DNA of 64,000 bases from Methylomonas koyamae. Lineage in GTDB: Bacteria; Pseudomonadota; Gammaproteobacteria; Methylococcales; Methylomonadaceae. The DNA lies in the NCBI RefSeq assembly GCF_019669905.1, contig NZ_AP019777.1:4154001-4218000 (forward strand). The letters run 5' to 3'. A program made the position numbers and the translations under genes. Below, one piece after another: positions 1-64,000 of this stretch (the first letter of the stretch is position 1; each line of letters opens with the position of its first letter). The notes under the pieces are model-generated. The model did no database searches. It was given only the letters and a program-made list of their open reading frames with translations, and had not been told where the DNA came from.

Positions 1-88
1 TGCCAACGTTAGCAGAAGCATCTATCGGGAGCGACGTGCTCACTTTGTTCAGCACATCCTACGACCCTCGAATTTGACAGAGGGCCAA

Positions 89-661
89 TTATTGTTCCTT
101 GTCAAATATTGGTGGCTTAATCGTAGCAAGAAAAGCCTCTACATCATTCTTTACCAGATCATCGAATGGCCACGGACCGCCAATAGCCTCGTTATGAACG
201 ATATTCACAAACTCTTGTAAATATTGAAAATATATTTCATCTTCTCCTTTGGCAAACTTTCCTAAAGTCGCGCCTGCAACTATTGAAGCGAGGTCATTAT
301 GAGACAGCACTTGGTTGCGTACATCGCGAAGTTGCAGGGCAAATGTATTCAACTTTTCTTCAAGTCGCTTAAGTTTTTCCAAAACATCCGGTTTCCAACC
401 ACCATAGACCATGATGTATTCGAGACTAAGCGTAATTTTACCGCTCACAACAGCGCGATCATGCAGCTTGACCACCTGTAATAGAGAATATTCCTGACTG
501 ATAATGCTTAATCTGAGTAACTCGTCGCCCGCCCATGATTTAAAAAGTTCTGGACCTCGCGGGTTGTCGTCGAACAACTCGCGGTGATTGAGCCATGTTT
601 CGTAAGCCCATCCACATAATTTGCAAAACTCAATGATCACCGAAGCTGACAATGCGGACAT
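89..661 (-). CDS. Hypothetical protein with HEPN/AbiU2-like motif
   Basis: A 190-residue soluble protein of unknown function. The sequence shows an all-alpha pattern and one R-N-x4-H motif (RNQVLSH, near residue 116) resembling the RNase motif of HEPN domains, such as the AbiU2-like family found near toxin and abortive-infection genes. No nucleotidyltransferase partner lies beside it inside the window. A TTG codon sits directly before the ATG, but the ATG at 661 has an AGG about 9 bases upstream and is preferred. The HEPN reading rests on one motif and is weak; a plain hypothetical is the safe name. Confidence 0.6.
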   Translation of the reverse strand: MSALSASVIIEFCKLCGWAYETWLNHRELFDDNPRGPELFKSWAGDELLRLSIISQEYSLLQVVKLHDRAVVSGKITLSLEYIMVYGGWKPDVLEKLKRLEEKLNTFALQLRDVRNQVLSHNDLASIVAGATLGKFAKGEDEIYFQYLQEFVNIVHNEAIGGPWPFDDLVKNDVEAFLATIKPPIFDKEQ

Positions 662-679
662 CAAGAGACCTAATATTCT

Positions 680-1276
680 TTAAGCAGTAAAATAATCATC
701 CAACAACTCCCGACAAACCTCCTGCAACGGCTCGACCGATTGCTCGACCTTCATCCTCAATAACGCCCCCTGCCAGCCGTTCAGCATCAAATCCGCCATG
801 CTTTTCGCGGTCTTGTCGGTGCGTACCCTGCCGTCTTTCTGACCACGCTCCAAAGCAGTTTTCTGCAAATCGGCGTAGCGGCCGACCGCTTCGAGCAGGG
901 CGTCGCGGCACAGCGGGCTGGTATCGCCAATCTCGCCCATCAGATTGCCCAGCAGGCAGCCGCCCTTGAAACCGGTTTGCGCGACTTCGTCTATCAGTTC
1001 GGCGTAATACGCCTGCAACGCCCCTAGGCCGTCCAACTCGGGGTTTTGCAAATGGCCGGACAATCGCTGGATAAACGGCTCGATGTAATGCTTGACGGCC
1101 TCGGCGGCGAATTCTTCCTTGCTGCCGAAATAGGCATAAAACGAACCCTTTGGGATTTGCACCGCCTCCAGAATTTCTTTCAAGCCGGTGGCGTGGTAGC
1201 CCTTTTCCAATAATAAGCTGACGCCCCGGTCGAGCAATTTTTCCCGCTTGATTTGTTTAGGCTTCAACATCGTCAT
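680..1276 (-). CDS. TetR/AcrR family transcriptional regulator
   Basis: A 198-residue one-component repressor. Residues about 10-60 form the TetR helix-turn-helix (GYHATGLKEILEA followed by PKGSFYAYFGSKEE). The C-terminal half has the ligand-domain signature FKGGCLLGNLMGE, seen in the AcuR/YcdC-type subgroup. It ends 19 bases before the HEPN-like gene and faces away from dcd, so its own promoter lies in 1277-1444. The usual target would be an adjacent gene, but neither neighbour is an obvious efflux or reductase gene. The family call is secure, the effector and target are unknown. Confidence 0.9.
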   Translation of the reverse strand: MTMLKPKQIKREKLLDRGVSLLLEKGYHATGLKEILEAVQIPKGSFYAYFGSKEEFAAEAVKHYIEPFIQRLSGHLQNPELDGLGALQAYYAELIDEVAQTGFKGGCLLGNLMGEIGDTSPLCRDALLEAVGRYADLQKTALERGQKDGRVRTDKTAKSMADLMLNGWQGALLRMKVEQSVEPLQEVCRELLDDYFTA

Positions 1277-1444
1277 GCTCAGATTATGCGACCGGTCGTC
1301 TAATTTGTAAATCAGTTTTTTCTAATTCTTTAATGGTCGCTACCAACGCCATCGGCAAACAGCGTCGGGCCAGGCAATTAGCGATTTTTCGGCTTCATTA
1401 TGTTATGTTGCAGCTTTGTTTCCGTTTACCGATAAACCAGCCAC

Positions 1445-2011
1445 ATGAGCATCAAATCAGACCAATGGATTCGCCGCATGTCCGAGCAACACGGCATGAT
1501 CGAGCCGTTTCAGGCCGGCCAGATCCGCGAATCCTCCCAGGGCCGCATTATTTCCTACGGCACCTCCAGCTACGGCTACGACGTCCGCTGCTCCAACGAA
1601 TTCAAAATCTTCACCAACATCAATTCTACGATCGTCGATCCGAAAGATTTCGACGAAGCCAGCTTCGTCGACGTCAAATCCGATGTCTGCATCATTCCGC
1701 CCAATTCGTTCGCGCTGGCGCGCACCGTCGAATATTTCCGGATTCCGCGCGACGTGTTGGTGGTGTGCCTGGGCAAATCGACTTACGCCCGCTGCGGCAT
1801 TATCGTTAACGTTACGCCGCTGGAGCCGGAATGGGAAGGCCACGTAACATTAGAGTTCTCGAACACCACACCGCTGCCGGCCAAAATCTACGCCAACGAA
1901 GGCGTCGCGCAAATGTTGTTTTTCGGCGGCGACGAAGTCTGCGCAACCTCGTATAAAGACAGGGGCGGCAAATACCAGGGCCAGACCGGAGTCACCCTAC
2001 CCAAAGCCTGA
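1445..2011 (+). CDS. dcd: dCTP deaminase
   Basis: Deaminates dCTP to dUTP, feeding dTTP synthesis in the cytosol as a homotrimer. The 188-residue length is that of the common bacterial Dcd. Visible signatures are SYGYDVRCS (about residues 41-49), [10 protein letters not shown] (substrate loop), [10 protein letters not shown] containing the catalytic glutamate, and the trimer-core segment [10 protein letters not shown]. The tail [10 protein letters not shown] is the lid that closes over the nucleotide. It stands 39 bases upstream of the GH15 gene and may be co-transcribed with it, without an evident functional link. Confidence 0.97.
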
Positions 2012-2050
2012 GCGGCATCCCGCCGTTTTAACTTCACCTGGGATAACGAC

Positions 2051-5000
2051 ATGACGTCTACCAGTACATCCGAAACGCTCGACAGCTACTACTGCCAAGT
2101 CCACGACATCATTCTGCAGCGGCAGGACTGGATCAGCGGCCTGCTGCCGGCCAGCACCGCGGTCACCACCCACGGCAATTACACCGACGCCTGGGTCCGC
2201 GATAACGTTTACAGCATTCTGGCGGCCTGGGGTTTGGCTTTGGCCTACCGCAAAACGGCAGACCAGCAGGAACGCGCTTACCTGCTGGAACAGAGCGTGG
2301 TCAAGTTGATGCGCGGCTTGCTGATTGCGATGATGCGCCAGGCTGACAAAGTCGAAAAATTCAAGCACAGCCAAGACCCGCTCGATGCCTTGCACGCCAA
2401 GTACAACACCCACACCGGAGAAGTCGTGGTCGGCGACAGCGAATGGGGCCATCTGCAACTGGACGCCACCTCGCTGTTTTTGTTGATGCTGGCGCAAATG
2501 ACGGCATCCGGCTTACGCATCGTGTTTACGATAGACGAAGTCAACTTCGTGCAGAATCTGGTGCACTACATCAGCCGCGCCTACCGTACCCCGGATTACG
2601 GCATTTGGGAGCGCGGCAACAAGATGAACCTCGGCATCGCCGAACTCAACGCCAGCTCGATCGGCATGGCCAAAGCCGCATTGGAGGCCATGTCCGGCTT
2701 CAATCTGTTCGGCAAGGACGGCGGCCAGACCGCCGTGATCCACGTCATCAGCGACGACATCGCCCGCAGCCGAATCACGCTGGAATCGCTACTGCCGCGG
2801 GAATCGATTTCCAAGGAAGTCGATTCGGCCGTATTGAGCGTGACCGGTTTTCCGGCCTTCGCCGTCGACAACCCGGAACTACGCGCCCGCACCGAGCGGC
2901 TGATCGTCGAGAAACTGCAAGGCCGTTACGGCTGCAAACGCTTCCTGCTCGACGGCCACCAAACCGCGATCGAAGACCACCAACGCCTGCATTACGAGCC
3001 CAGCGAATTGAAGCAATTCATGGATATCGAATGCGAATGGCCGCTGTTCTTCTGCTACCTGTTACTGAACAAGTTGTTTGCCGGCGACAGCGAAGGCGTC
3101 GGCGACTACCGGCGTAAACTGGAGGACTTGTTGGTGGAACACAACGGCCAATGGCTGTTGCCGGAACTGTATATTGTGCCGGAACATGCCATCGCCGCCG
3201 AAAAACGCCACCCGCACAGCCAAGCCCGGGTCGCCAACGAAAACGTACCGCTGGTTTGGGCGCAAAGTCTGTACATCCTCGGCGGACTGCTACAGGACGG
3301 CTTGATCGGCCTGGACGATATCGACCCATTGGGCCGTTACAAGGCAAACCGGCTCCACGCCGCCGCCACCGTGCAAATCGCTTTGTTAGCCGAAGACGAC
3401 GAGGTTCGCGACGAATTGCGCGGCTTGGGCATTCCGGCGCAGACCTTGACCGAAATCGCGCCGATTCAGGTCCGCGACGCCAGCGAATTGGCGGCCGCTT
3501 ACCACCAGGTCGGCCGTAACGACCGCATCGGTCTGACCGGCCGGCCGTTGCGGCAATTGCGCGCGCTGTCGACCTCCAAACTGTATTTGTTGGCCGGCGA
3601 ACCGCTGCTGTTCCTGCCGCAATTCATGAGCCAGAAGGGGTTCTATCTGGCAATGGACAACCAACTGCTGATCCAACGCCTACGCATGGAGCTGACCTAC
3701 CTCAGCAACCATTGCGACAGCGCGGCGCCGCCGTTGCTGGCCATCAATGTCCGCCACAATATGCTGCACAGCGCCGACCGCGAGGTGCTGTTGGATTTCA
3801 TCGAGCAATTGCGTCGGGGCAAACTGGAAGGCGTCCGCGCCTCGCTGGGCTTGCTGACCGAACTGGTCGCATCGGCCGCCCGCGAACGTATCGGCCACCT
3901 GCACGATTTCAAATTCTCCGAAGCCAGTTGGGAAGAAAGCGAACGCCCTTTCGCCCAGGTTTTGCCCGACGGCGATACCAGTGCGCAAGCCATCGACAAC
4001 CTGTTGGTGACCGAATGGGAAATCGGCGGCGACGACCAGTTGATCGATTTATTGCAGACCAACCCCAACCTGTACGCCCAGTTGGAAGCGCTAAGCCTGT
4101 TGTGTCAGCGCCACGGGCTGGAGTTCGATACCGGCCTGCGCAACAGCGAAGGCACACCCTGCCTGGTGCGCGACCTGCTGGAGGAAGTCTACGCCCGCGC
4201 CGGAGATTGCCACGCCTGGTATGCGGTACGCCGCTGCGCCGGCTTATTGGGAAAATACGATATCAATCTGGAGCAGGCCGCCACCGAAATGCTGGTCCGC
4301 CAACATGGCCTGACGGTGGGCCGTGCATACAGCGGCAAAGCCACATTGCGCCGGCCGACCGATTCCTGGCAAATTCTGGAAACGATCCGCACCTTCAACC
4401 CCGGCGACAGCAGCCAGCAAATCATCATCCAGGAGTTGATCATCTACCTGGGCATGCTGATCAAACTGAAACCCACGCTGTTCGCCGACACCCACACCAT
4501 TCGCGTCGGCCATATCCTGCAATTGATCATCGCCCGCTACAAACGCGTGCACAGTTCTTCGCTGGACCAGGCTTTCAACGACATACTGTCGCTGCCGCCG
4601 CACCAAGTGGCGACGCTGGCACAGGAAACGCTGGAAGACTACAACAACAGCGAAAACCAGCTCGGCCAAGTAGAAACCCTGAATTACGAAGGCCCGCAGC
4701 GCGATTTGGCCGCCGCCCGCTTCCCGGAAACGATGGACCCGAAAGACCGCGCCGACGCCGAGGATTGGTATGCCTGGCGCGAGCAGCAAGGCAGCGTCGG
4801 CCGCGAGAACGAAGCGTTTTTCAGCGGTTTGTGGAGCTTACTGCACCACTGCAAGGGCTTGATGGTCGGTGAGAAATACAACAGCAAACGCCGTATCGAC
4901 AGCGAAATGATGCTGGCGCAAATGACGGCCGGCGAGCAGACCTTCCGCCTGCACATCAACCATATTTTGAACAAAATTCAGGCGCCGGTGTATCGGCAAT

Positions 5001-5266
5001 TGAGCGTGGAGGCACTGCGCGCGCTGGCCTCCATCGTCAAGGAAAATCCGGATTTGTATATCGACGATACGCTGGTCACCGACATTCTGATCGGCCACGC
5101 GGTGCGGATCAGTTGGCTACAACGGCATCCGCAATACCGCGACCACTACGAAGAATGCGTCTCGCTGGCTTGGCAGGCTTTCTACCAATTGCCGCCGCAC
5201 GCGGTTGCCAATGCGATACTCGACGCCTTGATCCACCTGCTCAACAACGCCAACCCAACTGAGTGA
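2051..5266 (+). CDS. Glycoside hydrolase family 15 / phosphorylase-kinase-alpha-like protein
   Basis: A 1071-residue cytosolic protein with the GH15-type (alpha/alpha)6 region in its N-terminal half. WVRDNVYSILAAWGLALAY near residue 50 and ECEWPLFFCYLLLNKL near residue 325 match the bacterial family related to eukaryotic phosphorylase kinase regulatory subunits. The C-terminal half is alpha-helical with no domain I can name. No signal peptide is seen. It starts with an ATG after a weak purine run and ends seven bases before the glucokinase gene, which argues for co-expression. The pairing suggests release of glucose from intracellular glucan followed by phosphorylation; a regulatory rather than hydrolytic role is equally possible. 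Activity is inferred only. Confidence 0.8.
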   Translation: MTSTSTSETLDSYYCQVHDIILQRQDWISGLLPASTAVTTHGNYTDAWVRDNVYSILAAWGLALAYRKTADQQERAYLLEQSVVKLMRGLLIAMMRQADKVEKFKHSQDPLDALHAKYNTHTGEVVVGDSEWGHLQLDATSLFLLMLAQMTASGLRIVFTIDEVNFVQNLVHYISRAYRTPDYGIWERGNKMNLGIAELNASSIGMAKAALEAMSGFNLFGKDGGQTAVIHVISDDIARSRITLESLLPRESISKEVDSAVLSVTGFPAFAVDNPELRARTERLIVEKLQGRYGCKRFLLDGHQTAIEDHQRLHYEPSELKQFMDIECEWPLFFCYLLLNKLFAGDSEGVGDYRRKLEDLLVEHNGQWLLPELYIVPEHAIAAEKRHPHSQARVANENVPLVWAQSLYILGGLLQDGLIGLDDIDPLGRYKANRLHAAATVQIALLAEDDEVRDELRGLGIPAQTLTEIAPIQVRDASELAAAYHQVGRNDRIGLTGRPLRQLRALSTSKLYLLAGEPLLFLPQFMSQKGFYLAMDNQLLIQRLRMELTYLSNHCDSAAPPLLAINVRHNMLHSADREVLLDFIEQLRRGKLEGVRASLGLLTELVASAARERIGHLHDFKFSEASWEESERPFAQVLPDGDTSAQAIDNLLVTEWEIGGDDQLIDLLQTNPNLYAQLEALSLLCQRHGLEFDTGLRNSEGTPCLVRDLLEEVYARAGDCHAWYAVRRCAGLLGKYDINLEQAATEMLVRQHGLTVGRAYSGKATLRRPTDSWQILETIRTFNPGDSSQQIIIQELIIYLGMLIKLKPTLFADTHTIRVGHILQLIIARYKRVHSSSLDQAFNDILSLPPHQVATLAQETLEDYNNSENQLGQVETLNYEGPQRDLAAARFPETMDPKDRADAEDWYAWREQQGSVGRENEAFFSGLWSLLHHCKGLMVGEKYNSKRRIDSEMMLAQMTAGEQTFRLHINHILNKIQAPVYRQLSVEALRALASIVKENPDLYIDDTLVTDILIGHAVRISWLQRHPQYRDHYEECVSLAWQAFYQLPPHAVANAILDALIHLLNNANPTE

Positions 5267-5273
5267 GGACATT

Positions 5274-6257
5274 ATGATTCTAGCCGGCGACATCGGCGGA
5301 ACCAAAACGGTTCTGGCCTTAATCGAAATCCTGGGCGACGGCTCGTTGAATTGCCGGCGCGAACAAACCTTCGCCAGCGGCGAATTCGCCGACTTCGACG
5401 AGATTCTGGCTCTGTTTCTGAACGGCACGCCTGCCGTCGCCGCCGCCTGTTTCGGCATCGCCGGCCCGGTGTTGAACCAGCGCTGCCAAACCACTAACCT
5501 GCCCTGGCTGCTGGACGGCGCCGAATTGAAACGGCGCCTGGGTACTGAGCGGGTCAAGTTACTGAACGATCTGGAAGCGATGGCCATCGGCATGCTGCAT
5601 TTACCGGCGCAGGATTTTATCGAGCTGAATCCCGGCGCCGAAACCCAAATCGGCAACGTGGCCGTGATCGCCGCCGGCACCGGACTCGGCGAAGCGATTT
5701 TGCATTGGGACGGCAACGCGTTCCACCCGATAGCCACCGAAGGCGGCCATTGCGATTTCGCGCCGCAGAACCCGCAGCAAGACCGCTTGCTGGCCTACTT
5801 GCGGCAAAAATATCCGGCCCACGTCAGTTGGGAACGGGTATTGTCCGGTCTCGGTTTCAGCAATATCTACGACTTTTTGGTCGATAGCCGCTTTGCCCCG
5901 CCCTGCCCGGCGGTTCCGGCCCCGGCCGACGCGGCCGGCGTAGACCGTAATGCCTTGATTTCGCGGCTGGGCGTGGACGGCGAAGACCCGGCTTGCCGGG
6001 AAACCGTGCGCCTATTCGCCGAATTGTACGGCGCCGAGACCGGCAATCTGGCGCTGAAAGCCTTCGCCACCGGCGGCATCTTCATTGGCGGCGGCATCGG
6101 CCCGAAAATCCGCCCGGTGCTGGAATCCGGCGAGTTTCTGCAGGCCTTCGTCGCCAAGGGCCGGTTTCACGCCATGTTATCCAAAGTATCGGTCAAGCTG
6201 GCGCTGAACCCGCGCACGCCGCTGTTGGGAGCCATGCACTACTACGCCGCAGGCTAA
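5274..6257 (+). CDS. glk: Glucokinase
   Basis: Phosphorylates glucose to glucose-6-phosphate with ATP. The 327-residue protein opens with the ASKHA phosphate-binding loop GDIGGTKTVLAL. It has the bacterial Glk signatures LLNDLEAMAIGM, AAGTGLGEA, EGGHCDFAPQ and the C-terminal GGIFIGGGIGPKI. Length and motif order are normal for the Glk (ROK-independent) family. It follows the GH15 gene by seven bases with GAGGA upstream of the ATG. In a methanotroph, glucokinase normally serves glycogen or sucrose turnover rather than growth on external sugar, which fits the neighbour. Confidence 0.95.
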   Translation: MILAGDIGGTKTVLALIEILGDGSLNCRREQTFASGEFADFDEILALFLNGTPAVAAACFGIAGPVLNQRCQTTNLPWLLDGAELKRRLGTERVKLLNDLEAMAIGMLHLPAQDFIELNPGAETQIGNVAVIAAGTGLGEAILHWDGNAFHPIATEGGHCDFAPQNPQQDRLLAYLRQKYPAHVSWERVLSGLGFSNIYDFLVDSRFAPPCPAVPAPADAAGVDRNALISRLGVDGEDPACRETVRLFAELYGAETGNLALKAFATGGIFIGGGIGPKIRPVLESGEFLQAFVAKGRFHAMLSKVSVKLALNPRTPLLGAMHYYAAG

Positions 6258-6373
6258 AGCCGTTTTAACAAACCGCGCATATCCTCGCCAAATCCGCCAA
6301 ATCGGCTAGGCTTAAGCGATTCGTTCGCGTTAAAGGCCTAAGCCGAAGCCTGCGCCCTACCCCTTTCGCCGCC

Positions 6374-8797
6374 ATGCTTCATTCAGAGCAGAACCCAAGC
6401 CAACTGCGCCAGTCGCTAGCCATCCTGCAGGCCGCACTCGACTCTACGGCCGACGCCATCCTGGTTATCGACGCCGCCGGGCGAGTCGCGGCGTTCAATC
6501 CGCAATTCAAACGGATTTGGGGAATAGCCGACACCAGCTTGAACGTTGGCGACTCTGCGGAATCGCTGCGTTACATTTTCGGCCAACTGAAACAAGCCGA
6601 CGAATTTCTGCGCCGCGTCGACGCCATTTACCGCGAGTCGAAACTACGGCATTACCAGGAACTCGAGTTCAAAGACGGCCGCATCATAGAGAGCTACTAC
6701 CAGCCGCAAATCGCCGACGGCGAGACCGTCGCCCGGGTTTGGAGTTTCCGCGACATCACCGAACAAAAAAACTCGCGCCGGCGCTTGGCCCAGCTCAGTT
6801 TCGGCATGGACCAAATGCAGGATAGCGCCTATTTGATCGCGGAAGACGCCCGCTTCCTGTACATCAACAACCAATCCTGCAAAACCTTGGGCTACAGCCA
6901 CCGGGAGTTGTTGCAGATGTGCGTATTCGATATCGACCCGTTGTTTCCGAAAGCGGTTTGGAGCGAGCATTGGCTGGAATTGAAAAGCCGGCGCTCGGTA
7001 ACCGTGGAAACGCTGCACCAAACTAAGAACGGCGAGATTTTGCCGGTCGAAGTGGTCGCCAATTATTTCGAATACGGCAACGTCGGCTACAACCTGGCGA
7101 TCGCCCGCGACATCCGCGAACGCAAGCGGGTCGAGGAAGCCCTGCAACAAGCCGCATTGATTTACCAACACAGCAGCGAGGCGATGCTGCTGGCCGATGC
7201 CGACGACCGCATTCTGACTATCAATCCGGCATTCACCGCCATTACCGGTTACGAAGCGGACGAAGTGGTCGGCAAACACATCGGTCTGTTGAACCGGGAC
7301 ATTCATAGCGAGGCGATGTGGCAAGCGATCCGCAAGGACGGCCATTGGCGCGGCGAAGTGTGGGATAAACGCAAAAACGGCGAGAGTTTCGCCAAAGCCT
7401 TGACCGTCAATACCATATTCGACGCCAACCGCCAGGTCCACCGGCGCATGGCCTTGTTCTCCGACATCACCGAAAAGAAGCAGGCCGAAGGCCTGATCTG
7501 GCAGCAGGCCAACTTCGATCCGCTGACGCAATTGCCGAACCGGCGTATGTTTCACGACCGGCTCGGCCACGACATCAAAAAAGCAAAACGCGAATTCAGC
7601 CGGCTGGCGGTGTTGTTCATCGATCTGGATTTGTTCAAGGAAGTGAACGATACCCTGGGGCACGATATGGGCGACCGCTTGCTGCAGATCGCCGCCCAAC
7701 GCATCGTCGCCAGCGTCCGCGAAACCGATACGGTCGCCCGGCTGGGCGGCGACGAATTTACCGTCATTCTCGGCGAGGTCGGCGACCCCAGCAACGTGGA
7801 GCGCATCGCCCGGGACCTGTTGGAGCGGATGACCGAATGCTTCGAGCTGGGCAACGAAGTCGCTTACATTTCGACCAGCATCGGCATCGCATTTTTTCCG
7901 GACGACGCCGGCGACCTGAAATCGCTGCTGAAGCATGCCGACCAAGCCATGTACGAAGCCAAACGCCTGGGCCGCAACCAATACTGTTTTTTCATTCCGG
8001 CCATGCAGGAAGCTGCCCAATCCCGGCTGCGCCTGAGCAACGATTTGCGCCATGCCGTGGCCGACGGCCAGTTCTTTTTGTGTTACCAACCTATTGTGGA
8101 ATTGGCCAGCGGCCGAGTCCGCAAAGCCGAAGCGCTGATCCGCTGGAGCCACCCGCAGCGCGGCATCGTCAGCCCATCCGAATTCATCCCGATCGCCGAG
8201 GAAACCGGACTGATCTGCCAAATCGGCAACTGGACCTTTCAACAGGCCGCCAAACAACTTCTAGTCTGGCAGGCTTCGATCGACCCCGGCTTTCAAATTA
8301 CCATCAATAAATCGCCGGTGCAGTTCCGCAACGAGCGCGACAGCCACCGCGACTGGCGCGACCAATTGCAAGCCCTGAATCTGGCGGGCAACAGTATCGT
8401 TATCGAAATTACCGAGGGCTTGTTGCTGGAAGCCAGCGGCAGCGTCGCCGAGCAATTATTGGCTTTCCGCGACGCCGGGATCCAGGTGTCGCTGGACGAC
8501 TTCGGCACCGGTTATTCGTCGTTGTCGTATTTGAAGAAATTCGATATCGATTACATCAAGATCGACCAAAGCTTCGTCCGCAACCTGGCGGCGGGCTCCG
8601 ACGACATGGCGCTGTGCGAGGCCATCATCGTCATGGCCCATAAATTGGGGATTAGGGTGGTCGCGGAGGGCATCGAGACCGGCAACCAGTGCGAATTGCT
8701 GGCAGCCGCCGGTTGCGATTACGGCCAAGGCTATTTGTTTGCCAGACCGCTGCCGGCTGCAGACTTCGAACGCCTATTGGTCGAAACGGCGAATTGA
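6374..8797 (+). CDS. PAS-PAS-PAS-GGDEF-EAL c-di-GMP signalling protein
   Basis: An 807-residue cytosolic sensor with both c-di-GMP synthesis and breakdown domains. Three PAS/PAC units occupy about residues 15-125, 135-255 and 260-375, each ending in a typical D-I-x-E linker. A GGDEF domain follows with an intact GGDEF signature near residue 457, then an EAL domain with AEALIRW near 585, DDFGTGYSS and a conserved KID motif. Both catalytic signatures look intact, so the direction of activity cannot be told. No membrane segment is present. It is a single gene, with a 116-base leader after glk. Confidence 0.93.
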   Translation: MLHSEQNPSQLRQSLAILQAALDSTADAILVIDAAGRVAAFNPQFKRIWGIADTSLNVGDSAESLRYIFGQLKQADEFLRRVDAIYRESKLRHYQELEFKDGRIIESYYQPQIADGETVARVWSFRDITEQKNSRRRLAQLSFGMDQMQDSAYLIAEDARFLYINNQSCKTLGYSHRELLQMCVFDIDPLFPKAVWSEHWLELKSRRSVTVETLHQTKNGEILPVEVVANYFEYGNVGYNLAIARDIRERKRVEEALQQAALIYQHSSEAMLLADADDRILTINPAFTAITGYEADEVVGKHIGLLNRDIHSEAMWQAIRKDGHWRGEVWDKRKNGESFAKALTVNTIFDANRQVHRRMALFSDITEKKQAEGLIWQQANFDPLTQLPNRRMFHDRLGHDIKKAKREFSRLAVLFIDLDLFKEVNDTLGHDMGDRLLQIAAQRIVASVRETDTVARLGGDEFTVILGEVGDPSNVERIARDLLERMTECFELGNEVAYISTSIGIAFFPDDAGDLKSLLKHADQAMYEAKRLGRNQYCFFIPAMQEAAQSRLRLSNDLRHAVADGQFFLCYQPIVELASGRVRKAEALIRWSHPQRGIVSPSEFIPIAEETGLICQIGNWTFQQAAKQLLVWQASIDPGFQITINKSPVQFRNERDSHRDWRDQLQALNLAGNSIVIEITEGLLLEASGSVAEQLLAFRDAGIQVSLDDFGTGYSSLSYLKKFDIDYIKIDQSFVRNLAAGSDDMALCEAIIVMAHKLGIRVVAEGIETGNQCELLAAAGCDYGQGYLFARPLPAADFERLLVETAN

Positions 8798-8845
8798 GAA
8801 TGGGGCAGTAAGGCGAAACGGCGGACGCCGAATCGTCAGAAGCGC

Positions 8846-8867
8846 CGCCGGGCGGTTAAACCCGGCG
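8846..8867. terminator. Candidate bidirectional hairpin between convergent genes
   Basis: A seven-base-pair G+C stem (CGCCGGG with CCCGGCG) around an eight-base loop lies between the convergent GGDEF-EAL gene and the small periplasmic protein gene. No clear T-run follows on either strand, so intrinsic termination is only a possibility. Confidence 0.35.
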
Positions 8868-8884
8868 ACAGAACGGCAGGCCGA

Positions 8885-9265
8885 TTAGTGAGCGGCCAGA
8901 TAGACTTTCAACATTTCTTTATACAGATCCAGCGTGGCTTTCAACGATGCGGGGCCGTTAGCGTCGCCTTTTTCGATTTCGTCGCGCGCGACTTTCAGTT
9001 TGTCACCGGCTTTTTGGCGCAAACGCTCGGTTTGTTCGTAACGGAATTCTTTTTGCAACTGGCGTACTTCGCCCAGCGCTTTCAACACTTCGGCTTTGTC
9101 GGCGCCCTTATCCAACAAACTGACCGCTTCCTCGACTTTGGCCACGGTGCCTTCGGCAGCGGCACGTACCTTAGCGTCTCCTGCGCTGTTGGCATTGGCG
9201 GATGTGGAAACCAACGCCGCGGCGATCACCAGAAATGAAGCCAAGGTTTTTTTAACAATATTCAT
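8885..9265 (-). CDS. Small periplasmic helical protein, unknown function
   Basis: About 126 residues when started at the second methionine (MNIVKK), which gives a textbook signal peptide: KK, a hydrophobic stretch ASFLVIAAALVST, then cleavage after SANA. The mature part is a charged four-helix-like chain rich in Ala, Lys and Glu, without cysteine or a haem motif. The pattern is reminiscent of cytochrome b562-like or Spy-like periplasmic bundles but carries no diagnostic residue. An upstream ATG at 9280 exists and would lengthen the N-region by five residues. It is monocistronic, facing the GGDEF-EAL gene. Its role is unknown. Confidence 0.75.
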   Translation of the reverse strand: MNIVKKTLASFLVIAAALVSTSANANSAGDAKVRAAAEGTVAKVEEAVSLLDKGADKAEVLKALGEVRQLQKEFRYEQTERLRQKAGDKLKVARDEIEKGDANGPASLKATLDLYKEMLKVYLAAH

Positions 9266-9443
9266 ACGATTCCTAATCAATTGGTATTTAAGGTGTTTTC
9301 AATTACCACATTAAAACTACAAAATTGTGACTGCATATTTTAATCCGGCAGCTTGTTCAAGCAGCTCCATACTACCATGGATTTTACAAATAACGGCAAC
9401 ATCGAAAAACAAATTAATTACCACAAATATTTAGAGGAATATA

Positions 9444-10439
9444 TTATCCGCCAAGCAAGCCGTTAATATGCCTGATAAAACCGGTTTCGTTGACGAAAGT
9501 GATATCGTACATTTTGGTCAATCCCTGCACCTGCTCGTCGCTAACGCCCAACACCAGCAACAAAAAATTTTCCTTCGCGATCTCCAGCCGGCGCCGCATC
9601 TTGCCGTACTTCTCGATGAAGGGCCGAAACTCGCCGGATTTGCACTCGATGAAAACCGGAATTCGGCTATTAATCAGAAAAAATACATCCACCTCGTATT
9701 TATCGTCATTGGCGAATTGAATATTAAAACTGCGCAGACAGGAAAATAGGCCTTTATTTTCGTAACAATGTTTAAGCAGTTTCATAAATACGTACCATTC
9801 CAGCCATTCGCCGTTGAAAAATCCGGCAATGGCCGGAGCGGTCTGCAAGGTTAAATATGCTCGCTTTTCATTCTTGTTATAAAAATATTTGGCGAAAAAC
9901 GAAAATTCGTACAGGTTTCGGCAAAACCCGGTAATAGTTTTAATATCGTTTTGGCTATGGTTGCTTAAATTCAAAACCACCGAAGTATAGTTATTACGCT
10001 GAGCCTTCCGAATCTTGTCCAACACCTGTTGCAAAACCGGAAAATTTTCGCCCAGCTCGACGGCAACCTCATCGAAAAAGCCCTGGGTATCGAGTGCGTC
10101 GTGATCGACTTCTACCCGGATATTCTTGCGTTCGAACCATTGGATAACCGGCTTGTACTGCATGCTGTTGGTCATCACCGCAGTATTATGCAAATCCAAC
10201 TCTTCGTCTTTAGGCAAATATTTCGGAACGTTGGCGGCGGCCGGCATATTCTGCGCGGATTCCAGTTCCCGGTATTTCGCCAATAAGCCGCCGTATTTAT
10301 CGATCAATTTTTTGATGAAGTCGACGCTATCGTAAATAGCCGCCGCCTGTTCGCACACCGGGCATTTCACGGTTTTACCCACGTGTTCCTGAGAAACTTC
10401 TCTGAGATAACCGCAATGGTTGCAGCGCAGAATTGCCAT
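9444..10439 (-). CDS. Zinc-ribbon protein with PD-(D/E)XK nuclease-like C-terminal domain
   Basis: A 331-residue protein. An N-terminal zinc ribbon has C6-x2-C9 and C26-x2-C29. The C-terminal half carries the order E214 (GEWLEWYV), D251 (YEVDVFF), then E265-C-K267 (FIECKSG), the layout of a PD-(D/E)XK nuclease core. It is close to the nuclease domain seen in DUF1887/Card1-type proteins. The middle region (about 90-200) shows no Rossmann-like CARF pattern that I can identify. No cas gene or CRISPR array lies nearby. A+T content is somewhat higher than its neighbours. It might act in defence or DNA repair; substrate unknown. Confidence 0.75.
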   Translation of the reverse strand: MAILRCNHCGYLREVSQEHVGKTVKCPVCEQAAAIYDSVDFIKKLIDKYGGLLAKYRELESAQNMPAAANVPKYLPKDEELDLHNTAVMTNSMQYKPVIQWFERKNIRVEVDHDALDTQGFFDEVAVELGENFPVLQQVLDKIRKAQRNNYTSVVLNLSNHSQNDIKTITGFCRNLYEFSFFAKYFYNKNEKRAYLTLQTAPAIAGFFNGEWLEWYVFMKLLKHCYENKGLFSCLRSFNIQFANDDKYEVDVFFLINSRIPVFIECKSGEFRPFIEKYGKMRRRLEIAKENFLLLVLGVSDEQVQGLTKMYDITFVNETGFIRHINGLLGG

Positions 10440-10548
10440 AACTAAACCTTACCTGACGATTTCCATTTACTACCGGGGCCGAACCGGCATCCAATTAACG
10501 CCGCAACTATAGCAACAATGTCGCGAATCGGCCCATTTTCGGGGCGAT

Positions 10549-10664
10549 TGTCGCCTTAACTGCACCGACTCGGCGGAATCCGCCAAAGACCGAATACTAT
10601 CCTATTGATCTAAAACAAAAATATCGCCACAAGTTATTCCTATCCACCTGGACCGATATTTGCT
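10549..10664 (+). promoter_or_regulatory. Sigma-54-type promoter (10649-10664) with weak upstream NifA-like half-site
   Basis: TGGACCGATATTTGCT at 10649-10664 keeps the GG and GC dinucleotides ten bases apart, as required for a -24/-12 promoter, and lies 57 bases before the flavodoxin start. About 100 bases upstream, at 10549-10564, is TGT-N10-GCA, one base from the NifA enhancer consensus TGT-N10-ACA. The promoter is plausible; the enhancer is weak. Confidence 0.55.
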
Positions 10665-10720
10665 GAAGTTTCACAAACGGCTGCAAAGCCGAATTCGGCA
10701 CATTCCATTACAGGTGACCT

Positions 10721-11275
10721 ATGAGCAAAATCGGCATTTTTTTCGGCACCGACACCGGCAGCACCCGGCTAGTCGCTAAAAAGATATACAGCCTGTTGGG
10801 CGAAGAACTGGCGGACAAACCGAAAAACATCAACCGCGCCAGTCCCGAGGATTTGCTGAAATACGACGCGCTGATCCTGGGCACGCCAAGCTACGGCATT
10901 GGCGATTTGCCTGGCCTGGCCGCCGGCTGCCAGGAACGCAGTTGGCGCGAATTCGTCGGCTTGCTCGACGGCCACGGCTTCGCCGGCAAACGCGTGGCCT
11001 TGTTCGGTTTGGGCCATCAGGAACGCTATGCCTCGCGCTTCGCCAGCTCTTTGATTCAACTGTATCGGGTATTCTACGGCTACGGCGCCGACATCGTAGG
11101 CCGCTGGAGCAGCGAAGGCTACCGCTTCGAACATTCCGATGCCATCGTCGACGGCGAATTCGTCGGCCTGGTACTGGACCAACGCACCCAAGCCCATTTA
11201 ACCGACGAACGGCTGCGGGTCTGGCTGGCGCAAATCACGCCGCAGTTGTTGCCGGTCATGGCCGAAGCGGCATAA
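10721..11275 (+). CDS. Flavodoxin (NifF-like)
   Basis: A 184-residue FMN electron carrier. The FMN phosphate loop GTDTGSTRLVAK (residues 8-19), the 50s-type loop TPSYGIGDLPG and the 90s loop GLGHQERYASRF are in place. Length and the acidic long-chain insertion match the NifF/FldA group. It begins a four-gene run whose second member is an LRV Fe-S protein, a partner otherwise best known from nitrogenase gene clusters, and it is preceded by a sigma-54-type promoter. Those two facts make delivery of electrons to nitrogenase the best guess, although no nifHDK is in the window. A general flavodoxin remains possible. Confidence 0.88.
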   Translation: MSKIGIFFGTDTGSTRLVAKKIYSLLGEELADKPKNINRASPEDLLKYDALILGTPSYGIGDLPGLAAGCQERSWREFVGLLDGHGFAGKRVALFGLGHQERYASRFASSLIQLYRVFYGYGADIVGRWSSEGYRFEHSDAIVDGEFVGLVLDQRTQAHLTDERLRVWLAQITPQLLPVMAEAA

Positions 11276-11277
11276 CG

Positions 11278-12057
11278 ATGGCGATGCACAGTACCGAAGC
11301 GCAAGCCCCGGATCTAACCCCGCTGGCCGACTGCAACCAATGCGCGTACCGGGACACGCTGCTGGCTAACGAGGGCTGCAAACCGGGCGACGTCTGCATC
11401 CTCGCCCAAAGCGGCCGCCAAATCGACCGCTTCCTGAAACGGCACCCCGGCCTGGCCGGCCACTATATCGCCGACGAGTTCTGGGAGCGTCGTGCCATCG
11501 CCGCCCGCTATCTGCCGACCAATTTGTTGCGACCGCTGCTGAACGACCCCGACGAAGCGGTGCGCCGGGTGCTAGCCTACCGGGTGCCATTGGACTGGCT
11601 GCTGGAATTGCGCCAGGATAGCGACCGCGAAGTCCGGGTCACGGTTGCCGACCGGCTGCCGGAGACCCAATTGGAATTGATGGCCGACGATCTGGACTAT
11701 CTGGTGCGCGCTTACGTGGCCAAACGCTTGCCGAAAGGCCGCCTGTTCCGTTTGGTGGCCGATCCGGACACCGAAGTGCGGCGCATCGTCGCCGAACGTA
11801 TCCCCAGCGTCAGCCTGGGGCTGATGGCGGAAGACAAGGAGACCAACATCCGCCGCATCGTCGCCCAACGCATGGAGATCGAGGATTTAGCCTTGCTGAG
11901 CCGGGACCCGGATTGGACCGTCCGCTATGAAGTGGCCATCCGCGCCGAAGACGACTTACTGGCGCAACTGGCGGAAGACCCGGACCCGGAAGTCAGCCAA
12001 ATTGCCCGGGACCGCCTTGCCAACCAACCCGAACGGCAGGCATCCGATGAGCGCTGA
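11278..12057 (+). CDS. 4Fe-4S leucine-rich-repeat-variant (LRV) protein
   Basis: A 259-residue protein with an N-terminal cysteine cluster C19-x2-C22-x11-C34-x5-C40 that binds a [4Fe-4S] cluster in the LRV family. It is followed by about eight repeats of roughly 24 residues with the pattern D-P-D-x-x-V-R-x-x-V-A-x-R. The founding LRV protein is from the Azotobacter vinelandii nif region. The start chosen is the ATG two bases after the flavodoxin stop; a second ATG two codons on is also usable. It overlaps the next gene by 11 bases. Its biochemical function is not established; a role in nitrogenase assembly or support is inferred from context. Confidence 0.88.
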   Translation: MAMHSTEAQAPDLTPLADCNQCAYRDTLLANEGCKPGDVCILAQSGRQIDRFLKRHPGLAGHYIADEFWERRAIAARYLPTNLLRPLLNDPDEAVRRVLAYRVPLDWLLELRQDSDREVRVTVADRLPETQLELMADDLDYLVRAYVAKRLPKGRLFRLVADPDTEVRRIVAERIPSVSLGLMAEDKETNIRRIVAQRMEIEDLALLSRDPDWTVRYEVAIRAEDDLLAQLAEDPDPEVSQIARDRLANQPERQASDER

Positions 12058-12724
12058 ATTTTTAGTTGGCTTGACCTACGCCGACCGGCTGCGCTTGGCC
12101 GGCGAGGCCAGGCACGCCGCACTGGGCCAGCTATTCGATTCCGAGCTGGCATCGCTAACCTCCCTGATGGGACCGATGAGCGACGGTCCGGAATGGCCGG
12201 CCGGCGCCGCCTGGCTGGCGGCACGGCATGGCGCCAACGCCTGCGTGATTTCCGACGGCCTGTCCGATCCGTGGGTGGAACGCTACCGGCCGGAAACCGG
12301 CCTGGGTCTGGAAGTCTTCGTCGAAAGCCCCGATTCCGGCATCTCCAGCGACAGGCCGCTCAGCGCGTTGGCGGACAGTTGGTTGTTTCCAATGGCGGCC
12401 GAAGTCAGCCATACCCTGGCCGGACATCCGGTATTGTGCGAAAAGCTGGTGGCCGGCGAACCGCTGTCGCTGGAATTCAATATCGACCACATCAAAGACG
12501 GCCGCGGCCGGGTCGGCGCACTGTTGAGCCAGGTAGCCGGCGCTGCGGCCAACGCGGCGCTGCCCGGAGGCCAAATCCAGCTGATTGCAATTACCTTGCT
12601 GACCGGCGCCGAGTTGGCTTATTTGCGCGGCAAAGGCACTGCCGCCCGCCGGGAATTGCTGGCCGGCCTGGCCGCTGTCGGCAGCGGCCATCTGTCGTTA
12701 TTGCACCGGCCTTCTCTGATTTAA
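12047..12724 (+). CDS. Conserved hypothetical protein in LRV/ankyrin operon
   Basis: A 225-residue protein I do not recognise. It starts inside the LRV gene (ATG at 12047, 11-base overlap) and its stop shares one base with the next ATG, so translation of the run is coupled. The sequence has no signal peptide, membrane segment or cysteine cluster. The central part has alternating hydrophobic and acidic segments, including FPMAAEVSHTLAGHP, and the C-terminus is helix-rich. Given its neighbours, it may belong to nitrogen fixation accessory functions, but nothing in the protein itself shows this. Confidence 0.75.
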   Translation: MSAEFLVGLTYADRLRLAGEARHAALGQLFDSELASLTSLMGPMSDGPEWPAGAAWLAARHGANACVISDGLSDPWVERYRPETGLGLEVFVESPDSGISSDRPLSALADSWLFPMAAEVSHTLAGHPVLCEKLVAGEPLSLEFNIDHIKDGRGRVGALLSQVAGAAANAALPGGQIQLIAITLLTGAELAYLRGKGTAARRELLAGLAAVGSGHLSLLHRPSLI

Positions 12725-13197
12725 TGCGCGAGGTAGCAAAATTGAATCCATTCGAACAATGGCTGGAACAACGCGGCTTCGCCCCGTTGTCCGAGGTAAC
12801 GGTCAACGGCTGCGGCGAACACGCTGTGATTTTGGCGGCACGCGAAGGCCGCAGCGACGTGTTGGCATATCTGATCCGGGAGCGCGGCGCTGACCTCGGC
12901 GTATGCGACGCTTACGGCAACAACGCACTGTGGGCGGCCTGTTTCGCCGAATCCGCCGAGTGCGTCGCCCTGCTGCTGCAAGCCGGCATCGACATCGATT
13001 ACCAAAATCCCAGCGGTTCGACAGCGCTGATTTACGCCGCCTCGGCCGGCAAACACGCTATCGTCGCACAACTGCTGGCGGCCGGCGCCAATTGGCGTCT
13101 GACCACCGCAGACGATTTCAGCGCGCTGGACCTTGCCGCCAACCGCCAGTGTTTGCAAATACTGCGCGACCTCAGCCGCGGCGTCCGCGCCGACTGA
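12724..13197 (+). CDS. Ankyrin-repeat protein
   Basis: A 157-residue protein made mostly of three to four ankyrin repeats (residues about 35-150). Repeat cores such as DAYGNNALWAACFAESAEC and SGSTALIYAASAGKHAIV show the TALxxAA and xxLLxxGA pattern. The start codon overlaps the preceding stop by one base, placing it as the fourth gene of the flavodoxin operon. Ankyrin proteins bind other proteins, so a chaperone or scaffold role is likely. A longer reading frame extends upstream but only as a shadow of the previous gene. Confidence 0.85.
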   Translation: MREVAKLNPFEQWLEQRGFAPLSEVTVNGCGEHAVILAAREGRSDVLAYLIRERGADLGVCDAYGNNALWAACFAESAECVALLLQAGIDIDYQNPSGSTALIYAASAGKHAIVAQLLAAGANWRLTTADDFSALDLAANRQCLQILRDLSRGVRAD

Positions 13198-13431
13198 ATC
13201 GAAAGGTTCACCCACGCCGGAAGCCGCAAACGCAGCAGCAGCGAATTTTCCTGCAGCCGGCCTCGACCGCCGATCATGCTAAATGCCGAAATTAACCAAT
13301 TCACCGGTTAAGCGACCGCTTAGCCGCCTCGGAAACTGGCGTCTGCCGCCGGTTGGCGACGATCTTGTCGGGCAATACCGGGTTTCGCTGCCTCGGCTAG
13401 TCAAACGCATAGCGCAAGCAATTCGACCGAA

Positions 13432-14664
13432 TTAAAACAACTCCACGTCTTGGCCGGAAAACGCTGGCATTTGCATCGAATCGGGCTTTGTCGAGTGATT
13501 CAACAATAATTTCAAACCGGAAACGCGTTTATCGAAGCGTTGCAGGCCGCTACTTTCATCGCGATCCCGGTGCAATTCCATAAACTTATGAAAAATATCG
13601 CCAATTGCCTGATTTTTCTGGGACAAGCGGCCCATCATCTGGGTAACGATGTCTTCGAATTGGACGGCGACGACGCCTTCCATGGTTAATTGATGCATCT
13701 GCTCGGTGACTTCGGTGATCTGGTGCGAGTGTTCGCGCGCTAACTTCGAAAGCGCAACCAACTCAGTACCGATCTGCATCAAATTTTCCTGGGAATCTTC
13801 GGCGATACTCAAGTCGGTATTATTTGCCAGCGTGACACTGGCGTCGATATCCGACATCGACCGCAAAATATCCGCCAGAGTGCCGCGAATTTGGTTGTTG
13901 AATTCGCTGGTATTGTGAGCCAACTTTCTAACTTCATCGGCGACAACCGCAAAGCCGCGTCCGGCTTCGCCCGCTCTAGCCGCTTCGATAGCGGCATTGA
14001 GTGCAAGCAAGTCGGTTTGCGTGGTAATCGATGTAATCTGGTTCAGCAGGCCGCTAATCCGCTCGACCTGGGTTTTCATTTGGTTAAAACTATGGGAAAT
14101 ACGCCGGCTGTTGTCGTTGAGTTCCTTAATTTTGCGGACGAATTCGTCGATCAGATGATTGGCTTCGCTGAAAAAACGGTGGATTCCGACTCGTTCTTGC
14201 TCCTGCTCCTGCTCACAGTTGCCGGTCATCAGCAACATCTGGTCGATTAACGTGACCAAGACCGCCTGTTGTTTTGCCGAAAGCGTTTGCAAACCGGTCA
14301 AGCTACCGTGCAATTTACCGACCGAATCTTTGATCAAATTTTTCGCCGTATCCATTTCGCTCTGGAAATCGGTGATTTTCCGACCGGCTTGGCCCAACAC
14401 TTGGTCGGATAACTGCTGGTATTCGCTGATCACCGCGTCGAGTGCGGCCATACGGCTCTGTTGCTCGGAGTACCATTTGGCCCGACTCCGCGACGACAAA
14501 ACGCTAGCGACGCCTAACAGCAGCATTAAAGCCAAGTAGCCATGCGGCACGAAACGGTCGGTCAGTAAATGCCATAGCTCGAATCCTATCGACATGAAAA
14601 TAGCTGCGGCAGTCAATTGGAAATCGACGCGCTTGGCAATCGCGGTGGTGGACAACATCGGCAT
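13432..14664 (-). CDS. Methyl-accepting chemotaxis protein
   Basis: About 410 residues when started at MPMLST, where a GAG lies eight bases upstream; a longer frame adds 22 residues without a ribosome site. Two adjacent membrane helices ([19 protein letters not shown] and [16 protein letters not shown]) form a hairpin at the N-terminus with no sizeable periplasmic sensor. A coiled-coil follows, then the signalling tip with the canonical segments [17 protein letters not shown] and [15 protein letters not shown] near residues 230-265. It probably reports membrane or cytosolic conditions such as redox or energy state. It is a single gene, with no che genes nearby. Confidence 0.92.
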
Positions 14665-14832
14665 TGTTCTCGGATAGCTGAAATTGACAAACGCTTGCGC
14701 GTCAGTACGACGGCAAACGCCCTGATACAATTGTAGGCCAATTCCTAAAACATGTAGTCATTGGACTACATTAATACTGAGTACGGATTCGCTGCAATCA
14801 ACGGAGCCCGTTATTTGTTGCGCTTCATCCGA

Positions 14833-14881
14833 CGCTGAAAATCTTGGCAACGGAGCGTAAGCGATGTGAAGATTTTCAGCG
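14833..14881. repeat. 13-bp perfect inverted repeat (stem-loop)
   Basis: CGCTGAAAATCTT and its exact reverse complement flank a 23-base interval in the 226-base gap between the chemoreceptor and the decayed insertion sequence. It has no T-run. It may be a REP-type element or part of a lost gene end. The rest of 14731-14956 shows no convincing gene. Confidence 0.6.
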
Positions 14882-15006
14882 AATGATTCGGTGACGCTAA
14901 ACAGACAGCCCACTCGCCTTCGCGCGTAATGATCCGGGCGCTGAATCGCCCCGGTTTGATCTTGCCCAAATTTCACAGACAACCCCTAAGAGAGTAACCT
15001 CAGAGC

Positions 15007-15369
15007 ATGAGGAGTCTTATGAAATACAACGATCAAACAGTCATTACCACTGTAAAACCTAAACGCAATAAATATACACCCCAGTTTAAAGAGCAAGCCT
15101 TGGAGCGAGTCAAGCAAGGCGGTGGCACCAAGTCCGCCAAAGATTTAGGCATAGCTCAGGCGATGCCTTATAGCAGGCAAGCCAAAAACAGCCAAACCGG
15201 TCAGCCCTTTGAAGAGCAAAAACTGCAACAGGCAGAAATCGCGCGGCTTAAACGGGCAAATGCTCGCCTGGAACAGGAAATCGCATTTTTAAAAAAGGCG
15301 GCAGCGTATTTATGCCCTATGGGTACTTTGCCAAGCAACCCCGGTCGACTGCATGGATGCAAGTGGTAG
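15007..15369 (+). pseudogene. IS3-family transposase OrfA, disrupted 3' end
   Basis: The N-terminal part is an intact OrfA with a helix-turn-helix (YTPQFKEQALERVKQGG) and a leucine-zipper segment (EIARLKRANARLEQEIAFLKK). After KKAAAY the expected FAKQ continuation is displaced by about 17 inserted bases, and a 53-bp dispersed repeat begins at 15343, so the last roughly 18 residues are foreign. The normal frameshift window into orfB is lost. Confidence 0.85.
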
Positions 15370-15395
15370 GGCAACGCACGAACAGTTGCCGAGAG
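15343..15395. repeat. 53-bp dispersed repeat, copy 1
   Basis: Matches 56477-56529 at 48 of 53 positions, starting GGTCGACTGCATGGATGCA and ending CAGTTGCCGAGAG. This copy interrupts the orfA-orfB junction of the IS3-family element, while the other lies upstream of an MFS gene. Two copies in unrelated contexts suggest a small mobile or REP-like repeat. Confidence 0.8.
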
Positions 15396-15439
15396 GTGCG
15401 CCATAATGCAATCCCTTGAATCTGAAGTTTCAATCACCC

Positions 15440-16048
15440 TGATGTGTCACTGTCTTAAGGTTCGCGCAGCGACTATTATCAATGGAAAACACGCCCGACC
15501 TCGCAAAGGGCCCAATCGCAAGAAGCCATGACCGATGAGATCAAACTGGTATTTGACGATGAAAAGTCACGCGCTGGTTCGCCACGAATAGCCAAGCGCC
15601 TTAACGATGAGGGCTGGCTTTATCTAGTGGTTGTCTTGGAATTGTATTCACGCAAAGCCATCGGTTGGGCGATGGCAGAACACATGACTACCAGCCTGGT
15701 TTGCGACGCTTTGATTATGGGATTGTGACGGCGAAAGCGTTCGAAAACGCCATCGTTCATTCGGATCGGGGCAGCCGGTATCGTTCGGCAGCCTATCAAG
15801 CTCTACTCAAACAATATCAATTGATTTGTAGCATGAGCAAGATAGGCGACTGCTACGATAATGCTGCCATGGAAAGCTGGAACCACCACTTCAAGGTCGA
15901 AGCCATTCTTGGAGAACGGCTACAAACACGAGCCAAAAACAAACAACAGGTCTTCGAGTACATCGAAGTGTATTACAATCGCAAACGGCTTCATTCCAAA
16001 CTGGGCTATCTGTCCACTGAAGCCTTTGAACTTAAACAAGTCTCTTAG
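15440..16048 (+). pseudogene. IS3-family transposase OrfB, internally deleted and frameshifted
   Basis: Remnants in order are [15 protein letters not shown], then [20 protein letters not shown] joined directly to [20 protein letters not shown]. The join removes roughly 60 residues, including the first catalytic aspartate of the DDE triad. A frameshift near 15720 then moves the reading to the next frame, which carries VHSDRGSRYRS (second Asp) and the end region SMSKIGDCYDNAAMESWNHH with the terminal Glu zone. Three lesions make loss of function certain. Confidence 0.9.
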
Positions 16049-16078
16049 CAATCTGTATGTGAAACGCGGGCAAGATCA

Positions 16079-16494
16079 TTTTTTATTTAACCAATAAAAA
16101 TAGACTCAATTAGTCTCAAAAAATAGTTGTTCACCAACCTGCGAAGGCCAATTCGGATTGGTTGGTATAAAATTCAGTTTCAGGTTGCTCCCAGGACAAA
16201 CTGCATCATGAATCAATCTCTGGGCAAATGGAAAAATAGCGCCACTATTCCAGAGCAATCGTTTTAAATCATTAAGATAGAGATGCGATTTTCTTTTTAA
16301 CAGGTTGGTGGAAAACTAAATGCCGGACACTAATTCCCCGGGAATATAACCATATTTAGTGAAAACATTGCTTGCCAACACTAAATATAGACTCAATTGG
16401 CATCAAAAATGAGTTTTTCACCAATCTGTTAAGCCACATATACAAGAACTAGTGATATTATAGTTAAATCAAAGAACGATAAGGAAAATTTGCC
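16079..16494. other. Gene-free AT-rich gap with imperfect repeats
   Basis: No gene found in 416 bases. Two direct repeats of 42 bases lie at 16100-16141 and 16387-16428, with 35 of 42 positions identical and both starting ATAGACTCAATT. An inverted copy of their 3' end is at 16299-16318. The pattern looks like the remains of a small mobile element beside the IS3 relic. Confidence 0.6.
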
Positions 16495-17400
16495 GTGCCG
16501 TTATCCAAACTAAATAATCCCATTTATTGGCTATGGAGAAACATCAAAGAACAATCGAAGGTGTTTCCAAAGATGTCAGACCTAAGCAACTTAGCAGACA
16601 CCGCGCGTATCCGCCATATACAATGGTTACATGAGAGCGGCGATTGTCGAAACCCAGATAATCTAGCTGGCGAGTTGATGACTTCTAAAGTCCGCAAGGA
16701 ATGTTTTAAACTCAACAGCGAAGCTATCGCCAAAATGCGCAAAAACCCATATTATTATTATTTGGTAGCGCGAACTAAGTTCTATGATCAACTACTCCTT
16801 AATGCGGTCGCGACTGGCGTTCACCGCATATTGATCCTTGGAGCGGGATTTGATACTCGCCTGTATCGCTTTGGTGAACAACTCGCCAAGCGGGGCATTG
16901 AAGTTGCGGAATGCGATCAACCCGACGCAGTCGAAATAAAGCAGAAACTCGCTAAACAACTCCCATATTCAGAGCGAGTTCGATATTTGAGTATAGACCT
17001 TAATAATCAGAACTCCTGGAATGGCTTGATGGATTGGCTCGATACAGAAAACACTTGTACAACGCTTATTTTTGCCGAAGGCGTGAGTCCATATGTGGAC
17101 AGCTCTAAGTTTTTAAGTTTCTTGGCTAATATAGCCAGCCAGATATCCAGTGACAGCCTGCTGGCGTACGATTTCAAGCGAGTTGGAGCGAGAGACGACT
17201 TCGGAGTAACAGAAGACGTACGTTCGCCTTTTCGACTACCATTGAACAAGGAACTCATCAAGGAAAAACACACTAGTCTTGGCTTCACGCAGGTTTCGTT
17301 TATTTCATCCCTAGAGTTAATGCAGACCTATATTCCTAGCTGGGATAAGGAATTATCCCCACTATTTGATGAAGATGCGCTGCTAAAAATTAGCCGTTAA
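16495..17400 (+). CDS. Class I SAM-dependent methyltransferase, LCMT/TIGR00027 type
   Basis: A 301-residue methyltransferase of the leucine carboxyl methyltransferase fold, a group that also includes polyketide and small-metabolite O-methyltransferases. The SAM-binding glycine loop ILGAGFDTRLYRF lies near residue 120, followed by the acidic ECDQPDAVEIKQK and the TLIFAEGVSPYV segment typical of the family. It starts with a GTG after AAGGA. G+C content is clearly lower than in the flanking core genes, and the gene lies between an IS relic and glycosyltransferases, which suggests horizontal acquisition. The substrate is unknown; surface glycan or secondary metabolite methylation is possible. Confidence 0.82.
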   Translation: MPLSKLNNPIYWLWRNIKEQSKVFPKMSDLSNLADTARIRHIQWLHESGDCRNPDNLAGELMTSKVRKECFKLNSEAIAKMRKNPYYYYLVARTKFYDQLLLNAVATGVHRILILGAGFDTRLYRFGEQLAKRGIEVAECDQPDAVEIKQKLAKQLPYSERVRYLSIDLNNQNSWNGLMDWLDTENTCTTLIFAEGVSPYVDSSKFLSFLANIASQISSDSLLAYDFKRVGARDDFGVTEDVRSPFRLPLNKELIKEKHTSLGFTQVSFISSLELMQTYIPSWDKELSPLFDEDALLKISR

Positions 17401-17796
17401 CTCAAGTATAGAAATCACACTAACACCCACACCATAAACTCTATTATTTTGTTAAGCTCAACTTTAATCAAAACAAACCAATAACTTTCGCCCATAGGAT
17501 TTCCTGAATAATTATAACCTTCAGCTAACTTAGACCAGCCAAGCCACCAAACCAACCGGAATCACCTAATTCAGATTTTGGATAACCAAATTTCGCCATT
17601 GAAGTCGGGCAGTTTTAAGAAAAATCATAGCTGCACTCTAAAGTGACTAAAGCATTTTATTTTTAAGCAACTGAAAATTAAGAATTTCGGTTTTAATGAA
17701 TTTGCTGATATATTTATGCAATCAGGCAAGTTTAAATTAACAGATCGCAGCAAGAAGTTATTTGGCGGCAATTGACCATCATCTATTGATCAGCAC
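17401..17796. other. AT-rich intergenic region holding repeat copy A
   Basis: No gene is seen in 396 bases. Most of it is the 229-bp element at 17501-17729, listed separately. The remaining flanks are AT-rich and without recognisable terminator or promoter motifs beyond short A/T tracts. Confidence 0.6.
17501..17729. repeat. ~230-bp TIR element, copy A (upstream of first glycosyltransferase)
   Basis: An imperfect copy of the element at 19089-19318. Shared blocks include ATAACCTTCAGC, CAGCCAAGCC and GGAATTTGCTG-like segments in the same order and spacing. Its ends, TTCCTGAATAATTA and the complement of TGCAATCAGGCAA, are degenerate versions of the perfect inverted termini in copy B. It ends 68 bases before the first glycosyltransferase start. 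Confidence 0.75.
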
Positions 17797-18750
17797 ATGG
17801 AGCAACCCATGAAACCATCAACTACTGTAAATAACGAAATCAATGTCGCAATATGTAGCTACAATTCGGCCGATTATTTACCTAAGCTGCTTCAGGAATT
17901 AATCACACAAAGCTGCCCGATTCCTTTTAATATTTTAGTTATTGACAATAACAGCACAGATGACACTCTTAAAGTGGTTTCCGATTTCGCTGCCGCTAGT
18001 CAAATCCCTATTCGTTACGTTCACGAGCCAAAACAAGGGATTGTTTTCGCTCGTAATAGAGCAATAGACGAAAGCTTGGCAAGCCGTTACATTATTTTCA
18101 TAGACGCCGACGAACTTCCCGAAAAAGGCTGGCTACAAGCAGCAGTATTAAGCTTGAGCAATGAAAATGCTGATTGCGTAGGAGGCAAAATAAATATCTC
18201 GTTGCCTTATCACCCGAATTGGTTAAATGACGATCTCTTGCCGTTCTATGGCCAAATAGACTACGGTCAGAATTCATTTAAAATAACTGACGAATCCAAA
18301 CCCATTTGGAGTGGTAACGTTGCTTACAACATGCGAATATTCCAAAATGGATTGTTGCGATTTGATAGTCGTTATAACCGCAAGGGAGAAGGCATAGGTG
18401 GTGGCTCGGATGCAATTATGTTTCAGCATTTGCTGCGAAATGATTATCATCTAATTTATGAACCCAATATGTCCATTTTACATCTAATACCGGAAAAAAA
18501 AATCAACCGCAGTTATTTCTTAAAACTGCATTTTATTGCCGGCAAGAAATTCGGCACATTCAAAGCCCCTCCTGACGGAACAAAATTATTTGGAATCCCG
18601 GGATTTATGTATTTACAATTGCTCAGTAAAATATATAAATTTTTTATTATTTATTTTAAGAAGCCCCATGCTTATATGCGCGAAGCCATGAACCTCACCT
18701 ACCACCTAGGTATGATGAGATCTTTAGCTAAATTAAAAATTATTTCATAG
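17797..18750 (+). CDS. Glycosyltransferase family 2
   Basis: A 317-residue GT-A fold enzyme. NVAICSYNSADYLPKLL opens the nucleotide-sugar domain, VIDNNSTDDT is the first acidic loop, and IFIDADELPEKGW holds the metal-binding DxD-type motif (DAD) near residue 108. GGGSDAIMFQHLL near residue 205 fits the acceptor-side ED-like region. A hydrophobic aromatic stretch near 280 (YKFFIIYF) may touch the membrane. The start could instead be the internal ATG at 17812. Low G+C and the flanking repeat mark it as accessory. Likely to act in exopolysaccharide or O-antigen assembly; sugar unknown. Confidence 0.88.
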   Translation: MEQPMKPSTTVNNEINVAICSYNSADYLPKLLQELITQSCPIPFNILVIDNNSTDDTLKVVSDFAAASQIPIRYVHEPKQGIVFARNRAIDESLASRYIIFIDADELPEKGWLQAAVLSLSNENADCVGGKINISLPYHPNWLNDDLLPFYGQIDYGQNSFKITDESKPIWSGNVAYNMRIFQNGLLRFDSRYNRKGEGIGGGSDAIMFQHLLRNDYHLIYEPNMSILHLIPEKKINRSYFLKLHFIAGKKFGTFKAPPDGTKLFGIPGFMYLQLLSKIYKFFIIYFKKPHAYMREAMNLTYHLGMMRSLAKLKIIS

Positions 18751-19430
18751 CCGATATAATCCGAGCAACAGAATTAAAAAAGCATTTAGCGGGCGACCGA
18801 CATAGCAATATTAGCATCAGGCTTTTTTATTATTTGCAAGACCGAGCTCAAGCCAAGTACAAAATCCCTTTAACAGCCTAAAAAAACAGTTGTATAGACA
18901 TTATACATGCCCAAGAACCAACTATTATTATGGAATTAGGAAATATTATATGCTAGACACAGATTATCTAACGTGTCAAATATAGGAAATCAACAATCCA
19001 TTAGCGTGTTTTTTGGTTTTCCATATTTGGAAAATCAGGCGACCTATTAAATTTCCAATATTACACACATTCGAAACACATAAAAAACTTCCTGATTACT
19101 TATAACCTTCAGCCAACTTAGGTCAGCCAAGCCGCCAAGCGCGCTGGAATTAGGTGGCTCATATTTTTGATAAATAAATTTTAACCGTTGAAATCGGGTA
19201 TTTTTCAGACTAAACGCAGTTGTGCTCGAAAGTGATTATTGGATTCTATTCTATAACCGACTGATAATTAAGGATTTCAGTTTCAAGGAATTTGCTGCGA
19301 CATGTAAGTAATCAGGAAACTTTTCAACACTTACTAAAGAGTGGATCGGCCATACCGAAACCGCAGATACATGAACAACCTTTAGTGGCCTGTTAGAAAA
19401 CAGCACCCATCAATATTCAAGGACCTGGTA
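18751..19430. other. 680-base gene-free region with repeat copy B
   Basis: Contains no supported gene. It includes a 16-base palindromic stretch around 19020 (TTTTCCATATTTGGAAAA) and the 230-bp element at 19089-19318. The rest is AT-rich. Confidence 0.6.
19089..19318. mobile_element. ~230-bp TIR element, copy B (MITE-like)
   Basis: The ends are perfect 14-bp inverted repeats, TTCCTGATTACTTA at 19089-19102 and its reverse complement at 19305-19318. There is no coding capacity. Length and internal order match copy A at 17501-17729. A non-autonomous miniature element is the simplest reading. Each copy sits 70-110 bases before a GT2 gene, so it may also supply regulatory sequence. Confidence 0.7.
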
Positions 19431-20348
19431 ATGAACACCTCCCTTATTTCCGTAATCATGCCTTGTTACAATGCTGAAAATTACGTTGAGAGCGCAGTCG
19501 AAAGCGTGTTTCGGCAAACCCACGCCAATGTGGAATTAATTGTTGTTGACGACGGTTCAACTGATAAAAGTTATTCGGTTCTAACCCAATGCCAACAGAA
19601 ATACCCGAATCTGAAAGTTTTTCAGCAATCGAATCAAGGCCCTTTTCCGGCCCGGAATTTGGCGCTGAAACATGCCGCCGGCGAGTTTATTGCTTTTCTT
19701 GATGCCGACGACTACTGGGCACCGAATTTCCTCGAAAAACTGTTGCAAGGTATCGAGAACAATAACGCCGATCTTAGTTATTGCGGTTGGCAAAATGTGG
19801 TTGAAGGCGGAGAAAACGGCCCGGCTTATCTGCCCCCCTCCTATGAGAAAGGCGATATTTCGCAAGCATTTCTCGCGTCTTGCCCATGGCCTATTCACGC
19901 CGCCCTGGTGCGGCGAGAAATTATCGAAAAAGCCAACGGTTTTTCGCTGCGCCGATTCAGCGCGATGGACTACGACTTATGGATCCGTATCTCGGCGATT
20001 ACTCGGAATATTGTTTTAGTACCCGAAGTCTTGGCATTTTATCGCTGGCATAACCATGGTCAGATTTCGTCGATTAAGTGGCGGCAAGTGCTGGATGGCT
20101 GGCAAGTCAGAAAGGATTTTGTAACGCAAAACCCCGAATTGGTGGCCCATATTCCCCAGGAAAGGCTAGACGAGTTAGTAAACGGCAGCGTTTTTACTCA
20201 AGCGTATTCGGCTTTTTGGAAGCGAGATTTGGTTTCCTCGCAACGCTTATTTCGGGAAATTTTCAAATCCGGTATTTGGCGCTTTAAGGATTTGAAATAC
20301 ATCGGTTTGAGCTTCCTTCCTTATGCTGTTCTCAGCCGGATAGTTTAA
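19431..20348 (+). CDS. Glycosyltransferase family 2 (WcaA-like)
   Basis: A 305-residue GT-A enzyme. Visible motifs are VIMPCYNAENYVESAVESV, VVDDGSTDKS (first acidic motif), FLDADDYWAPNFLEKLL with the DxD metal site near residue 89, and RFSAMDYDLWIR near residue 180. These are standard for family 2 exopolysaccharide transferases. It converges on the REC-PAS-GGDEF-EAL gene with a five-base gap. Its base composition is nearer to the core than that of the other glycosyltransferase. Donor and acceptor are unknown. Confidence 0.92.
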   Translation: MNTSLISVIMPCYNAENYVESAVESVFRQTHANVELIVVDDGSTDKSYSVLTQCQQKYPNLKVFQQSNQGPFPARNLALKHAAGEFIAFLDADDYWAPNFLEKLLQGIENNNADLSYCGWQNVVEGGENGPAYLPPSYEKGDISQAFLASCPWPIHAALVRREIIEKANGFSLRRFSAMDYDLWIRISAITRNIVLVPEVLAFYRWHNHGQISSIKWRQVLDGWQVRKDFVTQNPELVAHIPQERLDELVNGSVFTQAYSAFWKRDLVSSQRLFREIFKSGIWRFKDLKYIGLSFLPYAVLSRIV

Positions 20349-20353
20349 TCCGA

Positions 20354-22483
20354 TTAACCCACCCTCAGCGGCTGCGTCTGCCGCTCCGGACCCAACCGCC
20401 ATTCCTGGTGCGGCGTCCAGGCGGAGATCCAAGCCGACAGTTGTTCGGCCGGCATCGGCCTGGCGATACCGTAACCTTGGGCGTTGTCGCAGCCCAATTC
20501 CAGCAACAGCAAGCCATGGGCAGCACTTTCCACGCCTTCGGCGACGACGCGGCGGTTGAAGGCGGCGCTCAAGTTGATGATGCCGGCGACGATAGCCAGA
20601 TCCTCCGGATCGGCCAAAATATCGCGGATGAAGGATTGGTCGATTTTCAGGGTTTCGGCCGGCAGGGCTTTCAAATAGGTCAACGACGAGTAACCGGTAC
20701 CGAAATCGTCCAGCGCGAAACTGACGCCGAGTTTCTGGCATTCCCGCATCACACCGGTGACGCGGCCGATATCTTCCAGCGCGGCGGTTTCCAAAATCTC
20801 CAGTTCCAGGCAATTCGCCGCCAATTGCGGATATTGGGCAAAACCGGCTTGCAATGTGGTAACGAAATCCGCATCCAACAAATGCCGCGGCGCGATATTG
20901 ACGCTGAGCGGAATATTCAGACCGCCGGCCTGCCACTGCGCGGCATGCACCAAAGCCTGGCGCAGTACCCAGTTGCCGACGGCAATAGCCAGGTCTGAGC
21001 CTTCGATGTCCGGCAGAAACGCCGCCGGCAGCAACAAGCCACGTTCGGGATGGTGCCAGCGGATCAAGGCTTCGGCGCCCAATATCCGGCCGCTGCGCAT
21101 ATTGACTTTGGGCTGGAAGTACAGCGCCAATTCGCCGTTGCGCAATGCCGAGCCGATCCGCGCCAGGTTGCTGCCGCGTACCGAGCAGAGCCGGTCCTGC
21201 TCGCGATCGAACAGGTGGTAACGGTTTTTACCGCCCTGTTTGGCGGTGTACATGGCCTGGTCGGCATGACGCAGCAAGGTTTCGGCATCGGCCGGGTCGG
21301 CCGGAAACAGCGTGTAACCGAGGCTGGCCGAAACGCTGACGTAATGCCCGCCGATTGCGGCCGGTTCCGCCACCCGGTCCAGCATGCGCTGCAACACGGC
21401 CTGGCATTCGTGGGCCGCATTAAAATCCAGCAACAGCAACACGAATTCGTCGCCGCCGATCCTGGCTACCGTGTCGCCGGCGCGCAAACAGTCCTTGATG
21501 CGCTGCGATATCTCGATCAGTAACTGATCGCCGACATCGTGGCCGAATTGGTCGTTGATCGGCTTGAAACCGTCCAGGTCCAGATAGCACACCGCCATGG
21601 TATTGCTGGCACGGCGGGTGTGCGCCAGGGCCTGGCTCAGGCGGTCGGCCAGCAAAACCCGATTGGGGATGCCGGTCAACGGATCGAAATGGGCGATGCG
21701 TTCCAGGTCGAGTTCGTGGTTCTTCAGCGGCGTAATGTCGGCGGAAAGGCCGATGTAGTGGTGCACCCGGCCGTGTTCGTCGCGCACGACCGAAATCGAT
21801 GTCAACGCGGCGTATACCTCGCCGCTTTTACGCCGGTTCCACAACTCGCCGTTCCAGTAGCCGCTGCCGAGCAGCGAACACCACATGCTTTCGTAAAATT
21901 CGGCCGATTGCCGCCCGGATTTCAGCACGCTGGGATTTTTACCCAGGACCTCGTCCTTGCTGTAACCGGTCATTCGGCTGAACGCATTGTTGACGTCGAT
22001 GATCCGGTTTTCGGCATCGGTGATCACCACGCTGTCGTGGGTATGGGCGAATACGCTGGCGGCCAAGCGCAGAGCCGCCTCGCGCCGCTGCAACTCGCGG
22101 CGTAGCCGTTCCCGTTCCAACAGGTTGCGAATCCGCAGCCGGGCGATTTCGATATTCAGCGGCTTGGTCAGGTAGTCGGCGGCGCCCAGCGCAAAACCGT
22201 GGGTCTCGGCCTCGGCATCGTTCATCGCGGTGATGAACACGACCGGAATGTCGCGTAACCGCGGATCGAGTTTCAACCGGCGGCAAGTTTCGTAGCCGTC
22301 CATGTCCGGCATCATGATGTCCAGCAGTATCAAATCCGGCGGATCGTCCTGCGCCAGCTCCAAACCCCTGGCGCCGGAGGTGGCGATCTGGATCTGGTAA
22401 TCGTCCTGCAATGCCAATCCCAGCAGCGCCAGATTGGTCGGCATGTCGTCGATGGCAAGGATCTTCTGGTTATCTTTAGCCAT
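20354..22483 (-). CDS. REC-PAS-GGDEF-EAL response regulator
   Basis: A 709-residue c-di-GMP response regulator. The N-terminal receiver domain has the phospho-accepting aspartate in LILLDIMMPDMDG (about residue 57) and the KPLN switch lysine. A PAS domain covers about 140-255, a GGDEF domain has an intact GGDEF near 344, and an EAL domain has AEALIRW near 471 and DDFGTGYSS. It is the last gene of a six-gene minus-strand operon and starts four bases after the histidine kinase ends, so that kinase is its likely phosphodonor. The output is a change in c-di-GMP level. Confidence 0.93.
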   Translation of the reverse strand: MAKDNQKILAIDDMPTNLALLGLALQDDYQIQIATSGARGLELAQDDPPDLILLDIMMPDMDGYETCRRLKLDPRLRDIPVVFITAMNDAEAETHGFALGAADYLTKPLNIEIARLRIRNLLERERLRRELQRREAALRLAASVFAHTHDSVVITDAENRIIDVNNAFSRMTGYSKDEVLGKNPSVLKSGRQSAEFYESMWCSLLGSGYWNGELWNRRKSGEVYAALTSISVVRDEHGRVHHYIGLSADITPLKNHELDLERIAHFDPLTGIPNRVLLADRLSQALAHTRRASNTMAVCYLDLDGFKPINDQFGHDVGDQLLIEISQRIKDCLRAGDTVARIGGDEFVLLLLDFNAAHECQAVLQRMLDRVAEPAAIGGHYVSVSASLGYTLFPADPADAETLLRHADQAMYTAKQGGKNRYHLFDREQDRLCSVRGSNLARIGSALRNGELALYFQPKVNMRSGRILGAEALIRWHHPERGLLLPAAFLPDIEGSDLAIAVGNWVLRQALVHAAQWQAGGLNIPLSVNIAPRHLLDADFVTTLQAGFAQYPQLAANCLELEILETAALEDIGRVTGVMRECQKLGVSFALDDFGTGYSSLTYLKALPAETLKIDQSFIRDILADPEDLAIVAGIINLSAAFNRRVVAEGVESAAHGLLLLELGCDNAQGYGIARPMPAEQLSAWISAWTPHQEWRLGPERQTQPLRVG

Positions 22484-22487
22484 GTGC

Positions 22488-24107
22488 CTAGCCAGCCTCG
22501 GAGTTTAGCGCGGCGCGAAACAGCCGCAGTTGGGCTAAAGCTTGTTCGAACTTCATATCGTTCACCGCTTGGCCAATCGCGGCAAACCGTTCCGCCGCAA
22601 CCGGCGGCTCAACTTCGGCTTGCAGCCGCTGGTACTGGCCGACCGCCTGGAACATGTTCTTCACCAATAGCCGTTCCAGTTCGTCCAATTCTGCGCCAAG
22701 CTGCGGTAAATCGCGCAGCAACGCGATTTCCGCGGGCGGTATTGCCGCTGGCGGCTCCCGGCCGTTAAGCGCCGTCTCCGCCGCTGCCGCCGGCGATTCG
22801 ACAGCTTGGACCGCTTCCTGAGGCACCGCTCTGCCGTTGACTCCATTCGCAAGCAGCGGGCATTCGATCGGTTCCGCCCCAATCCGAAACCAAAACCTCG
22901 AGCCCTGGCCGAGCACGCTGTCCACGCCGGCTTCGCCGCCCATTAATTCGGCAAAACGCCGCACGATGGACAGGCCCAGCCCGGTGCCGGCATAGCGTCG
23001 GGTCGAACCGGCGTCGATTTGACTGAACGGCTTGAACAGCAGGCGCTGTTGTTCCGCGCCGATGCCGACGCCGGTGTCAGCCACCGAAAACTCCAGCCGC
23101 GCGCCGGCCTTGTCACGGCCGAGTTCGCGGCCCTGCAAGGCGATTTCGCCGGAGTCGCTGAATTTAATGGCGTTGCTGACCAGATTGGACAGCATTTGCC
23201 GCAGCCGAATTTGGTCGAGTAGATAGCATTGTTCGGCCGGCCCGCGCCAGACCGCGGCCAACGTCAGATTTTTTTGGCGGGCGCTTTCGCCGAACAGCGA
23301 ATGCACTTCCCGCAGAATATGGGCCGGGGCCACCGCCGCGTAATTTAATTCCAGGCGATTGGCTTCGATCTTGGATAGATCCAGCACGTCGTTCAGCAGC
23401 GTCAACAGGGTTTGGCCGGAAGACAGAATGGTGCGGGCGCACTCGCGGTGTTTTTCCGGCGAGCAGTCGGGCAGGGCCAGCAATTGCGCCATGCCGAGGA
23501 TGCCGTTCAATGGGGTACGAATTTCGTGGGACATCGTTGCCAGAAAGTTGCTTTTAGCCTTGTTTGCCGCCTCGGCAACCCGGGTTTTGATCTCGTTGCT
23601 CAAAATCAAGGCCATGTGCGAAAAAAAGGGGGTCAGATAGTCGCGCATTTGCGCGCTGCCGAGCATATCGGTCATTTTGACCACGCCGATCAATTCGTTG
23701 CCGGCCAGCAACGGCATCACCCAAGTGCAAGCGACGGCCGGCGTCGAACCGCGTAGCAGGGTATGCGCCGAATCGCTGGGCTGTTCCACGAAACGGCGCT
23801 GAGCGAATACATTGGCCACCAACGGATCGTCGATTTTGCCGACCGTACGGCGCTCGCCGGCCAAATTGGCGTATTGGATCTCGCCTTCGTCCAGATAGTA
23901 GATTTCGACGTTGCTGCCGCCCAGACTGCCGCATAAAGCCATCATCAAATTTTCCAGCATGCTGTCGACGCCGGCAATCGGGTTCAACAATTCCACCATG
24001 TGCAGAATCAGATACAGGTTGGCTTTTTCTTCCGATACTTTGCGCAAGCGGGCTTCCAGGTGCTCGATGCGGTCCAGTAATGCCTGCTGGCCGGCTGGGA
24101 CGGACAT
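22488..24107 (-). CDS. GAF-like sensor histidine kinase
   Basis: A 539-residue soluble kinase. An N-terminal coiled coil leads into a GAF-like domain (about 25-170, [18 protein letters not shown]), then a HisKA domain with the phosphorylatable His in [14 protein letters not shown] near residue 193. The ATPase domain has N-box [10 protein letters not shown]1 DTGVGIG and G2 [10 protein letters not shown] 130-residue tail rich in Ala and Glu has helix character. Its ATG shares a base with the DUF1638 stop and it precedes the response regulator, so it is embedded in the corrinoid methyl-transfer operon and probably reports on it. The ligand of the GAF-like domain is unknown. Confidence 0.92.
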
Positions 24108-24727
24108 TAGGGTTCGGCCGCCAAACGGCGTTGAATGGCATCCGCCAGCACCAATTCCAGATGGCTCAGGTCGACGTCCTGCCAGCGTAGCGGCAAATCG
24201 ACAAAGCGCGCCGCAGCCTCGGCAGCGCTGGTAAAGTCGGAGTTGCAGGGTGTGCGCAGCGCCAGAATGTATTTGTGGCTGCTGTGGAAAATCTCGCGAA
24301 CAACGGCGTTATTGTTGCCGAAGCAAGCGGTGATCATCGGCTCCCAGGTCAGGGCCCAATCTTCCAACAGAAAATAGGCGCCCTGTTCCAGCTCCTGCAT
24401 GAAACGCTCGTAACCGAGCAGCATGACGATGCAGTTTTGGCCATGAGTACGGCAGGTATGGTGGCCTTCCAGATAATTTTCCATCAACGGATGGCAACTG
24501 CCGTAGAACACCACGGTCTTCTCGCCCAGTTTCTCGCGCTCTTCCAGGGCTTGGTTCAATTCGGTCGACAAGCGGTTCAAATAATTGTGCAACGCCGAAT
24601 TCAAGTAATGGGTGTGCACGTTCCAATGGTTCTTTTCGATCAAACGGTCCACTTCCTTGCGCAGGATACCGCAGCCAACCAAGGTTAAGGCGGGTTGCGG
24701 CTCCGGATTCAAAGTAAACGTTTTCAT
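24107..24727 (-). CDS. DUF1638 domain protein of corrinoid operon
   Basis: A 206-residue protein of the DUF1638 family, which is often encoded beside corrinoid methyltransferases in methanogens and anaerobes. Conserved-looking positions include [34 protein letters not shown] and WALTWEPMI. The Cys/His density hints at metal or corrinoid contact, but no function is established. Its ATG overlaps the UROD-type methyltransferase stop by four bases (ATGA), and its own stop overlaps the kinase start by one base. Such tight coupling supports a stoichiometric role in the same pathway. Confidence 0.85.
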
Positions 24728-25752
24728 TGCCAACTCCCGTATTCGAAGGCAGCGGCCAACATCGCCCGGATATTGGCTTCCGGCACCGCCAATGGCATCA
24801 CGCCGTTGCCGAACAAGAAATGGCCGCCGGGCTTGCCGATTTCGATGATGCGTTTGACTTCGGCCCGGGTCTGCTCCGGCGTCCAGTGGATCATGCGGAT
24901 ATCGTCGATCACACCGCAGCATAGCCCCCGGTTGCCGATCAAGGCTTTGGCTTCGGCCAAATCCGCAAGCGGTCCAAGATAATGCGTCGTGATTCCCAAC
25001 TCGGCGAACACCAAATCGATGACTTCGTTGAACGGCGCCATGCCGCAATAATAGACAATACCTTCCACTCCACCCGGGACCAAGTCGCGCCGCATCCACG
25101 GCAGCACGCTGGCTTCGACTTGGCGGCGACCGACGAAATAAGGCGAACCGAACGGGGTGGAGTAGATCAGTACATCGGCGCCGGCGGCGCGCAAAGCGGC
25201 AATCTCCTGGTGGAAAAAATCGGAACATTTGCGCAGTAACTCGTCGCGCAAGTCGAACGGACCGAGCAAAAACAACTCCATCCATTTATCCATGCCCATC
25301 AGGATGGCGGGCAGCGTGGTCGAGGCCGTCGCATACGCGCAAATCGGATGGGTGGCGCCGACTTCGTCGGCCAATATCGACAGACATTCGCCGATCGGCT
25401 GCCAGGCTTCGGTTTGAGTGATGTCGGCCGGGATTTCGAATTTAGCGATGTCGTCCAGGCTTTTGATCACGAAGTCGGCAACATTCGGCACGCCGTCGTC
25501 CGCGAACAGGATTTCTTTACAACCCAATAGTTCGGCCTCTTTACCGACATAGTGCAAACTCCAAACATTGTCGTGGCCGTACCGCCGTTGCATGCGTAAT
25601 TGGGCTTCGGCGACCGCGGCACCGTCGGCAAAATAGTTTTGCGGCCGCAGGCCCATTTCGCGGGCGCCTTGGTCGAGCAAGTTGCAAAACACCGGAATTC
25701 GCGGCGCCGGAGTGCCGTTTTGCGCGGCGGCCAATATTTGTAGCGGCGTCAC
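24724..25752 (-). CDS. UROD-type corrinoid methyltransferase
   Basis: A 342-residue protein of the uroporphyrinogen decarboxylase/MtaA-MtbA superfamily, which in corrinoid systems moves a methyl group between a corrinoid protein and a thiol or pterin acceptor. The zinc-binding motif H-x-C-G of MtaA appears here as YYCG, keeping the Cys but with Tyr for His. A CCG motif (GLCCGVID) and GNGVMPL near the C-terminus fit the superfamily. The start is a GTG overlapping the corrinoid-protein stop (GTGA). A longer frame upstream is only the shadow of that gene. The substrate cannot be deduced; the altered His argues against classical MtaA activity. Confidence 0.82.
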   Translation of the reverse strand: MTPLQILAAAQNGTPAPRIPVFCNLLDQGAREMGLRPQNYFADGAAVAEAQLRMQRRYGHDNVWSLHYVGKEAELLGCKEILFADDGVPNVADFVIKSLDDIAKFEIPADITQTEAWQPIGECLSILADEVGATHPICAYATASTTLPAILMGMDKWMELFLLGPFDLRDELLRKCSDFFHQEIAALRAAGADVLIYSTPFGSPYFVGRRQVEASVLPWMRRDLVPGGVEGIVYYCGMAPFNEVIDLVFAELGITTHYLGPLADLAEAKALIGNRGLCCGVIDDIRMIHWTPEQTRAEVKRIIEIGKPGGHFLFGNGVMPLAVPEANIRAMLAAAFEYGSWQ

Positions 25753-26414
25753 GGTTTCACCTCGCGGATCAGTTCGACAATGGTTTTGGCGGCATTGACG
25801 CCGTCGGCGGCCCAGGCGTCGGCGCCGACCTTCAAATAAAGCTCGGTGTCGAAACGGTAAGGCGCGCCGCCCACCGCCAGTTTGATCCGATCTTCCAAGC
25901 CGCGCTCCTTCAGCAGCGCCCTCACCTTCAGGCTGCCGTTTTCGCCGATCGCGGTGTGTACCATCATCGCCGAAATAGCGATGACCTGCGCCTGCTCGGC
26001 CACCGCGGCATCGACGAAACGCTCGGCGCTGACGTTGGAGCCGAGATCGACGACATCGACCATCAACGACTTCAGGCAACCGGAGACGATGCGTTTACCG
26101 AGCGAATGCAGATCGCCGTAGGCGGCGCCGATCACGACCCGGCCTATCATTTCCGGCGGCTTGCTGAATTTTTCCAGCATTTTTTCGGTGACGTCCGCGG
26201 CGATCTGCGCGGTCATGAAGTGTTGGGCCAGATTGGCGTCGGGGTCTTGTTCGATGAAGGCCATCATTTGTTCGACGGCCGGAATCACCAGCTTGAACAC
26301 GATGTCTTCGGCGCTGAAGCCTTCCTGCAGCGCCCGGTTGACAACGTTGAGCGCGGTTTGTTTGTCGGTTTCGAACACCGCGTCGTTGTAAGCTTGAATG
26401 TAGGCCTCAAGCAT
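25749..26414 (-). CDS. Corrinoid (B12-binding) methyltransferase carrier protein
   Basis: A 221-residue methyl carrier like MtbC/MttC/MtaC. The N-terminal helical cap domain (1-90) is followed by the B12-binding Rossmann domain with the base-off signature GDLHSLGKRIVSG, in which His replaces the lower axial ligand of cobalamin. VDLGSNVSAERFVDAA and LAVGGAPYRFD complete the cofactor pocket. It is the second gene of the operon, five bases after the activator gene. The protein would shuttle a methyl group from an unknown donor methyltransferase to the UROD-type enzyme. Confidence 0.92.
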   Translation of the reverse strand: MLEAYIQAYNDAVFETDKQTALNVVNRALQEGFSAEDIVFKLVIPAVEQMMAFIEQDPDANLAQHFMTAQIAADVTEKMLEKFSKPPEMIGRVVIGAAYGDLHSLGKRIVSGCLKSLMVDVVDLGSNVSAERFVDAAVAEQAQVIAISAMMVHTAIGENGSLKVRALLKERGLEDRIKLAVGGAPYRFDTELYLKVGADAWAADGVNAAKTIVELIREVKP

Positions 26415-26419
26415 CGTGT

Positions 26420-28045
26420 TTACTCCGTAGCGCCGATGGGTTGCAGGCGCAAGTGGTCGATGAAGCGGTTTTCGTATTCGACAACCCCGCCGAGATTGAC
26501 GACCTCGATCCGCTGCGTGATTTCGGCTTTGAATTTACCCGGCTCCGCCGCCAGCAACAGTTTCTCGCAGCCGGCCAGACTGGCGTCGGCCAGCAGCCGG
26601 AAACGCGCCGGACTCAAAACCGGCAGCAGGCCGAGACGGATGGCGGCGGACAGTTGCAAATGCCGGCCGAAACTACCGCAAATCCAGAAGCTGTCGAGGC
26701 GGGCCAAATCGAGCCCGGCGAACACCGCTAATTGTGCCATGGCCGCCGCGGTCGAAGCTTTAGCGCGCTGGAAAATGTCGATGTCGCTCGCAAAAATAGC
26801 GGTACGCGGATTGTCCGGGTCCAACCGCAAGCCCGCCGCCGGTTGCGGCGCGGCGAAACGGCCGGACGGCTTCAACAGCCCCTCCGCCAGCAGCAGCGCA
26901 ACGGCATCGATAAAGCCGCTACCGCAAAAACCACGGGCCGGCGCGGCGTCTAGGGTATGTAACCGCGGGATGCCGGCGCCGGGCTCGACCCGGTGGATTG
27001 CCCCCGCCTCCGCGCCGATACCGTTACGGATGCCGACGCCTTCGAATGCCGGACCGCCCGGCACCGAAGTAGCCCATATGCGGCTGCCGTCCCACAACGC
27101 GATCTCGGTATTGGTGCCGAAATCCGCCAGCATGGCCGGAGCGGGCTGAGCGGTGATGTCGGCGGCAATCAACGCGGCCAACAGGTCCGAACCGACAAAG
27201 CCGGCCAGGGGCTGGCCAATTTCGATATCGGCATGCGGCATGCGCCAGCGCTCGCGCCAGGCGGCCGCGTCGTCCGGGATACAGGCAATCGGCGCTTGCC
27301 AATTTGCCGGATCGTATAGGCTGTCGCCGCTTGCGCCGCAAATCAGACTCAGCATCGCGGTATTGCCGACGATCAGCACTTTACCGATTTGCGCCAGAAT
27401 CGGCGCGATTTCGCCCAAATCGCGGCTAAGGATGTCGCGAACACCCTCGATCACCGCCTTGCGCGCTTCGCCGGCCAGCACCCGGCTCTGTGCCGGGGCC
27501 AGGCGTTCGGCATCCAGCCGGGTCAAAACGTCGGCGCCGTGGCTAAGCTGGGGATTGATGCCGATCCGGCTGCCGATCCGGCGGCCGGTTTGCCGCTGCC
27601 ATAGCGACAAGCGAATGTGGGTGGTGCCGAGATCGACCGCAACGCCGAAAGGATAATCGCCCAGCGCGGGGTTGCCTGCCGTGCACAAGCGGCAAGCGCT
27701 GTCCAGACTTTTCCATACCGACTCCGGTGCAGGATGCTCCAGAGACAACTTCGCCGGGCCGCGGGCATACAACTGGCAAGCCAGTCGCCGGCCCTGTGCC
27801 AGGTCTTCCGGCAACAGTTTTTGCCGTTCGGCCATTGTCGGCGGGTTGAAATCCCCTTCCAGAACGGTGATCAGACAGGCGCCGCAGGTCCCCAAGCCGC
27901 CGCAGGCGGCGCGGACCCGCAATTCGCCGGTATCCAGGGCGTGGCGCACCGACGTTTGCGGGCCGATTTGCAGCGTCCGCTGCCGGTCGCCGCAAACGAC
28001 ATCGACCGGCGATCCGGCGGCCGGCGGCCGGCTTTCGCTATTCAT
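26420..28045 (-). CDS. RACo-like ASKHA activator of corrinoid proteins
   Basis: A 541-residue reductive activator: a plant-type [2Fe-2S] ferredoxin domain (C48-x5-C54-x2-C57-x32-C90) fused to an ASKHA ATPase of the DUF4445/RACo group. ATPase signatures include VAVDLGTTHIRLSLW, MLADFGTNTEIAL, FEGVGIRNGIGAEAGA and WICGSFGRHLQ. Such proteins reduce accidentally oxidised Co(II) corrinoid back to Co(I) using ATP. The frame extends another 61 codons upstream, but that part lacks ferredoxin similarity, so the start at 28045 is preferred, though no strong ribosome site is visible. First gene of the six-gene operon. Confidence 0.88.
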   Translation of the reverse strand: MNSESRPPAAGSPVDVVCGDRQRTLQIGPQTSVRHALDTGELRVRAACGGLGTCGACLITVLEGDFNPPTMAERQKLLPEDLAQGRRLACQLYARGPAKLSLEHPAPESVWKSLDSACRLCTAGNPALGDYPFGVAVDLGTTHIRLSLWQRQTGRRIGSRIGINPQLSHGADVLTRLDAERLAPAQSRVLAGEARKAVIEGVRDILSRDLGEIAPILAQIGKVLIVGNTAMLSLICGASGDSLYDPANWQAPIACIPDDAAAWRERWRMPHADIEIGQPLAGFVGSDLLAALIAADITAQPAPAMLADFGTNTEIALWDGSRIWATSVPGGPAFEGVGIRNGIGAEAGAIHRVEPGAGIPRLHTLDAAPARGFCGSGFIDAVALLLAEGLLKPSGRFAAPQPAAGLRLDPDNPRTAIFASDIDIFQRAKASTAAAMAQLAVFAGLDLARLDSFWICGSFGRHLQLSAAIRLGLLPVLSPARFRLLADASLAGCEKLLLAAEPGKFKAEITQRIEVVNLGGVVEYENRFIDHLRLQPIGATE

Positions 28046-28413
28046 AGCGCGCCGGCCGGGCCGCGGACGGAAAAACGGCTCGGCGGCAAGCGCCGGCCTG
28101 GCGTTGAAAACATTTGCCTCGTCCCCCTGTAATTTGGCTATGCTCGCGTTAACCGTTGACAGCAGATGAAGACGCCATCCCGCAGCGGATTCACTTCCTG
28201 CGCCATGGCTATGCCGGAGCAACGCCATTTTAAAAACACAAACTTAGCCTTAATGTTCGGCTCCGGAGCCGTTCAGCGCGAGCGCGGTTGGCGTAACCCC
28301 GCGCGCAGCCTAAACTATCCGGGCAATGACCTATTTTAGCAAGGCAGCGCAAGCGCGCCCGATCCGTTCCGGAACGGCGGCGTTGCCGGACGCGCCAATT
28401 CAAGCGGAAGCCG
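28046..28413. other. Divergent intergenic region before the corrinoid operon
   Basis: These 368 bases separate the minus-strand corrinoid operon from the plus-strand REC-kinase gene and must hold both promoters. I searched for a cobalamin riboswitch and a sigma-54 promoter and found no convincing match. Part of it could be coding if the activator starts upstream at 28228. Confidence 0.5.
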
Positions 28414-29694
28414 ATGGATTCAGCCACACCCGACCAAAACCAACGCCCCACCATTTTGCTGGTGGACGACGAACCGATCAATTTATCGGTCTTCGGCGAA
28501 TTTCTGACGCGTTACTACCAGGTATTGGTGGCAACCGGCGGCCAGAGCGCGTTGAAACTGGCCAATAGCAAGGCCAAACCGGATTTGATTCTGCTGGACG
28601 TGATGATGCCGGGCATGGACGGTTACCAGGTACTGGCCGAATTGAAGGCCCAAGCCGACACCCGCGACATCCCGGTGATCTTCATCACCGCGCTGACGTC
28701 GGATCTGGAGGAAGAGCGCGGCTTGGCCTTGGGTGCGGTCGATTACATCTACAAGCCCTGCCATTTGTCGATTCTTTTGGCCCGCATCGGAACCCAACTC
28801 GAATTAAAAAAGGCCCGCGACTGGTTGCGCAACCAGAATGCCGTTTTGGAAGCGGAAGTCGAACGCCGGCAAAAGGAAAACCAGTTGGTGCAGATGCAGT
28901 TGTTGCAGTCGGAAAAGCTCGCCGCGATCGGCCAGTTGGCGGCCGGCATTGCCCACGAGATCAACAATCCGGTCGGTTTCGTCAACTCCAATCTGAATAC
29001 CTTGTCCGGCTATCTGGCAGACCTGTTCTGCGTGATGGATGCCTATGCCGCCGCGCTGGCGGCCAACCAGATCGCCGAACCGGCGCGGAGCGAGTTGCAG
29101 GCGCTACTGGCGAAAAAACAGTTAACGTATTTGCGCGAGGACATTCCGGATTTGCTGGCCGAATCGCGGGAAGGTTTGGCGCGGGTGCGCGGCATCGTCC
29201 AGGACTTGAAGGATTTCGCCCATTCCGACAGCGACACCTGGGAACTCAGCGATTTGCACAAAGGCCTGGATTCGACGCTGAACATCATTTGCAACGAATT
29301 GAAATACCACTGCAAAATCGTCAAGGAATACGCCGAGATTCCGCAGATTTATTGCCTACCGTCGCAATTGAACCAGGTCTTCATGAATCTGCTGGTCAAC
29401 GCCGGCCAAGCCATCGAAACCCAGGGCGTGGTCACCGTGCGCACCGGTTGCCAGGAAAACGAGGTTTGGGTCGAGATCGGCGACAACGGCAGAGGTATTG
29501 CCCCCGAGCACATCAGCCGCTTGTTCGAACCGTTCTTCACCACCAAACCGGTCGGCAAGGGCACCGGCCTGGGCTTGTCGATTTCGCGCAATATCGTCAC
29601 CAAGCACGGCGGCCGGATCGAAGTGGACAGCGAGCCGGGCCGGGGCAGCCGGTTTCGGGTCTGCCTGCCGATCGCTCGGCCGCAACCGGCCTGA
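28414..29694 (+). CDS. Receiver-histidine kinase hybrid
   Basis: A 426-residue soluble protein. The receiver domain is at the N-terminus (ILLVDDEPIN; Asp in LILLDVMMPGMDG near residue 62), followed by a coiled coil and a kinase core with His in GIAHEINNPVGF near 180. The ATPase domain contains NLLVNAGQAI, DNGRGIAPEH and [12 protein letters not shown]. This REC-then-kinase order is typical of relays that take phosphate from another kinase and signal onward. It is divergent from the corrinoid operon and followed 94 bases later by a stand-alone receiver. Confidence 0.92.
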   Translation: MDSATPDQNQRPTILLVDDEPINLSVFGEFLTRYYQVLVATGGQSALKLANSKAKPDLILLDVMMPGMDGYQVLAELKAQADTRDIPVIFITALTSDLEEERGLALGAVDYIYKPCHLSILLARIGTQLELKKARDWLRNQNAVLEAEVERRQKENQLVQMQLLQSEKLAAIGQLAAGIAHEINNPVGFVNSNLNTLSGYLADLFCVMDAYAAALAANQIAEPARSELQALLAKKQLTYLREDIPDLLAESREGLARVRGIVQDLKDFAHSDSDTWELSDLHKGLDSTLNIICNELKYHCKIVKEYAEIPQIYCLPSQLNQVFMNLLVNAGQAIETQGVVTVRTGCQENEVWVEIGDNGRGIAPEHISRLFEPFFTTKPVGKGTGLGLSISRNIVTKHGGRIEVDSEPGRGSRFRVCLPIARPQPA

Positions 29695-29788
29695 GCCGGA
29701 TAAGCGCGGTTCGAGCAGGGAAACTTGCACGCCGCGCGTTACGTGCCAGACTATTCGTATTCCGACAGATTTCCGACGGCCGCCCGCT

Positions 29789-30328
29789 ATGAATGCAAGT
29801 CCCGCTAAAATTTTGATCGTCGACGACGAACCCAACGTACTGAAAGCTCTCGGCCGTTTATTGAAGGCCTACGCCACGGTAACCGTGGAAAGCGCCGAGG
29901 AAGCGTTGCTGATTGCAGAGCAGCAGGCGTTCGATCTGGTGATTTCCGACTACCGGATGCCGGGCATCAATGGCATCGACTTCCTGATTCTGTTCAAACG
30001 GCTGCAACCGGATGCGATTCGGGTGGTATTGACCGGCTTTGCCGATTTGGAAGGCGCGCAGCATGCCATCAACGAGGCCGAGGTGTTCCGTTTCATCAAC
30101 AAGCCGTGGAGCAATCTGGAAATCGTCCACGTCGTGGAAAGCGGGCTGGCGCATAAACGCATGCTGCTGGAAAACCGGGCGCTGGCAGACCAAGTGCGGG
30201 CCCAGCAGAAATTGCTGGCGGAAAAGGATGCGCTGATTCGCGCGCTGGAAGCCGAGGAGCCGGGGATTACCAAGGTCAATTGGGCCGCGGACGGTTCGAT
30301 TATTCTGGACGACGCCGATCTGGAGTAA
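29789..30328 (+). CDS. Receiver-domain response regulator with coiled-coil tail
   Basis: A 179-residue protein. The receiver domain spans about 6-125 (ILIVDDEPNVLKAL; Asp in LVISDYRMPGING; RFINKPW switch region), matching the subgroup found in front of HD-GYP domains. Instead of an output domain it ends in a helical, probably coiled-coil, tail (residues 130-165) and an acidic end. It might titrate phosphate or dock on a partner such as the degenerate HD-GYP protein encoded convergently 18 bases away. A longer upstream frame is a shadow of the kinase gene; the ATG chosen begins the receiver domain. Confidence 0.88.
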   Translation: MNASPAKILIVDDEPNVLKALGRLLKAYATVTVESAEEALLIAEQQAFDLVISDYRMPGINGIDFLILFKRLQPDAIRVVLTGFADLEGAQHAINEAEVFRFINKPWSNLEIVHVVESGLAHKRMLLENRALADQVRAQQKLLAEKDALIRALEAEEPGITKVNWAADGSIILDDADLE

Positions 30329-30346
30329 TGCCGGCGGGGACCGCTC

Positions 30347-31663
30347 CTAGTGCCCCTGCCCCTGCCCCTGCCCCAGCCTGACCCGCAACACCAGGCTCTT
30401 GCCGTGCTTGCGCAAGCCGAGGATGTCTTCGACGTGTTTGTCGGTCAGAATTTGATCTTTCAGATAAAGCACGTCGTTGCATAGCACTTCCGCCGCTTCC
30501 ATGCCGGCTTGCAGTTGGGTCCAGGATATTTCGATCACCGGCCGCTCGTCGTTGGCCCGGGTTTCCTCCAGTACAGCCAGAAAAGTATCGACCACCTGCG
30601 GATCGTAATGAATGCCTTTTTTCGACAGTAGCCGGGCTTTAACCTGTTCCGTGCTCATCGTGCTGCCGGTGATACTGCCGTCCAGCATCGTGATGTATTC
30701 GCGAATCACCGTCAAAATCCGGCTGCCCAGCGGTATCGCCGCCCCCGCCAGGCCGGCCGGGTAGCCGGAACCGTCGTAATATTCGTATTGGTGGGCCACC
30801 AGTTCGGCGGCGTGGTGCAGCGGCTCGATGCCGGCCAGCAATTGGTAGCCTTCCTGGGCATGATTCAAAAAACGTTTGCGTTGTTGGCCGTTCATCGAAA
30901 AATGCGGCAGCGTCAGCAAACTGTCCGGCAGGCTCATTTTGCCGATTTGCAGCAGCAAGCCGGCAAACACCACGTTTCTGACCTCCGCCGGCGGCAAACC
31001 CAGCCGCTGCGCCACTTCCTTGGCATGTTCGGCGATGTATTTGGCGTGGCCGCTCTTGATGCCGGGACGCATTTCGATGATCCTGGCGAAGGCTTTGACC
31101 GACTCGTTGTACTGCCTTTTCAACGATTCGTTGGCTTGTTCGATCACCTGCAGCGACTTTTTCAATTGCTCGGTACGCTTTTCGACTTTTTCCTCCAGGC
31201 TGGAATTGAGTTCCTTCAATTCCAGGTTCTGGCGCTGGACGATGTCGTACAGGCGTTGGCGTTCCTCGCGCAGGCGTTTTTGGTCCAGCGCGTTGTTGAC
31301 CAGGATTTTCAGCTCGTTGTCTTCCCAGGGCTTGCTGCAGTAGCTGTAAATCCGGCCATTGTTGACTGCGGCGATGGTCGATTCGATATCGGCGTAACCG
31401 GTCAACAGAATCCGCACCGTGTCCGGATGGTTCTCCGCGGCCCGGCTCAAAAACTCGGCACCGTCCATCTGCGGCATGCGCATGTCGGAAATGATCAAAT
31501 CGATCGCTTGGGTTCGCAGGATCTCCAGGCCGGCAGCACCGCTCTCGGCCAGGTGCACGGCGTATTCCGCCGAGCGGAACAGGCGTTTCAAGGCTTTCAG
31601 TACGTTCGGCTCGTCGTCGACGAACAGCAGTTGCGCGGTCGGGGCTTCGATATTCGCATTCAT
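30347..31663 (-). CDS. Receiver protein with degenerate HD-GYP domain
   Basis: A 438-residue RpfG-like protein. The receiver domain is at the N-terminus (LLFVDDEPNVLKAL; Asp in LIISDMRMPQMDG), followed by a coiled coil and an HD-GYP-type domain from about 195. The metal-binding HD pair, normally H-D-I-G-K, reads L-Q-I-G-K, and HHE before DGSGYP reads H-Q-Y-E, so phosphodiesterase activity is unlikely even though DGSGYPAGL is kept. It may act as a c-di-GMP sensor or docking protein. The C-terminus is Gly-Gln repeated, from a hexanucleotide repeat. It lies five bases downstream of the hemerythrin kinase gene, in the same operon. Confidence 0.88.
   Translation of the reverse strand: MNANIEAPTAQLLFVDDEPNVLKALKRLFRSAEYAVHLAESGAAGLEILRTQAIDLIISDMRMPQMDGAEFLSRAAENHPDTVRILLTGYADIESTIAAVNNGRIYSYCSKPWEDNELKILVNNALDQKRLREERQRLYDIVQRQNLELKELNSSLEEKVEKRTEQLKKSLQVIEQANESLKRQYNESVKAFARIIEMRPGIKSGHAKYIAEHAKEVAQRLGLPPAEVRNVVFAGLLLQIGKMSLPDSLLTLPHFSMNGQQRKRFLNHAQEGYQLLAGIEPLHHAAELVAHQYEYYDGSGYPAGLAGAAIPLGSRILTVIREYITMLDGSITGSTMSTEQVKARLLSKKGIHYDPQVVDTFLAVLEETRANDERPVIEISWTQLQAGMEAAEVLCNDVLYLKDQILTDKHVEDILGLRKHGKSLVLRVRLGQGQGQGH
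30351..30374. repeat. Hexanucleotide microsatellite (TGCCCC)x4
   Basis: Four perfect tandem hexamers end the degenerate HD-GYP gene and encode its terminal Gly-Gln repeats. In-frame changes in copy number would alter only tail length. Confidence 0.85.
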
Positions 31664-31668
31664 GGCAG

Positions 31669-33459
31669 TTAGGGCGCGAGGTTGGCGGAAGGTAGCGGCA
31701 GCAGGATTCGGAACACCGTGCCTTGGCCCGGAGCCGAATCGACCTGAATGTCGCCCTGGTGGTCTTTGACAATTTTATAGGATAGCGACAAACCCAAGCC
31801 GGTCCCCTTACCGACCGGCTTGGTGGTAAAAAACGGATCGAAAATCTTGGCTTTGACCTCGTCGCTCATGCCGCTGCCGGTGTCGGCAATCTCGACAAAA
31901 ACCCGGTCGCCGCCGCGGTAGCCGGTGCGTATGGTAATTTTGCCGAAATCCGGGATGGCCTGGGCGGCGTTGACCAGCAAGTTCATGAATACCTGGTTGA
32001 GCTGGGCGCCGACGCAGGCGAAAGGCTTGACGCCGCCGTATTGTTTGACGACTTCCGCCTTGTATTTCAACTCGTTGTTGACGATGTTCAGTGTAGAGTC
32101 CAAACCGGCCTCCAGATCGAACACGGCTTGCTCCTGCCGGTCGATGCGGGAGAAATCGCGCAGGTCCTGGACGATGTTTTTGGCGCGGGTGGCACCCTCC
32201 AACGATTCCAGGACCAGGTCGGCCGCGTCCGCTTTGATGAAGTCAAGATCGACCCGTTTTTTAAAGGCGCGGAATTCGGCGGCGACCGGATCGCCCGCGG
32301 GTAAATTTTCGGCCAAGCGCTCGGCCAGAGTGGCCGCAAACGCCAATTCTCCGATGTACTCCTGCAAGGTATTCAGGTTGGAATAAATATAACCGAGCGG
32401 ATTGTTGATTTCGTGGGCAACGCCGGCCGCCAACTGGCCGATCGACGCCATTTTTTCGGCCTGGACCAAATGCGTCTGCGCTTCCTGCAACTGCCGGTTA
32501 AGCTCGATTTGCTGGTTTTTTTCCCGTTCCAGGTTTTGGTTGGTTGCAGTCAGCTCCCGGGTCCGCGCCGCGACCTGCGCCTCCAGTTTCTGGTTCAGCT
32601 TGGACAATGCGGCTTCGGCCTTTTTGCGCAAGGTGATATCCATGCCGCAGCCCATCAAGCCGGCGAATTCGCCGTTGCGGCGAATGCGGGGCGCTGCGGT
32701 TTCCAGGATCCAGGTGATTTTGCTTTCCGCGCCGAGCAGGCGGTACTCGATCTTTAACTTGGTTTGTTCGCCGGCGGCCTTGCCGTAAGCGGCCATGACC
32801 TGCGCCCGGTCTTCCGGATGAATCACCCCCATCCAACGCTGTTTTTCCAGTTCGTTACGCTGCAAGCCGAAGGATTTGAACCAGAACCGGTTGCAAAATA
32901 TCGGCATATGCTTGGCGTTGGTGATCCAGATCAGCGCCGGCAGATTGTCTGCCAGGTCTTTGAATCGCTCCTCGCTTTCCCGCAACGCCGAATACAGGTT
33001 GCTGTGTAGCACGTCCAGGTGTTCGCGGCGGTCGAGTTCGATCCCGGCGGCATCCACGCCCTTGTTCAAACTGATCGCCATCAGTTTGTCGGTCTTCAGA
33101 ATATGGTGGCACAGCCAGTCGACCAAAAAGTCCAGCAAGTCGCGGGAAATCGCCGAACGGTCGTGCTCGGCCTCGCTCTGCACCCCGCGGATTTTGTCGA
33201 CGAATTCGCGGTGTTCCTTGCTGTGTTTGGCAAACAGCTCCGGGTTGAAATCGGCGGCGGCCATCAATTCCTCTTCGTGGCGAAAATGGTAGGCGGTGTA
33301 GTCGGCCAGTTCGCCGACCGTCGCGACCATACTCTCGCTGTCGCCGCCCACCGCCACCAGTTCGTCCAGCTTGTTGATCAGCTCCACCAGCTTCTGGTGC
33401 TGGCCGTCGACGCTATCCAGGCCGACGAGCAACTGATCGTTCCAGGTCAAAATACTCAT
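31669..33459 (-). CDS. Hemerythrin-PAS-histidine kinase
   Basis: A 596-residue oxygen- or redox-sensing kinase. The N-terminal bacteriohemerythrin domain keeps all diiron ligands: H21, H58, E62, H79, H83, H119 and D124 (motifs DGQH, HFRHEE, HSKEH, HHILKTD). A PAS/PAC domain covers about 165-290, a coiled coil follows, then the kinase with His in [12 protein letters not shown] near 350, [19 protein letters not shown] and [11 protein letters not shown]. Hemerythrins bind O2 at the diiron site, so this couples oxygen to phosphorylation. The likely target is the receiver/HD-GYP-like protein five bases downstream. Confidence 0.93.
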
Positions 33460-33560
33460 GTTCGAGATTCCGCAAACCGATTGAAAGCCGGATATTACTC
33501 GCGCACATGCTATGGCACAATGCCGGGGCCGAGTAATGTTAGGGAGACGACGCCAAAACC

Positions 33561-33959
33561 ATGAAAATCGATACTTTCGCCGGTTTGCAAGCCTTGCTGG
33601 AATCGGCCTTTCCGAAACGCTGCCCGAATTGCGGTTACGTCTATTCCGGGCCGGAACAGTTTTTCCGCGAAACCGGCGATATGCCGAGCGGGCGCTCGTC
33701 GTTAAAGTCGTTCGTCGACGACGACGGTTCGGCCGTGGTCGAGGTGTTCCGCAATTGCCGTTGCGGCTCGACCTTGATGGACGAATTCGTTTGCCGCCGG
33801 GATATGTCCGAACCCGGCAGCCGCAGCCGCGAACAATTCCAGCGGTTGCTGCGGGATTTGACCGCCCGCGGGATTGCGGCCGAAACCGCCCGCACCGAAA
33901 TCCTGAAATTCATGCTGGGCGCGCCCAACCGCTTGCGCTTGTGGCTGGAGGACGATTAA
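33561..33959 (+). CDS. Small zinc-ribbon-like hypothetical protein
   Basis: A 132-residue protein with C21-x2-C24 and C66-x-C68 pairs plus C78, arranged like a zinc ribbon. The remainder is charged and helical. I do not recognise a family. It is divergent from the hemerythrin kinase and overlaps the convergent ATPase gene by four bases at its end. No membrane segment or signal peptide is seen. Confidence 0.75.
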   Translation: MKIDTFAGLQALLESAFPKRCPNCGYVYSGPEQFFRETGDMPSGRSSLKSFVDDDGSAVVEVFRNCRCGSTLMDEFVCRRDMSEPGSRSREQFQRLLRDLTARGIAAETARTEILKFMLGAPNRLRLWLEDD

Positions 33960-34726
33960 AACCCGGCCTGACCGTCGCTGACGCTGTTGAAAAACTGCTT
34001 GGCGGTGCGGCCGTTTTTAGCAGCGCGCGTATGGGCAAAATCCAAAGCCGCCTTGTGTAACACCTCGCGGTCGCCGCGGTAATCCGGGAAATAGCTGTCG
34101 ACGATGTCCAGGTAGGTTTGGGTCTGCTGCGGGTAAAACGCCAGGCGCAGGCCGAAACGGTCCGACAGCGAGATTTTTTCTTCGACCGTGTCGGAATAAT
34201 GCACCTCGCCGTCGACCAACAAGGTATCGAGATTGTCCCGCATCTGTTCCGGCAGCAAATGCCGCCGGTTCGAAGTCGCGTAGAACAACACGTTGTCCGG
34301 CGGCAGCTCGATCGAGCCTTCCAGCACGCTTTTCAGCGGCTTGTACAGGCTGTCGCCGGCCTCGAACGACAAGTCGTCGCAATAGATCACGAAGCGTTGC
34401 CGATGCTCGCGAATTTCGTCGACGATTTCCGGCAAGTACAACAAATCCTGTTTGTCGACTTCGATCAAGCGCAAACCTTCGTGCATGTATTCGTTCAACA
34501 GGGCTTTTACCAGCGACGACTTGCCGGTACCGCGCGCGCCCCACAACAAAACGTTGTTTGCCGGCAAGCCGGCCAGAAAACGTAGCGTATTGTCGACCAG
34601 TTGCCGCTTTTGCGGCTCGATGCCGAGCAATTGCTCCAGCCGAATCGGATCGATGTGCCGAACCGGACGCAAATATTCCTGGCGTTGGCGCCAAATGGCC
34701 GCGTAAGTGTTATTCCAATCAATCAT
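33956..34726 (-). CDS. DUF815-family AAA ATPase
   Basis: A 256-residue P-loop ATPase. Walker A is GARGTGKSSLVKAL near residue 65, Walker B is FVIYCDDLSF near 133, and sensor region LFYATSNRRHLLP follows; the C-terminus has a lid-like helical segment. This matches the DUF815 family, which is widespread and of unestablished function. It is monocistronic, with its promoter in the DnaA-box-rich gap beyond 34726. Confidence 0.88.
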   Translation of the reverse strand: MIDWNNTYAAIWRQRQEYLRPVRHIDPIRLEQLLGIEPQKRQLVDNTLRFLAGLPANNVLLWGARGTGKSSLVKALLNEYMHEGLRLIEVDKQDLLYLPEIVDEIREHRQRFVIYCDDLSFEAGDSLYKPLKSVLEGSIELPPDNVLFYATSNRRHLLPEQMRDNLDTLLVDGEVHYSDTVEEKISLSDRFGLRLAFYPQQTQTYLDIVDSYFPDYRGDREVLHKAALDFAHTRAAKNGRTAKQFFNSVSDGQAGF

Positions 34727-35374
34727 GGTCGAATTCCGGTTTGAAGAGACGGCTGGATTGTATATTTTTTAGCCAATTTAACGCCAGTTTAGTTGCCGCG
34801 GGCCCTTGGCCGGGTTTTTAACGGCTTGCCAACAGATTTTTCCACAACTTCTGTGAACAAATCAAAATTGGATGGGTATTTTTATGCGCCCGGCCGCAGT
34901 CACCGGTAAAAATCGGCCGAAAACGGTGCGTCGCCGATCCAAGGCCGGAAATTATATAAAAAGCAGACAACTGAAAAATCGCCTTTTAAAACAAATTATT
35001 AGCTAAAAAACCCATCGATTGCCAACAGTTTTTTCCACAGATTATGTGAATATAATCGCGGCATTGTGCAAATTGCCGCCGATCAAGCGGCCGGTGCGCC
35101 GTTTTAACCGCATTTCCGCTATTAACCGGGAATTGGCCAAACAATGTCCAACCAAAAATATCTGGTTAAATACAAGTGGTTATACTAATTTTCCCGTTAT
35201 TCTCAACAATGATACACACAGATTTTGTGAATAACTTTTTGTTGTGGACAACTGCACCCGCCGTCCGCAAAACCCGGCTACGGTTGAAAATCGTTCGGCC
35301 TCAGGCGAACAACAGCCGGCAGGCTGCGGATTGTTTAAAATGTCGGCCATCCACCGACCAAGCCTGGAGGACGT
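34727..35374. other. Gene-free region with three inverted DnaA-box-like pairs
   Basis: 648 AT-rich bases without a gene. Three 23-base sites share the form [9-mer]-N5-[inverted 9-mer]. Site 1 at 34838-34860 is TTTTCCACA then TGTGAACAA. Site 2 at 35031-35053 is TTTTCCACA then TGTGAATAT. Site 3 at 35212-35234 is ATACACACA then TGTGAATAA. They are 193 and 181 bases apart, and sites 1 and 2 are both preceded by TTGCCAACAG. One half of site 3 is a perfect TTATTCACA DnaA box; a further TGTGGACAA is at 35243. Very AT-rich stretches lie between sites 1 and 2. A replication origin or DnaA-binding regulatory cluster is possible; dnaA itself is not in the window. Confidence 0.55.
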
Positions 35375-36289
35375 ATGAATCTGCGAGACCTGCACTATTT
35401 GATTGCCGTGGCCGATTTGCGCAGTTTCGTGCAGGCGGCCGACCGTTGCTGCATCAGCCAGCCGACGCTGAGCACCCAAATCAAGAAACTGGAGGACGAG
35501 CTGGGGATTCAGTTATTCGAGCGCACCAATAAAAAGGTGCTGCCCACCGAATTGGGCGAGCAAATCATCGCCTCGGCCAGGCGGATTCTGAAAGAACAGC
35601 AGATAATCAAGGAGCTGGCCGCCGCCGCGCAGGACCCGTTGGCCGGCAATCTGCGGTTCGGCGCGTTCCCGACCCTGGCCTCCTATCTGTTTCCGCAACT
35701 GGTGCCGCTGATCAAGCAGGCCTTGCCGCGCATCCGCCTGATTCTGGTCGAGGAAAAAACCGAGCAATTGCTGCTGCAACTCAAAAACGGGCAAATGGAT
35801 TGCGCGTTATTGGGGCTACCGGTTTACGAAGATTTTCTGGAAAGCAAGGCGGTGTTCGACGACGAATTTCTGCTGGCGGTCGCCGACGGCCATCCCCTGG
35901 CCGCCAAAACGGTTGTCGAACCACAGGATTTGGACGGCGAACATTTGCTGCTGCTGGACGAGGGCCATTGCCTGCGCGGCCACGCCTTGCAAATCTGCCA
36001 AACCGCGGGCGTCGACGAAGCACAGGACGTACGCGCCACCAGTCTGGAAACGCTCAGGCAAATGGTGCATGCGGGTACCGGCGTGACCTTGATGCCGCGC
36101 ATCGCGGTGCGCCGCGAGCCGGGCATCCGCTATATACCGTTTGCGGCGCCGGTCCCCAGCAGGACGATAGGCTTGGTCTGGCGCAAGACCAGCTCCCGCG
36201 GCGAGTTGATTCGAACACTGAGCGGGCTGGTCGAGCAGGCCTCGAAACATAACCGGGCCGACCGGATTGACGCGACAGGGGCCACCTGA
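35375..36289 (+). CDS. oxyR: Hydrogen-peroxide sensor OxyR
   Basis: A 304-residue LysR-type activator of the peroxide response. The winged HTH occupies 1-60 (AADRCCISQPTLSTQIKKLE). The regulatory domain has the redox cysteines at exactly C199 (EGHCLRGHAL) and C208 (ICQTAG), the numbering of the E. coli protein, so disulfide switching should be conserved. It starts with ATG behind GGAGG. It stands alone, convergent with the fae-like gene and downstream of the DnaA-box-like cluster. Confidence 0.95.
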   Translation: MNLRDLHYLIAVADLRSFVQAADRCCISQPTLSTQIKKLEDELGIQLFERTNKKVLPTELGEQIIASARRILKEQQIIKELAAAAQDPLAGNLRFGAFPTLASYLFPQLVPLIKQALPRIRLILVEEKTEQLLLQLKNGQMDCALLGLPVYEDFLESKAVFDDEFLLAVADGHPLAAKTVVEPQDLDGEHLLLLDEGHCLRGHALQICQTAGVDEAQDVRATSLETLRQMVHAGTGVTLMPRIAVRREPGIRYIPFAAPVPSRTIGLVWRKTSSRGELIRTLSGLVEQASKHNRADRIDATGAT

Positions 36290-36309
36290 CTGCGGCCGGT
36301 GCTAACCGG

Positions 36310-36861
36310 TTACCACTGCGACTCGCCGGTTTCCGGGTCGTACATTTCGTGGAAGATTTTATGGCGGTTGGCAATCAGTTCGTCGATGCTGGGCGAGTTG
36401 CTCATCGCTCTGGAGATCGCCAGTTTCATTGCCTCGTAATTGGTGCGGTACAGGTCTTTGCGGTCCAGGTTCGGGTTGTCGGCGCAGGACGGATCGATCC
36501 AGATCATCGCGATGATGCACAATTCGTTGGCCTGCAACCTTGGAATCACGCCGTCCGCCACGCTATCGATTACCGCGTCGGCCACGGCCGATTGCACCGG
36601 GCCGCCCAACAGGTTGACGTAAGCCGACGACTTGATCGTGACTTTCGGCACCATGATCGTGGCCGGGCGCACTTGCTGGTTGGTGGCGCGAATCGCGAAC
36701 ATCCGGGTATGGCCCGCGGTTTGGCCCATCAGATTGGCGAAGGCGTGGCCGGCCGGACCTTTGACGTCGCCGATCAGGATTTCCGGCATCGCGTCGGTGC
36801 CTTGGCCTTCGCTGGAAAATACGGTGGCTTCGCCGGTTCTAAACCAAAATGAATCTGACAT
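36310..36861 (-). CDS. Formaldehyde-activating enzyme homologue lacking catalytic His
   Basis: A 183-residue member of the Fae family, whose founding enzyme condenses formaldehyde with tetrahydromethanopterin. Conserved segments are ILIGD, AFANLM, RPATIMVPKVTIKS, DSVADGVIP and NYEAMKLAISRAM. Aligning by eye to the TGEA...IIG N-terminal region, the catalytic His17 of classical Fae (A-H-I-D) is A-M-P-E here, with Met25 in its place and a three-residue insertion before it. The C-terminus extends past the usual end. It is therefore probably a Fae2/Fae3-type paralogue with a regulatory or carrier role rather than the main enzyme. It supports a methylotroph host. Confidence 0.88.
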   Translation of the reverse strand: MSDSFWFRTGEATVFSSEGQGTDAMPEILIGDVKGPAGHAFANLMGQTAGHTRMFAIRATNQQVRPATIMVPKVTIKSSAYVNLLGGPVQSAVADAVIDSVADGVIPRLQANELCIIAMIWIDPSCADNPNLDRKDLYRTNYEAMKLAISRAMSNSPSIDELIANRHKIFHEMYDPETGESQW

Positions 36862-36950
36862 GGGAAATCCTCGGAATCAATTAACAGAGCCGGCATTCTA
36901 TGTCTCCGCCATCCCCTCGGCAATAGGCAGCCGGCGCGGGTCGGCCGGCC

Positions 36951-37085
36951 TTACTTGCGCAGGCTATCGCACGACTGGTCGATGCCGTGGGTGTCGATGT
37001 CGCAGACCGACTCCAGCCACATGGCGTTGATGATGCCGAACGCGGCGGCAAAGCCGACGCCTAAAATCCAAGCGAAATACCACAT
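36951..37085 (-). CDS. cydX: Cytochrome bd oxidase small subunit CydX
   Basis: A 44-residue single-pass membrane peptide beginning MWYFAWILGVGFAAAFGI and continuing NAMWLE, the canonical CydX/YbgT signature. CydX stabilises the haem groups of bd-I oxidase. It starts 12 bases after the cydB stop behind GGAG. Its hydrophilic tail (about 20 residues) is longer than in E. coli. Confidence 0.93.
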   Translation of the reverse strand: MWYFAWILGVGFAAAFGIINAMWLESVCDIDTHGIDQSCDSLRK

Positions 37086-37097
37086 GGTTTGTTCTCC

Positions 37098-38237
37098 TTA
37101 GTACAGGGTGTGCGAATCTTTTAATACAGTCTGTTCGGTGACGCTGCCCCAAATCACCCGATAAACGAAACGGGTGTAGAGCAGTACGATAGGCAGAAAC
37201 ACGACGGTAATCCAAAATGCCAACAACAACGTGGTGTGGCTGGAGCTGGCATCCCACAAGGTCAGGCTGGAGCGCGGATCGGTTTTGGAGATCAACAAAA
37301 ACGGAAATAAACCGAAGCCGACCGTCAAACCGATGCCGGCAATACCCAGCGCACTGGCCCAGAACGCCGCCATCCGCGAATCGCCGGCGCCGAGTTTCCA
37401 CGCCAAAAAGATGCCGCCGAAACCGGTTGCCGGCGCCAGCCACATCCAACTGTGGCTTTGAAAATGCTGCAACCAGCCGGCGCCATGGGCGATAACAGCC
37501 TTGTGCATCGGGTTGGACGGCGCATCGGTCGCGGCCATTTGCGTGATTTCCGGCCGCTCTATCGCCAAGAACACCCAGGCGGTAATCACGGCTAACGCGA
37601 CCAGCAATAACGGACCCAGCGCCGCGACGGCAGCCGTCGCCCGTTGGTGGATCGCGCCTTCGCTGCGCCATTTCAGAAACAACGCGCCATGGAACAGGGT
37701 CAACAGCAAGCCGGCGAAACCGCACAACAACGCGAACGGATGGAGCAAGGCAAAGAACGAACCGTCGTAAAACGGCCGCAGGTCTTGGTCCAAATGAAAC
37801 GGCAGGCCCAGCAACAGATTGCCGACCAGCACGCCGAGCAGAATCGGCGGCAGCGTGCCGCCCAGAAACAGGCACCAATCCCAGGCGTTGCGCCAACGTG
37901 GGTCTTCGATCTTGCTGCGGTAATCGAACCCGGCCGGGCGAAAGAACAACGCGAACAATACCAGCAACATAGCCACGTACAAGCCGGAAAACAGCGTGGC
38001 ATACACCGCCGGCCAAATGGCGAACACCGCGCCGCCGAGCAATACCAGCCAGACCTGGTTACCTTCCCAAGTGGCGCCGACGGTATTGATCACCACCCGG
38101 CGTTCGACGTCGGTCTTGCCGATGAACGGCAACAGCGCGCTGACGCCGAAGTCGAAGCCTTCGGTCACGGCAAAGGCAATCGCGACGACGCCGATGAATA
38201 CCCACCAAATCAGACGAATCGTTTCATAATCGAACAT
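37098..38237 (-). CDS. cydB: Cytochrome bd ubiquinol oxidase subunit II
   Basis: A 379-residue multi-pass subunit. The N-terminus (YETIRLIWWVFIGVVAIAF, then TEGFDFGVSALLPF) and the segment GATWEGNQVWLVLLGGA are diagnostic of CydB, and about eight or nine membrane helices can be counted. It partners CydA in quinol oxidation with high oxygen affinity. It follows the periplasmic-protein gene by 15 bases and precedes cydX, so the whole set is one transcript. Confidence 0.96.
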   Translation of the reverse strand: MFDYETIRLIWWVFIGVVAIAFAVTEGFDFGVSALLPFIGKTDVERRVVINTVGATWEGNQVWLVLLGGAVFAIWPAVYATLFSGLYVAMLLVLFALFFRPAGFDYRSKIEDPRWRNAWDWCLFLGGTLPPILLGVLVGNLLLGLPFHLDQDLRPFYDGSFFALLHPFALLCGFAGLLLTLFHGALFLKWRSEGAIHQRATAAVAALGPLLLVALAVITAWVFLAIERPEITQMAATDAPSNPMHKAVIAHGAGWLQHFQSHSWMWLAPATGFGGIFLAWKLGAGDSRMAAFWASALGIAGIGLTVGFGLFPFLLISKTDPRSSLTLWDASSSHTTLLLAFWITVVFLPIVLLYTRFVYRVIWGSVTEQTVLKDSHTLY

Positions 38238-38252
38238 GGTTTACTCCGGAAA

Positions 38253-38765
38253 TTATTGGCGCGGATGGTCGTGGTGCTGGACATGGCCGCCCGGCATGGC
38301 GTGGCGGGCGTGGTCGCTGAGCTGGGCCTCGAAATAGGCATGGATGGCCTCGACCAAGGCCGGATCGGCAGTTTGGTATTCGATTTCGGCGCCGTTCGGC
38401 AATTCGCGGTATTGGTAAGCCACCTGGCCGGTCGCCGCGCTCAAGGCCTGCACGCCGGGCATATCGTCGCCGTGAATCCGGCGCGGACCGGAGAAATCGC
38501 CCCGAGCGAAACCGGCCGCCAAATGGATCAGATGCTGGCGAATCAGACCGATCTGTTCGCCGTCGCCGGCATTTTTCGCCACTACTTGCTGCACGCCGCC
38601 GCTAGCCGATTTGGTGAAGATGTGCAAGGTCTTGTCCAACGCGAACGGCATCACCTGGCTGCCGCGCTGCTGTACTTCATCCAGCCGGGCCGGATCGACC
38701 GGCGGGATGGCTAGCGCGACGTTGGCCACCGCGGCCAGGACTATGATTACTGCAATATTTTTCAC
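38253..38765 (-). CDS. Periplasmic protein inserted between cydA and cydB
   Basis: A 170-residue secreted protein with a clear signal peptide (KNIAVIIVLAAVANVALA). The mature part has conserved-looking HIHGDDMPGV-type and MPFALDKTLHIF segments and ends in a His-rich tail (HARHAMPGGHVQHHDHP), suggesting metal binding. Homologues are sometimes labelled aspartate carbamoyltransferase, which its length and content do not support. Gaps of 10 and 15 bases to cydA and cydB show co-expression. It may help supply or protect haem or metal for the oxidase; this is inference. Confidence 0.8.
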   Translation of the reverse strand: MKNIAVIIVLAAVANVALAIPPVDPARLDEVQQRGSQVMPFALDKTLHIFTKSASGGVQQVVAKNAGDGEQIGLIRQHLIHLAAGFARGDFSGPRRIHGDDMPGVQALSAATGQVAYQYRELPNGAEIEYQTADPALVEAIHAYFEAQLSDHARHAMPGGHVQHHDHPRQ

Positions 38766-38775
38766 CGGATTCTCC

Positions 38776-40335
38776 TTAATGGGCCAGCGCCGCGGATTGT
38801 TCGAAGTGGTAGCGGCCGGTATGCAAACTGCTGGGCCCCAAGCGCACGTACTTCAGCATCAGATACATCTCGATGATTAGTAGTACGGTGTAGAACAAGG
38901 CAAAACCGGCCAGACTGAACCAGAGCTGCTCGCTGCTGAGGCTGGATACGCTCATGTGGGTCGGCAATACGCCGGAGATGGTCCAGGGTTGGCGGCCGTA
39001 TTCGGCGACGAACCAACCGGTTTCGGCGGCGATCCACGGCAACGGAATGCACCATACCGCCATCCGCATCAGCCAGCGTTTCTGGTCGGCGACGCGGGTG
39101 GCGCAGTAGTAAAACGACATCGCGAAGACGAACAGCATCGTGAAACCGCAGGCGACCATGATCCGGAAGGTCCAGAATAGCGGCGCCACATGGGGAATCG
39201 TGTCGTTGGCGGCTTTGGCGATCATCGCGGCGTCGGCATCGACCACCTTATCGGTGTATTTCTTCAACAACAGGCCGTAACCCAAATCGGCCTTATGCGC
39301 TTCGAACCCCGGTTTCGCGCTCAAGTCGCCGGCGCGCAGTTTCTGCAGCTCGCCATAGGCCACCATACCGCTTTCGATGCGCTGGGCGCTCTCCTTACGC
39401 AAATCCTTCAAGCCCTTGACGTCTTCGTCTATCGAGCGGGTCGCGATCAAGCCCAGCACGTACGGAATCTTGATGGCAAAATCGGTGCGTTCGTTTTGCT
39501 GGTCCGGGAAACCGAACACGGTAAAACTGGCCGGCGCCGGATGGGTTTCCCATTCCGATTCGATGGCCGCCAATTTGATTTTTTGGGTTTCGCCGGAGGT
39601 ATAGCCGCTTTCGTCGCCGAGCACGATCACCGACAGCACCGAGGCCAGACCGAAGGCCGAGGCAATCGAAAACGAACGGCGGGCGAAACCGATGTCGCGT
39701 TTGTTCAACAAATACCAAGAGCTGATGCCCAACACGAACATCGAACCGGTGACATAACCGGCGGCGACGGTGTGCACGAACTTGACCTGCGCCACCGGGT
39801 TGAAAAACACGTCGGCGAAACTGGCCATCTCCATGCGTAAGGTTTCGTAATTGAACTCGGCGCCGACCGGATGCTGCATCCAGCCGTTGGCGATCAGAAT
39901 CCACAGCGCCGACAGGCTGGTGCCGACCGCCAGCAGCCAAGTTACGAGCAAATGTTGCACCTTGGTCAGGCGATCCCAACCGAAGAAGAACAAGCCGACG
40001 AAGGTCGATTCCAGAAAGAACGCCATCCAGCCTTCCGCAGCCAACAACGGCCCGAAAATGTCGCCGACGTAGTGCGAGTAATAGGCCCAGTTGGTACCGA
40101 ATTGAAATTCCAGCGTCAGGCCGGTGGTCACCCCCATCGCAAAATTGATGCCGAATAGCTTGCCCCAGTATTTGACCATGTCCTTATAAACTTCTTTACC
40201 GGTCATCACGTAGACCGATTCCATGATGCCGAGAAGAAAGGTCATGCCCAAGGTCAACGGCACGAACAGAAAGTGGTACAGCGCGGTCAGTCCGAACTGC
40301 ATCCGGGAGAGCATGACAATATCGTCACCGAACAT
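38776..40335 (-). CDS. cydA: Cytochrome bd ubiquinol oxidase subunit I
   Basis: A 519-residue haem-bearing subunit. LSRMQFGLTALYHFLFVPLT holds the haem b595 ligand His, KFVHTVAAGYVTGSMFVLG the b558 ligand region, and GWFVAEYGRQPWTISGVLPT is the typical C-terminal signature. The quinol-binding Q loop after residue 240 is of moderate length. Its start overlaps cydP by 11 bases, tying the small subunit to it. The complex is a high-affinity terminal oxidase, useful to a methanotroph at low oxygen. Confidence 0.97.
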   Translation of the reverse strand: MFGDDIVMLSRMQFGLTALYHFLFVPLTLGMTFLLGIMESVYVMTGKEVYKDMVKYWGKLFGINFAMGVTTGLTLEFQFGTNWAYYSHYVGDIFGPLLAAEGWMAFFLESTFVGLFFFGWDRLTKVQHLLVTWLLAVGTSLSALWILIANGWMQHPVGAEFNYETLRMEMASFADVFFNPVAQVKFVHTVAAGYVTGSMFVLGISSWYLLNKRDIGFARRSFSIASAFGLASVLSVIVLGDESGYTSGETQKIKLAAIESEWETHPAPASFTVFGFPDQQNERTDFAIKIPYVLGLIATRSIDEDVKGLKDLRKESAQRIESGMVAYGELQKLRAGDLSAKPGFEAHKADLGYGLLLKKYTDKVVDADAAMIAKAANDTIPHVAPLFWTFRIMVACGFTMLFVFAMSFYYCATRVADQKRWLMRMAVWCIPLPWIAAETGWFVAEYGRQPWTISGVLPTHMSVSSLSSEQLWFSLAGFALFYTVLLIIEMYLMLKYVRLGPSSLHTGRYHFEQSAALAH

Positions 40336-40549
40336 GGTCGGACTCCTTTATGGGTTGTGAAGAAAAATTGTGCGCCGCCGGCAAGGCAAAATGGGCGGCG
40401 ATATCGGGTTTGCCGGCCGGACGCTCCTGCCAGCGGAAAATCAAAAACCACAAGCCGAACAGCAATAACACTTTCAGCAGCAGCGCGGCGCCGATCTCCC
40501 AGCGCAAACGTTGCGCCGGCGCCAAATTCGGCGGCTTAGTTGAATGCAT
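40325..40549 (-). CDS. cydP: Cytochrome oxidase small subunit CydP
   Basis: A 74-residue protein with one membrane helix (IGAALLLKVLLLFGLWFLIF) preceded by a basic RLRWE segment, the form of the CydP family found upstream of cydA in many beta- and gammaproteobacteria. It overlaps the cydA start by 11 bases. Its role is inferred to be in bd oxidase assembly or stability. Confidence 0.82.
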   Translation of the reverse strand: MHSTKPPNLAPAQRLRWEIGAALLLKVLLLFGLWFLIFRWQERPAGKPDIAAHFALPAAHNFSSQPIKESDHVR

Positions 40550-40565
40550 AATCCCTCCGCGGGCC

Positions 40566-40985
40566 TTAGGCCTCGTCTGTCGGTTTGCGGATGATCCGGG
40601 TGGCGAGCGCCAGCAACAGTACGCCGCCGGACACCAACAAGATCCCCATATCGGCCTGGTGGTGGGCCTGAATGTCGGCGATCAGCAGTCGCGCCAGCGC
40701 GGTAATCGCGATGTAAATCAGACAGCGCACCGGCATCAGATTGGTCTTGAAGTAAATGCCGACCATCGCCCCCAATTCCAGGTAAATGAACAGCAGCAAG
40801 ATGTCGCCGATTGTGGCGTGGCCTTGCAGCATCATGCCGGCATAGGCCACGACCGCAGACCAGACGATACTGGCGCCGATCACGAACAGCGCCAGATAAT
40901 GGAAAGCCTCGATCAGCAGATTGCCTAACATATCAGCTCTGGCCTTACTGCGCCGGTGCCAGGCTTCGAATTGGCGCGGGTCCAT
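40566..40985 (-). CDS. PsiE-family membrane protein
   Basis: A 139-residue protein with four predicted helices: LIEAFHYLALFVIGASIVW, IGDILLLFIYLELGAMVG, VRCLIYIAITALARLLI and GILLVSGGVLLLALA. The middle motif and length match the phosphate-starvation-inducible PsiE family. It is the first gene of the cyd operon, 16 bases before cydP. Function is unknown; its link to bd oxidase here is by position only. I see no FNR or ArcA site upstream. Confidence 0.82.
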   Translation of the reverse strand: MDPRQFEAWHRRSKARADMLGNLLIEAFHYLALFVIGASIVWSAVVAYAGMMLQGHATIGDILLLFIYLELGAMVGIYFKTNLMPVRCLIYIAITALARLLIADIQAHHQADMGILLVSGGVLLLALATRIIRKPTDEA

Positions 40986-41090
40986 TACCGCCGCCTCGGC
41001 GCAGCAAGCGGTATCCGGTTGGCAGCGACAACCTTGCCGCCGCTGCCTAGCCGTAACGTTACGCTAGCCATATCGCCTGCGTCTTACCGC

Positions 41091-42977
41091 TTAACCGACC
41101 AGAAAATCCCGCATCATGCCCATATCCTCGTGTTCCAGGTTATGGCAGTGGTACATGAACAGGCCTTTAAAGTCCTGGAACGGCTTGATGATGCGCACCC
41201 GCTCGCCGGGCATGACCAGAACGGTATCCTTCCAGCCGCCTTCGATGAAACCGTCTTTGACCGTGGCGTAACCGTCGCCCTCGCCCATGCCGAAGGTACG
41301 GCTCAGGATTTGGAAATATTGGCCGTGCAAATGGATCGGGTGCGCCATCGACATCATCATGCCCATGTTGCCGCCCCTGCCCATACCACCCATGCCGCCC
41401 ATTTGATGATCGCTACCTTTACCTTCGCCGCCATGGTCCATGCCGCGCATCATACCCATTTTGTGGCCGCCCTCGTCCTGGCCGCCGCCGTAGTTCATGC
41501 CGCCCATGCCCATACCCATGCCGCCCATGCGCCGGCCGCCGGATTCTTCCCGGTTACCTTGGCGCATGCCTTGGGCCTTGCCGGCATCGCTGCCGTGTTC
41601 GCCGCCGGCTTTGTCGCCATGGCCGCCGCTGCCGCCATGGGCGTGGAAAATTTCCATCAGTTGCACGGTATTGAACGGAATCCGTTCGCCGGGCAGGATG
41701 TCGTTATAAGCATAGGGCCGGCCATTCAACACCATCCGCATCGGCCCTTCGGAGATGCCGATCGGCACCGGTTTATCGGGATTGGCGGTATCGTGCAGCG
41801 TGTAACGTTTGATTTGCGCCAAACTATCCGGCAGTTTCGGGCTATCGCCGACCTGGCGCGCCACTTTGATTGTAAAAATCGGGTAATCGCTGCCCATCGG
41901 CAAGGCACTGGCGTGCATGCCCATGCCGCGGCCGGCACCGTGTTCGCCGCCGCCCATACCGCCCATCATCCGCTCGGCCATTTTCGGCAACGCGCCGGAA
42001 AAAGAACGGCTGCGCAATACCAACTGTGAGCCGACCTTACGTCCGCTGAAATCCGCCCAAATATCCAAACGTTCGCCGGGGGCCAGCATCACGTAAGGTT
42101 TGTTGACGGGCACTTCCAACAAGCCGCCATCGGTACCGATGACGGTCAGCGGGGTATTGTCGTCCCAGGCCAGCTTGTAAATGCGCGCCGTTGAGCCGTT
42201 GAGGACGCGGAAACGGTAAGCCCGACTGGCAACGTCGAGCTGAAAATCGGCACGGCCGTTGACCAGGATGCGGTCGCCGTAAAACCCCATCATCCGGTCG
42301 TGCATGCCGTGCACGTATTGCAATTGGTTGTTGGCATCGAAGCGGCGGTCTTGAATCACGATAGGCACTTCGTATTCGCCGCTCGGCAGCTCCAGACGGC
42401 GTTCCTCGGCATCGTTGACCAGTATCGCCCCGGCCAAACCGTGGTAAACCTGCCTGGCGGTCGTGTTATGCGGATGCGGGTGGTAGATGTTCATGCTGGC
42501 CCGATTCAGCATCTCGAATTCGTAGACGAAAGTCTGGCCTTTGTCGATTGCATATAGCGGATGGCCGTCCATTTCCGCCGGCACGTGCAAGCCGTGCCAA
42601 TGGGTGATGGTGGCTTCGTCGAGCTGGTTGTGCAGGTTGATGCGGATTTTCTGGCCCTTTTCGAAACGCATCACCGGCCCCAGGTAAGAACCCGGAATTT
42701 CGGCCAGCGTATTGGCCGGGCCTTTCACCAGTTTGGCGAAGTAGCGTTGCACCCGGGTAACTTGGCCAGGCAGAATCGCCACCTCCGACGGCCGGCAGAA
42801 CAGATCCAGCTCGACATCCGGATGAAAACTGGCCGAGGCTTTGAAAGGCGCCATTTTCGGCATGTCGCCCATGTTTTCCATCGCCTGTAACCAGCCCGGC
42901 ATACTGGCGTACGCCAACAAGCCAACCCCGCTTTGGGCAAAAAACTGCCGGCGCGATTTACTGAAATGATTAGACAT
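41091..42977 (-). CDS. Multicopper oxidase (CopA/CueO-like), Tat-exported
   Basis: A 628-residue periplasmic oxidase. The N-terminus has a twin-arginine signal (KSRRQFFAQSG). Copper-binding motifs in order are THWHGLHV, YHPHPHN, HPIHLHGQYF and YHCHNLEHEDMGMM, giving the T1 and trinuclear sites. A roughly 100-residue Met/His/Gly-rich insertion lies between the second and third cupredoxin parts, like the copper-sensing flap of CueO. It likely oxidises Cu(I), relevant to a copper-dependent methanotroph. It lies 83 bases downstream of tauE-like gene and may share its transcript. Confidence 0.93.
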   Translation of the reverse strand: MSNHFSKSRRQFFAQSGVGLLAYASMPGWLQAMENMGDMPKMAPFKASASFHPDVELDLFCRPSEVAILPGQVTRVQRYFAKLVKGPANTLAEIPGSYLGPVMRFEKGQKIRINLHNQLDEATITHWHGLHVPAEMDGHPLYAIDKGQTFVYEFEMLNRASMNIYHPHPHNTTARQVYHGLAGAILVNDAEERRLELPSGEYEVPIVIQDRRFDANNQLQYVHGMHDRMMGFYGDRILVNGRADFQLDVASRAYRFRVLNGSTARIYKLAWDDNTPLTVIGTDGGLLEVPVNKPYVMLAPGERLDIWADFSGRKVGSQLVLRSRSFSGALPKMAERMMGGMGGGEHGAGRGMGMHASALPMGSDYPIFTIKVARQVGDSPKLPDSLAQIKRYTLHDTANPDKPVPIGISEGPMRMVLNGRPYAYNDILPGERIPFNTVQLMEIFHAHGGSGGHGDKAGGEHGSDAGKAQGMRQGNREESGGRRMGGMGMGMGGMNYGGGQDEGGHKMGMMRGMDHGGEGKGSDHQMGGMGGMGRGGNMGMMMSMAHPIHLHGQYFQILSRTFGMGEGDGYATVKDGFIEGGWKDTVLVMPGERVRIIKPFQDFKGLFMYHCHNLEHEDMGMMRDFLVG

Positions 42978-43060
42978 ATCCCCTCCTCGAACGGTTTTTA
43001 TAGTTATGCGCCACCTTTGGGCAGGTAGCGGTTACGGAATAAACGATCCGCTATATTAGG

Positions 43061-44005
43061 TTAGACTAATTTTCGATTATGTTTGGCGTCGGCCAACCCC
43101 AACGGCTCCAGCGCTGCGCCGCCACGATGGATGCGCCGGCCTATCCATGCCAATAGCATGGCCGCGGCCAACCCGCCCCAGACCCGCTTTTCGCCGACAA
43201 TAGCCTCCGGTTGCACAGCGGTTAGCGCAGACCGCACCTCACCGTTCAACGCCTGCGACAGCACGTAAACCGCCACCAACACGACGAACCAGCCGAAGCC
43301 GCGGCGCAATAAGGCCGCGCTGAGAAAATTCGACAGCCAGGCGCCCAAACCGCTACCGGCCACCGCGCCGACCATCACTACGGCCGTCAACGGCAAATCC
43401 AGTTCGGCGTGGTTGATATAACCGCTGAAGCCGGCCACGGCATTCATTACGATCACCAGCAACGAGGTTCCGATCGCCGCCGGCATCGGCAGGCCGACCC
43501 AAAGCGTCAGGGCCGGCACGATCAAAAAGCCGCCGCCGACGCCGACCAAACCGGTCAAGCCGCCGACCAGGGCGCCGTCGAACAGCAGCCGCAATACCGG
43601 CGTCCGCAACGGGCACATCGGTAACGGCTGCCGGCCCTGTGCCGGCTCCGCCGCCGCCTTCTTGAACATCATCGCCAAACCGGTTACCAACGTGACCAGG
43701 CCGAACAACAGCATCAACCAGTCGCCGGAAATATGGCCGGCCAGGCGGCCGCCGCCGAATGCGCCGCCCATACCGGCAATGCCGAATACGACGGCGCTTT
43801 TCCAGCAGACGTGGCCGCGCCGGGCATGCGGAATCAGCGCCATCAGGCTGGAGACGCCGACCACGACGAAAGACGTCGCAATGGCGGTCTTTGGCGCCAC
43901 ATTCAACACGTACACCAGCATCGGCACGGTCAGAATCGAGCCGCCGCCGCCCAGCAAGCCGAGCAGCAAGCCGATTCCAACCGCCAAACCCAGAGCGGTC
44001 AACAT
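43061..44005 (-). CDS. TauE/SafE-family sulfur anion exporter
   Basis: A 314-residue membrane protein with about eight helices. Two GGG-containing family repeats are seen (LLGLLGGGGSILTVPMLVY and LTGLVGVGGGFLIVPALTL). The family exports sulfite, sulfoacetate or related anions. It starts ten bases after the persulfide dioxygenase gene, whose product is sulfite, giving a natural substrate. Sigma-54-driven expression is suggested by the promoter at 44752-44767. Confidence 0.92.
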   Translation of the reverse strand: MLTALGLAVGIGLLLGLLGGGGSILTVPMLVYVLNVAPKTAIATSFVVVGVSSLMALIPHARRGHVCWKSAVVFGIAGMGGAFGGGRLAGHISGDWLMLLFGLVTLVTGLAMMFKKAAAEPAQGRQPLPMCPLRTPVLRLLFDGALVGGLTGLVGVGGGFLIVPALTLWVGLPMPAAIGTSLLVIVMNAVAGFSGYINHAELDLPLTAVVMVGAVAGSGLGAWLSNFLSAALLRRGFGWFVVLVAVYVLSQALNGEVRSALTAVQPEAIVGEKRVWGGLAAAMLLAWIGRRIHRGGAALEPLGLADAKHNRKLV

Positions 44006-44015
44006 CTCGCCGCTC

Positions 44016-44705
44016 CTAACTCAACGAACCGCACGACTGGTTGGCCGGCAAGGCCTGGTCGATGAATTTCGGATAGGCCAGTTTCAGCTCGCTCATGATG
44101 GCGATGAATTCGTCGCGGGTCTTGCCGCCGCCCAAGCGCGGATTTTTCGCCATTTCCTGTTTGATCGTCGACACGGTGTTGCCGTGGTAATCGTGGCCGG
44201 GATAGACCAGAGTATCGGGCGGCAGCGTAAACAGTTTGCCGGTAATGCTGTCGTAGAGCTGGCCGGCATCGCCCTGTTGGAAATCGGTACGGCCGCTGCC
44301 GCCGATCAGCAAGGCATCGCCGGTAAATACTCGGTCGGCCATCACGTAACTGACGCAGCCGTTGGTATGGCCGGGCGTATGCCGTACTTGCAGTTGCAGA
44401 TCGCCGACCTGCAACGGCACGCCGTCGGTGACCAGCAAGTCGGCGCACATCGCGCCGGCGTCGCGGTGCACCACACTTTTACTGCCGACTTTTTCCCGCA
44501 GCAGGCCGGAACCGGTGATGTGGTCGGCGTGGACGTGGGTTTCCAAGGTATAAACCAGCTGCAAATCCAAGCTTTGCAACAGATCCAGGTACAGCGGCAA
44601 TTCCGATGCCACCGGATCGATCAGGCAGGCGCGGCGGGTGCGCTCGCAGCCGAGAAAATAGCTGTAGGTGGAGGTTTCGGTTTCGAAGAGTTGTCTGAAA
44701 ATCAT
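44016..44705 (-). CDS. Persulfide dioxygenase (ETHE1-like)
   Basis: A 229-residue metallo-beta-lactamase-fold enzyme that oxidises glutathione persulfide to sulfite. Iron ligands are in THVHADH, HTPGHT and FTGDALLIGG, and GRTDFQQGD and YPGHDYHG are the family signatures of bacterial ETHE1/PDO proteins. It leads an operon with a sulfite-type exporter. The divergent regulator gene and the sigma-54 promoter in between complete a sulfane-sulfur response system. A general glyoxalase II is excluded by the FQQGD motif. Confidence 0.93.
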   Translation of the reverse strand: MIFRQLFETETSTYSYFLGCERTRRACLIDPVASELPLYLDLLQSLDLQLVYTLETHVHADHITGSGLLREKVGSKSVVHRDAGAMCADLLVTDGVPLQVGDLQLQVRHTPGHTNGCVSYVMADRVFTGDALLIGGSGRTDFQQGDAGQLYDSITGKLFTLPPDTLVYPGHDYHGNTVSTIKQEMAKNPRLGGGKTRDEFIAIMSELKLAYPKFIDQALPANQSCGSLS

Positions 44706-44751
44706 GACGCGCTCCGTTTATCGCAAAATAAGAAAGAGATACCGTTTTCAT

Positions 44752-44767
44752 ATCAAGACCCGTGCCA
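44752..44767 (-). promoter_or_regulatory. Sigma-54-type promoter for persulfide dioxygenase operon
   Basis: Read on the minus strand, TGGCACGGGTCTTGAT has a perfect -24 block (TGGCACG) and TTGA at the -12 position, where the consensus is TTGC. It ends 47 bases before the dioxygenase ATG and lies opposite a gene for a sigma-54 activator. Confidence 0.6.
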
Positions 44768-44929
44768 ATTCCAATCGGCGCCTTAGATAGCACAGCACGC
44801 CATCGGCAGCCGGGTCAGGAATCGATGTAGTTAAGGCTAGACACTTGTTTTAACTAAAAAATTTCATAGCTGTGCATATCGACTCCAAACTCCGGCCGGA
44901 TCAGCCGTGGTCATGGCTGGCTCCGGCAA

Positions 44930-44986
44930 TGTTTCAATATGAAACATTGAAACAACGCTGATACACTTGAAACATCATTTGAAACA
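44930..44986. promoter_or_regulatory. TGAAACA heptamer cluster, likely FisR-like enhancer
   Basis: Five TGAAACA heptamers occur in 57 bases: one inverted at 44930-44936 and four direct at 44940, 44948, 44968 and 44980. The first two form an inverted pair with a three-base spacer. The cluster is just upstream of the activator gene and about 170 bases from the sigma-54-type promoter, the layout of an enhancer for an AAA+ activator. Confidence 0.6.
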
Positions 44987-45001
44987 AATCCCGGTAAAGC
45001 C

Positions 45002-46354
45002 ATGGCATTTTCCTCTCCCGTTTTCCAACGCTGGCTAACCCAGATCGGCGCCGACCATGTGTTGGAAGTGATGACCGATTTGTTCGAGTCGGGCGCGGTA
45101 TTCATCGTCGATGCCAACAGCGACATCCTGTTTTGGAGCAAAGGCGCCGAACAACTATTCGGCTTGAGCGCGGCCGGAGCGGTCGGCAAACCCTGCAACA
45201 CGGCGCTGAACTGCGATAACGGTAACGACCCGTGCAACCTGGCCCAACTCGGCATCGTCAAAGCCCAAGCGGTGCGCATCCGCCGGCCGGACGGGACTGC
45301 GCTGGAGTGCTACCGGACCGCCAAAGCCTTTTACGACAACGCCGGCAACTTCGCCGGCGCCATCGAATATTTGCAACCGCAAAACCCGGAAGCGGGGGCG
45401 TTACCGCCCGCCGGGGAAAGTTTCCACGGTATCCTGACCCGCGACCCGAAAATGCAGGAGGCGATCCAGATCATCCGCAACGTCGCGGCGACCGAAGCCA
45501 CCGTGCTGATCCGCGGCGAATCGGGCACCGGCAAGGAAATGGTGGCGCACGCTCTGCACTTGGAAAGCCCGCGCCATTACCAGCCGTTTCTGGCAATCAA
45601 CTGCGCGGCGTTGACGCCTAGCCTGCTGGAAAGCGAATTGTTCGGCCATGTCAAAGGCGCGTTTACCGGCGCGGTGCGCAACCATGCCGGCCTGTTTCAG
45701 CGCGCCAACGGCGGCACCTTGTTTCTGGACGAAATCGCCGAGCTGCCGCTGGAACTGCAAGCCAAATTGTTGCGGGTGTTGCAGGAACGCAATTTCATTC
45801 CGGTCGGCGGCGACCGCCCGGTCAGCGTCGACGTCCGTATCATCGCCGCCACCCACCGCTCGTTAAGAGAAGAAGCCAAAGCCGGCCGCTTCCGCGAAGA
45901 TTTGATGTACCGGCTGCGAGTGGTGCCGATCTTCTTGCCGCCGTTGCGCGAGCGGCGCCAGGACATCGGCTTGCTGCTGCAACATTTGATCAACCGCCAT
46001 AATTTGCAGGGACACCGTTACGTCGACCGGATTGCGCCGGAAGCGATGCGTTTGCTGCTGGACTACCCGTGGCCCGGCAATGTCAGAGAATTGAATAACG
46101 TGGTCGAATACGCCTATGCGGTCGGCCGCGGCGGCGAACTGGGTATCGCCGACCTACCGCCGGAATTCCGCGAACCGGTCCGCTCGCACCTACCGCCGCC
46201 GGTGAGTCGGCTATCCCGAGCGCAGCCGGCCGACGAGGCCGAATTAATCCGCCAAGCGTTGCAAGCCGGCGCCGGCAATCTCGAACAAGCCGCGCAATAC
46301 GCCGGCATGAGTCGCGCCACCTTTTGGCGGAAACGCAAAAAACACGGTTTGTAA
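45002..46354 (+). CDS. FisR-like sigma-54-dependent activator
   Basis: A 450-residue regulator. An N-terminal PAS-like sensor (about 25-130) has cysteines C65, C71, C78 and C103, near the sensing region where FisR uses cysteines to detect polysulfide. The AAA+ domain has Walker A GESGTGKE, the sigma-54 contact loop [15 protein letters not shown], Walker [11 protein letters not shown] and the R-finger region [16 protein letters not shown] Fis-type HTH closes it ([21 protein letters not shown]). Divergence from the persulfide dioxygenase operon indicates its target. The stimulus, sulfane sulfur, is inferred from analogy with Cupriavidus FisR. Confidence 0.9.
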
Positions 46355-46685
46355 ACGGCGGCGCCGGCGAGGCCGCATGCCAATATTTGGACCGGCGCCG
46401 GCCTGTGGTATAGTCGATAAGCCTGCACTGTCCATATGGGCAATATTGCGATGCGGATGGGCTGGGTATAGTGCGGAACAGCTTGAAACCAAAGGCGTTC
46501 CGAGCCTGATTCAAGCCACGCCGCGGCGAATGCGGCGCATGGCGCAAATGCATGGAGATTCGGCCGATTGGGCGATCGAGCACTTGCAATGTATACGGTA
46601 GCTGGAAGCTTGGAGGATGAGGCTTCATCCTTTTCCGGCCGGGTTTTAAAAAAGCCCAGTCTCAGCAATACAGAACGAGAATTTT
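46355..46685 (+). ncRNA. Candidate structured leader or small RNA
   Basis: A 331-base gap without a gene. A possible promoter is TTGGAC (46387) and TATAGT (46409-46414) with a 16-base spacer. Downstream, GGAAC (46475), GCTTGAA (46481), GTTCC (46497) and TTCAAGC (46510) could pair as an H-type pseudoknot. At 46614-46634 a 7-bp stem (AGGATGA/TCATCCT) with TTTT resembles a terminator. Together they could define a transcript of roughly 210 bases or an attenuating leader for the next gene. I do not recognise an RNA family. Confidence 0.3.
46614..46634 (+). terminator. Intrinsic-terminator-like hairpin
   Basis: AGGATGA and TCATCCT form a perfect 7-bp stem with loop GGCT, followed by TTTT counting the stem end. 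It lies 51 bases before the lytic transglycosylase start, so it could end a short upstream transcript or attenuate the gene. Confidence 0.45.
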
Positions 46686-47543
46686 ATGAACTTGAACCGC
46701 CTCGCCCCGATGGCATTGTTGCTGGCCTTGATTGCCGGCCCCACTGCCGCCGACCAGCCGACTCCGGCCAATCTGGCCCAAATCCGCCAAACCGCAGCCG
46801 ATTTCGAACACGGCCGCATCGTTAAACAAGACTACCGCCAAGCCTTCGACATGTATTGCAAGGCCGCACTGCAAGGCGACGCCGAGTCGGCTTACAGTAT
46901 CGGCTTCATGTATTTCAACGGCCGCGGCGTCGCCCGCAGCCTGGCCCTGGCCAGCCACTGGTTTAAACAAGCCGCCGACCGCGGCGATGCCCACGCCCAA
47001 AAAATGCTGGCCCGCTTCGCCGACGCCATCCCGAGCAGCGATCCTGCCTGCCTGCCGCCGCCGGTGGAACCCGAAATCAAACTGGTCGCCGCACCAAATC
47101 CGAACCGGGAGCTGGTGGAAAGCTGGGTCAAGCAAATCGCCCCGGTCTACAGCATCGACCCGGCTTTGGTCATGGCGGTGATTCAAGCCGAATCGGCCTT
47201 CAACCCCAGTGCCTTATCCAATAAAAACGCTCAAGGCCTGATGCAACTGATTCCGGCCACCGCCGAACGTTTCGGCGTCAAAGACAGCTTCAATCCGATT
47301 CAAAACATCAAAGGCGGCACCGCCTATCTGCATTGGCTGTTACGCCATTTCGAAGGCAAAGTCGATCTAGTCTTGGCCGCCTACAATGCCGGCGAGGGCG
47401 CCGTCGAGCGCTACCAGGGCATACCGCCTTACCAGGAAACCCGTAACTACGTGAAGCAAATCCTGGCTTCCTACCAAAAACCAACGCATCCAGTGCCGCC
47501 GGAAGCGTTGCAAACCAAACTGACCATCGAACAAAAAACCTGA
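46686..47543 (+). CDS. Lytic transglycosylase with Sel1-like repeats
   Basis: A 285-residue periplasmic muramidase. A signal peptide (LAPMALLLALIAGPTAA) is followed by two Sel1-type repeats (SAYSIGFMYFNGRGV, about 45-115), a Pro-rich linker, then an SLT domain from about 140. The catalytic glutamate lies in AVIQAESAFNP, with QGLMQLIPATAERFGV and LVLAAYNAGEGAV as family motifs. It cleaves peptidoglycan to anhydromuropeptides; the Sel1 repeats probably bind a protein partner. It is convergent with ppa. Confidence 0.92.
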   Translation: MNLNRLAPMALLLALIAGPTAADQPTPANLAQIRQTAADFEHGRIVKQDYRQAFDMYCKAALQGDAESAYSIGFMYFNGRGVARSLALASHWFKQAADRGDAHAQKMLARFADAIPSSDPACLPPPVEPEIKLVAAPNPNRELVESWVKQIAPVYSIDPALVMAVIQAESAFNPSALSNKNAQGLMQLIPATAERFGVKDSFNPIQNIKGGTAYLHWLLRHFEGKVDLVLAAYNAGEGAVERYQGIPPYQETRNYVKQILASYQKPTHPVPPEALQTKLTIEQKT

Positions 47544-47572
47544 TATTGCCGCGAGCCGGCCGCCGATTTCGG

Positions 47573-48118
47573 CTAACGGCGGCTACTATGCGACTGTTTG
47601 TAGCGCTCCACGCTGGCCATGATTTCCTGCCGGGCGTCTTCCACACCGCCCCAACCATCCACGCTGACCCATTTCCCCTCTTCCAGGTCTTTGTAATGCT
47701 GGAAGAAATGGGTGATTTTGGCTAACTTGTCCGGCTGTAGGTCACGATAGTCGCTGACATGGTTGTAAAACGGCGTCAGGCGCGGCATAGGCACCGCCAG
47801 CAATTTCGGATCGGGGCCGGCCTCGTCTATCATCTTCAGAATGCCGACCGGGCGGCAGTTGATCACGCAGCCGCTCAACAGCGGCGCCGGGGTGATGATC
47901 ATCACGTCCACCGGGTCGCCGTCCTCGGACAAGGTCTGCGGGATATAACCGTAATTGCAGGGATATTGCATCGCGGTACCCATGAAGCGGTCTACCGTCA
48001 AGGCGCCGGTGTGTTTGTCCACTTCGTATTTGACCGGGTCGCTGAACGCCGGGATTTCGATAACGACGTTAATTTCGTAAGGAATATTGCCGCCGGCGGC
48101 GACTTGCATGAATGACAT
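47573..48118 (-). CDS. ppa: Inorganic pyrophosphatase
   Basis: A 181-residue family I pyrophosphatase. Active-site segments are [46 protein letters not shown] and the Lys-rich end. It hydrolyses PPi in the cytosol. A TTG codon precedes the ATG at 48118; the ATG is preferred. The order [12 protein letters not shown] near the C-terminus is normal for the family. Confidence 0.96.
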
Positions 48119-48189
48119 CAAATCCTCTTTGAGTAAGCTGGAAACGCTGTCATTATAGCCGCCGTTACCGTTGCAACAGGATTATTCGA

Positions 48190-49005
48190 GTGATAGGCAG
48201 TCTGGAAAAAATGAGCAGCGCGCTGGCCAGCCCGGTGCAATACCTCTTGCCGGTTGGCGCACAACAACTCCCGTTAAATCCGCTGCTCGGCAAAACTTTG
48301 ACGCTGCGCCATACCGGCCTTATCTTTTGCGTGCATTGCGGCAACAAAACCAACAAAAGCTTCAACCAAGGTTATTGCTACCCCTGCTTCATCAAACTGG
48401 CGCAATGCGATATGTGCATCATGAAGCCGGAAACCTGCCACTACGCCGCCGGCACCTGCCGCGAACCGAGTTGGGGCGAAGAATTTTGTTTCCAACCCCA
48501 CATCGTCTACCTGGCCAATTCTTCCGGCATCAAAGTCGGCATCACCCGCCGCTCGCAAATCCCGACCCGCTGGATCGACCAGGGCGCGGTGCAAGCCATC
48601 CCGGTATTCGAAGTCGCCTCCCGCCACTTGTCCGGACTGATCGAAGTCGCGCTGGCCCAACACGTCAGCGACAAGACCAGTTGGCAGCAAATGTTGAAAA
48701 ACAACACCGTCGAACTCGATTTGCCGGCAATACGGGACGAATTGCTCGGCAAATGCCACGCCGAACTGGCCGCAATTGCCGAACGCTTCGCCGAACAGCC
48801 GCCAACCTTGCTCAGCGATGCCGAAGCGCTAAACCTGAATTATCCGGTGCTGGAATACCCGACCAAAGTCAAATCCTTCAACCTGGACAAAGACCCGACC
48901 GTAACCGGCACCTTACTCGGCATCAAAGGCCAATACCTGATTTTCGACAACGGCGTCATCAACATCCGCAAATATGCCGGCTACGAAATCGAAGCCGTAG
49001 CTTGA
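48190..49005 (+). CDS. DUF2797 protein
   Basis: A 271-residue protein of the DUF2797 family. A cysteine-rich zinc-binding part (CVHCGNK, CYPCFIKLAQCDMC, near 47-78) precedes VYLANSSGIKVGITRRSQI and TRWIDQGA, a pattern like a GIY-YIG core. Function is not established. GTG at 48190 is used as start because the peptide before the next Met matches the family's N-terminus; ATG at 48211 is the alternative. Confidence 0.83.
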   Translation: MIGSLEKMSSALASPVQYLLPVGAQQLPLNPLLGKTLTLRHTGLIFCVHCGNKTNKSFNQGYCYPCFIKLAQCDMCIMKPETCHYAAGTCREPSWGEEFCFQPHIVYLANSSGIKVGITRRSQIPTRWIDQGAVQAIPVFEVASRHLSGLIEVALAQHVSDKTSWQQMLKNNTVELDLPAIRDELLGKCHAELAAIAERFAEQPPTLLSDAEALNLNYPVLEYPTKVKSFNLDKDPTVTGTLLGIKGQYLIFDNGVINIRKYAGYEIEAVA

Positions 49006-49198
49006 CCTCAACCCGCCACTAGATTTTTGCTTGGCGCAATTGGCAACGCATTGACTGTTACCAACGGCAGGTTCGGCCGGAGCGAACCCGGAAATCATCA
49101 TCAATCGGATGCATGGCTCTCGATTAATTAATGTCATTTAACACCGGTTTCACGATCTCGTATGTTATGGCTCAACCCATTAACTTACGGAGACGCCG

Positions 49199-50293
49199 AT
49201 GAACCGGTTAACCCTGTCCTGCGCTGCTCTGCTGATTACGGCCCTTGAGGTCTCGGCGGACGGCAACTCTCATTTTGATGTATTCGCCAACCTCGATACC
49301 GGCCCCGGCAATGTCACAGCAACAGCCAGCGGCCGGATCATTATGAGCCAACATCAGTTTTATCAGCCGCAATACACGGTGGTGGAATACAAGGATCAAA
49401 CCTTGCTGCCTTTTCCGAATAAGGAAATGTCCGCAGCCGATTCGACGGCGCCGATCAAACTCGACTCGGTGCTGGGTATCCGCTCCGATAGCAACGGTAT
49501 CGTCTGGATGCTGGACAACGGCATGCGCAGCGGGGTGACACCCAAGCTGGTCGGCTGGAATACCAAAACCAACAAGCTGCAGCGGCTGATTTACCTGCCG
49601 GCCCCGATTGCCCCGAAAGATGCGTTCGTTAACGACTTTGCGTTGGATACCCACCACAATCATGCCTTCATCAGTGACCCGGCGGGTGGCGCCAATGCCG
49701 GCTTGATCGTGGTCAACTTGTCGACCGGCGCGGCGCGGCGGGTGCTGGAAGGTCATAAAAGCGTGGTGCCGGAAAACGTCGATTTGGTCATCGACAATGT
49801 GCCGATTCAGGTGAAGACTCCGACCGGCGAGTTAGTGAAACCGCATATTGGTGTGAATCCCATTACCGAGGATTTGGCCAACGAATGGGTCTATTTCGGC
49901 CCGATGCACGGCCTCAGCCTTTACCGGATTAAAGCGGCGGATTTGATCAACGAGTCGTTAACGCCTGAAGAACTCGCAAAGCAGGTGGAACGCTACAGCG
50001 ACAAGCCGATTTCGGACGGCATCAGCATTGATGAAAACAACAATATTTATCTGGGGGACTTGGCGAATAATGCGATTGGTGTGATCGCGCCTAACCGACA
50101 GTACCGGCAATTGGCGCAGTGTCCAAGGCTGTCATGGGTCGACTCGTTTAGTTTTGGTGCCAACGGCCAACTCTATGCTGTGGTGAATCGCTTGCATCGT
50201 TCGGCCACACTGAACGGCGGCGACAACCAATCCAAACCGCCTTACTTCCTGTTGAAGGTCAAAGCCTTAGCCGCAGGCCTGCCAGGACGTTAA
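49199..50293 (+). CDS. Major-royal-jelly/yellow-like secreted beta-propeller protein
   Basis: A 364-residue protein with an N-terminal signal (LSCAALLITALEVSADG). Segments ASGRIIMSQHQFYQP, LGIRSDSNGIVWMLDNGM, FVNDFALDTHHNHAFISDP and ISDGISIDENNNIYLGDL are repeat blades of the MRJP/yellow family, related to SMP-30 lactonases. A lactonase or binding role in the periplasm is possible. It ends overlapping the convergent LysR gene by four bases. Confidence 0.85.
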   Translation: MNRLTLSCAALLITALEVSADGNSHFDVFANLDTGPGNVTATASGRIIMSQHQFYQPQYTVVEYKDQTLLPFPNKEMSAADSTAPIKLDSVLGIRSDSNGIVWMLDNGMRSGVTPKLVGWNTKTNKLQRLIYLPAPIAPKDAFVNDFALDTHHNHAFISDPAGGANAGLIVVNLSTGAARRVLEGHKSVVPENVDLVIDNVPIQVKTPTGELVKPHIGVNPITEDLANEWVYFGPMHGLSLYRIKAADLINESLTPEELAKQVERYSDKPISDGISIDENNNIYLGDLANNAIGVIAPNRQYRQLAQCPRLSWVDSFSFGANGQLYAVVNRLHRSATLNGGDNQSKPPYFLLKVKALAAGLPGR

Positions 50294-51225
50294 AGACTGA
50301 TTTGGGATGCGCTTATTTTCCGGCCTATGCTGTTGATTTGTTCACGCAACCAACCGTGGGCCGGGTCTTTTTCCCATAAGGGATGCCAAATCATCGCCAA
50401 ATCGTAGTCCGGCAAACTGACCGGCACCGGTAACACTTGCAGCGGCACCAGTTTCTGGAATGCCACGGCCAAGCGATAAGGCAAAGACAAAATCATATGG
50501 GTCTGGGCCACGATCAAGGGTGCCGATAGAAAATGCGGCACGATGAAATTGATACGCCGCTCCAGGCCCAACTCGGTCAATTTCTCGTCGATTACCCCCA
50601 ATTTATCGCCGGTTCGGGAGATCAGCATGTGTGTCGCCGCCAAATAGTCTTCCAGCGACGGCGCGGCTTGGATGCTGGGGTGATCCTGCCTGACCACGCA
50701 AGCCATGCGATCCATGAATAAATGTTCGCAGTGCAAATGCGCCGGCGGATTCAGTACCGAGGCAAAGCCCAACACCACATCCAGACTGCCGTTTTCCAGC
50801 TGCGCCAACGGAAAAGCAGACTCCGTGCGTTTGACATGAATATCCACGCCCGGCGCCGTTTGTTCAATCAATTTCGACAGCTCCGGCAAGATCAAAAACT
50901 CCATGTAATCGGTCGCGGCGATGGTGAAACGGCGCTGACTGGATGCTGGATCGAAGGCTTGCGGTGTCTCGAGTAGCCGTTCCATTTCCTGCAACAGACC
51001 GCGGACCGGCTCCACCAAGGCCAGCGCCAGCGCGGTCGGCTGCATGCCGGCAGGCGATTTAACTAAGACCGGATCGTTCAATTGCTGCCGCAAGCGATGC
51101 AAGGTATGGCTCATCGCCGACTGCGTGACGAACATGCATTCCGCCGCGCGGGTGACATTGCGCTCCCGCATCAAAACATCGAAAGCCAGCAACAGGTTTA
51201 AGTCGAAAGTGCGTAGGTTGGCCAT
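50290..51225 (-). CDS. LysR-family regulator divergent from pxmABC
   Basis: A 311-residue LysR protein. The HTH is at 1-60 (FDLNLLLAFDVLMRERNVTRAA, then VTQSAMSHTLHRLR), of the NodD/NahR-like branch; FTIAATDYMEFLILPEL opens the effector domain. The ATG at 51225 has AGGA ten bases upstream; the longer frame starts at a TTG. It is divergent from pxmA, 576 bases apart with a MITE between them. Control of pxm is a hypothesis from position. Confidence 0.9.
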   Translation of the reverse strand: MANLRTFDLNLLLAFDVLMRERNVTRAAECMFVTQSAMSHTLHRLRQQLNDPVLVKSPAGMQPTALALALVEPVRGLLQEMERLLETPQAFDPASSQRRFTIAATDYMEFLILPELSKLIEQTAPGVDIHVKRTESAFPLAQLENGSLDVVLGFASVLNPPAHLHCEHLFMDRMACVVRQDHPSIQAAPSLEDYLAATHMLISRTGDKLGVIDEKLTELGLERRINFIVPHFLSAPLIVAQTHMILSLPYRLAVAFQKLVPLQVLPVPVSLPDYDLAMIWHPLWEKDPAHGWLREQINSIGRKISASQISL

Positions 51226-51801
51226 GTGGATGTTCCTCAATGAATTCTAAGGATATCGTTGAAAATAACTTCCCGCAGGCCGGGTACATCGTTCCCATGC
51301 TTCGCGTACCCACAGGGCATAAATGGGAATGTAGCCTGAACCACTCTGCGGTTCGGGACGCTAGAGCATCCCAGAGCAGGTTCCCTCGCAGAGCATCACT
51401 GCCACTAAGTTAAGAATAAACACGTCGTTCCGGCAGGGATTGCCGGAACCCAGAAGCCAAGGACGGCGAAGGCCTTTCACATCCTTGTGAACTGGATACC
51501 GGCAATCCATGCCGGTATGACGGCTTAACTTAATGGCAGTGACGCAGAGCAGGGGAACCATCAGTGAAATCGGCTGCATACTAAACAAAATCGCTGCTGG
51601 CCGGTATGAACAGTCTTGATGATGACGAATGAAATTTCACCATTTCACAGCCAAGCCGTTTCTCCCTACCTTATACCCCGAGCGCGTCGTCCAAGCCTAC
51701 AAGGTTTAACTCCCCCCAAGGGTAGCTTTTCGGTTGGCGGCGCGCCCAACTACTCAATGGCGATTGCCGTTTACTGAAACACATTACGGGGGATTCTTAC
51801 C
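51226..51801. other. Divergent intergenic region with nested repeats
   Basis: No gene in about 575 bases. It holds a palindromic repeat around 51360-51570 into which the 147-bp MITE has inserted, and the pxmA leader with GGGGGA about 10 bases before the ATG. No promoter could be assigned with confidence. Confidence 0.6.
51396..51542. mobile_element. 147-bp MITE with 19-bp TIRs and 9-bp target duplication
   Basis: Left end TCACTGCCACTAAGTTAAG (51396-51414) matches the reverse complement of 51524-51542 at 18 of 19 positions. Perfect 9-bp repeats CGCAGAGCA flank it directly (51387-51395 and 51543-51551). Removing it would restore a hairpin GGTTCCC...GGGGAACC in the host sequence. There is no coding capacity; the parent transposase is not in the window. 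Confidence 0.85.
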
Positions 51802-52554
51802 ATGTCCGCACAAATTCCAATTTCAACATTCAAACCTTATCGGGGCGAAAAAGCCCGCTTGGCCAGGGCTTACGATTATCTGATCCTGGTGCTGGCCCTA
51901 TTCTTATTCATCGGATCGTTCCATCTCCATTTCGCACTGACCGTCGGCGACTGGGATTTCTGGGTCGATTGGAAAGATCGGCAATGGTGGCCTTTGGTGA
52001 CACCGTTGATCGGTATTACCTTTCCAGCCGCCGTACAGGCGGTATTGTGGGATAAATTCCGACTGCCTTTGGGGGCCACGCTGTGCGTTGCCGCCTTGTT
52101 GCTGGGCACTTGGGTCACGCGTGTGTTTGCCTATCACTACTGGAATTTCTTCCCCATCAACATGGTGTTGCCGGCCACCATGGTGCCGGGCGCATTGGTA
52201 TTGGATACCTTGTTGATGCTGACCAACAGCCTGACCATCACCTCGATTTTTGGCGGCGGCGCGTTTGCCTTGTTGTTCTACCCCACCAACTGGCCGATTT
52301 TCGGCATGTTCCACCAAGCGGTCGATTACCACAACAGCCAGCTTTCGGTGGCCGACGTGTTCGGTTTCCAATACATCCGCACCGGCATGCCGGAATACCT
52401 GCGCATCATCGAACGCGGTACCTTGCGCACCTATGGTCAGTACGCGACGCCATTGTCGGCATTTTGTTCGGCATTGTTGTGCTCGTTGATGTATCCGCTG
52501 TGGTGGAAAATCGGCAAATTGTTCGCTGATACCCGTTATCTGAAAAGCATTTAA
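51802..52554 (+). CDS. pxmA: Pxm copper membrane monooxygenase subunit A
   Basis: A 250-residue PmoA/AmoA-family membrane subunit. Diagnostic segments are TVGDWDFWVDWKDRQWW, FPAAVQAVLWDKFRLPLGAT, NMVLPATMVPGALVLDTLL, TNWPIFGMFHQ and YIRTGMPEYLRIIERGTLR, with six or so helices. Gene order A-B-C and sequence differences from pmoA place it with the pxm paralogue of gammaproteobacterial methanotrophs. The complex would oxidise methane or a related small substrate; in Methylomonas, pxm has been linked to low-oxygen, denitrifying conditions. Confidence 0.94.
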   Translation: MSAQIPISTFKPYRGEKARLARAYDYLILVLALFLFIGSFHLHFALTVGDWDFWVDWKDRQWWPLVTPLIGITFPAAVQAVLWDKFRLPLGATLCVAALLLGTWVTRVFAYHYWNFFPINMVLPATMVPGALVLDTLLMLTNSLTITSIFGGGAFALLFYPTNWPIFGMFHQAVDYHNSQLSVADVFGFQYIRTGMPEYLRIIERGTLRTYGQYATPLSAFCSALLCSLMYPLWWKIGKLFADTRYLKSI

Positions 52555-52565
52555 GGAGCACAGTC

Positions 52566-53804
52566 ATGAAATCACTTTTTAAACCTTGGCTGTTGGCAGT
52601 GCTTTGCATAAACGTATTGTCGATATTTGCGGTACCCACTGCGCAGGCGCATGGCGAAAAAGCACTGGAGCCGTTCATCAGGATGCGCACCATCCAGTGG
52701 TACGACGTGCAATGGTCCACGCAAAAATTCAACGTCAACGATGAAGTCAGCGTCAGCGGCAAGTTTCATGTCGCCGAAGACTGGCCGATCAGTGTGCCGA
52801 AACCGGAAGCCAGCTTCTTGAATATCTCCACCCCAGGACCGGTATTGATTCGTACCGAGCGCTACCTGAACGGTAAACCTTGGACCAACTCGGTGGCCCT
52901 GGAGCCGGGTGGCGACTACGAGTTCAAGGTGGTCATGAAAGGCCGTTTGCCTGGCCATTATCACATTCACCCGTTTTTTAATTTAAAAGACGCCGGTCAG
53001 GTCATGGGGCCTGGGGTGTGGCTGGACATTGGCGGCGATCCCGCCGACTTTAGCAATACCATTCAAACCATCAACGGTGAAATGATCGACATGGAAAGCT
53101 TCGGCTTTGCCAATGGTGTGTTTTGGCATCTGTTCTGGGGCGCGTTGGCGGCTGCCTGGTTGTTGTGGTGGGTGCGCCGTCCCTTGTTCATCAGCCGCTA
53201 CCGCATGCTGGATGCCGGTTTGGAACATGAACTGATCACCGATCAGGACAAAACCATCGCCAAGGCCGTGTTAGTGGGCGTGCCGGTATTGGTGTTGGCG
53301 CTGAATGCTGTCACCGCCAACCAGTACCCGGACGCCATCCCATTACAAGCGGGCTTGGATAGGATTTTGCCTCTGCCGGCGCAAGTCAATGCCGGCATGG
53401 TCAATGTCGACACGCTAAAAGCCGAATACAACGTGGCGCAACGCGCGATGCGGTTGGAGTTTAGTATCGACAATCGTAGCCAAGGCGCGGTCAGGATCGG
53501 CCAATTTTCCAGTTCCAACGTGCATTTCATGAACGCTGACTTAGCGAGTGTCAACAGCAAGCCCGGCAAGGATGACGTCAGTAATAACGGTCTGATCCTG
53601 AGTGACAACACACCTATCGCCCCCGGCGAACAACGCACCGTCACCGTAGAAGTGCGCGATGCGGCCTGGGAATCGGAAAAGCTGGATGGGCTGATCAAAG
53701 ATGCGGACAGCCGGCTGGGTGGCTTGCTGTTTCTTTACGACGACGTGATGGGAAAACGCTATATATCGAGCATTTCCGCCGCCGTCATTCCCAAATTCAA
53801 TTAA
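52566..53804 (+). CDS. pxmB: Pxm copper membrane monooxygenase subunit B
   Basis: A 412-residue PmoB-type subunit. A signal peptide ends at AQA, leaving His29 (HGEKALEP) as the likely mature N-terminus. With H133 and H135 in GHYHIHPF it reproduces the Cu(B) ligand set of particulate methane monooxygenase. Two membrane helices (HLFWGALAAAWLLWWV and AVLVGVPVLVLALNAV) separate the two cupredoxin domains. It starts 11 bases after pxmA and is followed 16 bases later by pxmC. Confidence 0.94.
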   Translation: MKSLFKPWLLAVLCINVLSIFAVPTAQAHGEKALEPFIRMRTIQWYDVQWSTQKFNVNDEVSVSGKFHVAEDWPISVPKPEASFLNISTPGPVLIRTERYLNGKPWTNSVALEPGGDYEFKVVMKGRLPGHYHIHPFFNLKDAGQVMGPGVWLDIGGDPADFSNTIQTINGEMIDMESFGFANGVFWHLFWGALAAAWLLWWVRRPLFISRYRMLDAGLEHELITDQDKTIAKAVLVGVPVLVLALNAVTANQYPDAIPLQAGLDRILPLPAQVNAGMVNVDTLKAEYNVAQRAMRLEFSIDNRSQGAVRIGQFSSSNVHFMNADLASVNSKPGKDDVSNNGLILSDNTPIAPGEQRTVTVEVRDAAWESEKLDGLIKDADSRLGGLLFLYDDVMGKRYISSISAAVIPKFN

Positions 53805-53820
53805 TTCAGGAGCACACATC

Positions 53821-54594
53821 ATGGCTACCACGACAGAACACGTGAGCTTAAGCAGCGAAAACCCCAAATCATTGCCTTGGTATTTGACCGACTTACCCAA
53901 ATATTTAAAAGGCTTTGGCTTTTTAACCGTTATGTACATCAGTTTACGCCTGTATCAGGGCGCTTTTGCCATAGCACACGGTTTGGATTCCTCGGAGCCG
54001 GCGTTCGAACAATACTGGATGCGGCTGTTTTATATCGAACTGGCGGTGATTGCCGCCGTCGCCAGCGGCTTTTGGGGTTACTTATGGACCACGCGCGACC
54101 GCAATCTGGATCAACTGGCACCCAAGGAAGAAATTCGCCGTTATTTCACGTTGACGATGTGGATCAGTATTTACACCTTTGCGGTGTATTGGGCGGGCAG
54201 TTATTTTGCCGAACAGGACAACTCCTGGCATCAGGTGGCAATCCGCGACACGCCGTTTACCGCCAATCACATCATCGAGTTCTATTTTAACTTCCCGTTG
54301 TACGTGATTTTGGGCGGTTGTGCCTGGCTGTACGCCAGAACCCGCTTGCCCTTGTACGCCAAAGGCATTTCGTTGCCGTTGACCTTGGCGGTGTTCGGAC
54401 CCTTCATGATCTTGGTCAGCGTCGGATTCAACGAATGGGGACATACCTTTTGGTTTAGAGAGGAGTTCTTCGCCGCGCCGATTCATTGGGGCTTTGTGAT
54501 TGGGGTTTGGTTTGCGTTGGGCGTTGGTGGGATCTTGCTGCAAGGTGTGACTCGGCTGATCGAGCTCATGGACAAAATCGAAGACGCCGAATAG
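53821..54594 (+). CDS. pxmC: Pxm copper membrane monooxygenase subunit C
   Basis: A 257-residue PmoC-type subunit. The metal-binding motif D-x3-H-x12-H is intact as D133, H137 and H150, corresponding to Asp156/His160/His173 of the M. capsulatus enzyme. Signature segments are TRLPLYAKGISLPL and VGFNEWGHTFWFREEFF. Six or so helices are seen. It is last in the operon; an IS1380-family element starts 12 bases after its stop and has probably replaced the native terminator. Confidence 0.94.
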   Translation: MATTTEHVSLSSENPKSLPWYLTDLPKYLKGFGFLTVMYISLRLYQGAFAIAHGLDSSEPAFEQYWMRLFYIELAVIAAVASGFWGYLWTTRDRNLDQLAPKEEIRRYFTLTMWISIYTFAVYWAGSYFAEQDNSWHQVAIRDTPFTANHIIEFYFNFPLYVILGGCAWLYARTRLPLYAKGISLPLTLAVFGPFMILVSVGFNEWGHTFWFREEFFAAPIHWGFVIGVWFALGVGGILLQGVTRLIELMDKIEDAE

Positions 54595-54606
54595 GTCTGC
54601 TTACTA

Positions 54607-56303
54607 CCTTAGTCCGTGTTCCTGCGCGCCAATTGCTCTGTAATGTAATGATAAATAAGGGATAATTGGCGTTTATTTTTTCACCCTAACTGCTCATGAG
54701 TCGCTTCAAACTGAAAGCTTCAAAAAAGGAATTCACCTCGTATGCCGGGCTGGCCTTGGTCGGGCAATGCCTGGACATCATCAATGTTGAAGCGGTGGTT
54801 GATGGACGGATACCGGTCTCGCAAGGTATCAAGACTTCGGACGTGGTCAAATCAGCGACCGCCCTGCTCAGCATCGGCAAGAGCGATTTCGAGGCGATCG
54901 AGCCGTTTCGGGAAGACCGGTTTTTCAAGCAGGCGCTCAACCTGCGTAAAGTGCCGGGCAGCGTCTGGTTGCGGCAACGACTGGACCGCGTCAGTGATGC
55001 GTTGCGGGAGCCGTTGGACGAGATGTCGATGCGCTTGATTGAACGCTCCGACGCGCCGATCACACCGCACAAAGGGTACGTCTGCCTGGACATAGACACC
55101 TTTGTGATGGATCAAAGCGGCAGCAAGAAGGAAGAGGTCAGTCGTACCTATCAGGGTGTGGACGGGTATACGCCGGTAGCGGCCTATCTGGGCAACGAAG
55201 GCTGGTGCGTGGGTTTGGAGCTACGGCCTGGACGTTGGCATTCGTCACTGGAGATTGAGTATTTTCTGGAACGGCTGTTGCCGCGCGTCGAACGTCTGGT
55301 GCCCGTTGATCAAGCCGTGCTGATGCGCAAGGATTCGGGTTTCGATAGCGCCAAGTTATTGTTTGCAGCGGCGGCTGAAAAAGACCGCTGGGCGGCTCTG
55401 GGTCGGCAGTTCGAGTATTTGGTGAAATGGAACCCACGTCGCCAGGACAAAGATAGCTGGATTGCGCAAGCCGAGGCGCTCGGCGCCTTCATTGAGAAGC
55501 GTCCGGGCAAGCGCGAAGCGCTGTTCTCGATGAACGTCGAACGCCGCTTTGGCAAACAAACCCGCCGCTTCCGCCTAGTGATACGCCTGATCGAACGTAC
55601 CATCAGCAAACACGGGCAACACCTGCTGTTACCGGACATCGAACTGGAAGGCTGGTGGACCAGTTTGGACGACGAGGAAGCGATGGTCATCGAACGCTAT
55701 CGCGACCACGGTACCCATGAGCAATTCCACTCCGAGTTCAAAACCGACCTCGATCTGGAACGTCTACCGTCTGGCAAGTTTGACACCAACGACGCCATCC
55801 TGCGTCTCGGCATGCTGGCATACAATTGTTTGCGACTGCTCGGACAACTGGGCTTGCTCGGTGACTTGGCGCCGATCCGGCATCCAGCCAAGCGGCGGCG
55901 GATCAAAACAGTGTTACAGGAAATCATGTATCGTGCCGGGCAAGTCATACACAAAGCCAGACAGTGGTGGCTGGATTTGGGGCAGGCGTCGCCGGTTGCC
56001 CGGTTATTTGAATATCTGCAGCAACGCCTGGTGGTTCAGCCACCTGCCGCGACGGGATAAACGACGCCGCAAACCCGATGTTTCATGAACGCCCCTCCTT
56101 GCCGATAAGGCCGGGCCGTCAGGTGTTTGTCCATGCCCTGTCAAAGGGGCAGAAAATGCGCTGATGAAAGGCAACGCTAGATTTTTTTTGAGAAACACAT
56201 CGCTAGTAGGACGATAAAAACAACGCAAGCCGGATCGGGTATCGAGAAAATGCGCCCCTTGCGCACTCAGGGCCGTTTAAGCTGGCGTGAGCACGGATTC
56301 AGG
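54607..56303 (+). mobile_element. IS1380-family insertion sequence, apparently complete
   Basis: Imperfect inverted ends CCTTAGTCCGTGTTC (left) and the reverse complement of GAGCACGGATTCAGG (right) bound a 1.7-kb element with one intact transposase gene. TACTA directly repeated on both sides is a 5-bp target duplication. Intact ends, duplication and open frame suggest recent insertion. Confidence 0.88.
54696..56060 (+). CDS. IS1380-family transposase
   Basis: A 454-residue DDE transposase. VCLDIDTFVMDQSGSK carries the first catalytic Asp, AVLMRKDSGFDSAKLL the second, and YRDHGTHEQFHSEFKTDLD the Glu region with the Y-x2-H pattern typical of IS4/IS1380 relatives. Length is normal and the frame is unbroken. 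It belongs to the element at 54607-56303. Confidence 0.92.
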   Translation: MSRFKLKASKKEFTSYAGLALVGQCLDIINVEAVVDGRIPVSQGIKTSDVVKSATALLSIGKSDFEAIEPFREDRFFKQALNLRKVPGSVWLRQRLDRVSDALREPLDEMSMRLIERSDAPITPHKGYVCLDIDTFVMDQSGSKKEEVSRTYQGVDGYTPVAAYLGNEGWCVGLELRPGRWHSSLEIEYFLERLLPRVERLVPVDQAVLMRKDSGFDSAKLLFAAAAEKDRWAALGRQFEYLVKWNPRRQDKDSWIAQAEALGAFIEKRPGKREALFSMNVERRFGKQTRRFRLVIRLIERTISKHGQHLLLPDIELEGWWTSLDDEEAMVIERYRDHGTHEQFHSEFKTDLDLERLPSGKFDTNDAILRLGMLAYNCLRLLGQLGLLGDLAPIRHPAKRRRIKTVLQEIMYRAGQVIHKARQWWLDLGQASPVARLFEYLQQRLVVQPPAATG

Positions 56304-56337
56304 TACTATTCACCCGGCCCTTAAATACCCTCAATTC

Positions 56338-56400
56338 GTCATTCCCGCGAAAGCGGGAATCCATTGCATCCAATGGGCTCCCGCTTTCGCGGGAGCGACG
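56338..56400. repeat. REP-like palindrome
   Basis: CGTCATTCCCGCGAAAGCGG and a nearly exact inverted copy face each other with a short CATC loop, and weaker pairing extends outward to the GGCC(C/A)TTAAATA blocks. This is a common intergenic hairpin of proteobacteria. Confidence 0.8.
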
Positions 56401-56476
56401 ATATTTAATGGCCGGGACAATAATCATTAATCGCTTCCCGTTTGGGCGGGGACAGTTTTAAGGTTAAGCCGTTCGT

Positions 56477-56529
56477 GGTCGACTGCATGGATGCAGGAGG
56501 TAGAGCAACGCAGGAGCAGTTGCCGAGAG
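56477..56529. repeat. 53-bp dispersed repeat, copy 2
   Basis: 48 of 53 positions match 15343-15395, starting GGTCGACTGCATGGATGCA. It lies between a REP-like hairpin and the MFS gene. Confidence 0.8.
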
Positions 56530-56661
56530 CCTGTCGAACCACAATCGGCTCTTGTGCCCGTTGGATATAACCGTCCACCCTTCGACAAGCTCAGGGCGAA
56601 CGGTTAAGCCTTTATATGTCCCGCTTTAAACGCAAAGCCTGACTATTAAACCCACACGACC

Positions 56662-57924
56662 ATGTTTCAATCCAAGTCCGATGTCGCCATGCCAAAGAGT
56701 CACACTGATTCAGTTCACTATGCCTGGGTCGTACTCGCGGTCACCTTTCTTTGCTTGTTTATGGCATCGGCACTGCGCTCCGTTCCAGGAATCATCATGC
56801 TGTCCCTGGAACAGGAGTTTGCCTGGAACCGGGAAACCATTAGCGGCGCCATTTCACTCAACCTGCTGTTATTTGGCCTTGCCGGGCCATTTTTAGGCCG
56901 ATTGATGGATGTCTACGGCGCTAAACGGATCAGCGTTATCACCTTGATTTTGTCGGTGGCGGGTGCCGGCGGCAGCGTTTTTATGCAGGAATCCTGGCAA
57001 CTGTATTTGCTGTGGGGATTGCTGATTGGCGCAGGCTCCGGCGGCACTTCCATGATTATGGGCTCGGCGTTGATCAATCGCTGGTTCCATAAACACCGGG
57101 GGCTGGCGTTAGGCATATTGGGCGCTGCTTTCTCCTCCGGCCAGTTAGTATTCACCCCGGTGTTAATGCAGATCAATGTGCATGAAGGTTGGCGTGCGGC
57201 GACGCTGTTTATCGCCGTGGGCTTAGGCCTGGTGGCTTTACCGTTGGTGCTGAAATTTTTAAGAGACGATCCCGCATCAAAAGGTCTGTCGGCCTATGGG
57301 GAGCGTAGCGTTCATCGAACAATGCTCAAGCCTGATCAAAATCCCATGCGCGCGGCCATGCGCAGTCCGCAATTCTGGTTGTTGGCTGCGAGTTTTGGCA
57401 TTTGCGGGTTAACCACCTCGGGGCTTTTTCAGACGCATCTGATTCCGCACGGCATCGAACATGGCTTTACCGAAATGACCATGGCCATGTCCTTAGGCGT
57501 CATGGGCGCGGCCGATGTGTTCGGCACCATTTTATCCGGTTGGTTATGCGACCGGTACGGCAAGCGCTGGCCGCTGGCGTTTTATTACCTCGTCAGAGGC
57601 GCGACCCTAATCGTTCTGCCCAGCATCGATAGCACCGGACAATTAATGTTGTTCTCGATTATTTACGGCATGAATTGGTTGTCCACGATTCCGGCAACCT
57701 CGGCCTTGACCGCCGATTTGTTCGGAAAACAAAACGTTGGCGTGGTATTCGGCTGGATCTGCTTCGCGCATCAAATCGGAGCCGCCATTGCCGCCTACAG
57801 CGCCGGGTACGTCCATAGTCTGATGGGTGACTACCACCTGGCTTTTGTGGCCTCGGGCCTATTCGCTTTTGTCGCTACCGGCATCGTTGTTTTTATAAAA
57901 GAACCGCAAACTGTTCGTTTTTAA
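56662..57924 (+). CDS. MFS transporter, OFA/monocarboxylate-like
   Basis: A 420-residue twelve-helix transporter. The first half has WNRETISGAISLNLLLFGL and FLGRLMDVYGAKR (loop 2-3 motif A variant), and GWLCDRYGKRWPLAFYY is the matching loop in the second half. The overall pattern resembles MFS proteins of the oxalate/formate and monocarboxylate antiporter group. It is followed 20 bases later by a tautomerase gene, which could act on an imported or exported organic acid. Substrate unknown. Confidence 0.85.
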   Translation: MFQSKSDVAMPKSHTDSVHYAWVVLAVTFLCLFMASALRSVPGIIMLSLEQEFAWNRETISGAISLNLLLFGLAGPFLGRLMDVYGAKRISVITLILSVAGAGGSVFMQESWQLYLLWGLLIGAGSGGTSMIMGSALINRWFHKHRGLALGILGAAFSSGQLVFTPVLMQINVHEGWRAATLFIAVGLGLVALPLVLKFLRDDPASKGLSAYGERSVHRTMLKPDQNPMRAAMRSPQFWLLAASFGICGLTTSGLFQTHLIPHGIEHGFTEMTMAMSLGVMGAADVFGTILSGWLCDRYGKRWPLAFYYLVRGATLIVLPSIDSTGQLMLFSIIYGMNWLSTIPATSALTADLFGKQNVGVVFGWICFAHQIGAAIAAYSAGYVHSLMGDYHLAFVASGLFAFVATGIVVFIKEPQTVRF

Positions 57925-57944
57925 TTTAATTTTGGAGGAATAAC

Positions 57945-58325
57945 ATGCCCCTAGTTCGAATATCGTTAATGAAGCAAGAAAATAAAGAGTTCGGGAGAAA
58001 GATTGGCAAAATTGTTCATCAAGAAATGGTGCGCACAATCAATGTACCCGAAAAAGATTGTTTTCAGGTTATTACCGAACATGATAATAATTCTTTAATT
58101 TACGATTCCAATTATCTTGGTATACATCGCAGCGATGGCATCATCTTTATCCAAATAACCTTGAATGAAGGCAGAGGTGTCGATTTAAAGAAATCACTTT
58201 ATAAAAACATCGCCGATAGTCTACATAATCAGCTAGATATACGCAGAGAAGATGTCTTAATAAGCCTCGTTGAAGTCAAAAAGGAAAACTGGTCGTTCGG
58301 GAATGGCATTGCGCAGTATGCTTAA
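57945..58325 (+). CDS. Tautomerase-family protein
   Basis: A 126-residue protein with the catalytic Pro2 (MPLVRISLM) and the beta-alpha-beta repeat of the tautomerase superfamily, tautomerase_2 type (RGVDLKKSLYKNIADSL; REDVLISLVEV). Behind GGAGG. The reaction is an enol-keto isomerisation of unknown substrate. Lower G+C than the core suggests transfer. Confidence 0.85.
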   Translation: MPLVRISLMKQENKEFGRKIGKIVHQEMVRTINVPEKDCFQVITEHDNNSLIYDSNYLGIHRSDGIIFIQITLNEGRGVDLKKSLYKNIADSLHNQLDIRREDVLISLVEVKKENWSFGNGIAQYA

Positions 58326-58392
58326 TAAGCGGTCAATACTTCTGCGCTTCATTAATCTGATTAAATGTTTTTAACAAAATTAGGAGACTATT

Positions 58393-58899
58393 ATGTCAAT
58401 CGATATGTATCAAGCATCAATACAAGTTTTTATCAAAATGCTGGGCAATTTATCGAAAATACTTGATAAAGCCGCAACCCATGCCGAAGCGAAAAAAATT
58501 GATCCATCGGTCTTAATAAATTACCGTTTGGCCCCCGATATGTTTCCGCTCAGCAAACAAGTTCAAATTGCAACGGATATGGTCAAAGGCTGTGCCGCCC
58601 GCTTGGCGGGATTAGAGATTCCACGCTATGAAGACAATGAAAGCACATTTGCCGATTTGCAGGCTCGTATATCCAAAACCATCGCTTTTATCCAAGATGT
58701 AACCCCGGAACAAATAAATGGTACTGAGAACCTTGCTATTAATTTCAAGATTGGCGGCACCGAGAAAAGCTTTATCGGTCTTCCATACTTGCTGGATTTT
58801 GTCCTGCCAAATTTTTATTTCCACATCACGATGACCTACGCAATCCTTCGGCATAATGGGGTTGAATTGGGGAAATCGGACTTTTTGGGGGTGGATTAA
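58393..58899 (+). CDS. DUF1993 family protein
   Basis: A 168-residue DinB-like helical protein of the DUF1993 family (INYRLAPDMFPLSKQVQIATD; LPNFYFHITMTYAILRHNGV near the C-terminus). The invariant-looking HITMTYAILR motif holds the His expected for metal binding in the DinB fold. Function is unknown. It follows the tautomerase with a 67-base gap and shares its low G+C. Confidence 0.85.
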   Translation: MSIDMYQASIQVFIKMLGNLSKILDKAATHAEAKKIDPSVLINYRLAPDMFPLSKQVQIATDMVKGCAARLAGLEIPRYEDNESTFADLQARISKTIAFIQDVTPEQINGTENLAINFKIGGTEKSFIGLPYLLDFVLPNFYFHITMTYAILRHNGVELGKSDFLGVD

Positions 58900-59260
58900 T
58901 TCCGCGTTTGAATTATCCATGTCTTTTGTTTTCCATAGGCAGAATTGGTTGTTTTGCCTATGGTGATTCTATCCGCTGTCGTTATGGGAAATCCCTTCGT
59001 AAAAAAATCGAACCTTATGAGGAATGATCGCGCTTCCATAAATCAACAACCCACCCTGGCCTGAAATTTTTATAGATGCGCAGCTCGTAGGATGCGGTGA
59101 ACAATGTGAACCGCATCAATCGCGAACGATGTAGTTCGTGCCTCACCGCATCCTACGGTCCTTGCTGTATGCCTGGTTTGGAACCTATAACCCTCGATCA
59201 AAGGCTAATTGCATAATAGATGTAGGGTAACTGTGGGAGACGCTTGTAAAGACTAAATGA
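58900..59260. other. Gap containing a REP-like hairpin
   Basis: No gene in 361 bases. A perfect 15-bp inverted repeat (CGTAGGATGCGGTGA) bounds 59086-59157. The rest shows nothing recognisable. Confidence 0.6.
59086..59157. repeat. REP-like hairpin (15-bp perfect stem)
   Basis: CGTAGGATGCGGTGA at 59086-59100 and its exact reverse complement at 59143-59157. It lies between convergent genes and could also halt transcription. Confidence 0.8.
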
Positions 59261-59947
59261 TCAAGCAATACCACGTTTGCGCTTTAAGACCAATCCGGCC
59301 AGTGCGGAGCCGAACAGCCACAAGCTAGCAGGTAAAGGCACTGCGGTAATCGAGTAATGGTCAAGCACACCCGTTGCGGCAGGCTCCGATGAATTACGAT
59401 TTCTAATTCTAATCGCGGCAAAACTGGGCGATAAATCCAGATCGAGAATGCCGGCGTAGTCCTGATTTTCAATGTGCGTTGCGGTAAAAGAATCTGCTGA
59501 AAACAGTACTAAAACCATAAAGTTGGTGGCTGAGTTGTCGTCGGCGATATGTGTGTCGCTTATGTCAGCCGTATCGTAGATACCCGGATTAATCCGACCT
59601 TGCAGGCCGACGCTATTGATCATCGCCTGTGTCAGTTCAAGATCGTTTTCAAAATGTACTTCAATTTTGTCGTTGCCTTGCTTGGCTACTCCGCCATTGA
59701 CGGCTATTGAAGATGAGGCGTTGTTTAAATAGGTTAGCTCTATACGGGGAGTAGATACGTTGGGAGGCGTTTGGTAGGCGCTTAAATCAGGGGTGTCCGG
59801 ATTAAGGGTAAACTGCCCGGAAAATGTATCGCCGATGTGATAGCTGGTTGATTCTGTAATCAAATGCCCGCCGAAACTAAATTGCACAGCAGCATTAGCG
59901 GCGCTGGAAAATAAGTAAACGGCTAACAAGCCGTACAGTTTTTTCAT
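59261..59947 (-). CDS. PEP-CTERM/VPLPA-CTERM sorted exoprotein
   Basis: A 228-residue secreted protein. The signal peptide (KKLYGLLAVYLFSSAANA) is followed by a beta-rich domain of unknown function. The C-terminus has VPLPASLWLFGSALAGLVL then KRKR, the PEP-CTERM sorting tripartite signal recognised by exosortase, which commonly accompanies exopolysaccharide production. The host must therefore encode an exosortase elsewhere. Confidence 0.9.
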   Translation of the reverse strand: MKKLYGLLAVYLFSSAANAAVQFSFGGHLITESTSYHIGDTFSGQFTLNPDTPDLSAYQTPPNVSTPRIELTYLNNASSSIAVNGGVAKQGNDKIEVHFENDLELTQAMINSVGLQGRINPGIYDTADISDTHIADDNSATNFMVLVLFSADSFTATHIENQDYAGILDLDLSPSFAAIRIRNRNSSEPAATGVLDHYSITAVPLPASLWLFGSALAGLVLKRKRGIA

Positions 59948-60557
59948 GGACTTTTCCTTATTTAAAGTAGATGACGATTAAGATTTGCAGCAGTCTGTCT
60001 AGCGCCAAGACTCTGCACAAGGCTTATCATTGCTGGCCTTCAATACATAATTTTGGACAATAGGCTTGATAAGTAACAGGAAGCCAGGGGTCAGGTCTTG
60101 CAAATCAAGCACTGATGCTACCACGAACGACAGACCTGGCCGTAGGGTGGATAAGCGAAGCGCCATCCACCATAGAAACGCAAATAGGTAGATGGCGCTC
60201 GCTTATCCACCCTACAACTTTTATTATTTGAATGGCTGATAAATTTTAAACCGACATTCAAGATAAATACACACTTCCGCCTTGGGTCCTAACAAGACGA
60301 TCAAGCTCTAATCAACCACGCCATGAGATATCAGGAAATCAAATTCCAACCACTTGATCGAGTTCAATGATAAAGACTGTCGGCCATCATTCCAACCTCA
60401 TTCTGCCAATAGCCTTTTTATTGCCACATCACGACGAACTACGCCACTGTGACGCTCAGCATCAGAACGCCAACCAGTCCCGCACCTTTCCATATGCGAT
60501 TTATAGCGGCCTGTGGCGTTATCAAAATACGGCGCATGTTATTCACATTGAAAACAA
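59948..60557. other. Gene-free region with hairpin repeat
   Basis: 610 bases. A hairpin repeat occupies 60142-60215. An 86-codon frame at 60367-60627 lacks a ribosome site and family features and is not called. Otherwise nothing is seen. Confidence 0.55.
60142..60215. repeat. REP-like hairpin (GTAGGGTGGATAAGCG)
   Basis: The 26 bases at 60142-60167 pair with 60191-60215 with a single-base bulge; loop about 23 bases. This sequence class is a frequent dispersed repeat in proteobacterial genomes. Confidence 0.8.
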
Positions 60558-61355
60558 TCAGGACGGCGTAGCTAGACGTGGCGCGGACTTGCCGGTTTGC
60601 GTCGCCGCGAAGAGTTCGGACCTGTGAGCGTCGTATCGGTCCCAGTGTCTGGCGTCAGCCAGGGAGGGCCAGGTGACCAGCTCGCCTTGGTCGAAACCAG
60701 CCAGCGCGGCATCGACAAGATGCTCGGTAGTCATCACCGCTTCTTCTGGAAACGCGCTCAGTGGCATCCCGGCGGTATCCCAAAGTTCGGTGGCTGTGGC
60801 GGCAGGCAACACCACTTGAACCTTAATCCCGGTATCTGCCAATTCTTGCTGTAGACCGCGACTGAAATTGAGCACGAACGCTTTCGTGCCGCTGTATACC
60901 GAGCTCACCGGAAACGCATGAACAGCCAATACCGAGGCGATATTGATAATGACACCTTCGTTGCGTGCCTTGAACGCAGGCAACACGGCATGCGTCAATC
61001 GCGTCAGCGCCGTGATATTCAACGCGATCTGCGACAAGGAGTCTTTCACTGGCGCTTCAGTCACAGGGCTCAGTCTGGCTATGCCGGCATTGTTGACCAA
61101 TAGACTGATAGCGGGATTGGCAGCGAGAACGGCTTCAAGACTCGCGAGATCTGTTTCGTTCTCAAGATCGGCCACCCGCGTTTCGGCCTTGATGCCGTAA
61201 GCCTGCTCTAGTTTGGCGGCAAGATTTTGTAAGCGGTCGCCGCGCCGGGCGACCAGCAACAGGTCGTATCCGCGTTGAGCTAGACGATCGGCGTAAACTG
61301 ATCCGATACCGGAAGAAGCACCTGTTACAACAGCGATTTTTTTAGATGAAGTCAT
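60558..61355 (-). CDS. SDR-family oxidoreductase
   Basis: A 265-residue short-chain dehydrogenase. The cofactor motif is TGASSGIGSVYADRL (residues 10-24), NNAG follows near 90, and the catalytic YSGTK is near 155. The Arg-rich start of beta 2 (ARRGDR) indicates NADP(H). Probably co-expressed with the next two minus-strand genes. Substrate unknown. Confidence 0.9.
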   Translation of the reverse strand: MTSSKKIAVVTGASSGIGSVYADRLAQRGYDLLLVARRGDRLQNLAAKLEQAYGIKAETRVADLENETDLASLEAVLAANPAISLLVNNAGIARLSPVTEAPVKDSLSQIALNITALTRLTHAVLPAFKARNEGVIINIASVLAVHAFPVSSVYSGTKAFVLNFSRGLQQELADTGIKVQVVLPAATATELWDTAGMPLSAFPEEAVMTTEHLVDAALAGFDQGELVTWPSLADARHWDRYDAHRSELFAATQTGKSAPRLATPS

Positions 61356-61409
61356 GGTTTTTTACCTTTGGAAGTGTTTGAAAAATGTGGAGCTTGGGTT
61401 GTCTTTTGT

Positions 61410-62429
61410 TCACAGCATCTTGACGACGACTTTCCCCCTAGAACGCCCCTGGGCGAGGTAGGCTAGCGCATCTTTGGCTTCCTCGAACGGAAACACCTTG
61501 TCGATCACAGGCTTGATACGCTCTGCTTCGAGGAGTTTGCCGATGTCGCCGAGTTGATCGCCATCGGGACGCACGAACAGAAATGAGTAAGTGACTGCCC
61601 GTTTTCTGGCAAGCCTCATGATCTTGCGGCTCATCAGCCCAAATACGAACCTGAGGACGAAATTCAAGCGCTTGGCATCCGCAAACGCCGCATCCAGCGG
61701 CCCGATCAAAGAGACGATCTTGCCTCCCGGCTTGAGAATTCCGACGGATTTCTCGAGCTCGGCTCCCTTGAGCGTGCCAAGCACTACATCGTAGCCGCCC
61801 AGCACTTTCTCAAAATCTTGCTTCTTGTAATCGACGACTTCGTCCGCACCCAGGCTGCGTACCAGTTCAACGTTGCCGGTGCTGGTGGTGGTTGCCACCG
61901 TGGCGCCAAGGTGCTTTGCCAACTGGATCGCAAACGTGCCAATCCCGCCGGACCCTGCCGGGATGAACACCTTCTGGCCGGCCCGAAGATTGGCGCGCTC
62001 CTTCAGCGCTTGCCAGGAGGTAAGCCCGACCATCGGAATGGATGCGGCCTGCACGAAATCCAGATTGGCTGGCTTCAGTGCTGCGGCGCTCTCCGGCACC
62101 ACCGCGAATTCGGCAAGCGACCCTGTGCCAAGGTCGAAGATACTGGCGAAGACGGCATCGCCCGGCTTGAAGCGCGTTACGCGGCTGCCGACCTCAACCA
62201 CCACGCCCGCCAGATCGCTGCCCAGTGTGGCTGGCAACTGGAAATGCAGAACAGGCTTGAACATCCCGGTTGGAATCATGTTGTCGATCGGGTTCAGGCC
62301 CGCGGCGTGGACTTTTACCAGCAATTCGTCAGCCTTCGGTGTGGGGCGAGAAATGTCGGAAAAACCGATCTCGGGCGACTTGCTATAGCGTTTGAAGGTG
62401 AGGGCTTTCATGGTTAAGGTGCTATTCAC
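61410..62429 (-). CDS. NADP-dependent quinone-oxidoreductase-like MDR protein
   Basis: A 339-residue medium-chain reductase without catalytic zinc ligands. The coenzyme-binding motif is AGSGGIGTFAIQLAKHLG near residue 155, and GLNPIDNMIPTGMF belongs to the N-terminal catalytic fold, as in zeta-crystallin/QOR relatives. GTG at 62429 has AGGA well placed upstream, favouring it over the ATG at 62411. Middle gene of the SDR/MDR/SDR set, likely reduction of reactive carbonyls or quinones. Confidence 0.9.
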   Translation of the reverse strand: MNSTLTMKALTFKRYSKSPEIGFSDISRPTPKADELLVKVHAAGLNPIDNMIPTGMFKPVLHFQLPATLGSDLAGVVVEVGSRVTRFKPGDAVFASIFDLGTGSLAEFAVVPESAAALKPANLDFVQAASIPMVGLTSWQALKERANLRAGQKVFIPAGSGGIGTFAIQLAKHLGATVATTTSTGNVELVRSLGADEVVDYKKQDFEKVLGGYDVVLGTLKGAELEKSVGILKPGGKIVSLIGPLDAAFADAKRLNFVLRFVFGLMSRKIMRLARKRAVTYSFLFVRPDGDQLGDIGKLLEAERIKPVIDKVFPFEEAKDALAYLAQGRSRGKVVVKML

Positions 62430-62605
62430 AAAAAATTCCTTGTTGCTAAGTTCAGACTAAATCGTTGTTGATCCGCATAAAGCGGAAGCAGTTGTGGCGC
62501 AGGCTAGGGGGCGTTCGCCGACGACATGCACCTGGGCCCATACTTCGATATTGACCGGTTTGGGCTCGGGTATTTCGTTTCCATAACGATGGACGACGAA
62601 CGCCT

Positions 62606-63451
62606 TCATGACATTTGTGGTTTTTTTATTGCGTCTAGCCGCAGATCTTTTCGAAGCCCTGCATCCAATACGCGAGCAGGCGCAAATCGGCGTAGCAAGC
62701 TCAAGCGCCTAGCAAGACCACCCGCCGTATATCGGAGCCTCGGGCGAGCAGCTCTGGCTGCTTTAAGCACCACATCGGCCACCACTTCCGGCTCGTCGGC
62801 AATAGCCATCACTTCCTCCAACACCTTGTCCAAGACCGCGCGGGTTTCGTGATACTCCGCAAGCTGCGAATCGGCCGCCAGCAGGTTCGCGTCAAACTTC
62901 GTCTTTGTGTATGCGGGCTCGATGACAGAGACGCGGATGCCTCTGGAACGTAACTCGTGATCGAGCGATTCCGAATAGCCTTCGATCGCGTGCTTGCTCG
63001 CGGCATAAATCGCCATATACGGCATCGGCAATACGCCAAGCACGGAGCCAATGTTGATGATGCGGCCGCTGCCTTGGCGCCGCATATGGGGGGTAACGGC
63101 ACGAGTCATGCGGACGATACCGAAGAAGTTTGTATCGAAAACCGACTGGGACTGTTCGATCGAACTCTCTTCCGCGCCAGCAGGCGCAACCCCGAAACCT
63201 GCGTTGTTCACAAGCAGGTCAATGCGTCCTTCCCGTTGCATCACCTCGCTAACGGCAGCTTCGACGGAGATATCGCTAGTCACGTCGAGAGACAGCATCT
63301 GAAAAGAACGTTGACCCGTTTGGACGGCGCCCCGTCTGCTGGTGCCATAGACCTTGTAGCCAGCCGCGGTCAACCGCAGAGCGGTTGCTTCGCCTATGCC
63401 CGAGGATGCGCCAGTGACCAACGCGACACTAATATTTTGCTTAATACTCAT
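62606..63451 (-). CDS. SDR-family oxidoreductase
   Basis: A 281-residue short-chain dehydrogenase with TGASSGIGEATALRL, LLVNNAGFG and YAASKHAIEGYSES. GTSRRG after beta 2 suggests NADP(H). GGAG lies ten bases before the ATG. It heads the minus-strand set, divergent from the HxlR-type regulator gene with operator-like repeats between, so it is the most likely direct target. Confidence 0.92.
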   Translation of the reverse strand: MSIKQNISVALVTGASSGIGEATALRLTAAGYKVYGTSRRGAVQTGQRSFQMLSLDVTSDISVEAAVSEVMQREGRIDLLVNNAGFGVAPAGAEESSIEQSQSVFDTNFFGIVRMTRAVTPHMRRQGSGRIINIGSVLGVLPMPYMAIYAASKHAIEGYSESLDHELRSRGIRVSVIEPAYTKTKFDANLLAADSQLAEYHETRAVLDKVLEEVMAIADEPEVVADVVLKAARAARPRLRYTAGGLARRLSLLRRFAPARVLDAGLRKDLRLDAIKKPQMS

Positions 63452-63493
63452 AATTCAAATCTCCTTACCGGGTGGATTGTCTATCGCCTAAGT

Positions 63494-63553
63494 GTTACTA
63501 TCATTTTGGAAGTAATGTTACTACCAATTTGAAAGCAAGTCACTACCAAAATT
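63494..63553. promoter_or_regulatory. Three operator-like repeats between SDR and HxlR genes
   Basis: GTTACTA-type units start at 63494, 63517 and 63539 (GTCACTA), spaced 23 and 22 bases, each followed by an A/T-rich CATTTTGG or CAATTTG-like core. The first is a dyad TTACT-N11-AGTAA. About two helical turns of spacing puts them on one face of the DNA, fitting a dimeric HxlR regulator. Confidence 0.6.
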
Positions 63554-63555
63554 GT

Positions 63556-64000
63556 ATGAACGATAAAAATATTTGTGATGACCCTTGTCCAATCGCTCGT
63601 TGCTTGGCTTTTCTTGGCGACGCATGGAGTCTTTTGATCCTGCGGGACGCCCATTTCGGCCTCACCCGCTTTGACCAGTTTCGGAAAAACCTTGGCATCG
63701 GACCTGCGATCCTGACCCGAAGATTGGCGGCTCTGACAGCGGAAGGATTATTGGAAAAAAGGCTTTATTCTGAACGTCCGCCGCGCGAGGAGTATGTGTT
63801 GACTGCCGCTGGCCGCGATTTTCTGCCGGTGCTGTTCACGATTGGTGCCTGGGGACGTAAATATCGCGGCGAGGGCCGGCTGGTGCGCATCTTGGATGCC
63901 GAAACGGGGACGGAAATCAGACCGGTGCTTGTGGACGAGGTCACCGGGATAAAGATCGGGGATCGGCCGATACGCGTAGTCGAGCCGGATTTGGCAGAGT
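63556..64000 (+). CDS. HxlR-family regulator, 3' end cut by window
   Basis: At least 148 residues, open at the window edge. It starts at ATG 63556 with MNDKNICDDPCPIARCL, where a Cys pair precedes the winged helix (FLGDAWSLLILRDAHFGLTRFD, then ILTRRLAALTAEGLL), the HxlR pattern. Residue Cys6, Cys10 and Cys15 could sense electrophiles. The frame continues past the winged helix with a C-terminal extension whose fold cannot be judged here. Divergent from the SDR/MDR genes. Confidence 0.88.
   Translation, partial: MNDKNICDDPCPIARCLAFLGDAWSLLILRDAHFGLTRFDQFRKNLGIGPAILTRRLAALTAEGLLEKRLYSERPPREEYVLTAAGRDFLPVLFTIGAWGRKYRGEGRLVRILDAETGTEIRPVLVDEVTGIKIGDRPIRVVEPDLAE

Follow-up and report, generated by a model that had tools for sequence, protein, structure and literature searches.

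Organization of the operon

The window analysed here is a 64,000-nucleotide stretch of the Methylomonas koyamae genome (NZ_AP019777.1, positions 4,154,001–4,218,000 of the forward strand; assembly GCF_019669905.1). Its minus strand carries six genes, each an open reading frame, in which a corrinoid methyl-transfer module precedes a histidine kinase and a response regulator. The features, in window coordinates, are as follows.

28414..29694, plus strand: divergent REC-histidine kinase upstream of the operon (Pfam; neighbour clustering)
26420..28045, minus strand: RACo/RamA-like reductive activator (Pfam RACo_C_ter 161 bits, Raco_middle 76, Fer2 37.7)
25749..26414, minus strand: corrinoid (B12-binding) protein of the methyltransferase type (Pfam B12-binding 71.9 bits)
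24724..25752, minus strand: UROD-type methyltransferase homologue, GTG start (Pfam URO-D 121 bits)
24107..24727, minus strand: DUF1638 protein (Pfam 101.8 bits, cut-off 27)
22488..24107, minus strand: histidine kinase with H-box (HisKA 78.7 bits, HATPase_c 94.6)
23562..24071, minus strand: N-terminal coiled coil and divergent GAF sensor domain of the kinase (alignment A1, 21 rows; AlphaFold2; Foldseek)
20354..22483, minus strand: REC-PAS-GGDEF-EAL response regulator (Pfam Response_reg 84 bits, PAS_9 62.7, GGDEF 166, EAL 221)

Five bases separate the activator from the corrinoid protein gene and four bases the kinase from the regulator. The three junctions between them overlap, by GTGA (corrinoid protein/UROD), ATGA (UROD/DUF1638), and a single base in TAATG (DUF1638/kinase). 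The first-pass annotation had described six minus-strand genes with gaps of at most five bases and these three overlaps, and the open reading frames and junction sequences bear this out. Its six family assignments also hold, with Pfam scores above cut-off for all except the B12-binding_2 domain and the GAF part of the kinase. The activator frame contains an alternative in-frame ATG upstream, at 28228, as a possible start. Between 19900 and 28700, promoter-like matches show no excess (2, versus 3.0 in shuffled sequences) and terminator-like matches lie near the shuffle level (15 versus 12.7).

The methyl-transfer proteins and DUF1638

All four proteins of the module belong to known families. 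The RACo-like protein combines a [2Fe-2S] domain with ASKHA ATPase domains (PF14574, PF17651, and PF00111 above cut-off), and it scores under the curated NCBIfam cut-offs of the specific models (182 of 800 bits for AcsV, 75 of 500 for RamA). The same holds for the corrinoid protein (TIGR02370, 97 of 215 bits; MtgC, 85 of 370; MtbC, 83 of 350). Its cap domain, B12-binding_2, reaches 21.5 bits, below the Pfam cut-off of 23, and the D-x-H-x-x-G motif is invariant at Asp-101, His-103, and Gly-106 (alignment A2, 20 rows). In the DUF1638 protein, Cys-78 and Cys-99 are invariant and Cys-19 nearly so (alignment A4, 32 rows). The AlphaFold2 model of this protein is Rossmann-like (pLDDT 88.5), and structure comparison of the model gave no clear structural relative.

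The UROD protein lacks the His-x-Cys ... Cys triad of MtaA, the positions of which we take to be the zinc ligands. This triad is lost in 47/47 URODs of the form found in the window (type I) and in 17/17 of a distant form described below (type II). When aligned to the MtaA structure (4ay7), the window protein has Tyr and Cys at the first two positions and no Cys at the third. Type I proteins carry Tyr at the position of His-237 throughout (47/47), Cys at the second position in 43/47, and Cys at the third in none, and type II proteins carry His-Ala-His (17/17). The exchange of Tyr for the first zinc His, pointed out in the first-pass annotation, is thus real and is accompanied by loss of the third ligand. 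Judged by these residues, UROD may no longer move methyl groups.

A zinc site missing from type I and type II alike would suit a sensor of corrinoid redox state, oxygen, or light that binds without turnover, with UROD as a scaffold shielding the cofactor. RACo, present in 48/51 type I loci, was not seen in any of 16 type II loci within the fetched stretches, some of which are short, as such a sensor would also allow. Precedents exist in the oxygen-labile Co(I) state and in CarH, whose B12-binding domain is a photosensor. However, UROD shows strong conservation (alignment A3, 18 rows, has 87 invariant columns), and the ATP-driven activator retained in type I is suggestive of catalytic cycling through Co(I). 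We consider a sensor without turnover improbable.

The sensor domain and its outputs

The N-terminal domain of the kinase falls below the Pfam GAF cut-offs (21 versus 28.6 bits and 19.3 versus 22.4 bits). Its predicted fold is nevertheless that of a GAF domain, as seen in the AlphaFold2 model (pLDDT 85.5) and the best Foldseek matches (E 5e-07). No Cys is invariant in alignment A1, the commonest Cys columns being occupied in 12 and 10 of the 21 rows. By eye, the kinase has no transmembrane segment. The HisKA, HATPase, REC, GGDEF, and EAL domains all exceed their Pfam cut-offs and make up a two-component/c-di-GMP set, and the GGDEF and EAL motifs of the regulator appear intact by eye.

Outputs on one sensor domain vary between kinase, hybrid kinase, and GGDEF-EAL. 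Among the sensor homologues listed (120 of 147 matches), 71 carry a kinase, 48 a GGDEF output, and 1 neither. In the UROD tree, a GGDEF-EAL system is the sister of a hybrid-kinase system (support 93/88). The conserved element that connects the module to its output is the GAF-like domain, and kinase and regulator are exchangeable.

The first-pass annotation had assigned a c-di-GMP output to the module. Among loci with at least 3.5 kb of downstream sequence (44 type I, 14 type II), a GGDEF, EAL, or HD-GYP gene lies within 7 kb in 27/44 type I loci and is missing from 17/44 type I and 6/14 type II loci. Such an output is therefore frequent in type I and not constant, and c-di-GMP is too narrow as the defining output. 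No DNA-binding domain was found among the outputs examined with Pfam.

Linkage of module and signaling genes across genomes

Among 398 Pseudomonadota genomes sampled across the phylum, the sensor domain and a close UROD occur in the same 11, always at most 1 kb apart. In the window's own family, the sensor is found in 26 and UROD in 27 of 131 genomes, and all 26 sensors adjoin UROD at a distance of at most 2.4 kb. Pooling the family, class, and phylum samples places 37 of the 39 copies of the sensor next to the module, counts that are inflated by shared descent; the two unlinked copies are G213:C57 (L051) and G116 (L053). All six genes recur in the complete genome of Methylomonas sp. LW13 (L011). 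The first-pass annotation had named as refuting evidence relatives that never place the kinase and regulator beside the corrinoid genes; the opposite is the case, and the synteny is conserved.

Several loci depart from this arrangement. One genome (L054) retains the module with a PAS kinase in place of the GAF sensor. The locus of Candidatus Methylobacter oryzae (L014) has RACo, the corrinoid protein, and DUF1638, and UROD and the sensor are absent there. In L076–L079 the sensor is present with no kinase in the same chain.

In the type II form, a corrinoid protein and UROD are followed by a single protein in which DUF1638 is joined to GAF/PAS domains and to either a kinase or a diguanylate cyclase, with the architectures DUF1638-GAF-PAS-GGDEF and DUF1638-GAF-kinase. 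The fusion homologues listed (120 of 224 matches) comprise 76 with a kinase, 39 with GGDEF, and 5 with neither. In one set of loci, the fusion is immediately preceded by the corrinoid protein and UROD in 6/6. Nine loci with weaker-matching URODs all have the corrinoid protein upstream (9/9), and seven have the DUF1638-kinase fusion downstream, the other two being cut off by the contig end. The DUF1638 part of type II proteins reaches the Pfam cut-off of 27 bits in 7 of 10 proteins with a DUF1638 match (below it are L069 with 25.3, L070 with 22.6, and P0187 with 24.6); it scores 43.8 bits in L089 and 22.5 bits in the Azoarcus system described below. The fusions physically couple DUF1638 to an output, and we infer the direction of the signal.

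Signaling genes could in principle have come to lie beside a methyltransferase operon fortuitously or under loose selection in kinase-rich genomes. The surroundings are indeed rich in other kinases and HD-GYP proteins, and shared descent raises the counts. Nevertheless, co-occurrence with adjacency in 11/11 and 26/26 cases, together with the gene fusions, disfavors chance clustering, which we regard as extremely improbable. As far as gene order and sequence can tell, this is a real six-gene operon, with two halves whose association is not due to chance.

Neighboring genes and candidate ligands

Neighbor clustering covered 48 loci and kept families present in at least four. Besides the module and signaling genes, only DUF815, LysR, and multicopper oxidase families recur, which probably reflects local synteny. 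The DUF815 ATPase gene lies near seven and the LysR gene near five Methylomonas-type loci, and the multicopper oxidase gene near four of the 48 loci, from two genera (L008, L011, L057, and L062). Another family, in five loci, appears by eye to be a reading frame antisense to the corrinoid gene. The divergent REC-histidine kinase (28414..29694) recurs beside the module in 12/48 relatives' loci and is possibly associated with it.

No gene for a donor or acceptor enzyme, a transporter, or C1 metabolism recurs in at least four of the 48 loci. On this ground, the unusual C1 salvage route proposed at first pass is not favored. The lack of a donor-side methyltransferase, noted then for the locus, extends to the whole genome: its 5.1 Mb contain no MttB or MtaB homologue, so these methylamine and methanol donor enzymes were rejected.

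The module might instead be an enzyme that demethylates some methylated substrate, with a dedicated kinase regulating it as a target. RACo in 48/51 type I loci implies turnover, RamA-like and DUF1638 proteins jointly serve the catalytic split methionine synthase of Phaeobacter (PMC5764234), and kinases termed methyltransferase-associated are described for Methanosarcina (PMC6944256), where kinases controlling methyl-sulfide metabolism would offer the parallel. Linkage and fusion could also fit feedback control of a catabolic enzyme. Against this stand the gene content of the 48 loci, the missing zinc triad, and the nature of the outputs, since GGDEF-EAL proteins and DUF1638 fusions do not by themselves control transcription and the outputs examined with Pfam lack a DNA-binding domain. 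We regard a regulated demethylase as unlikely.

Two loci hint at a ligand for a sensory module. On plasmid pAZKH of Azoarcus sp. KH32C, a type II system sits within a methanol-oxidation island, flanked by formaldehyde-oxidation genes on one side and a PQQ methanol/ethanol dehydrogenase on the other, and in an Azonexaceae MAG (L024) a PQQ dehydrogenase gene lies ∼6 kb downstream of UROD. However, when 24 proteins of the Azoarcus island (phosphoribulokinase excluded) were searched against the other loci, matches beyond the HD protein were confined to L024, to Fae of the window and of L007, and to one YncE-like protein of L025. This gene context is only suggestive of methanol as the ligand; our leading guess for the methyl donor is methanol or another C1 compound.

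A corrinoid methyl-transfer module as probable signal input

B12-type methyl-transfer proteins are usually associated with metabolism, and their union with signaling proteins by operon and fusion suggests an undescribed way of sensing methylated compounds. The operon probably encodes a signaling system with the corrinoid module as its input. The first-pass annotation had offered a methyl-donor sensor as plausible, and this reading gains from the conserved synteny, the swapped outputs, and the DUF1638-kinase and DUF1638-GGDEF fusions; its overall interpretation is partly supported. Further points in favor are that the recurrent neighbors are, with the three exceptions above, module and signaling genes, and that no MttB or MtaB homologue was found in the genome. 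Against it weigh the lost zinc ligands, the two unlinked sensor copies, the departing loci, the type II stretches in which RACo was not seen, the missing structural relative of DUF1638, the 17/44 type I loci with no c-di-GMP enzyme within 7 kb, and the multicopper oxidase gene.

In such a system, UROD would present the corrinoid protein with a methyl donor. RACo, together with DUF1638, would keep the corrinoid as Co(I), a pairing that we adopt from genetics in another bacterium. The Co(I) form would then be methylated or, under a shortage of reductant or ATP or on exposure to oxygen, oxidized. DUF1638 and the GAF domain would read either the corrinoid state or the product of UROD, adjusting the attached output accordingly. 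Here, the kinase presumably phosphorylates the REC-PAS-GGDEF-EAL protein and thereby changes c-di-GMP.

We give an even chance to the more specific proposal of a new bacterial sensor class. In it, a UROD without the usual zinc site would transfer a methyl group from a small donor to the corrinoid protein, and DUF1638, as transducer, and the GAF domain would turn the cobalt state into a kinase or c-di-GMP output. One branch joins DUF1638 to the output in a single chain, and the other encodes it separately. Cells would read methyl-donor supply and reducing power jointly, which would suit oxic–anoxic boundaries. If this is true, methanotrophs and other Pseudomonadota also use an enzyme class of C1 metabolism and methionine synthesis as a sensory receptor. 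It would also give DUF1638 a testable role, provide a candidate route of C1-compound sensing in methylotrophs, and tie the control of lifestyle by c-di-GMP to redox state and to the supply of corrinoid.

Comparison with known systems

The papers listed for DUF1638 (PF07796) and its combinations in mostly open-access sources show no description of such a signaling system, and neither do the accessible parts of PMC6944256, PMC11619418, and PMC11784639. The UROD protein belongs to the family of MtaA, MtbA, and CmuA, its best NCBIfam matches, but lies far below their curated scores (MtaA, 59 of 400 bits; mtaA_cmuA, 55 of 235; MtbA, 44 of 600) and has no His-x-Cys ... Cys triad.

In methanogens and methylotrophs, the MEDS and PocR domains are predicted to sense simple C1 or hydrocarbon compounds. 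By description, they share the proposed job of feeding a C1-related input to kinases; however, they are single small sensor domains with no enzyme module, in place of which an enzyme module is found here. A MEDS kinase is mentioned in PMC11784639.

DUF1638 and RACo/RamA-like proteins also support corrinoid methyltransferases in other aerobes. They are the reactivation proteins of the split methionine synthase of Phaeobacter inhibens, and DUF1638 and a ferredoxin-DUF4445 protein serve the MtgC system of Ruegeria pomeroyi (PMC5764234 and PMC12478193 for both systems). Those systems act in methionine synthesis or glycine betaine demethylation, and the accessible sections of these papers make no mention of a signaling output.

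The closest signaling parallel is with MsmS and RdmS of Methanosarcina acetivorans, methyltransferase-associated PAS/GAF sensor kinases tied to methyl-sulfide methyl-transfer genes (PMC6944256), with redox state and dimethyl sulfide as their described inputs (PMC6944256; PMC11784639) and with RdmS autophosphorylation revised in 2025 (PMC11784639). The accessible text of both papers describes no operon or fusion of these kinases with UROD, a corrinoid protein, or DUF1638, and presents them as lacking a phosphorylatable His and acting on regulators without REC. Redox sensing by their GAF/PAS domains is heme- or thiol-based, and the sensor domain here has no invariant Cys in alignment A1. In contrast, the kinase described here has an H-box (HisKA 78.7 bits, above cut-off) and REC partners, often with c-di-GMP outputs, and DUF1638 may share one chain with the output.

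Operon and Genomic Context

The six minus-strand genes are joined in the order and with the families read in the first-pass annotation: a RACo-like activator, a corrinoid protein, a UROD-type methyltransferase, a DUF1638 protein, a GAF-kinase, and a REC-PAS-GGDEF-EAL regulator. The tight junctions described there were recovered as three overlaps and two gaps (5 and 4 bases). The lack of a donor-side methyltransferase, first noticed in the window, extends to the whole 5.10-Mb genome (two contigs), where our search found no MttB or MtaB homologues. This genome yielded a single DUF1638 protein, one copy of the sensor domain, and three B12-binding_2 matches. One is the operon's corrinoid protein, and another belongs to an open frame of 1226 residues that is presumably MetH. 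The third, at G000:C1:2595123-2595329 (L002:1075-1977), is the B12-binding cap domain of a protein that by eye resembles a MerR-type regulator of the CarH kind. Because the closest match to the corrinoid protein in a scan of species genomes is from Methylomonas sp. SURF-1 (97%), a methanotroph is the likely setting of the operon.

Neighboring features in the window
15665-16048, plus strand: ORF resembling the end of an IS3-type transposase (by eye)
28414-33459, beside the operon: signaling cluster of REC-kinase, REC protein, REC-HD-GYP, and hemerythrin-PAS-kinase
36310-36861, minus strand: gene for Fae (formaldehyde-activating enzyme; 201.5 bits), ∼8 kb from the operon and, by eye, close to cytochrome-bd-like genes

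In relatives, parts of the signaling cluster recur next to the module, and a Fae homologue lies near the module in locus L007.

A Constant Sensor Domain with Exchanged Outputs

Scanning species genomes with the corrinoid protein gave 39 loci, which we analyzed by tblastn of the six window proteins and by ORF inspection. The gene after DUF1638 usually shares a start of ∼170 residues, which combines a coiled coil with a divergent GAF domain, and an alignment of this stretch from 21 loci contains 13 invariant columns. The stretch does not reach the Pfam GAF cut-offs; a GAF fold is predicted for it (pLDDT 85.5), and its top Foldseek matches are GAF domains. The constant element is this sensor domain rather than the kinase. 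The coupling of the module to a sensor kinase and its REC-PAS-GGDEF-EAL partner, as claimed for the window, is conserved in most Methylomonas loci, and other outputs take their place elsewhere.

Outputs found after the sensor domain
Kinase and REC-PAS-GGDEF-EAL partner: window and most Methylomonas loci
Hybrid kinase and REC-PAS-GGDEF-EAL partner: another arrangement
Hybrid kinase with Hpt: L024
PAS-kinase: L030 (Terasakiella)
PAS-PAS-GGDEF-EAL-CZB in the same chain as the sensor: L023, L029

Among 120 listed of 147 sensor homologues, the outputs are 56 hybrid kinases, 15 kinases, 38 GGDEF-EAL proteins, 10 GGDEF proteins, and 1 with neither. A UROD tree of 28 rows pairs L023, a GGDEF-EAL locus, with L028, a hybrid-kinase locus, as sisters (support 93/88); 9 of the tree's 25 inner branches have weak support.

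We collected 52 window-like (type I) loci, in which DUF1638 and sensor are separate; 32 came from the corrinoid-protein scan, 1 is the window, and 19 were fetched on a sensor or UROD match and are therefore no blind sample. Of these 52 loci, some of them close kin, 44 contain a UROD followed by 3.5 kb or more of sequence. All 44 encode a kinase or GGDEF-EAL protein within 7 kb downstream, and in 27 of them a GGDEF, EAL, or HD-GYP gene lies no more than 7 kb away on one side or the other. The only parts found in L033 are corrinoid protein, UROD, and sensor-kinase.

Several loci show further arrangements. At L085:2550-4355 (minus strand), one chain of 601 residues fuses a corrinoid protein, which comes first, to a UROD. 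An NMT1/THI5-like binding protein gene at L077:11459-12469 (plus strand) has the sensor on one side and a hybrid kinase on the other, and L076, L078, and L079 carry genes similar in size and start at this position. At L039:8572-10547 (Gracilinema), the gene of a B12-binding protein overlaps a kinase gene, with a similar match in L040 (Treponema); this pair is possibly another corrinoid sensor.

Type II Loci

In a distant form (type II), DUF1638 is fused to the output. Genome G432 encodes distant versions of the corrinoid protein (32%) and of UROD (30%), followed by a single DUF1638-GAF-like-PAS-GGDEF protein (DUF1638, 28.6 bits with a cut-off of 27; GAF-like stretch by eye). The N-terminal part of this fusion has at least 224 homologues among 5.8 billion proteins searched, and the 120 listed comprise 64 kinases, 12 hybrid kinases, 39 GGDEF proteins, and 5 with no output detected. 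Searching the class (369 genomes) located type II at six places in five genomes, with corrinoid protein and UROD directly upstream of the DUF1638 protein in all six; L071 is cut by a contig end, and in L068 only PAS is seen after DUF1638. In another of the six, the corrinoid-protein/UROD pair occurs twice in tandem ahead of a single DUF1638 kinase (L069:3825-7307), so that perhaps two donors feed one sensor. All nine weaker UROD matches of a phylum search are type II, seven with a DUF1638-kinase fusion and two cut off (L093 and L087). Plasmid pAZKH of Azoarcus sp. KH32C also bears this form.

Zinc Site of UROD and Cysteines of DUF1638

We compared the URODs with MtaA (PDB code 4ay7) at the positions of its zinc ligands. 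The tyrosine noticed at the first position of the window's enzyme is shared by every type I UROD (47 of 47); cysteine fills the second position in 43 of 47, and the third ligand is absent. Type II URODs have His-Ala-His at these positions (17 of 17). Because the zinc triad is lost, neither form should activate a thiol in the manner of MtaA. In DUF1638, Cys-78 and Cys-99 are invariant and Cys-19 is nearly so (32 rows, both forms). Such conservation suggests that the protein has a metal or Fe-S site, or else a reactive thiol.

Linkage and Proposed Mechanism

In a family sample of 131 genomes, the sensor occurs in 26 and UROD in 27, and all 26 sensor copies lie within 2.4 kb of UROD; in G464 (L054), which has UROD without the sensor, the sensor's place is taken by a hybrid kinase with PAS together with a REC-HD-GYP protein. 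The class sample (369 genomes) has five sensor copies in four genomes, three linked and two unlinked; profile searches of the 18 kb surrounding the unlinked copies found no corrinoid protein, UROD, or DUF1638. Of 398 genomes in the phylum sample, 11 have the sensor and the same 11 a strong UROD (E below 1e-100), at most 1 kb apart in all. Pooled, 37 of 39 distinct copies are linked, a count of non-independent events since genomes share descent, and one that may miss copies in the larger samples because scoring there was limited to each genome's best candidates. Among the 36 genomes of the G213 family, the one genome with the sensor is also the single genome with UROD.

Counted against a sensory role are the two unlinked sensors, the L054 replacement, a remnant at L014, the kinase-free chains L076–L079, the multicopper oxidase genes close to the module in L008, L011, L057, and L062 (4 of 48 loci, in two genera), and the lack of RACo in the fetched stretches, some of them short, of all 16 type II loci. 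In type I, RACo is present in 48 of 51 loci (not in L033, L057, or L058). A catabolic system carrying its own kinase is an alternative that we consider rather unlikely.

In the sensory reading, UROD would bind a methyl donor, and the methyl group would pass to the cobalt of the corrinoid. DUF1638 and the GAF domain would read the corrinoid module, phosphotransfer to the REC protein would follow, and the c-di-GMP level would change as the outcome. Because oxygen destroys Co(I) and RACo requires ATP and electrons, the system should respond jointly to donor and redox state.

Relation to Known Systems

The protein families are each already known. In the portions of the searched literature available to us, we found no description of a corrinoid module coupled to signaling outputs, and we rate such a module as sensory input, a function deduced from genomes alone, as probably a new kind. 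Judged from the same portions, the nearest known systems are the MsmS/RdmS kinases and the DUF1638/RamA pair.
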